The notes under the pieces were generated by a model. It worked only from the letters and a program-made list of their open reading frames with translations. It searched no databases and was not told the origin of the DNA. Positions 1 to 36,239 of a DNA stretch of 36,239 nt are shown here, in pieces (within the stretch, counting starts at the first letter, position 1; every line of letters starts with the position of its first letter). Made by a program: the position numbers and the translations under genes. Source of the DNA: a virus; IMG/VR virus record IMGVR_UViG_3300025300_000039, positions 1-36,239 of that record. The stretch is one strand, 5' to 3'.

Positions 1-1357
1 CTCAGGGAACGGCGGTAGCTCTGTTGTAGGTGCTTACCAAATAAACACAGGTGCATCATCTGCTAACCCTCTTGTTGGTTGGGGTGCTAGTGGTTGGGGT
101 TCTGGTGCTTGGGGACAAGGTATCTCAGATACAGAAACCTTACGTATATGGTCACAACAAAACTTTGGTGAAGACCTAATATTTGGACATAGAGACGGGG
201 CTATTTTTTACTGGGACGCTTCAGGTACGTTAACTACCCGTGCGGTCTTATTGTCTAGTAAAGCAGGGGCTTCAAATGTGCCAACAGTACAGAATTCTAT
301 ACTTGTGTCAGATATTAGCAGGTTTGTCTTTTGTTTTGGTACAAATGTACTTGGTTCCGCAACAAAAGATCCCATGCTTATTCGTTGGTCTGACCAAGAA
401 GACGCCACAAATTGGACTCCTGCAGCTACAAACCAAGCAGGTAGCTTAAGATTATCCCGTGGTACAGAAATAGTTACTGCATCCCAAGCACGACAAGAGG
501 TTCTTGTTTGGACAGACTCATCTTTATATTCTTTACAGTACGTCGGTATAGGCTCAGGTGTGTGGAGCGCAACGCTTGTTGGAGAGCAAATCTCGATAAC
601 TTCGCAAAATAGTGTCGCTTACGCCAACGGTGTGTCTTACTGGATGGGTAAGGACAAGTTCTATAAATATGATGGTAGAGCTCAACCGCTCCCTTGTGAC
701 TTACGTAAACACGTATTCACAGACTTTAATCCTCTACAGTATAACCAAGTATTTGGAGGAAGTAACGAAGCGTTCCACGAGGTGTGGTGGTTCTATTGTT
801 CAGCAGGTGCATCTAGTATCGATAAATACGTGGTGTATAACTACCTCGAAGACATATGGTACTATGGTTCTATGGCACGTACAGCATGGCTTGACTCAGG
901 TCTACGTGCTTACCCACTTGCCGCTACCTATAACTCGTTACTGGTTGACCATGAAAACGGTATTGATGACAATGAAACAAGCACCGCCGCCGCTATTTCT
1001 GCCTTTATAACCTCTTCAGAGTTTGATTTAGATGATGGGCATCAGTTTATGTTGATGTCTCGTGTTTTACCTGATGTTTCTTTTGAGGGGTCTACGGCTG
1101 ATAGTCCTGCTATAAATATGACATTCTTCCCACTAAATGCTTCAGGTTCAGGTTATAACTCGCCTACATCAGAAAGTGGTGTAAACACAGGTGCAGTTAC
1201 GCGCTCTGCTACTTCTCCTGTTGAGGCTTATACAAGCCAGATTCACACACGTGTGAGAGGTAGGCAGATGTCTATGAAGATAGAATCTAGCACGACAGGT
1301 GTACAATGGCAGTTAGGTTCTCCAAGAGTTGACTTACGTACAGATGGGAGACGCTAA
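1..1357 (+). CDS. Tail nozzle-like protein, 5' end cut by window edge
   Basis: The frame is open from base 2 to the TAA at 1355-1357, so the gene begins before the window; the TTG at 251 is internal, not a start. The visible 451 residues open with Gly/Trp-rich turns (GWGASGWGSGAWGQG) followed by LRIWSQQNFGEDLIFGHRDG and many short beta-strand-like segments. This composition is typical of the tail protein that podoviruses place next to their internal virion proteins, functionally like T7 gp12 or P22 gp10, which form the beta-propeller nozzle of the short tail. That assignment rests on recalled sequence style and context rather than a catalytic motif. The next gene starts on the last base of this stop codon (TAATG), indicating translational coupling. 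It could instead be another beta-rich tail or head-completion protein. Confidence 0.65.
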   Translation, partial: SGNGGSSVVGAYQINTGASSANPLVGWGASGWGSGAWGQGISDTETLRIWSQQNFGEDLIFGHRDGAIFYWDASGTLTTRAVLLSSKAGASNVPTVQNSILVSDISRFVFCFGTNVLGSATKDPMLIRWSDQEDATNWTPAATNQAGSLRLSRGTEIVTASQARQEVLVWTDSSLYSLQYVGIGSGVWSATLVGEQISITSQNSVAYANGVSYWMGKDKFYKYDGRAQPLPCDLRKHVFTDFNPLQYNQVFGGSNEAFHEVWWFYCSAGASSIDKYVVYNYLEDIWYYGSMARTAWLDSGLRAYPLAATYNSLLVDHENGIDDNETSTAAAISAFITSSEFDLDDGHQFMLMSRVLPDVSFEGSTADSPAINMTFFPLNASGSGYNSPTSESGVNTGAVTRSATSPVEAYTSQIHTRVRGRQMSMKIESSTTGVQWQLGSPRVDLRTDGRR

Positions 1358-1542
1358 TGGCTGATCAATATACTGTAGAGTTTCGTGCCCCTGCTCTACC
1401 CTACCCCCCTACAGAATATAGCGCTGCAGAGTTTGAACAGTTTAACAAGATTCTGCGTTTATATTTTAACCAATTAGACAGTGTACTACGAGATACTTCT
1501 CTAGCAGATAAGTCTGATGCAGTTGGGTGGTTTGTTAGTTAG
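1357..1542 (+). CDS. Small conserved-type structural protein
   Basis: This 61-residue ORF starts on the last base of the preceding stop and ends directly before the next ATG, so it is embedded in a translationally coupled chain. The N-terminal third is Pro/Tyr-rich (APALPYPPTEYS) and the rest forms one predicted helix (EFEQFNKILRLYFNQLDSVL). I do not recognise a named domain. Proteins of this size and style commonly follow the nozzle gene in marine podovirus genomes, which suggests a minor virion or tail-assembly role. There are no cysteines, membrane segment or signal peptide. No clear Shine-Dalgarno sequence is visible, consistent with re-initiation after the upstream gene. Confidence 0.6.
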   Translation: MADQYTVEFRAPALPYPPTEYSAAEFEQFNKILRLYFNQLDSVLRDTSLADKSDAVGWFVS

Positions 1543-1863
1543 ATGGCAAATACTTATACAAATGCAAAACTAGACTTAACATCTACAAGTGTTACGACTT
1601 TATATACTTGCGCTGCCTCGACAACGGCTATTTTTAAGTCTATTATCGTATCTGAAGACTCTGGCAACGCTGACACCATAACTTTGACTTTGACTAATAG
1701 CAGCGATGTGTATAGTTTATTTAAAACTAAGTCAGTATCAGCAAATGGTACTGTAGAGCTGTTAACTGCACCGTTAGTAGTGCAAGCGACTGAAATACTA
1801 AAAGTTACCGCTGCTACAGCAAATAGACTACATGTAGTAGCCAGTGTGCTTGAAATAACTTAG
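1543..1863 (+). CDS. Beta-rich small virion protein
   Basis: The ATG follows the previous stop with no spacer (TAGATG). The 106 residues are dominated by Thr, Ser, Ala and Val in alternating hydrophobic patterns (for example TTAIFKSIIVSEDS and TITLTLTNSSDVYSLF), which predicts an all-beta sandwich. There are no catalytic motifs, cysteine pairs or membrane segments. Small beta-sandwich proteins in this position are often head or tail decoration proteins, but nothing in the sequence distinguishes these. Function is therefore unassigned beyond probable structural protein. The gene lies in frame-tight order with its neighbours and has coding composition like theirs. Confidence 0.6.
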   Translation: MANTYTNAKLDLTSTSVTTLYTCAASTTAIFKSIIVSEDSGNADTITLTLTNSSDVYSLFKTKSVSANGTVELLTAPLVVQATEILKVTAATANRLHVVASVLEIT

Positions 1864-1870
1864 GTGAATT

Positions 1871-2335
1871 ATGGAAACTATCGATAGCAACCAAGAGAAG
1901 ATCGCTCCAGGTCAGGTTATGGCTATCGCCGCAGAGCAGTTAAACGAAGATAACATACCCGTAGAAGCCATGTTAGCATCTGTTGCTAAAGAAGCGTCAA
2001 TGGAAAGCGCAGACTTGGTACAAGTAGGAAACACTGTATTTCTTGGGCATAAGGGTAAAGGCGCAAACAAAACTAAGATGGTCGGACGTGCGTTCAATGT
2101 AGACACAGGACGTAATTTTATACGAAATATTCTAAACTACTTAGGTTATTTGCAAGGTAAAAAATTTACGCACTACGCTTCTCAATTTAAAGGAGAAACT
2201 TTGTTACCCGCAATGAGAGCTTTAGAGAAAAAAATGGCTAACAAAGACTCTAATATTGCTGTAGCCCGTAGTCAAAATGACCAATACGTTGTTTATATTA
2301 ATTTGGGCAAAGAACCTTTAGGGGTAGGAGCATAA
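1871..2335 (+). CDS. Hypothetical virion-region protein
   Basis: A 154-residue protein with an AGGTG ribosome-binding site 5 bases before its ATG. The N-terminal half is helical and acidic (EKIAPGQVMAIAAEQLNEDN); the centre carries GHKGKGANKTKMVGRAFNVD, and the C-terminal part alternates helix and strand (NDQYVVYINLGKEPLGVGA). I do not recognise the family with certainty. Its place between a beta-rich structural gene and the giant 1729-aa protein suggests a virion-assembly or head-tail joining role. No cysteines, signal peptide or membrane segment are visible. The compact alpha/beta pattern could also fit a small enzyme fold such as an acyltransferase, but no diagnostic motif supports this. 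Confidence 0.55.
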   Translation: METIDSNQEKIAPGQVMAIAAEQLNEDNIPVEAMLASVAKEASMESADLVQVGNTVFLGHKGKGANKTKMVGRAFNVDTGRNFIRNILNYLGYLQGKKFTHYASQFKGETLLPAMRALEKKMANKDSNIAVARSQNDQYVVYINLGKEPLGVGA

Positions 2336-2336
2336 C

Positions 2337-5300
2337 ATGTTTATAGCAAATGCTATCGGCGATGTTTTTGAGTTTGTAATAGGCGCAGTAGAAGACGTTG
2401 GTTCTTTTGTTGTTGAAGAAATTATACAGCCTGTAGCGACTGCAGTTAGCGACGTTGTAGAAGCCGTAATAGATGACCCCATTGCCACTATTGCTACTAT
2501 TGCAGCTACAATAACTCCAGGAATGCAGTGGGCTGTTCCCCTTATAAATGCAGCAGACACACTTGCAAAAGGCGGTAATATTGGCGATGTACTTAAGTCT
2601 GCGGCGTTAGGGTATATTGCACCAAAAGCAGGTAGTTATGTTTCTGAAGCTATTACAGGCGCAACAGGTAATATTCTTGGCGCTGGTGTAAAAGGGGCGA
2701 TACAAGGAGGCGATTTAAGGAGTGCATTATTGGGGGGTGCGACTGCCGAAATAGCTTCTGCTGCTACAAATGTTATAAAAGATAACCTTCCTTCTGGAGA
2801 CTTTGGGCAGTTTACTTTTAACGAAACCACTGAAAACGCTCTTAACAAAGGAATTAAAGCTTATATAGACGCAGGGGGAGATATTAGCGAAGCTGCAGTG
2901 GTAGCAACAACAGCGACGGTATCAGGACTTCTTAAAGAAAACAGCAACTTTAACGGTGATATTACCGATGGACTTGTAAACGCCACTGTTGCTGCTCTTA
3001 AAGGAGGCGACGCTTTAGGTGCGTTTAATAGTACTCTAAATGCTGCAGGGGTCAAAGACCTAAACGCAAAGATTGATGAGTTAATATTACCCCCACAAAC
3101 TAAATTTTACGATGTAAATGGTGGGGAACACAGCTCCGCAGACGGTGCAAACGCAGCAAACAAAGACGCTTTAGATGCTTATAATACAGCGTCTGATAAC
3201 TATAAAAGTGCTGTAAAAGCAAAAAAACAAGCCAAAGGCATGATAGTAGATAGCGGCGACGCTTTCCGAGCAAAAAATGCAGCTTTATCTGCAGCAGATT
3301 CGGCTATGAATAGTGCTACAGCGGCTATGGACAACTACAAAAACGCTGTAACAAACCGCGTAGATTTAGGCCTAAACGATGCTCATACAAAAGAACGTAA
3401 TGATGAAGCAATCAGGCTTAAGAATGAAAAAGATGACGCAGCCGCAGACGCACGTATTATAGCTTTAGCAGATGCTAAAACAGAAGCCGAAGGATTTATT
3501 GGTGAATATGACGAAATTAATGAAGAACTAATTGCTAAAGCAAAAGAAGCGGAAGAGGCTAGAGTAGCGGAAGAGGCTAGAGTAGCGGAAGAGGCTAGAG
3601 TAGCAGAAGAAGCTAGAGTAGCGGAAGAGGCTAGAGTAGCGGAAGAGGCTAGAGTAGCAGAAGAAGCAGAAAAGGTTAGATTAGCTGAAGAAAAAGCTGA
3701 AGCTACTCGTTTAAAAACTGAAGCTGAAGAAGCAGAAAAGGTTAGACTAGCGGAAGAAGCAGAAAAGGTTAGACTAGCGGAAGAAGCAGAAAAGGCTACC
3801 ACTGCTGAAGAAGAACTAGCTAGTTTAGGTATATCAGACGCAGATCCTATAGAAACAGACAGTGGATTTGTAGATGAAAGGGAGTTTACTGACGTAGCTT
3901 CTATAGGCGATCTAACAGATATAATTTCAAAACCTGAAGAAGAAACAGATGATATTGAAGACATATTATCTTTATATGATGACACAGAAGCAGGAGATTT
4001 TGTTGGAGCCGAAGATGCAGTTGATGTGGCAGAAGAAAAAGATACTTCCTACCTAGCGGATTACGAACCTGTAACTATAGATACTCCAATAGATAGGCGA
4101 AGAGCAGAAGACGAATTTGACCGTATTATCGCTGAAGGCGGTGCGATAGACTACGTTGGAGCTAACGCAACTTCAAAACAAGCAAAAGCGTTATTGGCTC
4201 CTAAAGTGTCTGAATTAATGCAAGTTGGTATAAACCACGCTAGAGACCTTGGTTATAATATAAGTTCGGGGTTTTTAGAAGAGGCAGCATTAAGCGCTGC
4301 AGGTTTAGGTAAAAATGCAGATGAATTTATTGAATTTCTCGATGGACACGACGATTATTTAATTGGTGGTTGGTCTGCTAATGACAATACCTACGGACTT
4401 ACTGACGAAGATATGGCAAGTATAAGCATGTATAGCATGTCTTCGTACCCTAAAGGAGCTGGAATTGGCCCTGACACCACTAATTTAGATGCTATAAGCG
4501 CTGCTGAACTTGCTAATGAAAGTTATGAAAGCGTACTTACTGGAACAGATGTACTTAATCCTAATTACGTCCAATATACCTTTGGCACAGAAACTATGCA
4601 AGGCGTTGCTGACTACTTAAGTAACTGGTCTAAAAGCCAAGACGCTAAAATTTCAGACGAGATGCGTGTACGCCAACATTACGCTTTACCCGCAGAGGGT
4701 ACAACAATAGAGCAGATAGTAAATGGCACTGCGTTAGATATGGCAGGGCGTCCTTACGGAACTGATAAAATAGCCACAGCGATGACTGGTGCTCAAGAAG
4801 TAGGAGATATTTTTCTTGATCTTGGTTTGATGGCTATCCCGTTTGTAGGTGTTCCCATAGCTTATGGCATATCTCAATCAGCAGCGTCAGAAGCGGCTAG
4901 ACAAGATATAGATAGAGCTATTAATACTGCTTTAGAAAATGGTACTTTAGAGAACGATCCTGGGTATCAAGCTCTATTAAAAATCTACAATGGAGATGAA
5001 ACTGAAGCTATCAACCGTTTAAAAGATAGGGCTGAAAAATACGCGTTTGCTGCAGGTAATGTTGGCGCTGTAGCTGATTTAGCAGTCGCAAAAATGGCGG
5101 CTGTTTCTGGTGTAAAAAGCGTTGTTAATTCTATTTCTCCTAAATTTGCAAAATTAATCGGCTTACCTTCTGCTGTTATTACAAATACAGGAGTTGAGGG
5201 TGTAGGGGAAGGCATAGAAACATATTTAGCTAACAAAGCAACAGAATACTTGGGTACAGATCCTAACGAAGGCGTTGGTGGAGCCGTGTTATTGGGAGCT

Positions 5301-7526
5301 GCAGGAGGAGCTGCAGGTACAACAACAGCAGTTGGTACGTTAACTCCAGGAACTGCATTATACAACTTAATAACAAAAGGTGCAGGTAACTCAATAGTTA
5401 AAGGTGATGTATTTGTAGATAATGAAGGAAATTTTAGCACCTCTCCTGAAGGAACCTCAGAATATGTAGGATCAGCTTTTGTCCCTAATTTTGCCAATGA
5501 GTTTGAAGATGCAAAATCGGTTTCTGATTATACTGAGGCTGAAACAGAAATTGATACAGCAGAAACTACGTTCGCTGATTTAGAGGCAACGGGAGAGATA
5601 CCTAAAGGTATAACAGAAGATACTGTAATAGAAAATGTTATAGAAAACCTTGAAGGTGAAACAGGGGATACACTTACAGGTACAGATACAGATACAACAG
5701 AAACAATAGATGATACGTTTACTACGTTAGAAGAAGCAGGAGTGTCGCCTGCAGAGTTTGCAAGAAATGAAAATTTCAACGATATAATGTCGTTAAATAC
5801 ACAAGCAAACCCAGAATTTAGAGCTATTTTTGAAGCGATGACGGGCAATGATGCAACTGATGAAACCATAGCTAATACTCCAAACGATACGTGGAAAAGT
5901 ATTCTTACTCGTGCAGAAAATAACAAAACTTTAGACACTAGCACTGTAAATAATTATAAAGCTCAATTAGATGTAACACCTGCTGACGAGTTTGTAGGTA
6001 CAGGTACAGACGTTACAGATGTTATAGAAAACCTTGAAGGTGAGACAGGGGATACACCTACAGGAATAACAGGCTTTACAACTGCTAAAGGTTCTACTTA
6101 CGAATTAACGTCTGATTCTACAACTGAAAGGACTCGTGCAGCCCGTGACGATACCGAAGAATCGGGGCTTCAACCTCGTAGCGGTAAAACTGTTTACATG
6201 AATGAAAATGATAAAACAACTATTGGTAGTATATTTCAATCAGGAATACCCGTACAATTTATCCCCGACACCACAAATAATACAGCAAAACTAGTTCATT
6301 TAGATAGTTATGGCCCCCTAAACGCTGGTGACGACGCTTCTGAAACTGTTGATTTTTCTCTTACTCCAGAGGTAGGGTTGTACCCTGTGGAAATTTATGA
6401 CTCAAACAACTCAGATATTCGCAATGTGCATTTTGGCAGTGAGATTGTAGGTTTAAATACCGCAGAAGATGCGTTCGTTGATTTAGAGGCAACAGGAGAG
6501 ATACCCGCAGGTGAAACAACTAAAACAAGTTATGACATAGCAACTGACCCATTTGATGCAGATGGTTTCTTCGGTGACCCCAGACGTACGCGGCAAGATT
6601 TAGTCTTTGATACTGAAACAGGAACTTACTCTGCTTTTGGCGAGATAGCTACAGGTACAGACGTTACAGGTACAGACGTTACAGATGTTATAGAAAACCT
6701 TGAAGGTGAGACAGGGGATACACCTACAGGTACAGACGTTACAGGTACAGAAACAACAGGTGCAGATGTTACAGATGTTATAAATACGATTGCAGGTACA
6801 GATACAGGTACAGATACTACAGTTGTCACGCCCTATACTGATACCACAGTAGGCACTACAGATGTTACTCCTAATGACGTTGTAGCTATTCTTGGCGGGG
6901 ATACTAACAATGTAACAGATGCAGATATAAATGCCGTTGAAGAAGTTGTAAACATTATAAAGTCTGAGGTAGACGCTAACACAGATACAACGACAGATAC
7001 GATTGTAGACACAGCTACGGATATAGCTACTGATACCGTTACCGATACAACAGTCACCATACCAGAAGAAGAAAGAAGAAGGCGGTTAAAACGCAGAAAA
7101 GAACAGCAACGTCGTGATTTAGAGAGTGATAAAACTCGTGATCTAAATCTTGCTCAAATTGATTATTTGTTTGATATAAGCGGGCGTAATATTTTTGCTA
7201 CTCCTGATCAAGAACGACGGTATGCAGGTAGTAGAGTTTATGCTCTTCCAGATATAAATGAAATGGTTGGTACGGGAGAGGAAGTTACGCCTCAATCCAC
7301 GCAAGACATTAATCAAGACAATTTTTTACAGTTAATTGCCGCTGCAGACATGAACCCAGACATATTAAATCAAGAAACTGATCAATTAGGTAACCTAGTA
7401 GATTTATTTTCAGTGGACGAATCGGAAAAATTAGGTATAACTAGTCCATATGTAAGGCAAACTGCTGAAAGTTCCGACGAAACAACAGATAGAATACTAC
7501 AATTATACAACAGGGCTAAAGTTTGA
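2337..7526 (+). CDS. Giant internal-virion-like protein, 1729 aa, repetitive
   Basis: A very large protein preceded by a GGAG site 7 bases before its ATG. The N-terminal 150 residues are hydrophobic and Ala/Gly/Ile-rich. Residues 406-490 form a charged helix built from EEARVA and EEAEKVRLA repeats, a likely coiled coil. Hydrophobic, possibly membrane-active stretches occur near residues 823-845 (MAIPFVGVPIAYG) and 980-1010 (GGAVLLGAAGGAAG). From about residue 1075 to 1580 the protein is Thr/Asp/Glu-rich with repeated units such as VIENLEGETGD and DLEATGEIP. The C-terminus becomes basic (EEERRRRLKRRKEQQ) and then globular. Size, position and composition fit an ejected internal core protein of podoviruses, functionally like T7 gp15 or gp16, although no catalytic motif is visible. 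A fibre-like role for the repeat region cannot be excluded. Confidence 0.6.
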   Translation: MFIANAIGDVFEFVIGAVEDVGSFVVEEIIQPVATAVSDVVEAVIDDPIATIATIAATITPGMQWAVPLINAADTLAKGGNIGDVLKSAALGYIAPKAGSYVSEAITGATGNILGAGVKGAIQGGDLRSALLGGATAEIASAATNVIKDNLPSGDFGQFTFNETTENALNKGIKAYIDAGGDISEAAVVATTATVSGLLKENSNFNGDITDGLVNATVAALKGGDALGAFNSTLNAAGVKDLNAKIDELILPPQTKFYDVNGGEHSSADGANAANKDALDAYNTASDNYKSAVKAKKQAKGMIVDSGDAFRAKNAALSAADSAMNSATAAMDNYKNAVTNRVDLGLNDAHTKERNDEAIRLKNEKDDAAADARIIALADAKTEAEGFIGEYDEINEELIAKAKEAEEARVAEEARVAEEARVAEEARVAEEARVAEEARVAEEAEKVRLAEEKAEATRLKTEAEEAEKVRLAEEAEKVRLAEEAEKATTAEEELASLGISDADPIETDSGFVDEREFTDVASIGDLTDIISKPEEETDDIEDILSLYDDTEAGDFVGAEDAVDVAEEKDTSYLADYEPVTIDTPIDRRRAEDEFDRIIAEGGAIDYVGANATSKQAKALLAPKVSELMQVGINHARDLGYNISSGFLEEAALSAAGLGKNADEFIEFLDGHDDYLIGGWSANDNTYGLTDEDMASISMYSMSSYPKGAGIGPDTTNLDAISAAELANESYESVLTGTDVLNPNYVQYTFGTETMQGVADYLSNWSKSQDAKISDEMRVRQHYALPAEGTTIEQIVNGTALDMAGRPYGTDKIATAMTGAQEVGDIFLDLGLMAIPFVGVPIAYGISQSAASEAARQDIDRAINTALENGTLENDPGYQALLKIYNGDETEAINRLKDRAEKYAFAAGNVGAVADLAVAKMAAVSGVKSVVNSISPKFAKLIGLPSAVITNTGVEGVGEGIETYLANKATEYLGTDPNEGVGGAVLLGAAGGAAGTTTAVGTLTPGTALYNLITKGAGNSIVKGDVFVDNEGNFSTSPEGTSEYVGSAFVPNFANEFEDAKSVSDYTEAETEIDTAETTFADLEATGEIPKGITEDTVIENVIENLEGETGDTLTGTDTDTTETIDDTFTTLEEAGVSPAEFARNENFNDIMSLNTQANPEFRAIFEAMTGNDATDETIANTPNDTWKSILTRAENNKTLDTSTVNNYKAQLDVTPADEFVGTGTDVTDVIENLEGETGDTPTGITGFTTAKGSTYELTSDSTTERTRAARDDTEESGLQPRSGKTVYMNENDKTTIGSIFQSGIPVQFIPDTTNNTAKLVHLDSYGPLNAGDDASETVDFSLTPEVGLYPVEIYDSNNSDIRNVHFGSEIVGLNTAEDAFVDLEATGEIPAGETTKTSYDIATDPFDADGFFGDPRRTRQDLVFDTETGTYSAFGEIATGTDVTGTDVTDVIENLEGETGDTPTGTDVTGTETTGADVTDVINTIAGTDTGTDTTVVTPYTDTTVGTTDVTPNDVVAILGGDTNNVTDADINAVEEVVNIIKSEVDANTDTTTDTIVDTATDIATDTVTDTTVTIPEEERRRRLKRRKEQQRRDLESDKTRDLNLAQIDYLFDISGRNIFATPDQERRYAGSRVYALPDINEMVGTGEEVTPQSTQDINQDNFLQLIAAADMNPDILNQETDQLGNLVDLFSVDESEKLGITSPYVRQTAESSDETTDRILQLYNRAKV
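3552..3659 (+). repeat. 18-bp tandem repeat encoding EEARVA
   Basis: Six in-frame copies of an 18-base unit (consensus GAAGAGGCTAGAGTAGCG) encode EEARVA at residues 406-441 of the 1729-aa protein. Copies differ only at synonymous positions, such as GAAGAAGCTAGAGTAGCG. They are followed by several looser 27-base units encoding EEAEKVRLA. The periodicity fits a continuous charged helix, and copy number probably varies among relatives. Confidence 0.9.
6001..6064 (+). repeat. 64-bp direct repeat, copy 1 of 2
   Basis: The 64 bases here are identical to 6667-6730. Both copies are in frame and encode a segment containing TDVTDVIENLEGETGDTPT. The offset of 666 bases is exactly 222 codons, so this is an in-frame internal duplication. 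A more diverged third version is at about 5630-5685. Confidence 0.9.
6667..6730 (+). repeat. 64-bp direct repeat, copy 2 of 2
   Basis: Identical to 6001-6064. It is flanked on both sides by shorter repeats of CAGGTACAGACGTTA, encoding TGTDVTGTDVT, which suggests slippage or recombination has expanded this Thr/Asp-rich segment. Confidence 0.9.
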
Positions 7527-7548
7527 TGTATAAAAATGGAGATAGATA

Positions 7549-8475
7549 ATGAGTTTTTTTGGTGATATATGGAATTTTGTTTCAGGAACTGGGACTGGCA
7601 CTGAAGATAATACTTTATTTAAGAGTGTATTTTATGATGATAAAGGCGAAATAGATTACGCTAAAACTGCAGGGATACTTGGAGCTATAGGCGGTGCAAC
7701 AGGTGTGCTTGGTAGTGGAACTCCACCTCCTGTAGGTTATCAAGGAGAAATACCTAAGTACCGAGCTACAAGATCTCGTGTTGGTGGTACATATGACCCT
7801 CTTCGTAGGCCAGGTAGTGGTGGACAACGTTATTTTTCTGATATGCGGTTTACACCTAAAGAAATTATAGACGATGATGGTATAGCATCTATTAACCCTG
7901 CACTTGCGACTGCAAGAACTGCCTCTGATGAACAAGCATTGGGGCTCGCAGCCGCTAATCTAGCTAATCCAGCACGTCAAGCTTCTCCTGCGGCTATAAC
8001 GCCCTACACCCCCTCAGAAGCCGTTGCAGAGACTACTACAGGTGGTTCTGGTGTGGTTGACCTATTACCTGCTGTACCAGACTACACAGGAGACACGCTA
8101 AAAGATGTTGCTTCTAGGTATATTGATGTGTCTGATTCTTACATATCTCCCTACAGCCAAAGTGCAGGAGCAGGACGAGGCTCATACGCGGCAGGTGGTA
8201 TAGCTAAGTTAAGAGAAGGTCGATATTTAGCTGGGGCTACTGATGGTATGGCTGATAAAATACCTGCTGAAATAGATCAAGTACAACCTGCGGCTCTAAG
8301 TGACGGAGAATATGTCATACCTGCTGACGTAGTTAGTCACCTTGGTAACGGTAATTCAGATGCGGGAGCAAAAGTTTTAGACGAGTTTTTAGTTGAAGTG
8401 CGCGAAGCACGTACAGGAAACGGCAAGCAGGGTAAGGAAATAGACCCTAAAAAATTGCTACCAAAAGTAGCGTGA
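7549..8475 (+). CDS. Virion protein with C-terminal GEYVIPADVVSHLGNG motif
   Basis: A 308-residue protein with a GGAGAT site before its ATG. The first 50 residues include a Gly-rich hydrophobic segment (KTAGILGAIGGATGVLGSGTP). The middle is Pro/Thr/Tyr-rich and probably disordered. The C-terminal part has AAGGIAKLREGRYLAGATDGM followed near residues 250-270 by LSDGEYVIPADVVSHLGNG. That C-terminal motif recurs, from memory, in internal virion and tape-measure-associated proteins of marine phages, so a virion role is likely, but its biochemical function is unknown to me. The next gene begins 11 bases downstream, within the same transcription unit. Confidence 0.6.
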   Translation: MSFFGDIWNFVSGTGTGTEDNTLFKSVFYDDKGEIDYAKTAGILGAIGGATGVLGSGTPPPVGYQGEIPKYRATRSRVGGTYDPLRRPGSGGQRYFSDMRFTPKEIIDDDGIASINPALATARTASDEQALGLAAANLANPARQASPAAITPYTPSEAVAETTTGGSGVVDLLPAVPDYTGDTLKDVASRYIDVSDSYISPYSQSAGAGRGSYAAGGIAKLREGRYLAGATDGMADKIPAEIDQVQPAALSDGEYVIPADVVSHLGNGNSDAGAKVLDEFLVEVREARTGNGKQGKEIDPKKLLPKVA

Positions 8476-8486
8476 GGAGATAAATA

Positions 8487-9314
8487 ATGGCATTAGAAGA
8501 AGGTGACATCTTAGGTAAAGAATCTGCTCTATCTAATTGGGCGGGTGATTACGTTACTGATATGCTTGGTAGAGGTCAAGCTTTAGCTGATGAAGGGTAT
8601 CAAGGTTATACTGGGCCGTTAACAGCAGGGCAATCTGAGTTACAGACAAGTGCATTTCAAGGCATTGGCGGTTTAAATTTACCAACAGAAAACATGGGTG
8701 CATTTACTCCTGACACGTTTACAGCAGATGCCGCTGCTAGGTACATGAATCCTTACCTTATGGCATCATTAAATCCACAGATTAAAGAAGCGAGACGGCA
8801 GTCAGATATAGATAGGTTAAAAAATGCTACTCGTATGACACAAGCAGGTGCTTTTGGTGGCAGTCGTCAGGCAATACTTGACGCAGAAAACCAAAGAGCT
8901 CTTCAGTCTAATTTATCTGACATAGTGGGTACAGGCTATAGTAGAGCTTATGATACGGCTATGGGGCAGTTTAATATAGAGCAAGATCGAGCAAGAGGTG
9001 CACAAGATGACGTTAACAGATATGGGTTGGGCGCTATACAAAAACTATATGATATAGGAGAAGAACAAAGGGGTATAGAGTCTGAAGGTATTGCAGCAGA
9101 TTTAGCGCAGTTTAGAGAAGAGCGCGATTACCCATACAAACAAGTGCAGTATATGCAGTCACTACTTCAAGGATTACCTGTAGAAGCTCAACAATATTCT
9201 ACCCAAGGGCTTAGTGATGTAGGTCAATTTTCTGAAGACTACGGTGCGTTAGCAGGTTTCTTTAGGGAGTTAGGTAAGCCTACTAAAAAGAATACAGAGG
9301 AGACAAGTACATGA
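8487..9314 (+). CDS. Internal-virion-like helical protein
   Basis: A 275-residue protein with a GAGGAG site before its ATG. A tyrosine- and Gln-rich N-terminus (YQGYTGPLTAGQSELQTSAF) is followed by MNPYLMASLNPQIKEARRQS and a long, mostly helical region with Arg/Gln/Asp heptad-like character (TRMTQAGAFGGSRQAILDAE). It lacks cysteines and membrane segments. This style is common in genes clustered with giant ejected proteins in marine podoviruses, so a core or ejection-complex subunit is inferred. Its end overlaps the next gene by 4 bases (ATGA), implying coupled translation and a fixed stoichiometry with its neighbour. Confidence 0.55.
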   Translation: MALEEGDILGKESALSNWAGDYVTDMLGRGQALADEGYQGYTGPLTAGQSELQTSAFQGIGGLNLPTENMGAFTPDTFTADAAARYMNPYLMASLNPQIKEARRQSDIDRLKNATRMTQAGAFGGSRQAILDAENQRALQSNLSDIVGTGYSRAYDTAMGQFNIEQDRARGAQDDVNRYGLGAIQKLYDIGEEQRGIESEGIAADLAQFREERDYPYKQVQYMQSLLQGLPVEAQQYSTQGLSDVGQFSEDYGALAGFFRELGKPTKKNTEETST

Positions 9315-10738
9315 TAGATCCAAATGCAATGTCTCAGGGAATAGCTGGAGCGATGCCTCAAATAGCAGCAGCAGATCCTCAACGTAGACCGCAAGGACAA
9401 GTGGGCGGAGACTTACTAAAAGCTTTAGCTGCACAGAAATTATTAAAAGAAAAACAAGCGGCGCAACGCCAGATGGCTTTAGCACAAGAGACCGATGCTA
9501 ATACTGTCGTATCTAAGAATGAAGCAGAGTTAGCGCAAAGATCTTTGGACGAAGTATCTAAAGGTGTGTCTGGAGTTTTACAAAACAAACAAAGAAACGC
9601 ACAAAAAAGAATGAACGCTCTTGCAAGTGGTCAACGCAGGGGTAGACCTCCTCAAGGTTTAGCTGACGCACGTATGGCTCAAGCTCTTGCACAAGGTGGC
9701 CCAAGACGTATGGCTCAAGGGGGCATTGTAGGGTTTCAACAAGGTCAAGAAGTGGAAGGCGCAGAGGTAGACGCTGAGACACAAAGTAAAATAATAGAAT
9801 ACGTAAAAGAAAACCCTTGGGCAACAGCTTTAAACACAGCAGCGTTAGCTGCACTTGTTGCCCCTGTGCCTGGAGGTCGTCCTTTAGCAGGAGTATTAAA
9901 ATTAGGAGCTATGGGGGCTAAATATGCTCCTAAAATAGCTAAAGGGGTAGGAAAATTATTTACAAAACCTAAACCTGGCCTGCAAGGACGTAACTTAAAT
10001 AGAATTAATACAGGCCAACCGATGGGAGAAGCTACAAAAAGACTAGGTATAACTGATGACGTAACAGCCGCAAGTAGGCAATTTGATCCACTTAGGTCGG
10101 CTGGAGTGTTAGGAACTGCTGGAGGTATTAGTAGCCTAATTGAAGGTGGGGGAGACGAAAAAATAGTAGATACAGGCAAGGGAGATGAGGACAAAAAAGT
10201 AATAACTCCAGCGGCAACATTACCTGCACCTGCGGTAGATTCTAATTTACCGACTTACCAAGAAAAAATGACAAAAATTGAACGTGCTTTAGCTCAAGGC
10301 GGCATAGAAAGTTTTGCTAAAAATATGCAAGATATGGATGAAAAAGAAGCTGAACGAGCAATAAAGGAACGTTCAAATGAGCTGCTTGCAGAATATAATA
10401 GGTCAGTAGTAGACCAAAGAACTCTTAATGCAGCGCAAACACAACTATTAAATTACAGTAAACAATTGCAGATATTAGTAAGTCAAGACCCTATGGTGTT
10501 AGCGGCACAACGAGCACTTGAAGCAGCCTTAGACGACGGCGATGAAAGTGATATAGTAACAACACAAAAAGCACTTTCGAGTGCACAAGGAGCGGCTACG
10601 GCATCTATCGGTAAAACTCCAAGTGGGCGAGCTCTTATATCTCAAATAAAAGCTTTAGAAGCAACATTAAGTAGGTACCAAGGAGGTAGCGCAACTGTAG
10701 ACAGTAGCGGTTTTGGTGAATTAAAAATTACAGGGTAG
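9311..10738 (+). CDS. Internal-virion-like protein with hydrophobic centre
   Basis: A 475-residue protein overlapping the previous gene by 4 bases. The N-terminal 150 residues are Gln/Ala/Arg-rich and helical and include GGPRRMAQGGIVGFQQGQE. Residues about 172-210 are hydrophobic (ALNTAALAALVAPVPGGRPLAGVLKLGAMG) and could associate with a membrane. The C-terminal half is a long charged helix region (AERAIKERSNELLAEYNRSV). No catalytic residues are recognisable. The charged-helix plus membrane-segment organisation and location between two other large virion genes suggest it is part of the internal ejection apparatus. I do not assign a family. Confidence 0.55.
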   Translation: MIDPNAMSQGIAGAMPQIAAADPQRRPQGQVGGDLLKALAAQKLLKEKQAAQRQMALAQETDANTVVSKNEAELAQRSLDEVSKGVSGVLQNKQRNAQKRMNALASGQRRGRPPQGLADARMAQALAQGGPRRMAQGGIVGFQQGQEVEGAEVDAETQSKIIEYVKENPWATALNTAALAALVAPVPGGRPLAGVLKLGAMGAKYAPKIAKGVGKLFTKPKPGLQGRNLNRINTGQPMGEATKRLGITDDVTAASRQFDPLRSAGVLGTAGGISSLIEGGGDEKIVDTGKGDEDKKVITPAATLPAPAVDSNLPTYQEKMTKIERALAQGGIESFAKNMQDMDEKEAERAIKERSNELLAEYNRSVVDQRTLNAAQTQLLNYSKQLQILVSQDPMVLAAQRALEAALDDGDESDIVTTQKALSSAQGAATASIGKTPSGRALISQIKALEATLSRYQGGSATVDSSGFGELKITG

Positions 10739-10752
10739 AAACAGGAATTGTT

Positions 10753-13700
10753 ATGCCATTATATTCTATAGAAGGCCCAGGCGGTAAAACTTATGAAATA
10801 GAAGGCCCAGAAAACGCGACGCGAGATCAGGTCATACAGGCTATACAAGCTAAGTTAACACCCGAACAGCCGTCAGCAGAAGATGCACTAGAAGATTATT
10901 TACAGGCTAGGGCAGATGCAGAGAATGCTAAACGTACTGCTCTTGGACGTGGGTTTCGTCGTAGTGTAGACTTAACTGGAGAAGGTATAGGCTCTGCTTT
11001 AGAGGGGGTAGGTAGTGTTTTAGGACTTGAGGGTCTTGAAGAATATGGCGCTGAAATGGCGTTAGAGAACGAGGCTCAACTACAACGTGCAGAAGCATCA
11101 GCTACAAGACGGCAAGACGTAGAGGGTCTTGGTACAGGGTTAAGTTACTTTGGAGAAACTTTAGCAGAGTCTTCAGTTCCTATGGGTGTTGGTATTGGCA
11201 CAGGTGCGCTTACGGGAGCACTTGTTGGAGGAGGTATACCTGGAGCTCTTATTGGCGCAGGAGCAGCGGCACTATCACAACTACCTTTATTTTATGGTTG
11301 GAACCGTCAACGACAGAAAGAAGCAATAGAACAAGGAATTAAGACAGAAGTAAGCGAAGGTGCAGCGTTTTTATCTGCAATACCACAAGCAGCGGCAGAA
11401 GGTATTGTTGACCGTTTGTTAGTTGGAGGATTTTTTGCGACGCCGTTAATGAAACAAGGGGGCGTGCTTACAAGAATAGGTAAAGGGTCAGTCAGAGGTG
11501 CAGCGGCTGAAGTACCTACTGAGATAGGACAACAAGTTATTGAGCGTGCCCAAGCAGGATTATCGTTGACTAGCGATGAGGCTATTAGTGAGTATATAGA
11601 CGCAGGTGTAGCAGCAGGTATGATCGGTAGCACTGTGGGTGCAGCAGGTAATATACGAGCAACTACACCAGAAATGCGAGAAGAAGCTCGAAGAACAGCA
11701 GCTCAAGAAAAAATCGCAAGGCTAGAAACTGAAGTTGAACCAGACCCAACAGATGAAATATTAGCTATACAAGGGCCGCCAGAAATGCAAGGCCCTCCAG
11801 ATAGACCTACAGCTTTACCAGCGCCAGGCACTCCTGCTGTTATACGCGTTGATACAGAGGGTAAAGCAAAAACAAGCGAAGAGTTATCTGTTGAACGTGA
11901 TGAAGGCATAAAAATTGCAGAGCGTGCAAGGCAAGAAATACGTAGGACTGGCGAAGTATCATCTAAAACTATGCAGGATTTACGTAACGCTAACATACCT
12001 CTTGAGTCTGTAAGTAAGGTACTAGAACAAACAAGAATGGAGCCTAGTTTAGCTAAACCTTTAAAAGGAGAAGCCGATGCAGATATTGGAGAGCCTATCA
12101 CAACAGGAAGTAGAGCTAGCGTTCAAGATGTTATATCAACGAGAGACGATAAGGATGCCAAGGAGCCTGATGCACCTGAAGAGGCAAGAGTGGACAGCCC
12201 TGAGCCTAGCGTTAGACCTGCTGTTGATACAGAAGTCACTGGAGACGATACATTAAAAGAAACCCCAGTTGAAGAAGAGCCTATATTTAAAGATGAAACA
12301 GTAACTAGTCTTTCAGCGTTGACTCGTAATCAACAGGCTAATCTTGATGTAGTAGCAAGAAAACTTGAAGCAGGTGAAATAAGTAGAGCTGAAGCAAATC
12401 AAAGAGCGGTAGACATTAAAACAGGCAGAGTCCCAGCTCAAGTTCAAACCGCTAGAGAATTAAAAACTGAAGAAGTTCAAGCAGCAGAGATTAAAAGAGA
12501 TGAAGCTCAGTTAGCTGAAATAGCTGTAGGAGAACAGGCAGGGCTCGACGCTTCGGCAAGGAAAGACGTTGAAAAACAAGCATCTTTAGAGAGTATAAAC
12601 GCAACTAAAGCAGCGTTTGATAAACAAGATAAACGAGGGCGAAGAACTAGATTACAGAGATACGAAGAAGAGTTTTCTACTGTAGCCACAGACCCATATG
12701 ATAGAGGGACTAAAGGCGGTGCGTTAGATTCTTCAGACTTAAAAAAAGTACAAGACCTTGTAACAGGTGCTACTTTACCTAAATCTAATCCGTTGTTTAA
12801 AGTACAAGAGCGGTTACGAAAAGCTCCTTATCCTGCAGATGTGTTGCTAGATGACGCACCACATGAAATATCGGCAAAGGTAAAAAGAACACAGAAATCT
12901 TCTACTAAAGATCCAAAAACAGGTAAAGAAACTGTAACCGAGTTAGATGCCGCGCTTAATGAAAGAATGCAGAACTCAGTTGAAGCATCAGCGCTTTCCA
13001 TAGAAAAATGGGTTAACGAGAATTTATCTGAAAAAGCTAAAGAAAAATTTGCAGCTCAAAAAAGAGAAGAAGTAAGAACTCTTAAAGCACAAGCAGATTA
13101 TATAAAAAGACGAAAAACAAGCGAAGACCAGGTAATTATAAACGATAATAACATTAACATTGAGAATGAAAGAGCTAAGTTTGAAGCGGGTGAGATAACT
13201 GAGGCGCAACTTAATAAAAATATAGACCGTATTAGAGAAAAATCTGCGTTGAAAAAATTACCTTTAGATTCGGTATCAAACTTAGATACTCCTATGCACC
13301 CCGTGGTTGTAGAAATGTTAGCCGCAGGTAATCTTGAAGCTGCACTTAAAGGACTATCGATCACGAGCCAAAGTAAACGCGTCAGTGCATTAGCGAAAGT
13401 ACTTGCTAACAACATAGGAACTACAAAACTTGAAATAGTAGAAGATTTAGATTCTGCAGGTGTATTTGATCCTAGAACAAACACTATAAGTTTAAATTCA
13501 ACAGAGGGTTTAAACACGCACACGTTACTACATGAGATGATACATGCGGTTGTATCTGCCAAGTTAAGCGACAAATCTAACCCCACAACAGCACAGCTTA
13601 ACACGTTATTTAAAAAGGTTAAGGGTTTAATCCCAACTGCTCGTGGCAGTACCAACTTAGATGAGTTTGTTTCTGAAGCTATGAGCAACCCAGAGTTTCA

Positions 13701-16700
13701 ATCAACACTGGCATCAATAAATATTCAAGGTGAACCCGTAAGTGTATACCGTAGATTTATGAATATAATAGCGAACTTTGGGCGTAAGTTAGTAGGAGCG
13801 CCTACAGTATCACTAACTTACATACCTAACATAAATGACTCTCTTAAAGGTTTAGATGTGTTTTCTGCAATAGATACGTTAGTACAAGGTGATAACTTGT
13901 TTGACGCTCTTATAGCTCCTGCACCTGAGTATAGAAACGCAGACATGTTACTACTAAACGCAACTGCGGGCGGTGTAAACGAGATGGCAAAAGCGTTTGG
14001 TACTATACAGAAAAAAATTAACAGCTACGACGGTGTAAAGAGTTTTGGGAATAGTATGTTTGACATTCTAAAAAACTTAAGAAAAAGTCCTAGAGTAGGT
14101 ATTTTAAAGATATTAGGTACACAAGCTTTGGCAGACGTAGCAGAAAAAGCTGGGTTTGGTAAACTAGCTGAAAATCTACACATAGCAATAGAAGAACAAC
14201 GTGGAGCTATGATGGAGTCCGATGCGGCACTAGATGTAGTGATGCGCGATCTCGCTAACTTTAGGAAAGATAACCCTAAACTTAAAGTGGTTATGGATAA
14301 ACTTATTTATGATGCAGATTATGGTAGTACCATAAATCAAGTAGACCCACTTCTTTCACAGGCTGATGCTGAAGCACAATATCTTAGGTATAAATTTGAA
14401 TATTTAAACGACAAGGGAGACTTAAAAACTAAGTCATTTAAAACTAAAAAAGATAGAGATGCCGAGTATAAAAAATTTACAGACCCTAAGTATGAGGCAG
14501 AAAAACTTAATCCTGAATCTGAAAAGATGGATATATGGAAATTACAACAAAAAGAATTAAATAAACTTAACCCTGCGGATAGAAAAAAACTGTTAGCTCA
14601 GTACACCGCATTACGTAATACGTATAGAAACATGTACGAGAAGTTAAAAGACGTACTCTTTGGTCGTGTAGACGCCGCGTTAGCAGAAGATCCTGACGCT
14701 GCTAAAAAGTTAAAAAGTAGTGTGTTTAAAAAAATATTTAGAGCAAACACTTTAGCTGTGTATTTTCCGCTTACGCGTGAAGGTAACTTTAAACTAACCT
14801 ATGCATACAAAAGCGTAGATGAAGCGCCAGAGTCTGAAGCTAACCCGTCTTACGTAGTACGCATGTTTAAGAGCGAAACAGAAAGAGATAGAGCGGCGGC
14901 AGAAATAAGAAAAGATAATAAGTTTGAAAGAGTTGAAACTAGCGACGGTGATTTTAAAGAAGCGCATTTTGAGAACGCTCCCTCATTCTCATTCGTAGGT
15001 AAAACATTAGACGCGTTAAAAAAAGGAGATGTTAAGGAAGATGTAAGAACAGAAATTGTTCAGTTGTTTATTGATACTTTACCTGAAACTTCTTTTGCTA
15101 AATCATTTAAAAAACGTGAAAATATTGAAGGGTTTATAGAAGATTCTTTAGATGCTTTCCGTATAAAAGCTTATGACTTAGGGCGTCAAACTGAACGTCT
15201 AGTTCATGGTAAACGTATTAAAGATATAGAACAACAAATAAGCGGTTTAAAAGTACCTGATCCTGCAGCGATGAAAGCCGAGAGCATTGTAGGTAGAGGC
15301 ACTGAGGCCATCACCGCATCATTTGCCGACCTAAAAAAGGAGTTGCTGCAGAGAGGGGGTTTTGCACGTAACCCTCCTAGCGAACCTCTTATGAAAAAAG
15401 CTAATCAGTTTGCGTTTATATACACCATTGGGTTTAACGTATCCTCTGCCATAGTTAACACATCTCAAGTACCGTTGTTTGTGCTCCCATATCTCGGCGC
15501 TAAGTACGGATACCAACAGAGCGCATCTGACCTTACAAATGCAGGTAGGCTTGTTGGAGGAGCAAAAAATAATATACTAGCGATGTACGATAGAAATGAA
15601 CAAGGTGATTACGTAGTAAAAAGTGATATACCTAAAAACCTTAAAGCAGAATACGAGCTTATGAAACCCGCCGTGCAGATGGCAGCGAAGCGTGGTCTAC
15701 TAACAACATCATTCTTAAAGGATGCTTTAGGTCTTGATGAGTCAGGCAGGAAACGTACCATTGGAGATAGTATTTCTTCCATGTCGGCTTTTTTCTTTAA
15801 CCACGCAGAACGTTTTAACCGCCAAACTACAATACTTGGGGGGTATAATTTAGAGCTTGAGAAGTTGATGGGTAAATATAAACCCAACGATAAACAAAGT
15901 AGAACTGAGTATCTTCTAGGCGCTACAACAGAACAGAAAACAGCCGCCGCTAAAGAGGCAATACGCCAAGCACAAGAAACCAACGGTGGAGCAGTGTTAG
16001 AAACAGCCCCCGCCCTTACACAAAAAGGTATTGGTAGAGTTGCGTTTATGTATAAGAGCTACGGACTTCAGATGTATTACACTATGTTGAAGTCTGCAAA
16101 AACTATGATGGACTCTGACATGAACGCTGAACAGCGTAAGATCGCGGCTAAACAATTAGCAGGTGTTCATGGCACAGCGTTATTCTTTGCAGGTGTTCAT
16201 GGTGTACCGCTCTACGGTGCGTTTAGTGTACTTTACAATTTACTTATCGCAGGTGAAGACGATGATGATTTTGATACTGTTGTACGCAAAACAATAGGAG
16301 AGGGTTGGTATAAAGGTGTACCTGCTATGTCAGGCATTGACCCATCTAACCGTATAAGATTAACAGGTCTATTATTACAAGAAAACAAGTTTGACAGAAA
16401 CGCTGACTTAGAAGGTTTAATAGGGTTTCATCTTGGTGGCCCATTCTTAAGCAGTGCGAAGAGGATACAACGGGGTGCAAAAGATTTATATAACGGGGAA
16501 TTAATGCGTGGTACAGAAAGTCTTCTACCTGCAGGTGTGGCAAATATGATGAAAGCGTTTCCATTTATAGGCCGCATAGATGCAGAAGGTGGTTACAAAA
16601 CCAGACGTGGCGATATTATCTACGATGATGTAAACGTGCTCGAACGTGCAGGACAGTTCCTTGGTTTTGCTCCTACGGGGTATATGTTAGAGCAAGAGCG

Positions 16701-17007
16701 AAACAATATTATCAAGGGTATAGACACCGCCATAAGTAAAAAACGTTCTAAGTTATTAAAACAATACTACGTTGCTAAACGTATGGGTGACTTTGACGGC
16801 GCACGAGACGTAAGAAAAGAAATGCGTGCGTTTAGTAAGAAGCACAAAGAGGCCGCAATTACTGCCGAAACTATTGACCGTTCTATGAAGCAACACGCAA
16901 AAACATCTTTAGAGATGTACAACGGCATTCGTTTAAACCCACAAATGCGAGAGACTTTGAAAGACAGTCGTAACGATTGGGATCGGGGTTTACGGTTGTT
17001 TGATTAA
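10753..17007 (+). CDS. Giant 2084-aa internal virion protein with HEMIH and PLxRFG-type motifs
   Basis: The start is an ATG after AGGAA. The N-terminus (MPLYSIEGPGGKTYEIEGPE) is the short beta element often seen at the start of large podovirus internal proteins. Residues about 143-185 are a glycine-zipper hydrophobic segment (GIGTGALTGALVGGGIPGAL). Residues 190-900 are mostly charged helix. HEMIH at 927-931, with a downstream LDEFVSEA (Glu971 or Glu975 as possible third ligand), is a gluzincin-like zinc metallopeptidase signature. YFPLTREG at 1337-1344 matches the PLxRFG motif of long phage proteins except that Phe is Glu here. A hydrophobic patch (VPLYGAFSVLYNLLIAG) lies near 1815 and the C-terminus is a basic helix. 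I infer a protein ejected into the host, with possible processing or wall-related activity. It is the last gene before the convergent terminator. Confidence 0.7.
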   Translation: MPLYSIEGPGGKTYEIEGPENATRDQVIQAIQAKLTPEQPSAEDALEDYLQARADAENAKRTALGRGFRRSVDLTGEGIGSALEGVGSVLGLEGLEEYGAEMALENEAQLQRAEASATRRQDVEGLGTGLSYFGETLAESSVPMGVGIGTGALTGALVGGGIPGALIGAGAAALSQLPLFYGWNRQRQKEAIEQGIKTEVSEGAAFLSAIPQAAAEGIVDRLLVGGFFATPLMKQGGVLTRIGKGSVRGAAAEVPTEIGQQVIERAQAGLSLTSDEAISEYIDAGVAAGMIGSTVGAAGNIRATTPEMREEARRTAAQEKIARLETEVEPDPTDEILAIQGPPEMQGPPDRPTALPAPGTPAVIRVDTEGKAKTSEELSVERDEGIKIAERARQEIRRTGEVSSKTMQDLRNANIPLESVSKVLEQTRMEPSLAKPLKGEADADIGEPITTGSRASVQDVISTRDDKDAKEPDAPEEARVDSPEPSVRPAVDTEVTGDDTLKETPVEEEPIFKDETVTSLSALTRNQQANLDVVARKLEAGEISRAEANQRAVDIKTGRVPAQVQTARELKTEEVQAAEIKRDEAQLAEIAVGEQAGLDASARKDVEKQASLESINATKAAFDKQDKRGRRTRLQRYEEEFSTVATDPYDRGTKGGALDSSDLKKVQDLVTGATLPKSNPLFKVQERLRKAPYPADVLLDDAPHEISAKVKRTQKSSTKDPKTGKETVTELDAALNERMQNSVEASALSIEKWVNENLSEKAKEKFAAQKREEVRTLKAQADYIKRRKTSEDQVIINDNNINIENERAKFEAGEITEAQLNKNIDRIREKSALKKLPLDSVSNLDTPMHPVVVEMLAAGNLEAALKGLSITSQSKRVSALAKVLANNIGTTKLEIVEDLDSAGVFDPRTNTISLNSTEGLNTHTLLHEMIHAVVSAKLSDKSNPTTAQLNTLFKKVKGLIPTARGSTNLDEFVSEAMSNPEFQSTLASINIQGEPVSVYRRFMNIIANFGRKLVGAPTVSLTYIPNINDSLKGLDVFSAIDTLVQGDNLFDALIAPAPEYRNADMLLLNATAGGVNEMAKAFGTIQKKINSYDGVKSFGNSMFDILKNLRKSPRVGILKILGTQALADVAEKAGFGKLAENLHIAIEEQRGAMMESDAALDVVMRDLANFRKDNPKLKVVMDKLIYDADYGSTINQVDPLLSQADAEAQYLRYKFEYLNDKGDLKTKSFKTKKDRDAEYKKFTDPKYEAEKLNPESEKMDIWKLQQKELNKLNPADRKKLLAQYTALRNTYRNMYEKLKDVLFGRVDAALAEDPDAAKKLKSSVFKKIFRANTLAVYFPLTREGNFKLTYAYKSVDEAPESEANPSYVVRMFKSETERDRAAAEIRKDNKFERVETSDGDFKEAHFENAPSFSFVGKTLDALKKGDVKEDVRTEIVQLFIDTLPETSFAKSFKKRENIEGFIEDSLDAFRIKAYDLGRQTERLVHGKRIKDIEQQISGLKVPDPAAMKAESIVGRGTEAITASFADLKKELLQRGGFARNPPSEPLMKKANQFAFIYTIGFNVSSAIVNTSQVPLFVLPYLGAKYGYQQSASDLTNAGRLVGGAKNNILAMYDRNEQGDYVVKSDIPKNLKAEYELMKPAVQMAAKRGLLTTSFLKDALGLDESGRKRTIGDSISSMSAFFFNHAERFNRQTTILGGYNLELEKLMGKYKPNDKQSRTEYLLGATTEQKTAAAKEAIRQAQETNGGAVLETAPALTQKGIGRVAFMYKSYGLQMYYTMLKSAKTMMDSDMNAEQRKIAAKQLAGVHGTALFFAGVHGVPLYGAFSVLYNLLIAGEDDDDFDTVVRKTIGEGWYKGVPAMSGIDPSNRIRLTGLLLQENKFDRNADLEGLIGFHLGGPFLSSAKRIQRGAKDLYNGELMRGTESLLPAGVANMMKAFPFIGRIDAEGGYKTRRGDIIYDDVNVLERAGQFLGFAPTGYMLEQERNNIIKGIDTAISKKRSKLLKQYYVAKRMGDFDGARDVRKEMRAFSKKHKEAAITAETIDRSMKQHAKTSLEMYNGIRLNPQMRETLKDSRNDWDRGLRLFD
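12542..12560 (+). repeat. Diverged copy of shared 19-22-bp motif
   Basis: GGCTCGACGCTTCGGCAAG matches 18 of 19 bases of the motif found at 22972-22993 and 26567-26588. Here the motif lies on the coding strand of its gene and encodes GLDASAR, so it is not the shared peptide of the other two copies. Confidence 0.6.
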
Positions 17008-17037
17008 AAAAACCGCCCGTGTCGGTAGCACGAGCGG
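17006..17037 (-). terminator. Rho-independent terminator of the leftward operon
   Basis: The arms CCGCCCGTG (17013-17021) and CACGAGCGG (17029-17037) pair as 4+4 base pairs around one mismatch, with a 7-base loop. Plus-strand bases 17006-17012 are an A-run, so a leftward transcript carries the hairpin followed by seven U residues. It overlaps the end of the rightward 2084-aa gene. A rightward transcript has the hairpin but no U-tract. A weaker GACAG/CTGTC hairpin at 17057-17073 followed by a pyrimidine run might serve the rightward direction. Confidence 0.8.
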
Positions 17038-17085
17038 CCTAGTTAGGGTGGAGAGTGACAGTTATTTCCTGTCTTTCCCTCTATA

Positions 17086-17319
17086 TCACACAGTTCTCCA
17101 TATGCGAACCCCTAATTTGTTATCCTCTACTCTGACCTGACTTTCAGTCTGCCAACCCCTCGCATCGGTTATTTTTTTGGCTTGCTCTATCGCCGCCTGG
17201 GTATTGACACACAAGATAAACACAGAGGAACTTGTTACCATGTCATCCCAATTAACTATAATCCTTACCCCGTCAGGGCTGAGATCATTCGTCTTCAGTA
17301 TCCCTTGTCTTATTCTCAT
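17086..17319 (-). CDS. Small hypothetical protein, last gene of leftward operon
   Basis: A 77-residue ORF starting inside the last 35 bases of the primase-helicase gene and ending 49 bases before the terminator. The sequence looks like a compact alpha/beta domain: a strand (GVRIIVNWDDM), a hydrophobic strand plus helix (SSVFILCVNTQAAIEQAKKI), then a final strand (KLGVRIWRTV). The overlap, codon character and fit between the upstream stop and the terminator argue that it is a real gene. I do not recognise a characterised family. Being last in the replication operon, it may be an accessory to DNA metabolism, but this is only context. Confidence 0.6.
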   Translation of the reverse strand: MRIRQGILKTNDLSPDGVRIIVNWDDMVTSSSVFILCVNTQAAIEQAKKITDARGWQTESQVRVEDNKLGVRIWRTV

Positions 17320-20032
17320 TCTCTATCGAACAGTCCACAGCTATTACCCATGTTGGGGGTAAGTTCATATGCGTGCCCCTACTTAGACGCATCTTTACTT
17401 TAGTAGCGCCCAGCTTGCTTGTAAGGTCATGTATAAACGAGTTATAGTTTATTTGTTGTTCTCCGCACCATAGCTTTAGTGGTTTCACAACAAGGTACGC
17501 ACGTTTCAAATCAGTCTCGTATCGTGCAACTAACTTACCCCTTGGGAGCGCCTCTGGGATAACGAGTGACGTAACACCGTCATCTTGCTTACGGAGGTCA
17601 TCAGTGCTCTTAATCCACAGCACATTGCTCCAATGCTCATGTATGTAATCGTTTAGTGTTTCTTCGACAGATATGCTCATGTCTGCTACCTGACGCTTGT
17701 TCTCTTTTAAACGCTCTATAATCCATGAGAAGACCTTTGAGGTGTCATATTGGATAAGCCCTGCACGTTTTGCCATTATCAGTCCGACAATCGTAGAGGT
17801 TGCAAGGACAGACCAATAACGGTTCTCAGCAGTTAGCCGTGCTTTGCGATCTACAACCTCTTGCACTTCCTCAAGAAGCTTAATCACTGCATCTAGGTTA
17901 TTCATAATATATTGGATGTAGACCTCACCCGCATGACCGTAGTTATTCTGTATGGCGGTGCTAAAAGAATCTGTTTCTTCTTTTGTTTCAAAGTTTATAC
18001 GGCTCACCCTACATTCTAGTATTCTCTGTGCCTCTGCTTTTGGCATGGCTTTTATGATACTAATACGCTCTACAATGCTTGTGTTTCCTGTAGTTACAGC
18101 GAGTAGCTTCCAAGCATCGCCACGGGCACGTTCTGTGTTACTACCGCTAGACATACGTCCACGTTGGCGGCCACCTGTAAGTTGATAGGCAAGGTTTGAT
18201 AACTCCTTACCGTGTGTGTTCGTCAGCTCATCCATGTACAGAGGTAAGTTATGATACACCTCACCACGGTTCATCTTTGTGTTAAAGGTATCTCTTTCAT
18301 GAATAATCAGGTCATCAGGGTTACCCCACACAGATATACCTGCTGACATTGCGGTGGTTTTACCTACCCCTGACTCCTTACTGTATATATGTAATCCTGC
18401 ACAATGTATGGGTAGAAACTGCATAAGAGGAGAACCAAAGGATGTACCCACTACAAATTGGTGTAGTTCAAAGTCATCTCGATTGTAAAAGTTTATCGCT
18501 TCCTTCCAAGCATCTAAAGAACCCTTTGGTTCGAACGAGGGAAACAACCCCGCAGTCTGGGAAGATGGTGGATTAAAATCTACCTTGTCTTTAAATATCT
18601 CTTGGTTACCAAGTATAAAAGACTCACAGGCGTCGTTAGCCCAACCAAACTGCCTATGTGCTTCATCTGCTTCCTTCTGTGACTGTAATTCGTTTACCCA
18701 TGTTGTTGTGTATTGCATTAATTCATCCATCCTCGCTACTGCTATGCCTTGCATAGACAACTGTTTACGTAGTTCTTCCTTGGATGTTACTGCCGTAAGC
18801 GGTACTGTGAACTCCCTTATACCGTCTTTTGGGAGATGTAACCGCATAACGATAGCCTCTCCAAGCTCTACATCCCTAAGCCTCCTAACAACGTACAGGT
18901 CGTTATGATATATCTGTCTATGTTCTTCCTCCCCGTCAGCACCTCTGACGCTTACATATATACCGCCATTCTCTCCCCTAAAGTACGGTGCGGGGTAATC
19001 TGGTATATCTGGAGCGCTCTGCGCCTGTTTAACCACACGACCTAATGTTATAGGAGATTTTATCTTGCCCCAATGTTTACAGTTTGTACAGACATCAGGG
19101 TTATATTCATCAAATCTATTGCAAAGGTACGGCCCTTTTATGAGAGATACCTTATCTTCTGTTAACTTCTCATCGTAACCTTCATGCCCTTTGGACATCA
19201 GTTCTATAGCTTTGTCGCTATCAGCACAGAACTTTGCTATGGATAACCCTGCTCTCCACATGGGCTCGCTTACAGTTTCTCTGTTCTGTATTATATTCTT
19301 TATCTGTTCGCACCCATTACCCTTCACAGTCTTAGATAGTATGACCTTAAACTCAGTATCAGAGTTATCCATAAACAAAGAAGCTACAGAGTTAGGCGTC
19401 ATTTTCTTAGGTTGTGGTATAGCTTCCCCACCTAACAACTCAGAGAACTTATCAAAATCCACTAACTCATTTGTAGGCACGCCAATAAAACTTACTTCTT
19501 TTGCGACCCCGTTCTTATAGTTATGTGTGTTTGGTACGCGTAGTATCCTAGCAACATCGGCTGTGACCACAGGGTCAGCCAGTAGTTTATGATCTGCACA
19601 TAGTTTCTTCAGACGTGTTGCTATAGGTAACCAGTCGTCAATCACCACTGATTCTGACAACAGCCAGTACACGTGCACTCCATTACCAGAACTCACCATA
19701 ACAGGTTTAGGTAAAGATAGCGTCTTACAAAACCGAATCAGATCTGTCAGCGCATCCTTCTGGGTAGGGTATTCCTTACTCGGCCCACAATCTAGGTCAA
19801 GAAAGAATGACCTGATGTTCTTTACGTTATCTGCTTTACGTGATTGGCCTGTCTCAAACGTGGACAACCCAAAGTATATATCAAATCCTTGCTCGTCTAG
19901 GTCTTTAGACGCGTCTACAACCGCATCTATTGAGGGGTATAGCTTCTGTATCCTACGCTCATCGCTAAAAGCACATACGCAGTAAAAGCCGTCGTCACCT
20001 AGTATCCTCTTTAAAAATGTTTTTGTTTCCAT
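17285..20032 (-). CDS. Primase-helicase (AEP-like primase plus DUF927-type ATPase)
   Basis: I chose the ATG at 20032 (915 residues) because GGGTGG lies just upstream; a GTG nine bases earlier has no ribosome-binding site. The N-terminal domain carries archaeo-eukaryotic primase marks: Asp79-Leu-Asp81, SGNGVH at 115-120, and Asp159 followed by RILRVPNTHNYK. A cysteine cluster near 300-320 (LCNRF...DVCTNCKHWG) probably binds zinc and links the domains. The C-terminal half has Walker A ESGVGKTTA near 550 and Walker B PLYMDEL, in the arrangement of DUF927 superfamily helicases, which act as hexameric replicative helicases fused to primases. It would unwind DNA and synthesise primers for the phage polymerase at 24356. 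The upstream gap contains a structured element that may control its translation. Confidence 0.88.
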   Translation of the reverse strand: METKTFLKRILGDDGFYCVCAFSDERRIQKLYPSIDAVVDASKDLDEQGFDIYFGLSTFETGQSRKADNVKNIRSFFLDLDCGPSKEYPTQKDALTDLIRFCKTLSLPKPVMVSSGNGVHVYWLLSESVVIDDWLPIATRLKKLCADHKLLADPVVTADVARILRVPNTHNYKNGVAKEVSFIGVPTNELVDFDKFSELLGGEAIPQPKKMTPNSVASLFMDNSDTEFKVILSKTVKGNGCEQIKNIIQNRETVSEPMWRAGLSIAKFCADSDKAIELMSKGHEGYDEKLTEDKVSLIKGPYLCNRFDEYNPDVCTNCKHWGKIKSPITLGRVVKQAQSAPDIPDYPAPYFRGENGGIYVSVRGADGEEEHRQIYHNDLYVVRRLRDVELGEAIVMRLHLPKDGIREFTVPLTAVTSKEELRKQLSMQGIAVARMDELMQYTTTWVNELQSQKEADEAHRQFGWANDACESFILGNQEIFKDKVDFNPPSSQTAGLFPSFEPKGSLDAWKEAINFYNRDDFELHQFVVGTSFGSPLMQFLPIHCAGLHIYSKESGVGKTTAMSAGISVWGNPDDLIIHERDTFNTKMNRGEVYHNLPLYMDELTNTHGKELSNLAYQLTGGRQRGRMSSGSNTERARGDAWKLLAVTTGNTSIVERISIIKAMPKAEAQRILECRVSRINFETKEETDSFSTAIQNNYGHAGEVYIQYIMNNLDAVIKLLEEVQEVVDRKARLTAENRYWSVLATSTIVGLIMAKRAGLIQYDTSKVFSWIIERLKENKRQVADMSISVEETLNDYIHEHWSNVLWIKSTDDLRKQDDGVTSLVIPEALPRGKLVARYETDLKRAYLVVKPLKLWCGEQQINYNSFIHDLTSKLGATKVKMRLSRGTHMNLPPTWVIAVDCSIENENKTRDTEDE

Positions 20033-20041
20033 AATATCCAC

Positions 20042-20110
20042 CCACTAGTGCCGAAAGACACCACGACTGGACATCGGCAGATATCCTTTTCGGTATAAAC
20101 CTAGTCGTGG
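20042..20110 (-). promoter_or_regulatory. Pseudoknot-like structured leader of the primase-helicase gene
   Basis: In the 97-base gap before the primase-helicase ATG, 20101-20110 pairs with 20061-20070 (8 perfect pairs, one mismatch, one pair). TTTCGG at 20088-20093, inside that loop, pairs with CCGAAA at 20051-20056 outside it, giving the order of an H-type pseudoknot in the leftward RNA. TCGGCA at 20074-20079 can instead pair with TGCCGA at 20049-20054, so two loop segments compete for the same partner. The downstream partner ends 17 bases before the start codon. It does not match a riboswitch class that I recognise. Confidence 0.5.
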
Positions 20111-20127
20111 CGGAGTTCCATTGAGAC

Positions 20128-20838
20128 TTAATCGTCCCAAGCATCGAGTACGGAACTCAAGTCGTCTTCCGCCGTGGGTGGTGGTGGAGCGGGCTTTTTA
20201 ACAACTTTCTTTGGTTCTTTTACTGGTTCTTCATCAAAGTCATCTACAGGTTCAGCAATGCTTACCACGTTAGACTTCTCAGCAGTCTTAGTAAAAGGAT
20301 TAGCATCTTCTATGGTGAAGCCACCATCTACTTTACCAAACGGATTGTACTCACTTCGTTCAGAAAGCTTGATAACTTGTACAGCACGTAACCTTAAGTT
20401 TACAGAATTTTGACCGTAACCTTTATACGGGTTAAACTGCACGGCAACATTGACTGTACTACCTGTCGTTAGTTGAAAATCAGCAGGTAACTTGTTACCC
20501 TGGGAATCTAATTGCATAGGAGGTTTAGATAAACCCGAACTATACTTACCTTTTAGGTTAGCTTTGTAGGTATAAGTGCCATCATCATCTTTAATGAAAG
20601 GGTTTGATAGTTTCTCATCCCAGTCTTTCTCCCTGTTAGCTTGGTAGCTTTTTGACATAGCCATAAACAATTTCTTCGCTGTCTCGTTATCCATACGAAA
20701 CTGTATAGAATACTCTGCGTCTTTTTCTGAAGGGTCACAGGGCATACTTCTACCTATTGGCTTTGGTTTAAACACATAGGTGGTGTCAATTTTAGGCCAT
20801 AGGGCTTCTACATTCTCAATAATATACATCTCAGTCAT
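20128..20838 (-). CDS. Single-stranded DNA-binding protein (gp2.5-like role)
   Basis: A 236-residue protein with an AAGGAG site before its ATG. The core is beta-rich (TYVFKPKPIGRSMPCDPSEK, FQLTTGSTVNVAVQFNPY, NSVNLRLRAVQVIKL), consistent with an OB fold. A Pro/Lys linker (KKVVKKPAPPPPTAE) leads to the acidic tail DDLSSVLDAWDD, which ends with an aromatic residue among aspartates, as in bacterial SSB and T7 gp2.5 tails that recruit polymerase and helicase. Its place directly upstream of the primase-helicase in the replication operon supports this role. No exact domain name is claimed, since phage ssDNA-binding proteins diverge strongly. An annealing function for recombination with the PD-(D/E)XK nuclease is also possible. 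Confidence 0.75.
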   Translation of the reverse strand: MTEMYIIENVEALWPKIDTTYVFKPKPIGRSMPCDPSEKDAEYSIQFRMDNETAKKLFMAMSKSYQANREKDWDEKLSNPFIKDDDGTYTYKANLKGKYSSGLSKPPMQLDSQGNKLPADFQLTTGSTVNVAVQFNPYKGYGQNSVNLRLRAVQVIKLSERSEYNPFGKVDGGFTIEDANPFTKTAEKSNVVSIAEPVDDFDEEPVKEPKKVVKKPAPPPPTAEDDLSSVLDAWDD

Positions 20839-20868
20839 TTTTCGCTCTCCTTAAGAGGTTTAGGGGTT

Positions 20869-21132
20869 TTATATATCGTCGTCTAAATCAATATCAGCAA
20901 CGATATCGGTTGGTTCTTCGAAGTGTTGCTCCCACTTATTAGCAGGTTCACTTTCTTTCTCTTTATTAGTTAAAGCATGAGACACATCACTCACGTTAAA
21001 CCTATAAGTATTACCTATTTTAATGTAGGTATCTTTAGGTATGTGGTTCTGTCTTACCCACGCTCGTACAGTAGATATGGAAACAGAGAAATGTTTCGCC
21101 ACATCTTCGATTGGTACAAATGGTTCACTCAT
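20869..21132 (-). CDS. Excisionase/MerR-type helix-turn-helix protein
   Basis: An 87-residue protein. Residues 5-55 read PIEDVAKHFSVSISTVRAWV followed by NHIPKDTYIKIGNTYRFNVSDV, the pattern of the small winged helix-turn-helix domain of excisionase and MerR-like proteins. The remaining 30 residues are acidic and end in DIDLDDDI, suggesting contact with another protein. The ATG overlaps the previous stop by one base (TAATG). With no integrase in the window, a regulator of phage transcription or a replication accessory is likelier than a true excisionase. It is one of two plausible binders of the repeated palindromes in the control regions, though nothing ties it to them directly. Confidence 0.75.
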   Translation of the reverse strand: MSEPFVPIEDVAKHFSVSISTVRAWVRQNHIPKDTYIKIGNTYRFNVSDVSHALTNKEKESEPANKWEQHFEEPTDIVADIDLDDDI

Positions 21133-21524
21133 TATTTCTTCCTTACAGAAATTACATATTCCTTATCGATGTTTAAACCATCAGGAACTGTGTTTGGGTT
21201 TTCTTCTAGGAACTGCTTAATATTGCTCGTGTTAAGACGCTTGTCAAGAAACTCTGGCACATTATGCTCTAATATAAATTTATGCATAGCCTCCCAATCG
21301 CTTGTCCAATACTTCGTCTTAGTAGATCTAAAAAACAATCCCGCAGAAGTTCTTACGCTTTCCAAACCGTGGTTCTCACAGTAGTCAAGCAATGCTCGTT
21401 TGAGAACGTCTTGTTGTCTCACAAGTTTATCGTCCTCTGCCTTAAATTTTGCTGATAGCGCTGACCTCTCGGCACGTATCTTTATGTATGCACTGGTCAT
21501 CTTTTCAGCCGTAGCGTCGCTCAT
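21132..21524 (-). CDS. Gp157-like hypothetical protein
   Basis: This 130-residue protein starts after a GGAG site. The first 50 residues are a charged helix (AYIKIRAERSALSAKFKAED, probable coiled coil). The C-terminal part contains a beta hairpin and conserved-looking SVRTSAGLFFRSTKTKYWTS and TVPDGLNIDKEYVISVRKK. A helical N-terminus followed by a short strand-rich tail ending in SVRK resembles the siphophage Gp157 family and Gam-like nuclease inhibitors, but the match is by general style. Position between the SNF2 helicase and the HTH and SSB genes is consistent with a recombination accessory. Function unassigned. Confidence 0.6.
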   Translation of the reverse strand: MSDATAEKMTSAYIKIRAERSALSAKFKAEDDKLVRQQDVLKRALLDYCENHGLESVRTSAGLFFRSTKTKYWTSDWEAMHKFILEHNVPEFLDKRLNTSNIKQFLEENPNTVPDGLNIDKEYVISVRKK

Positions 21525-21574
21525 TATACTCTCCTTTGCCTATCGAGAATTTATATATAGTATCTATTGATACG

Positions 21575-23110
21575 CTAGTCAAGTACCTCGTTGTAAAGAT
21601 CTATCAACTTTGTGTGAACGTTGATTCTCTTATCTAATAACCTGTAAACGTGTTTTTCTGCGGCAGAACCTTGGAGTTGCACAACGGTAGATTTATGTAC
21701 CTGTCCTGACCTATGCACCCTAGCGTTGGCTTGTTCATAAGTTTCTAGCGAACTCGTCGGCCCCCACCAGACCACTGTGTTAGCGGCTGTTAACGTGACA
21801 CCATGTGCGGCGGCTTGTGGTTGGATTACCAGCACGCGTGGGTTCGGGGTTGTCTGAAAGGTTCTGAATATCTGTGTTCGTTGAGGTGCAGATACATCGC
21901 CACGTATAACTTCAGTTGTTATACCCTCTGACCGTAACTTGTCTGTTAAGATGTCTATGACATGCTTAAAGGGTACAAACACTAAGATCTTTTGACTTGA
22001 TTCGTCAATTACTTCTCGAAGCACTTTGTATCTATGCTTGATATCAAACTCTAGTGTAGACCCATCATCAGTATATACAGCCCCTGCCGATATCTGTAGG
22101 AGTTTGTTCAGACTTACCGCCGCGTTCATAGCCGTGACCTCTGCCCCTGTAATCTCCATTACTAACTTGTCTTTGAGTTGTTTGTAGTATTTCTTCTGTT
22201 GCCGTGTGAGTTCTACCTCACGCTTTACATACACCATTGGTGGTAAGTCCAAGCACTCTTCCTTTGTAAACCTAACCGCAGGTTGTAGTGCTTTGAACAC
22301 GACCTCTGTAGCATCGGGCTTGGGTCTCCATGTAAACTGAGATACCCTGTGCATAACTTGGTCTTTGAATGACCCAAAGAACCTTGGCACTGATCTGGGG
22401 TTGACCATCTTAGCTAGACCATAGGCATCTGTTGGAGCTTGCGCGGCGGGTGTACCTGTCATCATCCACAGCCATGTATCTTCGTTAATTAGCTTGTTCA
22501 GTGTCTTCCAACGTGTCGTTTGTGCGTTCTTATAGTGGGTCGCTTCATCAACAATCACTAGGTCAAAGCCACCTTTCTTTATCTCATCAGCTACAATAGC
22601 AACGCCATCATAGTTAATGATTACATACTCAGACCCTTCTTCAATAATCTTTTTACGTTTTGCCGCCGCACCGTGAGCCACGGATACTGTCCTGTGGGTA
22701 GCAAAGGTAAACAAGTCATCACGCCATGCGCTATCCATGATTGACAGCGGGCAGATAACCAATACACGTTTTATTAGTTTTTGTTGTAGTAAATAGTCCG
22801 ACGCCCATATCGCACTAGCTGTCTTGCCTGTACCCTGCTCGTTAAAACAAAAGGCTCTCTTGTTCATTGTCAAGAACCCTGCTGTTGTCTTCTGGTGGTC
22901 AAAGGGTTTGTGCTTGCCTGTCCACTTGTACCTACCCTCAATGGGTGACGGTGCTTTTATGTTTAGTGTCTTAAGGCTCGATGCTTCGGCAAGCCCCCAG
23001 TTAACTAGTACCTTATTGTCTGGTAATTGTTGGCTCTTTGGTATGAGGGCTGTAACTCTGTTAGGGTCACGTACTCTAAGCAACAAAGCTTTGTTGTCAA
23101 TAATCTTCAA
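21575..23110 (-). CDS. SNF2-type superfamily 2 DNA helicase/translocase
   Basis: A 511-residue protein starting at a TTG with GGAGAG four bases upstream; the first internal ATG (residue 82) would remove the N-terminal domain and nearly reach Walker A. Motifs are in order: DHQ near 71-73, Walker A EQGTGKTA at 91-98, DEAT box at 188-191, motif III MMTGTPAAQ near 216-224, and the SNF2-like motif VI ARVHRSGQ ending at 470. These mark an ATP-driven DNA translocase of the SWI/SNF-RapA group. Phage members are thought to remodel forks or recombination intermediates. It sits between an HNH-like small protein and a Gp157-like protein, with no ribosome-coupling overlap on the downstream side. Codons for LAEASSL include the 22-bp shared repeat. 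Confidence 0.9.
   Translation of the reverse strand: MKIIDNKALLLRVRDPNRVTALIPKSQQLPDNKVLVNWGLAEASSLKTLNIKAPSPIEGRYKWTGKHKPFDHQKTTAGFLTMNKRAFCFNEQGTGKTASAIWASDYLLQQKLIKRVLVICPLSIMDSAWRDDLFTFATHRTVSVAHGAAAKRKKIIEEGSEYVIINYDGVAIVADEIKKGGFDLVIVDEATHYKNAQTTRWKTLNKLINEDTWLWMMTGTPAAQAPTDAYGLAKMVNPRSVPRFFGSFKDQVMHRVSQFTWRPKPDATEVVFKALQPAVRFTKEECLDLPPMVYVKREVELTRQQKKYYKQLKDKLVMEITGAEVTAMNAAVSLNKLLQISAGAVYTDDGSTLEFDIKHRYKVLREVIDESSQKILVFVPFKHVIDILTDKLRSEGITTEVIRGDVSAPQRTQIFRTFQTTPNPRVLVIQPQAAAHGVTLTAANTVVWWGPTSSLETYEQANARVHRSGQVHKSTVVQLQGSAAEKHVYRLLDKRINVHTKLIDLYNEVLD
22972..22993 (-). repeat. 22-bp repeat shared by two unrelated genes, copy in SNF2 gene
   Basis: The 22 bases here (core GGCTCGATGCTTCGGCAAG on the plus strand) are identical to 26567-26588. 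On the coding strand both encode LAEASSL. The plus strand also contains TGC-TTCG-GCA, a small stem with a stable tetraloop. Confidence 0.85.
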
Positions 23111-23128
23111 AATACTCTCCAGTATATT

Positions 23129-23380
23129 TTATTTTTTCTTTTTCTTCTGTCCGTTTCTTGCACGGTTCTTTGAAGGGCTTTCCAGTCTAGTGCCGTCTTT
23201 GTTACTGCCCCCCTTACTTAACATCTTATTGTGACTTACATCTTTACCTTTGCGGTTTATTTTTTTCTTGTCGTAAGCACGTCTGGCACGTTGCCGTTCC
23301 ATTCTGTCTGAGTGTTCCCCACGTTCCTTTTGTTTTTTGTATTCTTTCTTGTAGGGTCTAGGTGATTTAGTATATGGCAT
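23129..23380 (-). CDS. Small basic HNH-like protein
   Basis: An 83-residue, Lys/Arg-rich protein whose ATG overlaps the preceding stop by one base (TGATG). Residues about 42-75 read RKGKDVSHNKMLSKGGSNKD followed by RLESPSKNRARNGQ, which resembles the core of small HNH nucleases (D-x-H, GGSN, N-R) as found in phages. The motif is thin and the second catalytic histidine is not obvious, so it may be degenerate or non-catalytic. The very basic tail (NGQKKKKK) would bind nucleic acid. It is placed between the SNF2 helicase and a PD-(D/E)XK nuclease, suggesting a DNA-processing module. Confidence 0.55.
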   Translation of the reverse strand: MPYTKSPRPYKKEYKKQKERGEHSDRMERQRARRAYDKKKINRKGKDVSHNKMLSKGGSNKDGTRLESPSKNRARNGQKKKKK

Positions 23381-24045
23381 CAGTTACTCCCATTATAAAC
23401 ACATTCAATTACTGCACAGTGGCGTTTACATAATCCGCTCGGATGTGCGTTCCAAATATCGTTCTCGTATGCTATCTCCATACGCTTGTAATTAGACATC
23501 CACTTCTCCCAGAGAGAAGGAATCATATCTTCAGTATACTTATCTTTAACAATATTATTTATTTTGACAAACAATAATGCGGCGTTCACCTGTTTTATTT
23601 CTGGGAAATACTTAAACGTAGCGAGTGCCATCAGCTCTAACTGTCCTTTGTCTGCGTAAGCAGAAGACTTACCTGTCTTGTAGTCCACGACCCACGCCTT
23701 ACTATCATCAACAATAACAAGGTCAGCGATACCACGCCACCAAACATTCTTATCTCTAAAGCCACAAGGCTCTAGCTCTCTGGTCAACCCCATCTTTATT
23801 TCTGTTAACTTCTTACCACGTCTTTTGTTAAGTGACTCCAGGGCCCCCTCCATGTAGGAGAACTTACTAGGCACTGGTTTCCCATCTCTTATGTATTCTT
23901 CAGCCACAAGATGGGCTTCAGTACCATACCGCATGGCATCTGTTTGTGGTTCTGGGTAATCTTTAGCTATCTTCATATGGTAAAATTGTTTGGGGCATTG
24001 CTCGAACGCCTTAATCTTACTAAATGACCACGGGGCTATACTCAT
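23380..24045 (-). CDS. PD-(D/E)XK exonuclease (RecB/Cas4-like)
   Basis: I use the ATG at 24045, coupled to the previous stop (TGATG), giving 221 residues. Motifs: GTEAH at 41-45, Asp108 in RGIADLVIVDD, Asp121-Tyr-Lys123 in VVDYKTGK, and QLELMA starting at Gln135, which together form the PDDEXK_1 nuclease core. Cys17 (EQCPKQFY) plus three C-terminal cysteines (206, 210, 215, in LCKRHCAVIEC) match the four-cysteine Fe-S cluster layout of AddB/Cas4-type nucleases. This is probably the phage 5' to 3' exonuclease for recombination or host DNA degradation, working with the ssDNA-binding protein. The cysteine spacing is slightly irregular, so cluster binding is inferred. Confidence 0.85.
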   Translation of the reverse strand: MSIAPWSFSKIKAFEQCPKQFYHMKIAKDYPEPQTDAMRYGTEAHLVAEEYIRDGKPVPSKFSYMEGALESLNKRRGKKLTEIKMGLTRELEPCGFRDKNVWWRGIADLVIVDDSKAWVVDYKTGKSSAYADKGQLELMALATFKYFPEIKQVNAALLFVKINNIVKDKYTEDMIPSLWEKWMSNYKRMEIAYENDIWNAHPSGLCKRHCAVIECVYNGSN

Positions 24046-24359
24046 CAATGAAGCTTTGATTTATCAACCCAAGTAATTTGGATTGTAACCCCACCTAAAT
24101 TATTCTCTCTAGTTTCAGATGTAAATTCGTCTTCGTGCCCACATTTAACACACAAAGTTTTAAATTTAGAATCAACAGCATAAGTAAATTCTGTAAAACT
24201 ATCGCACTTTCTACAGTCTGCAAACGTGTCAAGAACTTGTTGGATTACATCATCCGATGTTGAGTCTGTCATAAAGCGTTCAGTTATACCTCGCAAACTT
24301 GCGCGATCTAACCTATGTGATTCGCCAAGATCTAATTTTTTTACTTCTTCTTTTTTCAT
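24045..24359 (-). CDS. Small zinc-ribbon protein
   Basis: A 104-residue protein overlapping the polymerase gene by 4 bases and the nuclease gene by one. Two CxxC pairs (Cys49/Cys52 in DCRKCDSF and Cys70/Cys73 in LCVKCGHE) about 17 residues apart form a zinc ribbon. The N-terminal 45 residues are charged and helical (ESHRLDRASLRGITERFM). The C-terminus is strand-like (GGVTIQITWVDKSKLH). Function is unknown. Tight overlap between polymerase and exonuclease genes suggests production alongside both and perhaps a DNA- or polymerase-binding role. Confidence 0.7.
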   Translation of the reverse strand: MKKEEVKKLDLGESHRLDRASLRGITERFMTDSTSDDVIQQVLDTFADCRKCDSFTEFTYAVDSKFKTLCVKCGHEDEFTSETRENNLGGVTIQITWVDKSKLH

Positions 24360-26176
24360 TCACAATCTCCATATGATTTGCCTGTACCGCTCTCGCAGTT
24401 GATAGGTAGGCCGTCTGCCCAATGAGGTGTCCAACGCATACATTTCTCAATATACTCTTGCGCTTCTTCCAATACATCGTCCTTTACACAGCATACAATC
24501 GAGTCATGTACCGTCAGTACGACACGATATTTCTTAGCTATTTGTAGCATTTGTTCACCAATAATGCAACGCGCTATCGCTTGGCATACGTTCTCGATCA
24601 CCTTACCGCCATATATTCTGGTGCGACCACGCCTTGTTTTGTAGTCAAACTCTACACCCTTATCTGTCTGTGTAAACTGTAGATCATCATAGCCTAGCTT
24701 CAGTCCTGATGGTAACAGTATCGCACCGTCAACCACCTTGAGTACACCTTCTAGTCCAAATTGAATGTTCTCACCACGTGCCAGTCCAGTAAGCATGTTC
24801 TGAGCATCGCGCCATAGTTGGTTTATCTTCCAATTCGCTTCTCTGTAGATACTAATAACACGCCGTGCTTCATCAAGTTCCATGTCAAAACCAAACGTCT
24901 GCAACTGTGCTTGGAACTTCACCGCACCCATACCATAACCTGCACCAAGAATTGTAGTCTTACCCACAAACCTTTGATTTTTATCAACATCTTCTTCGGG
25001 GACTCCGTAGATGCGTGAAGCCATCTTCTTGTAAACATCTTCTCCTGCGTTGAATGATTGGGTCAGGTCATCTTGCTCGGCAAGCCAAGCCAACACCCTC
25101 GCTTCAATCTGTGATGAATCACAATCAATCAGAGAACACCCCACTGGTGCAATGATACTACGCTTGAGTTTCTTCCCATCGCGTCCACGACTTGGTAGAT
25201 TTTGCAGATTAATCTTGTCGTCGCCACCCCACCGTCCAGTGTGTGCCGCGTAGTATCTTACAGGTACAGGCAACAGGCCACGCTTGGATATATCAATGAA
25301 CCTCTGTGTCCGTGTCTCTTCCAATGTACTTTTATTACCAAGCCTTGCCGCTACAAGAAGTTGCACCTTCTCGTTCTCATGTTCTTCGAGTGCCTTGAAC
25401 CCCTCGTCAGACTTAGCAAAGGCAAAGGTCTCTTTACCTGTAGTCGGACTTACCTTCATGGGGGGCTTCACACCTAACTGCTCTAAGAGTTCAGCAAACT
25501 TAGGGTTTGACATAAGATCAGCTTTCTCAACTTTAGCGCTGCGTAACAAGTCATCCTTACGAGAACGTGTTTCCATGAGATGTTGTTCTAACAGATTCAA
25601 ATCAAGGTCTAAGATAGGCTCAATAAACATACGCAATGTACGGTCTATCAGCTTGAGTTCATCCTTTGGAAACCCCTTGACCATGATAGAGAAGAGTTTG
25701 TATGTCAGGTCTACGTCATTAATACAGTAGTCACCGAACCTACTTAGTTCTTCCTCTGAGAAATCTCTTCTTTTCTTTCCGAGGGTGTTGAGTACCTCGT
25801 CTCCTTTAACTCCGATCTGATACCTCTCAGCCAACGCCTTGAGACTACTAGAAGTTTCCACCCCGTGAAGAGCACGGGAGATACACAAAGTATCGGTATA
25901 CACGCGAGGATAAATATTGTAATGCCAATTAAGAATAGCACCATCGAACATAGTATTATGGCACAGTACCATAGACTTCGCCCAATCAAAGGTGTGTAAG
26001 TAACTCTTGAGTTGTTCATGTGTTCCACTCGCCCACTCCGTTTCTTGATTGTTAACTTTGATACCAACCCCAATCACTTCAAAGTTGGGGTCACGTACGT
26101 ACGCTTCAGTTGTCATCTTACGTAAAGATGTTTCCTTGTCATAGAAGGTCTCGAAGTCCAGTGTAATTAGATCCAT
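24356..26176 (-). CDS. Family A DNA polymerase with 3'-5' exonuclease domain
   Basis: The ATG at 26176 overlaps the preceding stop (TGATG), giving 606 residues; a GTG one codon earlier is possible. Exonuclease motif I is LDFETF with Asp7 and Glu9, motif II is HNTMFDG, and motif III is YCINDVDLTYK near 150. Polymerase motif A is DSSQIEAR with catalytic Asp353, motif B is RFVGKTTILGAGYGMG, and motif C is VHDS with His557-Asp558. All proofreading and polymerase residues are present, and there is no 5' nuclease domain. Length is shorter than T7 gp5 but typical of compact phage enzymes. It would replicate the phage genome with the primase-helicase and ssDNA-binding protein. Confidence 0.95.
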   Translation of the reverse strand: MDLITLDFETFYDKETSLRKMTTEAYVRDPNFEVIGVGIKVNNQETEWASGTHEQLKSYLHTFDWAKSMVLCHNTMFDGAILNWHYNIYPRVYTDTLCISRALHGVETSSSLKALAERYQIGVKGDEVLNTLGKKRRDFSEEELSRFGDYCINDVDLTYKLFSIMVKGFPKDELKLIDRTLRMFIEPILDLDLNLLEQHLMETRSRKDDLLRSAKVEKADLMSNPKFAELLEQLGVKPPMKVSPTTGKETFAFAKSDEGFKALEEHENEKVQLLVAARLGNKSTLEETRTQRFIDISKRGLLPVPVRYYAAHTGRWGGDDKINLQNLPSRGRDGKKLKRSIIAPVGCSLIDCDSSQIEARVLAWLAEQDDLTQSFNAGEDVYKKMASRIYGVPEEDVDKNQRFVGKTTILGAGYGMGAVKFQAQLQTFGFDMELDEARRVISIYREANWKINQLWRDAQNMLTGLARGENIQFGLEGVLKVVDGAILLPSGLKLGYDDLQFTQTDKGVEFDYKTRRGRTRIYGGKVIENVCQAIARCIIGEQMLQIAKKYRVVLTVHDSIVCCVKDDVLEEAQEYIEKCMRWTPHWADGLPINCESGTGKSYGDCE

Positions 26177-26340
26177 CACTCTTTCCCCACGTTATCTTCT
26201 TTCGGATAATATACGTCTACATGACACGCACATTTAGGACAGCTTAGGTTAGTTACTATAGACCAATTAGAATCTTCTTCTTCTATGTCGTGATCTCCAC
26301 CCCATATTAACTCCGTTTTACAGTGCCAACAATTCATCAT
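26176..26340 (-). CDS. 54-aa zinc-ribbon protein
   Basis: A short gene found by reading the gap. It begins at an ATG overlapping the previous stop by four bases (ATGA) and ends in a TGA overlapping the polymerase start. CxxC pairs at Cys4/Cys7 (MNCWHCKTELIWGGDHDIE) and Cys34/Cys37 (LSCPKCACH) form a zinc ribbon, with an acidic loop between. Proteins beginning with this WHC-ELIWGGDHD pattern are, from memory, widespread in phages and uncharacterised. Start at 26340 or the next ATG at 26337 is equally possible. Its chain of overlaps makes it almost certainly expressed. Confidence 0.8.
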   Translation of the reverse strand: MMNCWHCKTELIWGGDHDIEEEDSNWSIVTNLSCPKCACHVDVYYPKEDNVGKE

Positions 26341-26780
26341 TCTTCCTCCACTTCACACTCATAAGCAATACCAACGTAGGCCATGATGTCTACGTAGTGG
26401 TCTCTCTTGAGTGGACTTGTTCTCCTACGTGCTAACTTTGTAGCAATATGGAACATAGGCACTTCTGATGGTTTTATCTTGTGCCCTGTCATAGCATTAA
26501 ATATATTTGCTATGTGGGTCATATTCTCCACAGGGTCACCGTAATCTTTGTTACGTTCACCAGACGTAAGGCTCGATGCTTCGGCAAGTAAAACACTGCG
26601 GTTAGCGTCTTTCTTGAACTGTTCTTTCACGAAAACTTCTTTTGGTGTACCTACGCGAGCTAGTGTTTCTTTTGCGTAGCTATATGAACAACCAACCGCC
26701 TTGGTAATCTCATCTGCCGTAGCCAGTGGGTTATCTAACAAGTACTCAAATACTTTTTCTTCTACTTTCCGTTTCTTCAT
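26337..26780 (-). CDS. Winged-helix plus DUF6378 protein
   Basis: A 147-residue protein with a GGAGAG site. Residues 1-45 look like a winged helix-turn-helix (DEITKAVGCSYSYAKETLAR). The remainder matches my memory of DUF6378: GERNKDYGDP at 74-83, NMTHIANIFNAMTG, KLARRR at 115-120 and DHYVDIMAYVGIAYE at 127-141. The pattern of His/Asp and Lys/Arg residues on helices is reminiscent of all-alpha nucleotide-processing folds of the MazG type, but no reaction is established. The fused DNA-binding domain hints at regulation. It is followed by a zinc ribbon and the polymerase with 4-base overlaps, suggesting a role in nucleotide supply or replication. Confidence 0.75.
   Translation of the reverse strand: MKKRKVEEKVFEYLLDNPLATADEITKAVGCSYSYAKETLARVGTPKEVFVKEQFKKDANRSVLLAEASSLTSGERNKDYGDPVENMTHIANIFNAMTGHKIKPSEVPMFHIATKLARRRTSPLKRDHYVDIMAYVGIAYECEVEEE
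26567..26588 (-). repeat. 22-bp repeat shared by two unrelated genes, copy in DUF6378 gene
   Basis: Identical to 22972-22993 and likewise encodes LAEASSL. The two host genes have no other obvious similarity, and the identity covers synonymous positions, so it is a DNA- or RNA-level repeat. Confidence 0.85.
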
Positions 26781-26790
26781 TTCTCTCTCC

Positions 26791-26967
26791 CTAAATATTG
26801 TAGCCTTTTAATCTCAGCCCTTCTACAAATTTTTTTAACTCTACTTGTGCGGCGTTGTACATTGTGTCTCCTATCATAGTACGATGTTCATCCGCTTGGC
26901 GTTCGTAGTTGTCTACCTGTTTACGTAAGAACGTCAGTTCCTCTTGTTGTGCAGGGGTTAGTTCCAT
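26791..26967 (-). CDS. 58-aa helical protein
   Basis: A short gene read from the gap upstream of the DUF6378 gene. It starts at an ATG just after GAGGAG, overlapping the end of the previous zinc-ribbon gene by ten bases, and ends in TAG. The product (MELTPAQQEELTFLRKQVDN onward) is a single charged amphipathic helix pair, a possible coiled coil, ending GLRLKGYNI. No family is recognised. The strong ribosome-binding site and overlap support it. Confidence 0.7.
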   Translation of the reverse strand: MELTPAQQEELTFLRKQVDNYERQADEHRTMIGDTMYNAAQVELKKFVEGLRLKGYNI

Positions 26968-27197
26968 CGCTCCTCCTCGTTCATATCAAACTCCCATGTC
27001 TCTTTATCCCAAGGGTAATAACCTTTGTTCATTGTAAATCCTGCTACAGGTAATGACCGCCCTCTCTGTATACCACTTTGAATACTCCATCTCATGTTGC
27101 ATGTGTGGCAATGGTAATAGCTTCTAATCCTACGCCCTACGCGTCTCCATTCTCCTGTCTTTTCTACTGTGTCACTAAGACACCACTCACACTCCAT
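26958..27197 (-). CDS. Zinc-ribbon protein
   Basis: A 79-residue protein with GAGGAG upstream of its ATG. Cys3/Cys6 (MECEWCLSD) and Cys30/Cys33 (YHCHTCNMRW) form a zinc ribbon with a basic loop (GEWRRVGRRIRSYY). The C-terminus is Trp- and acid-rich (YYPWDKETWEFDMNEEERWN). The basic loop could bind nucleic acid, and the acidic tail could contact a protein. Function unknown. The short gap upstream of it (27198-27345) contains a nested stem-loop. Confidence 0.75.
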   Translation of the reverse strand: MECEWCLSDTVEKTGEWRRVGRRIRSYYHCHTCNMRWSIQSGIQRGRSLPVAGFTMNKGYYPWDKETWEFDMNEEERWN

Positions 27198-27259
27198 AAC
27201 ATCTCCTCATGTGCCTCCCATTTACAGATGAGAGGACTAAGCTTATCGTGCCTTACCCG

Positions 27260-27298
27260 ACAAGATCACCGTATGGAACTTCGGAGGACGGCTCTTGT
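27260..27298 (-). other. Nested stem-loop in a 148-base gene-free gap
   Basis: The gap 27198-27345 has no convincing gene. It contains ACAAGA (27260-27265) paired with TCTTGT (27293-27298) enclosing CCGT (27269-27272) paired with ACGG (27288-27291). There is no U-tract in either direction, so a terminator is unlikely. It may be a transcript-stability or translational-control element. Only a 26-codon ORF crosses it. Confidence 0.4.
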
Positions 27299-27345
27299 TG
27301 CGGTGGATATCAAGGGCACAAAATATAAAGCCCCCATATACGCCA

Positions 27346-27639
27346 TTACCTCTCACCGCTTAGTAATACTTCAACGTCATTCATATTCTCTTCATTAACA
27401 ACTATAGCGATTCCACGCTGTGCGTCTATATCTCTTAAGTTCTTTTCCTGTAATGGTGTAGGTGTGTTCTTACCTGCTTTACATTCAATACCAAAGAACT
27501 TCCCTTGATAGCACCCAACTATGTCAGGCACGCCGCTACCGCCGTAGCCACCTGTGACTGGGTAAAAGTAATACGCTCCCATAGCTTTAAGGTGTTTAAC
27601 TACAGTTTTCTTTACCTTCGCTTCTGGTGTCATCGCCAT
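27346..27639 (-). CDS. VRR-NUC family nuclease
   Basis: A 97-residue protein with GGAGG upstream of its ATG. It has the VRR-NUC core: TPEAKVKKTVVKHLKAMGAY, then GVPDIVG at 36-42 with Asp39, GIECKAGK with Glu52 and Lys54, and TPLQEKNLR with Gln64. These match the Holliday-junction resolvase-like PD-(D/E)XK subgroup, with the usual length for phage copies. It probably resolves branched DNA during late replication or packaging. A hairpin and one copy of the 13-bp palindrome lie in its 83-base leader, which is the longest leader in this part of the operon and suggests separate regulation. Confidence 0.88.
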   Translation of the reverse strand: MAMTPEAKVKKTVVKHLKAMGAYYFYPVTGGYGGSGVPDIVGCYQGKFFGIECKAGKNTPTPLQEKNLRDIDAQRGIAIVVNEENMNDVEVLLSGER

Positions 27640-27666
27640 GTTTTTACCTCCAAAAAAACTGGTTTC

Positions 27667-27696
27667 ACATAGGAGAATGTGGACACCCCCCTATGT
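27667..27696 (-). other. Stem-loop in leader of VRR-NUC gene
   Basis: ACATAGG (27667-27673) pairs with CCTATGT (27690-27696), giving a 7-bp stem with a 16-base loop. It lies about 30 bases before the nuclease start and eight bases from a 13-bp palindrome. No U-tract follows in the leftward RNA. Confidence 0.45.
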
Positions 27697-27704
27697 TTAA
27701 TCCC

Positions 27705-27717
27705 TAGCCATTGGCTA
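27705..27717. repeat. 13-bp palindrome copy 1 (VRR-NUC leader)
   Basis: TAGCCATTGGCTA, extended to CTAG at both ends. It lies just after the stop of the leftward 90-aa gene (27723), within the leader of the VRR-NUC gene. Confidence 0.9.
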
Positions 27718-27722
27718 GCATG

Positions 27723-27995
27723 TTAATCTAAATAAAAGGTGTCAGCACCTACAAAGTTAGTCTTTCGCATACCAACACCTTTAATTTTCCTCCCACGCTC
27801 TACCATCATTAACACAGACACGCGGCCTTTGATAAACTCAGGTAGTGCATCCCAATGGTCATAGCTATCTTCTAATGCATTGTCAACACAATTCATACCA
27901 ATACATCGTACTCTGATATTATTTGTATCAGGATCTGCCCACACTTGGTATAACGTGTCAGAGGGAATATCAGATTGAGACATAGTACATACCAT
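27723..27995 (-). CDS. Hypothetical protein, 90 aa
   Basis: Starts at an ATG five bases after GGAG; a second ATG four codons in is possible. It overlaps the 287-aa gene by up to 26 bases. The sequence (LYQVWADPDTNNIRVRCIGM, HWDALPEFIKGRVSVLMMVE) alternates strand and helix, suggesting a small compact alpha/beta domain. Two cysteines (Cys36 and Cys3) are not arranged as a metal site. No family is recognised. It closes the group of uncharacterised genes downstream of the MoxR/VWA module. Confidence 0.6.
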   Translation of the reverse strand: MVCTMSQSDIPSDTLYQVWADPDTNNIRVRCIGMNCVDNALEDSYDHWDALPEFIKGRVSVLMMVERGRKIKGVGMRKTNFVGADTFYLD

Positions 27996-28833
27996 CTCCC
28001 AACGCGTAGCCTACATCCTCAACATACTGATCTTGTGATAAGATGTTTACAACAGATAGCTTACCTGCCAGCTCCTGGGGAATCGTATCGTCGGTGTAGG
28101 TCTTTAAGCCCTCTGCGTTGAACATCGACCTGTCTCGTAAATAATGTTTGTTAGCGTTATCTATCGGCAATACATCAAAGTGTTGCGTACCGAACTTCTC
28201 ATAAACCTTGACAAGACACAGATTTAACATCTTGGCTTCGGATATTTTATGCTCCTGTTGAGACGTTATGAAGTCTTTGACTTGTTGCCCAAACGCGGGG
28301 TCTATGAACACATGCCCAGAGTTGGATAGGTGTTCCATCTCACGATACATAGCTTCGCTTGTAAACAATTTATCTTTAATATCCTTCGCGTTCTTACGTA
28401 CCTTATCACGTGCCGAACCAAATTGTAGCTTCACGTTGTGTACTGTTTCCACCGCTATGTCAATCATATCAAAGTTCTGAAGATACCGCTTCGCATTCTT
28501 CACACCGTCTTTCAAATGTATAGACATTGCCATATGACGTTGGTGACTGTAGGTTGAATACTTCATATTCCGTATCTTATGAGAATACACAACGTAGTTA
28601 CTGTCTCCCTTACCACTTTCGCGGAAGTCACCAAAGGCAATATACCCCATGCAAAAGGGGTGACCTTCCATGTACACATATGCTTGGTACGTATTTTTGT
28701 ATTCAAACTGTAGACCACGCATCTCTTTACTCAGTTGAAATACAAACTCTTGTATCTCAGGCATGATATCAGAGTGTCCTCCTCTATATCCTTTACCTTT
28801 AATATCGCTCACGCGTTTTGCTTCATAGTTCAT
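27970..28833 (-). CDS. Hypothetical protein, 287 aa
   Basis: Starts at an ATG within the shared GAGGAGAAAACAAAATG leader, overlapping the preceding gene by four bases. The first third is mixed alpha/beta with many Tyr/Phe/His (QAYVYMEGHPFCMGYIAFGD); the middle is helical and Lys-rich (GSARDKVRKNAKDIKDKLFT), and the C-terminus is strand-like (DVGYALGDGMYYVSI). No catalytic motif, cysteine cluster or membrane segment is recognisable. It is one of two large unknown proteins (with the 336-aa gene) in the same transcription unit as the AAA+/VWA genes. Confidence 0.65.
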   Translation of the reverse strand: MNYEAKRVSDIKGKGYRGGHSDIMPEIQEFVFQLSKEMRGLQFEYKNTYQAYVYMEGHPFCMGYIAFGDFRESGKGDSNYVVYSHKIRNMKYSTYSHQRHMAMSIHLKDGVKNAKRYLQNFDMIDIAVETVHNVKLQFGSARDKVRKNAKDIKDKLFTSEAMYREMEHLSNSGHVFIDPAFGQQVKDFITSQQEHKISEAKMLNLCLVKVYEKFGTQHFDVLPIDNANKHYLRDRSMFNAEGLKTYTDDTIPQELAGKLSVVNILSQDQYVEDVGYALGDGMYYVSI

Positions 28834-29108
28834 TTTGTTTTCTCCTCTTCTCTATCTTGGTTAAAACATTTTTTACACAACAATCCTTCTTCGTGGGATT
28901 TTAAGTCTTCAGGATAATCCCAACCACACCAAGAACATTCTTTATGCTCATCATAATAAAAGATTATGCTAGGCATTTTATCTCCTAGTTTTTTGTCCTT
29001 GATCTCAAGTAACTCATCGGCAGAGAGGGTGTCAGCAAATGCCCAATTAGTATGCCCATATTCGCTATTGCAAATATCATCTATTTGCTCTGTTATATCT
29101 CTACTCAT
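28830..29108 (-). CDS. Zinc-binding small acidic protein
   Basis: A 92-residue protein preceded by AAGGAGGAAACAAAATG. Cys58/Cys61 (ECSWCGWDYP) and Cys78/Cys81 (LLCKKCFNQD) form a zinc site in the C-terminal half; the N-terminal half is acidic helix (TLSADELLEIKDKKLGDKM). The C-terminus EEEKTK is encoded by the leader of the next gene. Unknown function. Confidence 0.7.
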   Translation of the reverse strand: MSRDITEQIDDICNSEYGHTNWAFADTLSADELLEIKDKKLGDKMPSIIFYYDEHKECSWCGWDYPEDLKSHEEGLLCKKCFNQDREEEKTK

Positions 29109-29404
29109 TTTGTTTCCTCCTTGTTATAAAATTCATCATAGGCTTCATAGAAATCAGATTTATACCAACTCCAATCGTCGTAAAAATAGCGTACTTCGCC
29201 TTGTCTCCAAACTCCCCATTTGCCTATAAAAGAAAGCCAATTATTTTCAAAATCATCTGGGTCATTTCCAAAATCATCATCACCAATTTCGATTGACCCG
29301 ATACCTTCTTTATAAAAATCCTGATAAGCAAGTGTATCCACTATCTTGTTTGCAAGTTTTATTGCGTTAACTCGATCAAACACTCTTTTTATATCTTCAC
29401 TCAT
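29105..29404 (-). CDS. Hypothetical acidic, aromatic-rich protein
   Basis: A 99-residue protein starting after GGAGAAACAAAATG and overlapping the preceding gene by eight bases. It is strongly acidic and rich in Trp, Tyr and Phe, for example GSIEIGDDDFGNDPDDFENN and RYFYDDWSWYKSDFYEAYDE. Such strongly acidic small phage proteins sometimes mimic DNA or bind host proteins, but there is no evidence for that here beyond composition. Unknown family. Confidence 0.6.
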   Translation of the reverse strand: MSEDIKRVFDRVNAIKLANKIVDTLAYQDFYKEGIGSIEIGDDDFGNDPDDFENNWLSFIGKWGVWRQGEVRYFYDDWSWYKSDFYEAYDEFYNKEETK

Positions 29405-30407
29405 TTTGTTTCTCCTTGATTATAATTTCAGCCGACCCTTCTATTGTAGATACGAGTTGACAGTATTTATTGATGAAGTCGTTGTACCTCGCCCGTAGCG
29501 TCGGCAAGTCCACATCACCTCCTAACTTGTTTTCTATATTATCACGTTCACTCCACAGTTGACGGTCACGTAAGTACTGCCACACCTCATATTGAAACAG
29601 ACTTGTTACATGCCTGTGCCACTCTGGATCACATATAACATCAGAAAGATTTTGGTTATGAAGGGTGTACCAATTTGAATGGCCGCAATGTACCTTAATT
29701 TCTTCTTGCATCTTATTGAAGTAATCAAAGTCAGTGCTTGGCAAGATATTGTACATACTCACTACATACTCTAGTAGCTTATCACTGTATGGTTTGATCT
29801 CTGCTTTACGCTTCTTGTCCACACGCTTCTTGGGGTGCACATACTTATACGTGTCACCACGTACACGCCATAGATGCGTGTTCACCTCTCGCTCGAACTC
29901 AAGTGGATAGTCACCCTTGGGTAGAAAGTAATCGCGGTCTTTCTGATATTTCTTCCCATCGCCATGCTCTATACCAACGTACTGTTTGCCGTTGTCACTG
30001 TAGAACACCATGTTACTCGGCAACGCGTTCTCTAGCATAGTGTAGCGTATTGTATGTGCACTGTTATCTAGTCCGTTGCGTATGCGTATCCGCTCCCTCG
30101 TTCCATCGTATGTCCAAAGTATCGGCGCGAACTCCTGTTCTTGTTTGATGTCCGAAGGTTTTAAGGTGCGCCTGTCATACCACTGTCGTGTATGCTCACC
30201 CAGACCATCGTAGTCACCGCCGTCCATCAGACCGTAGCAATTATATGAGAACTTCTTTATACGTTCCCACTTACGGTTGCGCGGGCCGAGTGGCCTTATG
30301 TCATCTGATAGCGAGTGCTTCTTACTCACCATCGGCTTGGTTGTGTTGTACATTTCCTCCACTCTGTGAAACGTATCCAGATTTGTTTTGTAGTGTCTAT
30401 ATGACAT
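29397..30407 (-). CDS. Hypothetical protein, 336 aa
   Basis: Starts at an ATG after the conserved GAGGAAAAACAAAATG leader, itself directly preceded by a 13-bp palindrome. The protein is basic and aromatic-rich in the first two thirds (NRKWERIKKFSYNCYGLMDG, PKKRVDKKRKAEIKPYSDKL), with scattered beta elements (ENALPSNMVFYSDNGKQYVG), and helical near the C-terminus (YEVWQYLRDRQLWSERDNIE). No catalytic motif is recognised. It follows the VWA gene and a 98-aa gene in the same operon, which makes it a candidate accessory or substrate of the AAA+/VWA system. That link is context only. Confidence 0.65.
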   Translation of the reverse strand: MSYRHYKTNLDTFHRVEEMYNTTKPMVSKKHSLSDDIRPLGPRNRKWERIKKFSYNCYGLMDGGDYDGLGEHTRQWYDRRTLKPSDIKQEQEFAPILWTYDGTRERIRIRNGLDNSAHTIRYTMLENALPSNMVFYSDNGKQYVGIEHGDGKKYQKDRDYFLPKGDYPLEFEREVNTHLWRVRGDTYKYVHPKKRVDKKRKAEIKPYSDKLLEYVVSMYNILPSTDFDYFNKMQEEIKVHCGHSNWYTLHNQNLSDVICDPEWHRHVTSLFQYEVWQYLRDRQLWSERDNIENKLGGDVDLPTLRARYNDFINKYCQLVSTIEGSAEIIIKEKQNE

Positions 30408-30422
30408 TTTGTTTTTCCTCTC

Positions 30423-30435
30423 TAGCCAGTGGCTA
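30423..30435. repeat. 13-bp palindrome copy 2 (leader of 336-aa gene)
   Basis: TAGCCAGTGGCTA on the plus strand. It sits between the stop of the 98-aa gene and the GAGG ribosome-binding site of the 336-aa gene. Confidence 0.9.
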
Positions 30436-30440
30436 CTTGT

Positions 30441-30737
30441 TTATAATATGTTAAATTTGCTTTCGTTAGTTATATGGCCTTTAATGAGTTCATATGTATG
30501 CTTGTCGATCTCGGTTCGTAGTCCTAGATAGTAACGATCACCCGAAGCATTGGTGTAACACTGTTCTTCGTCACTCCATTTTGCAGTGCTATTATCAACA
30601 GGATCACACCTATCACGCACAATTTCATGGTGTGCATCAAGATCATCTCTTTCGGTTATAAACGTAACGGTGTTTACACTGTACATATTACCTGTATCAT
30701 CAGAGTAATAGCCGATATCTGCTAAGTAATATCTCAT
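30441..30737 (-). CDS. Hypothetical protein, 98 aa
   Basis: Starts after GGAGGAGAAG. Residues 1-35 look like beta-strands rich in Tyr (MRYYLADIGYYSDDTGNMYS, VNTVTFITERDD); the second half has acidic and aromatic helices (YLGLRTEIDKHTYELIKGHI). Cys45 and Cys60 are isolated. No family is recognised. It lies 10 bases after the VWA gene and before the 336-aa gene, so it belongs to the AAA+/VWA neighbourhood. Confidence 0.6.
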   Translation of the reverse strand: MRYYLADIGYYSDDTGNMYSVNTVTFITERDDLDAHHEIVRDRCDPVDNSTAKWSDEEQCYTNASGDRYYLGLRTEIDKHTYELIKGHITNESKFNIL

Positions 30738-30747
30738 CTTCTCCTCC

Positions 30748-31983
30748 TTACATATTGTTTGATTTGACGTGGACTACTTTACCCACGCTTGGTTTCGCGG
30801 TCTTATTATCTAAGACTGTCCACAGTACAGGGCATGTCCACTGACCCCAACCACCGTACAGGTAACCATCTGTTAACACGATAACGGCTTGTGGTTTAAT
30901 GCCATGCTCGGCCATATACTCTGGCACACACTCTACATTCGTACCACCGCCACCTCTCGGCTTGGTTGACTTGACCAACGTATCCAGTTCATGTGTCTCG
31001 TACTTCTCATCACGACACACCTCGGTATCCCAATACAACACGCGTACACATGACGGCTTGACCGTATCACAGATAGACTTGATCTCAGACAAGAACACCG
31101 ACAATTCATTCCTGCCAATCGAGCCTGATGTATCAATAGCTAATACCAGTTCCTCGACCTTCTCAGAGATACCGCTTGGCATATAGATATCCATACCAAT
31201 GTATCTGCGGTTGGGCTTGTTCCACGTAGAGTAGTCACTCCCTGCACATGTAGACGAGATGAACTCACGCAACACCTCACGCCAGTTGACTTGGGGTTCA
31301 AGTAGCTCACCCAGATCACGCGCACCCTTGTTGCCTAGCTTCCCTGCAACCATGTCACCTTGGCGTATCGCTTCGTCGATCTCACGTTCGAGTTCTTGCT
31401 TCTCGCCCTCGGTCATCTCCTTCGCACCATCGAAGTCATGGTCATCGAACGGCTCACCGATAGCGGTGTTTTGTTCACCTGTGGTACTTGAATCACCTCC
31501 GCCATTAACGTCGCCATCACCTGATGACGTGTTACCTTGTTTCTTCTCATACAGTAGCTTGAACACTTCCTCGGTATTCATACCCCGATACTTCTCATCG
31601 AGACACCCACCATCGATCCACTCCACGAACCCATTCTTGTTCTCGTCCATGATCTGTATGTTGATAACATAGTCCATTGCCATGTTTGTCAGTTCAGGAT
31701 CTAGCTTGGCCAGATGTTGGTAGTTGTGAATGTGTCTGTACATCTTGTGTCCTACTTCGTGCAGTACAAGAAAGCGCAGTTGCGGATCGGTCAACCCTGC
31801 AACAAACTCACGACCATAGTACTCATCTCTACCGTTGGTGTAGGCAGTTGGTACATCATCTTTGATGCCCCTCTCACCCACCATCAACACACCAGACAAC
31901 GCGGCGTAGTCATCGTTGCCCATGATAGAGACAACGGCCTTGGATAGGCGTTGCTCCTCAGTTAGATTATTTAACATTAACAT
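30748..31983 (-). CDS. Metallopeptidase-like plus VWA-domain protein (DUF2201/CobT-like)
   Basis: A 411-residue protein with GAGAGGAAAACAAAATG leader. Residues 60-110 carry HEVGH (75-79) and a downstream MAMDYVIN (Asp104 region), as in the DUF2201 N-terminal putative metallopeptidase. After an acidic, low-complexity linker (residues about 130-215) comes a VWA-like domain with a MIDAS signature DTSGS at 284-288, a Gly-rich strand (KPRGGGGTNVE) and Asp372 in VLTDGY. VWA proteins of this type pair with MoxR AAA+ ATPases, such as the one at 32112, as client-binding or metal-handling partners. The protein could be called CobT-like, but a cobalt chelatase function is not implied. Confidence 0.85.
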   Translation of the reverse strand: MLMLNNLTEEQRLSKAVVSIMGNDDYAALSGVLMVGERGIKDDVPTAYTNGRDEYYGREFVAGLTDPQLRFLVLHEVGHKMYRHIHNYQHLAKLDPELTNMAMDYVINIQIMDENKNGFVEWIDGGCLDEKYRGMNTEEVFKLLYEKKQGNTSSGDGDVNGGGDSSTTGEQNTAIGEPFDDHDFDGAKEMTEGEKQELEREIDEAIRQGDMVAGKLGNKGARDLGELLEPQVNWREVLREFISSTCAGSDYSTWNKPNRRYIGMDIYMPSGISEKVEELVLAIDTSGSIGRNELSVFLSEIKSICDTVKPSCVRVLYWDTEVCRDEKYETHELDTLVKSTKPRGGGGTNVECVPEYMAEHGIKPQAVIVLTDGYLYGGWGQWTCPVLWTVLDNKTAKPSVGKVVHVKSNNM

Positions 31984-31997
31984 TTTGTTTTCCTCTC

Positions 31998-32010
31998 TAG
32001 CCAGTGGCTA
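31998..32010. repeat. 13-bp palindrome copy 3 (VWA gene leader)
   Basis: TAGCCAGTGGCTA. It lies between a short ORF's stop (32012) and the GAGAGG site of the VWA gene. Confidence 0.9.
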
Positions 32011-32011
32011 A

Positions 32012-32110
32012 TTAAAATGGTGGTTCATCGTCGGGTTCTTCGGGCAACCATACGATATCGTATTGAAACATCGCCCAAAGAAACTCACGTAGATTTCTAC
32101 CATATAACAC
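32012..32110 (-). CDS. Possible 32-aa protein between MoxR and VWA genes
   Basis: A short frame starting at a GTG one base after the MoxR stop and ending directly before the palindrome in the VWA leader. The product (VLYGRNLREFLWAMFQYDIV then WLPEEPDDEPPF) has an aromatic helix and acidic tail that look protein-like. Start codon and expression are uncertain; an out-of-frame 31-codon ATG ORF overlaps it. Confidence 0.35.
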   Translation of the reverse strand: MLYGRNLREFLWAMFQYDIVWLPEEPDDEPPF

Positions 32111-32111
32111 C

Positions 32112-33206
32112 TTACTTCTTATCAGCAGTGAACATATACGTGTTGTCCTTCGCCCACTCAGTGAACTTGGCGTTAGACATAACCACGTCGATCCTACTGT
32201 ACTTCGGGTTCCTCGCACCATTGACGAACATACCTTGGGCTTCTTTGTTTAGCCTTGGCATGTAGTCCATCCACGCGTTGATCCAGTCTTTCTCCATCGA
32301 TGCCAATGATCTGTACACAACCATACACGTGGCACTCGCACTGTCTGGAACCCTCGCGTTCTTGGGATCATTCTTGATACTGTCGAGTGACGGTAATTGA
32401 TCCGCTAGTTTGACAAAGGCCATCATGTCCATCGCACCTTGCTCACCGATAGTACCCATGAGTAAACTTGTTAGGGTGTGATCATCTATCGACCCTCGTG
32501 CGTGCAGTAAGTCGGACGCCATATGTAGGGAACGTGGTGTCGTAAAGGCCGTGCGTTGTAGTTGTGGGTGATAGATGTATGGGTTCTCAGTTGGGTCTTT
32601 GACATCTTCGAATGTCTGCAATACCGCAGGGAAGTCTTTGACAAACCCCAATACCGATGGGTGTACATCGTTGTTGATACCCCACTCGATCCACTCAAGG
32701 TGGTCAGGTTTACGTATCTTAACAGTTGCTACACGATCACGTTGATGTGGTAACAACATATCACCAACGCCCTCTGCTCCAAGGTTCGTCGTGGCAAACA
32801 CGATGCTTCCCTCTGGTAGTTCATAGCTACCAATCTTGCGCTCTAGTATAATACGCAGTAGTGCGTTCTTCACCGCAGGGTTAGCTTTACCGAACTCGTC
32901 AATCATCAGTATGATAGGTTTGTTCAAGTGTACGCCAAGTTCTTCATTGGTTGCATAGGTCACATAGTTCTGACCATCTAACTGTGCCATCTTCGGTATC
33001 ATAATGTCACCGAGATCCTTGGTGGTACAGTCGAAGTAACAGGGCGTATGGTTTGGTAGTCGCTCTGCTAGTGTCGTAAGCATCGACGATTTACCGATAC
33101 CCATGTGACCTTGAGCAAGTATGGTTCGCTTGTCACCATATGCCACGATTGCATCTACGCATTGGTCAAGTGACACCGCGTACATTTGTGTTGCTGAATT
33201 ATTCAT
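32112..33206 (-). CDS. MoxR-family AAA+ ATPase (CobS-like)
   Basis: A 364-residue protein with GAGGAGGAAAACAAATG leader and a 4-base overlap with the preceding 56-aa gene. Walker A GHMGIGKSS is at 33-41, Walker B LMIDEF at 100-105, sensor 1 FATTN near 137-141, an arginine-finger candidate in HQRDRV at 154-159 and a sensor-2 stretch in TPRSLHMAS. This is the complete MoxR/CobS-like AAA+ core; a further C-terminal helical region (residues 250-364) is present. MoxR ATPases form hexamers that remodel partner proteins through a VWA adaptor, which is encoded next in the operon. In phages the target is unknown to me. It is the largest ATPase near the operon promoter, so it is probably early. Confidence 0.88.
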   Translation of the reverse strand: MNNSATQMYAVSLDQCVDAIVAYGDKRTILAQGHMGIGKSSMLTTLAERLPNHTPCYFDCTTKDLGDIMIPKMAQLDGQNYVTYATNEELGVHLNKPIILMIDEFGKANPAVKNALLRIILERKIGSYELPEGSIVFATTNLGAEGVGDMLLPHQRDRVATVKIRKPDHLEWIEWGINNDVHPSVLGFVKDFPAVLQTFEDVKDPTENPYIYHPQLQRTAFTTPRSLHMASDLLHARGSIDDHTLTSLLMGTIGEQGAMDMMAFVKLADQLPSLDSIKNDPKNARVPDSASATCMVVYRSLASMEKDWINAWMDYMPRLNKEAQGMFVNGARNPKYSRIDVVMSNAKFTEWAKDNTYMFTADKK

Positions 33207-33373
33207 TTGTTTTCCTCCTCATTAATTAAATTCCATAGTTCTTCTGCGAACTCTTTGCGACCTTCAAGTATCCCATCGTCAAAGCTATCCACATCTCCTA
33301 TGTCATTTTCGTATTTGGAATATGCTTGGAGTTCACCTTCTATGGCATTGTTTATTTTCTCTATTAGTTTCAT
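33203..33373 (-). CDS. 56-aa acidic helical protein
   Basis: A short gene between the DUF3150-like and MoxR genes. Its ATG follows the conserved GAGGAAAACAAAATG leader and its stop overlaps the MoxR ATG by four bases. The product (MKLIEKINNAIEGELQAYSK onward, containing EGRKEFAEELWNLINEEENK) is acidic and helical. The last codons double as the MoxR ribosome-binding site. No family recognised. Overlap and leader support expression. Confidence 0.75.
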   Translation of the reverse strand: MKLIEKINNAIEGELQAYSKYENDIGDVDSFDDGILEGRKEFAEELWNLINEEENK

Positions 33374-33393
33374 TTTGTTTTCCTCTTTGTTGT

Positions 33394-33406
33394 TAGCCAG
33401 TGGCTA
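33394..33406. repeat. 13-bp palindrome copy 4 (leader of 56-aa gene)
   Basis: TAGCCAGTGGCTA between the stop of the DUF3150-like gene (33409) and the leader of the 56-aa gene. Confidence 0.9.
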
Positions 33407-33408
33407 GA

Positions 33409-34287
33409 TTAAATACCGATTGTTGGTAATGATTTAAGAATGTCGTCCACGTTCTTCTTGGTTTGAGCGCGGAAGTGTGCGTCTTCACGTAGTGCATCAG
33501 GTGTAACACCTTGGAACACATACTCTAGTTGTTGACGTATCTTCTCCTTCTCAGGATTATTATCGAGATTGAAGTCGGCAAGCATATCAATGAGCATCGT
33601 CGCATTGGATACGAGCGTGTCACGGAATATGTTTTTCTTCTCGCCATCATTGAAGTCGATAGTCCTGGACATCTTTGTGAGTGACTCATGTAAACGTGTC
33701 CACACATCATTCATAGATTTCTGGAACATACCATTGTAGCTTGCTTCGCAGTCTTCTTGAACTTGCTTGAGTGCTTCGGCAGGTAGATCGACACGTATGT
33801 CACCTGCATCTGGACATGGGAACGTGTATATATTCCACGCGAACTTGAGCTTAAGTTCATCTAATGTTGGATAGTCACTCGCATTGAATAGGTCACCGAG
33901 TTTAGCCTTTGCTTGCTCTACTTGGAACTCATACTCCGTAAAGAACTTCTCACACAAACTATCAAACTCATTCTTCATGTCTGACATTGTGTTGGTGTAG
34001 TCGAAGTATCGCTTGGTTGGTATCAGGCGTTGACCACCATCGCTCCAAGGTGTCGTCATACTCACGTGCAAGTTACGTGCATTGCCCACGTGTCTACCAA
34101 TAGCTTGGAAGATATCGCTATCACCAAGAAGAGATTTGTAAACATCTGCAACACCGCTCTTGGCATTGTTTGTGTTAACAACTTCTTGTGAAGCTTTCTT
34201 GTCTTTCTTCCTAAGCGTTGCTTGTGATATGCGTAGGTCAACCAGTAGTGCTGACGACGCAAGGGTTGGGGTTGATATTGTATTCAT
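33409..34287 (-). CDS. DUF3150-like protein
   Basis: A 292-residue, largely helical protein with GGAGA upstream of its ATG. Recognisable stretches are NARNLHVSMTTPWSDGGQRL, LIPTKRYFDYTN and FPCPDAGDIRVDLPAEAL, which fit my memory of DUF3150 proteins that accompany MoxR and VWA genes in phages. No catalytic residues stand out. Its C-terminus (AHFRAQTKKNVDDILKSLPT) is helical. Being upstream of MoxR in the same operon suggests a structural or substrate subunit of the complex. The family name is given at moderate confidence; the genomic association is directly visible. Confidence 0.7.
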   Translation of the reverse strand: MNTISTPTLASSALLVDLRISQATLRKKDKKASQEVVNTNNAKSGVADVYKSLLGDSDIFQAIGRHVGNARNLHVSMTTPWSDGGQRLIPTKRYFDYTNTMSDMKNEFDSLCEKFFTEYEFQVEQAKAKLGDLFNASDYPTLDELKLKFAWNIYTFPCPDAGDIRVDLPAEALKQVQEDCEASYNGMFQKSMNDVWTRLHESLTKMSRTIDFNDGEKKNIFRDTLVSNATMLIDMLADFNLDNNPEKEKIRQQLEYVFQGVTPDALREDAHFRAQTKKNVDDILKSLPTIGI

Positions 34288-34421
34288 TGGTCTTCTCCTA
34301 AATATGATTGCATACTTTTTTCTGGTACGTTTTGAAGCAACTCTTCGATAGCGGTCATGTCACCCATGCCCACATCTTCTTTGATTTGATCTATTACTTG
34401 ATCGATAATTTCTTTACTCAT
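34284..34421 (-). CDS. 45-aa conserved-style phage protein
   Basis: A short gene with GGAGGAG before its ATG, and a stop overlapping the DUF3150-like ATG by four bases (ATGA). The product, MSKEIIDQVIDQIKEDVGMG followed by DMTAIEELLQNVPEKSMQSY, resembles a small helical protein family that I recall from many phages (a two-helix unit ending in a Leu-Pro-Glu motif). Function unknown. The overlap ties its translation to the DUF3150-like protein. Confidence 0.7.
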   Translation of the reverse strand: MSKEIIDQVIDQIKEDVGMGDMTAIEELLQNVPEKSMQSYLGEDQ

Positions 34422-34584
34422 CTTCTCCTCCTCTGTTCCAATACTCATGGTTTGGATGTTGCATTATAAACTCTTTACGTAGGCGGTCATGTTCTCGTCT
34501 GGTTCTGACCACCTTGGTTAACACGTATGGCACGTAAACAAGTAGTGCCCCCACGTACATTGATATTAGTATTTCAAATGTCAT
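34414..34584 (-). CDS. 56-aa membrane protein
   Basis: A short gene with the GAGAGGAGAAACAGAATG leader, overlapping the next start by eight bases. Residues 3-24 (FEILISMYVGALLVYVPYVL) form one transmembrane helix, followed by a basic segment (TKVVRTRREHDRLRK) that should stay in the cytoplasm, so N-out/C-in topology is expected. No signal-peptide cleavage site is visible. It may be a single-pass host-membrane factor; a holin or superinfection role cannot be judged from size alone. Confidence 0.7.
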   Translation of the reverse strand: MTFEILISMYVGALLVYVPYVLTKVVRTRREHDRLRKEFIMQHPNHEYWNRGGEDE

Positions 34585-34598
34585 TCTGTTTCTCCTCT

Positions 34599-34802
34599 CT
34601 AGCCAGTGGCTAATGATTTTTGGTTAAGGTGTTTTAGTTCTTCGACATTGGTGATACGCGTGTAACCTTGTTTAGGTAAGGGTACGACAGTCCAGCCGAG
34701 TCGGACTTGGGTCGCGTCTTGCTCACCACAATCGAGACAGGTCGTATAACCTAACATGGCTCGATCTACTGAGAATTGATTGTCACATTTCTTACATTGC
34801 AT
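34599..34802 (-). CDS. Zinc-ribbon protein, first gene of leftward operon
   Basis: A 67-residue protein with Cys3/Cys6 (MQCKKCDNQF) and Cys22/Cys25 (TTCLDCGEQD), a compact zinc ribbon, then a strand-rich tail (LGWTVVPLPKQGYTR). It starts after an ACGGAGAAACAAATG leader and is the first gene after the consensus promoter at 34902. Its stop codon TAG lies inside palindrome copy 5, and the codons LATG just before it are encoded by the palindrome. Function unknown, perhaps an early DNA- or RNA-binding protein. Confidence 0.75.
   Translation of the reverse strand: MQCKKCDNQFSVDRAMLGYTTCLDCGEQDATQVRLGWTVVPLPKQGYTRITNVEELKHLNQKSLATG
34600..34612. repeat. 13-bp palindrome copy 5 (leader of membrane protein gene)
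   Basis: TAGCCAGTGGCTA. It overlaps the stop codon of the 67-aa zinc-ribbon gene and precedes the GAGAGG site of the 56-aa membrane protein gene. Confidence 0.9.
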
Positions 34803-34821
34803 TTGTTTCTCCGTTTGTTGC

Positions 34822-34834
34822 TAGCCAGTGGCTA
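34822..34834. repeat. 13-bp palindrome copy 6 (5' leader of operon)
   Basis: TAGCCAGTGGCTA flanked by CTAG on both sides. It lies between the operon promoter and the first gene (34802), in the untranslated leader. Confidence 0.9.
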
Positions 34835-34841
34835 GGGGTTG

Positions 34842-34870
34842 TATGACGTGTTACTGTGTGTTGCGTCATA
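34842..34870 (-). promoter_or_regulatory. Inverted repeat in operon leader
   Basis: TATGACG (34842-34848) and CGTCATA (34864-34870) are 7-base inverted arms with 15 bases between. The element is about 25 bases downstream of the predicted transcription start, between promoter and palindrome copy 6. It could be an operator or an RNA hairpin. It contains ACGTGTTA, which also occurs at 35407-35414 and 36130-36137. Confidence 0.5.
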
Positions 34871-34901
34871 GTAAATAATTTTTTTTCTTGAACATACTTG
34901 C

Positions 34902-34930
34902 AGTATAACACAAGTATCGGGAAATGTCAA
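34902..34930 (-). promoter_or_regulatory. Consensus sigma70-type promoter of leftward operon
   Basis: On the minus strand TTGACA (34925-34930) is followed by exactly 17 bases and TATACT (34902-34907). Transcription should begin near 34895 and run leftward through the whole early/replication block. It is the only promoter of this strength that I found by eye in the window. An A/T-rich run follows the -10 element. Confidence 0.85.
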
Positions 34931-34997
34931 ACAATGTGGTTACTTATTGTTTTCACTTATTTGGTGTTAAATGGTGGTGTTTGGTGTAATGTCCTGC

Positions 34998-35360
34998 AAT
35001 GTTCCATAATGTTCCAAAGTGGTGGTCTGGAAGTGCTTGAAAAGATTGGAATGTTCCAAAGTTCCTTTTAGGTCAAAATTGGACGGTCTTGAGATGTGCG
35101 GATTTTAGAATGGAACAAATGGACTCGCGCAAAGGCGGATCTTACAGGCGGATAGTAATTTTTTACTTTTGGAACATTATAAAAATATATATATATATAG
35201 ACCTTTTTACTACTACTACACATTACTGCTAGCCACTGGCTACCACCATTTACCACGAAAACATAATGTACCTTTTTCGTAAATATTTTGGAACATTATG
35301 GAACATTACACCCCTTTTTTGGAACATTGCAATAATATCAATAACTTACGTTGGAACATT
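34998..35360. other. Candidate replication origin with opposed iterons
   Basis: This lies within the 700-base gene-free stretch 34803-35500. AATGTTCCAW occurs at 34998, 35008 and 35051 (minus orientation) and WTGGAACATT at 35169, 35288, 35299, 35319 and 35351 (plus orientation): eight copies, three facing one way and five the other. Between them lies AT-rich DNA, including a run of alternating TA at about 35186-35200. Incomplete copies are at 35059-35066 (AAAGTTCC) and 35111. Opposed iterons and AT-rich unwinding DNA typify phage and plasmid origins. An operator cluster is the main alternative. Confidence 0.6.
35230..35242. repeat. 13-bp palindrome copy 7 (control region)
   Basis: TAGCCACTGGCTA, located next to the AT-rich core of the candidate origin. 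Confidence 0.9.
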
Positions 35361-35375
35361 CGCTCGACGCTCCGC

Positions 35376-35452
35376 AGTCACTGGTATCTTTTCTAGCCAT
35401 TGGCTAACGTGTTATAGTGCGAGGCTCGGTGCGTCTGAGTCACTGGTATCTT
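35376..35452. repeat. 15-bp direct repeat flanking palindrome copy 8
   Basis: AGTCACTGGTATCTT occurs at 35376-35390 and again at 35438-35452, 62 bases apart. Between them are palindrome copy 8 and AACGTGTTA. The arrangement is in the control region between the candidate origin and the 179-aa gene's terminator. It does not look like an attachment site, as no integrase is in the window. Confidence 0.8.
35394..35406. repeat. 13-bp palindrome copy 8 (control region)
   Basis: TAGCCATTGGCTA, between the two copies of AGTCACTGGTATCTT. Confidence 0.9.
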
Positions 35453-35465
35453 AAAAATTTGGCAC

Positions 35466-35493
35466 AAAAAAAAGGGGAGCAATTAAGCTCCCC
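35466..35493 (-). terminator. Rho-independent terminator of the 179-aa gene
   Basis: GGGGAGC (35474-35480), loop AATTAA, GCTCCCC (35487-35493), with plus-strand A-run 35466-35473 giving a U-tract for leftward transcription. It lies 8 bases after the stop codon of the 179-aa gene, so that gene is a separate transcription unit from the operon starting at 34902. Confidence 0.9.
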
Positions 35494-35500
35494 AATAGTT

Positions 35501-36040
35501 TTATTTGATTGCTTTGAGCAATTCCAAAGTATTCTCTAATTGCTCTTGCTTGTCGAAGTCATCGACTTTTTCAATCTCTTTCTTGACTGCCGTCTTAAGC
35601 TTGGCAATCTCATCTTTAACACGTGTAAAGATATCACGAGGCGTATTTGCACCACCAGAGATTTGCTTGACCTTGCGGTTCTCGATGGCTTGTCCTAGCT
35701 TGTTAAGACCAGAGGTAATTTGGCCTTTCCAATGCGCTTGGTTCTTAGGTTTGCCACCTGTAGTAAAGTGACAGCCATTGTGATCTGGCGCCGTGTCATG
35801 GCCTTGTGCGTTCTTATTACTGATAAGCTTGATTGCTTCAGGTGTGAACCTAAGCGCAAATGCATCGCGTAAAGCTTGTCGATCATCACCTTGAAGATCC
35901 TGCTCACGTGTCCAACCAATCTTTATCAATTGGTCAATCAACGTTGACGATCTTTTCTGGCTGGCCTTGTGGCCTTTACTATCTTCCCTCACAAGGTGAA
36001 GTGTTCGGTCGCATAGTACTACGTTTGTATTGTTTGGCAT
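35501..36040 (-). CDS. Hypothetical 179-aa basic protein, monocistronic
   Basis: Starts at an ATG after AGGAGG, with a palindrome directly upstream and its own terminator downstream. Residues 1-60 are mixed and basic (RTLHLVREDSKGHKASQKRS), the middle holds NAQGHDTAPDHNGCHFTTGG with several His and one Cys, possibly a metal site, and the C-terminal 60 residues are a charged coiled-coil-like helix (RVKDEIAKLKTAVKKEIEKV). No family recognised. A separate transcription unit facing the candidate origin and carrying an operator-like inverted repeat upstream suits a regulator or initiator, but this is inference. Confidence 0.6.
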   Translation of the reverse strand: MPNNTNVVLCDRTLHLVREDSKGHKASQKRSSTLIDQLIKIGWTREQDLQGDDRQALRDAFALRFTPEAIKLISNKNAQGHDTAPDHNGCHFTTGGKPKNQAHWKGQITSGLNKLGQAIENRKVKQISGGANTPRDIFTRVKDEIAKLKTAVKKEIEKVDDFDKQEQLENTLELLKAIK

Positions 36041-36061
36041 AACTGCCTCCTATAAATATGC

Positions 36062-36074
36062 TAGCCATTGGCTA
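36062..36074. repeat. 13-bp palindrome copy 9 (leader of 179-aa gene)
   Basis: TAGCCATTGGCTA, flanked by CTAG extensions. It lies about 15 bases upstream of the AGGAGG site of the 179-aa gene. Confidence 0.9.
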
Positions 36075-36113
36075 GCGGTTACATCGTCTCAAGGTTTCCC
36101 TTGCCGATAATTA

Positions 36114-36137
36114 TTTATAACACGTGATAACGTGTTA
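36114..36137 (-). promoter_or_regulatory. Operator-like inverted repeat overlapping a possible promoter
   Basis: TAACACG (36118-36124) and CGTGTTA (36131-36137) are perfect 7-base arms with a 6-base spacer. On the minus strand TG-T-TATAAA (36114-36122) resembles an extended -10 element with no good -35 box, placed to transcribe the 179-aa gene. A protein on the inverted repeat would overlap this element. The half-site ACGTGTTA recurs near the operon promoter and in the control region. Confidence 0.45.
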
Positions 36138-36156
36138 CCCTATGATATAGCGGAGT

Positions 36157-36169
36157 TAGCCATTGGCTA
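36157..36169. repeat. 13-bp palindrome copy 10
   Basis: TAGCCATTGGCTA, upstream of the operator-like repeat. It is followed by C-runs (36177-36193) that are G-runs of 3, 6 and 4 on the minus strand. The remaining 40 bases to the window end hold no gene. Confidence 0.9.
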
Positions 36170-36239
36170 GACCATACCCGCCCCCCATGCCCCACTTTTG
36201 CCAGACTAGTTACATACATGTATATGTATTACTATTTTT

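Follow-up and report, generated by a model that had tools for sequence, protein, structure and literature searches.

A palindromic repeat family switches type together with a variable early protein in uncultured phages

The window considered here, the whole 36,239-nt stretch of IMG/VR record IMGVR_UViG_3300025300_000039 from an uncultured phage (all coordinates are window positions), contains ten exact copies of the 13-bp palindrome TAGCCA-N-TGGCTA, against none in 100 dinucleotide shuffles. All of them are located within the leftward early region, exactly where a first-pass annotation of this DNA had placed them, and the centre bases it reported (on the plus strand, G in five copies, T in four, and C in one) are also correct. 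A search of the literature found no description of these repeats.

The first early gene, referred to here as C9, encodes a protein of 179 aa (35501–36040, minus strand). Two palindromes precede it: one at 36157–36169, whose first half on the minus strand corresponds to a weak -35-like hexamer, and another at 36062–36074, which extends to a perfect 17-bp GCTAGCCAATGGCTAGC and is found 21 bp upstream of the start codon. Directly 3' of the gene, an intrinsic terminator with a 7-bp stem and T8 is present (35474–35493, minus strand). The third copy (35394–35406) is shortly followed by a type-invariant GATACCAGT element, and the fourth (35230–35242) falls between C9 and the main promoter, where the DNA is non-coding, harbors many further repeats (AATGTTCC, GATACCAGT), and adjoins the terminase genes. 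The main early promoter (34902–34930, minus strand) reads TTGACA-17-TATACT with an extended -10, matching at 11 of 12 positions, and the fifth palindrome (34822–34834) is situated 68 bp downstream of its -10 element, preceding the ribosome-binding site (RBS) of a 67-aa gene. The remaining copies are found over the stop codon of that gene and ahead of the next RBS (34600–34612), ahead of a 56-aa gene and moxR (33394–33406), ahead of the RBS of a VWA/DUF2201 putative metallopeptidase gene (31998–32010), ahead of the RBS of a 336-aa gene (30423–30435), and ahead of a 97-aa VRR-NUC-like gene (27705–27717), where the set ends. Both moxR (32112–33206), which encodes a MoxR-like AAA ATPase and is a conserved neighbor, and the VWA/DUF2201 gene (30748–31983) are on the minus strand.

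As previously noted, the copies starting at 30423, 31998, 33394, 34600, 34822, and 36062 stand directly before a leftward Shine-Dalgarno (SD) sequence and start codon. The accompanying claim that no copy lies wholly inside a gene must be qualified, because the copy at 34600–34612 is contained in the 67-aa open reading frame when the stop is counted (34599–34802, the copy encoding L-A-T-G-stop); thus, it holds only in the sense that one copy overlaps a stop codon. By chance, 85% of random 13-mers from the palindrome region would fall inside a gene. A near-miss mentioned earlier in the DUF6378 gene at about 26719 is actually at 26720 and has two mismatches; it was discarded as a site since 1.7 such matches are expected by chance.

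Using the MoxR-like ATPase as bait, 113 related IMG/VR loci were collected, and each of them (113/113) has a palindrome family of its own, with scores of 19–135 compared with a null maximum of 13.8. About 18 types can be distinguished, mostly spanning 15–19 bp with half-sites 10–11 bp apart, and they are nearly exclusive, with 629 exact copies of the own type and 6 of another type in 1.4 Mb. Within a genome, the sequence is exact in 531 of 629 distinct copies. Different types occupy orthologous gaps; therefore, the expectation that relatives carry the repeat in the same places is borne out for the presence of a palindrome there, but not for the sequence found in the window. Moreover, 304 of 572 copies precede an SD and start codon, compared with 86 for random places, and in 89 of 108 loci a palindrome precedes moxR. 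An equivalent of the main early promoter is present in most relatives, and in most loci a near-consensus promoter has a palindrome downstream, the two seldom overlapping; sigma-70-like sites show no general enrichment at a fixed place around the palindromes. Confinement to intergenic DNA, claimed for the window genome, is valid there but not for the family, because GTAGTG-type phages have in-gene copies in moxR (9/9 loci) and in the VWA gene (10/10), those in moxR being built partly via synonymous codon choice.

With at least 576 relatives of the MoxR-like ATPase in IMG/VR, the lineage is large; it is apparently uncultured. According to the terminase, the nearest cultured relatives are Pelagibacter phages HTVC027P/HTVC023P and similar ones. 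When four such genomes were examined over their first 50 kb, neither a comparable repeated palindrome family nor, by HMM, C9 was detected, and a whole-record search for C9 in cultured phages gave a marginal E value of 0.004 in HTVC023P only. As for lysogeny genes, no tyrosine integrase was found in 17 relatives and no serine resolvase or integrase in 16, these relatives being about 60 kb long; a ParA-type ATPase (PF13614) was absent from 16. In addition, a contig scan of 84,980 bacterial and archaeal species genomes revealed no relative.

The comparison of closely related loci connects the palindromes with C9. Among pairs with MoxR identity of at least 90%, C9 identity is 52–100% when the site type is the same (n = 109; three of these pairs drop to 31% if the second of the two C9 genes of L143 is taken as the cognate one) and 21–38% when it differs (n = 26), and both situations are present within each of five separate clades. 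For example, genomes G014 and G011 are 95–100% identical in nearly all other genes, whereas their C9 proteins share 26% identity and their palindromes differ at every site. Likewise, G009 and G008 have a C9 identity of 29%, with other genes at 91–100%, while G014 and G009, which have the same type and are otherwise less alike, show 56%. When genes were compared pair by pair, only C9 proved to be replaced in all of the switches, and in one gap the coding DNA is identical on both flanks and the palindrome is different. Across all loci, parsimony gives 16 site-type changes on the C9 tree versus 18 on the MoxR tree. This difference is weak, and it is the close relatives, rather than the whole-family tree, that make the case for co-switching strong. 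Two genomes (G007 and G013) have palindromes, but no relative of C9 was recognised in them; in G007, the place of C9 is taken by a 272-aa gene unrelated in sequence. Since the site type changes only together with C9, we strongly infer, based on these sequence comparisons, that the palindromes would be read by the C9 protein. Both this protein and an 87-aa HTH protein had been put forward as candidate binders; the co-switching favors the 179-aa protein, whereas no evidence ties the 87-aa protein, which was not traceable across the switch pairs, to the sites.

C9 is a basic protein (median pI of 9.4), and its type-specific residues cluster at positions 99–114, at the start of a helix. AlphaFold2 models, with pLDDT values of 85 and 91, are all helical and have no significant match in PDB or BFVD using Foldseek. 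Searches against Pfam, PHROGs, PADLOC, PDB sequences, Foldseek PDB/BFVD, and VIA-align remained at noise level, with a weak match of six members to an HTH PHROG (best E value of 9e-4). ParB does not appear among the 25 Pfam families listed for 59 C9 members, nor does a transposase or nuclease family among the Pfam matches listed. The best explanation would be that C9 represents a new all-helical DNA-binding family.

Taken as a whole, the palindromes are probably DNA sites for C9, which, once bound, would act as a stoperator-like roadblock that damps early transcription. The palindromes would be two-fold-symmetric binding sites with arms about one helical turn apart. C9 would be transcribed first, its transcript being ended by its own terminator, and then the protein would bind upstream of its own gene as well as at about eight sites through the early operon, which start approximately 40–200 bp downstream of the main early promoter. 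There, bound C9 would most likely obstruct the RNA polymerase, and we infer that early transcription would be repressed in this way as the protein accumulates. In the same way, a superinfecting phage of the same type would be silenced by C9 on entry.

A different reading is that the palindromes act as stem-loops in transcribed leaders, bound by C9 as RNA and serving in antitermination similar to lambda N/boxB, processing, or translational control; an RNA stem for the latter two roles was also raised in the first-pass annotation. Like lambda N, C9 is a small basic protein encoded by the first early gene, and the copies are often in leaders before an RBS and downstream of the main promoter. Also, the predicted stem folds in the five window copies tested (z of -0.7 to -1.9), and several types show a skew of the centre base on the coding strand, such as 30 A/C versus 4 T/G in GTTAGGGA-1, which would allow for an RNA role, although orthology makes many of the copies non-independent. 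However, it is the arm sequence that is fixed in each genome, and not pairing alone. Moreover, mismatches in the arms show no excess of G-U over A-C (32 versus 27), the centres of the largest type are equally frequent in both orientations (776 same versus 757 opposite pairs), the asymmetric sites of locus L036 occur both ways round, GTAGTG-type copies lie inside translated genes, and an Rfam search gave no match. Because of the absence of a G-U excess, the two orientations of the centres, and the in-gene sites of one lineage, DNA sites are favored over RNA hairpins, and the latter seem unlikely.

It is improbable that C9 nucleates on the palindromes in the manner of KorB or ParB and spreads from them to organise or silence the early region. 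A partition-like system of this kind would fit palindromes that are dispersed and near-invariant, vary at the centre, and are read by one protein in a limited region, but no ParB family is among the Pfam matches listed for C9, no ParA-type ATPase was found in 16 genomes, and the sites do not extend beyond the early operon, where they are associated with gene starts and a promoter. Even less support is found for REP/MITE-like mobile palindromes spread by C9 as a transposase-like enzyme, a reading already disfavored that we consider very improbable. REP sequences change together with their RAYT transposase, so mobility would account for a concerted replacement in which each genome has one sequence and its copies change together; nevertheless, the same orthologous gaps are used by different types, the copies are just 13–19 bp, and C9 lacks a transposase or nuclease family among the matches listed. 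Finally, replication or packaging sites (iterons or pac-like) read by C9 have the smallest probability because, although the repeat-rich non-coding stretch from C9 to the promoter adjoins the terminase genes, most palindromes are outside it, over about 10 kb at gene starts.

A broader possibility, which we propose only tentatively, is that phages lacking lysogeny genes possess a means of self-recognition, formed by a hypervariable early protein and about ten matching palindromes dispersed over otherwise nearly identical genomes. Selection would drive this system to change type as a unit, allowing escape from silencing by a same-type resident phage, or by a host or satellite with a copied protein, the sites being rewritten in place, gap by gap, with unchanged coding flanks. 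The comparison provides, from sequence alone, regulators and their matching sites in over a dozen specificities, and if C9 binds DNA, its family would be new among DNA-binding proteins, would carry its own specificity code, and could serve for the orthogonal control of genes. Also, a complete switch of the gene and all its sites between genomes otherwise 95–100% identical in nearly all genes raises the question of how dispersed sites are rewritten together and suggests that immunity-type competition is not confined to temperate phages.

Several known systems share part of these features. Lambda N is a small basic early protein that recognises, in a phage-specific manner, a short symmetric element lying downstream of the early promoters; however, boxB is an RNA hairpin found in two places per genome, whereas here DNA is favored and there are about ten sites. 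The KorB operators (OB) of plasmid RK2 and the ParB/parS sites are 13-bp palindromes that are dispersed, leave the centre base free, and share one global regulator. The window palindromes resemble OB sites in being dispersed, in their 13-bp length, and in the free centre base, but differ in that C9 has no ParB domain among the matches listed and ParA is missing from the 16 relatives. In mycobacteriophage BPs, the repressor has 12-bp palindromic operators, further copies of which occur at other genomic positions (PMC4557955), which is similar in the palindromic nature of the sites and their multiple positions. Unlike the phage of the window, BPs has few copies with paired half sites and is temperate, with integration-dependent immunity.

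In cluster K mycobacteriophages, the SAS/ESAS elements are described as inverted repeats that precede the start codons of genes with non-structural products, with a consensus that differs by subcluster and proposed as sites for DNA-binding proteins of different specificity; the SAS is asymmetric and includes the RBS, and each ESAS arm is an imperfect 17-bp repeat, the spacer being variable (PMC3203893). The position before the start codon and the consensus differing between groups are shared. In contrast, the repeated words that occur most often in the window include no asymmetric GGGATAGGAGCCC repeat containing an RBS, and a single near-invariant palindrome is present here, with a partner gene identified by co-switching, whereas no ESAS partner gene is named in the passages of that source considered here.

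Among the closest parallels are the stoperators of cluster A mycobacteriophages (L5 and Bxb1), short sites present in many copies through lytic genes whose sequence changes with that of a phage-coded binder, the lysogeny repressor, and which occur predominantly in one orientation, with up to about 30 per genome (PMC6550527). They are 13 bp, asymmetric, and bound by a repressor monomer (PMC4557955). The earlier analogy with them would stand with respect to a multi-copy regulatory site, a phage-coded reader, and its placement, but the lysogenic setting is not supported, given that no integrase, resolvase, or ParA was found in the 16 or 17 relatives searched and no relative in the bacterial and archaeal genomes scanned. 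C9 and the site sequence co-switch in five clades, as they do in cluster A, and the placement of palindromes downstream of a promoter would fit a regulator that halts elongation once bound; by contrast, the sites are palindromic, their centres pointing both ways in the largest type, they number about 7–10 and are limited to the early region, and the putative binder showed no match above noise to a known repressor family. A further difference is that the switch is observed here also between phages that are 95–100% identical in nearly all other genes.

The ten copies of TAGCCANTGGCTA reported by the first-pass annotation are all present in the window at the stated positions, none arising in 100 shuffles; they fall within 27705-36169, in the half of this IMG/VR virus contig that holds the leftward early genes. 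Six directly precede the Shine-Dalgarno sequence and start codon of a leftward gene, as had been claimed. The copy at 34600, described as overlapping a stop codon, is contained in a 67-aa ORF, at its 3' end, when the stop is counted, so the statement that no copy is wholly inside a gene holds only with the stop left out, and the proposed near-miss at about 26719 (26720) matches at chance level. A MoxR-like ATPase scan provided 41 related loci, and an alignment-based scan at least 576 confirmed relatives, the best 80 of which were retained; a scan of 84,980 species genomes of bacteria and archaea found none. The identical 13-mer, whose presence in relatives had been proposed as a test of the regulatory idea, is kept in the close group L005-L013 and is absent from more distant relatives, each of which carries a different palindrome family in its place.

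A palindrome finder unbiased as to sequence detected a repeated palindrome in 113/113 loci, with scores of 19-135 (best shuffled control, 13.8). The types, named with the centre length as trailing figure, comprise TAGCCA-1, GTTAGTG-3, GTAGTG-3, GTTAGGGA-1 and -2, TTTAGGGA-2, TTCGGGCA-2, GGTAGTCC-2, GTTAGTCC-2, GTTATACG, GTTATCCA, TCTATACA, TTACGGAA, GATAAGTA, TTATGC-5, GCGTGG-7, and others. When aligned from the centre, most share a half-site register (e.g., TAGCCA / TATCCA / TAGTG / TAGGGA), with half-sites spaced 10 or 11 bp, about one helical turn. Each genome is nearly exclusive to its type, being 629 the exact copies of the own type versus 6 of another. Also, in three loci (L027, L029, and L036) a further inverted repeat, rich in GC (GCGGGGC-ATTAT-GCCCCGC), overlaps the TTATGC-type palindromes, which leaves room for two hairpins that exclude each other.

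Comparison of near-identical phages with different palindromes singles out C9, the first early gene (35501-36040, minus strand, 179 aa), as the putative partner gene. For example, the phages G014 (GTAGTCC) and G011 (GTTAGGGA) show 95-100% identity in nearly all other compared genes and 26% in C9, and G009 and G008, also with different palindromes, 91-100% elsewhere and 29% in C9; G014 and G009, which share one type and are less alike elsewhere, have C9 proteins 56% identical. Among all pairs with MoxR identity ≥90%, C9 identity is 52-100% for the same type (n=109; choosing the second C9 of L143 would put three of these pairs at 31%) versus 21-38% for different types (n=26). Because pairs are mutually non-independent, the five clades in which close relatives switch type are the better count. 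Across the compared pairs, no gene other than C9 is exchanged in every switch. Moreover, the DNA alignment of loci L033 and L039 places the replacement almost exactly end to end over C9, and in one gap the palindrome differs while the coding DNA on both flanks is identical. A 252-aa gene of L033 (14622-15380), missing from near-identical L039, is a recent insertion into the early region.

Two tandem C9 genes occur in L139 (5791-7983), L142 (80-2272), and L143 (6553-7934), possible intermediates of specificity switching; in L139, the second C9 has its own palindromes, with a centre 1 bp longer. A recognisable C9 is absent from G007 and L035/G013 despite their palindrome sets, and in G007 an unrelated 272-aa protein (59601-60419) takes its place, so a second binder family may exist. 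C9 is basic (median pI 9.4) and its alignment is of low identity. AlphaFold2 models are all-helical (pLDDT 85 for the protein encoded in the window and 91 for that of L096), and searches of PDB and BFVD gave nothing above noise; an HTH PHROG is matched weakly by some members (best E 9e-4). Type-specific residues cluster at 99-114, where a long helix begins that is a candidate recognition helix.

In seven long contigs (58-63 kb, near-whole genomes), exact copies are restricted to the early region. The share of loci with a copy in the 220 bp upstream of a given gene is 61/67 for C9, 89/108 for moxR, 67/110 for the VWA gene, 39/66 for the VRR-NUC gene, and 0/56 for polA. The exception is the GTAGTG type, with copies within moxR (9/9) and the VWA gene (10/10); the moxR site reads GGT AGT ... 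CTA CAC, other types having GGT AGC ... CTA; its codons specify residues largely common to them, and it arises partly by synonymous change. The neighbouring MoxR ATPase and DUF2201 VWA/metallopeptidase pair (30748-33206, minus strand) is conserved across the lineage; the PHROG label of the VWA protein family, 'HNH endonuclease', is apparently a misannotation in view of the protein's Pfam match.

In the window, a strong terminator follows C9 (35493-35474, minus strand), as in 14/59 distinct loci by a strict test, and a near-consensus promoter (34930-34902, minus strand) has a palindrome 68 bp downstream. In most of the 59 loci, a promoter with 10-12/12 matches lies about 520-1560 bp beyond C9, and a palindrome follows it at 17-194 bp (mostly 38-194). 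The palindromes are thus mostly behind the promoter and not on it, which would fit a roadblock better than promoter occlusion.

A second repeat, TGATACCAGTTCCT..G..GCG..GAGC (~30 nt; minus strand, ~35451 and ~35389), is found within 900 bp after C9 in 73/73 loci, mostly in sense orientation (293 versus 63) and frequently with a fixed spacing of 20-40 nt to where a palindrome starts; in contrast to the palindrome, this repeat is invariant across types. Non-coding DNA between C9 and the main promoter (35000-35400) carries several AATGTTCC iterons, matched by similar AATGTTC repeats in relatives, and is possibly a replication origin.

The palindromes could alternatively act as RNA elements, and RNA of the window copies folds just slightly better than shuffles. 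Exact copies represent 531 of 629 distinct copies, and the unpaired arm positions among the 629 (G-U 32, A-C 27) reveal no wobble preference. Centres of the largest type occur in both orientations (776 versus 757 pairs), those of several other types being skewed, and L036 has an asymmetric site in both orientations. The wobble, orientation, and L036 results, along with the in-gene copies, favour a DNA site as judged from sequence, an RNA role staying conceivable.

A tyrosine integrase was sought in 17 records, and a resolvase/serine integrase and a ParA-type ATPase in 16, all without a hit, these records being possibly incomplete; HTH_3 gave matches below cut-off only. Judged by terminase, pelagiphages are the closest cultured phages (42-46% identity), and the palindrome system is absent from the 50 kb examined in them. 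Nearest in kind are the cluster A stoperators and the cluster K ESAS (PMC6550527, PMC3203893). Stoperators are asymmetric sites (PMC4557955) of temperate phages (PMC6550527), whereas the sites here are palindromic; for ESAS, the available text names no partner gene (PMC3203893), whereas here co-switching points to C9. The system would work like stoperators and ESAS; it belongs to neither, and is set apart by an unclassified protein and by a switching of specificity that is recorded with unusual clarity.
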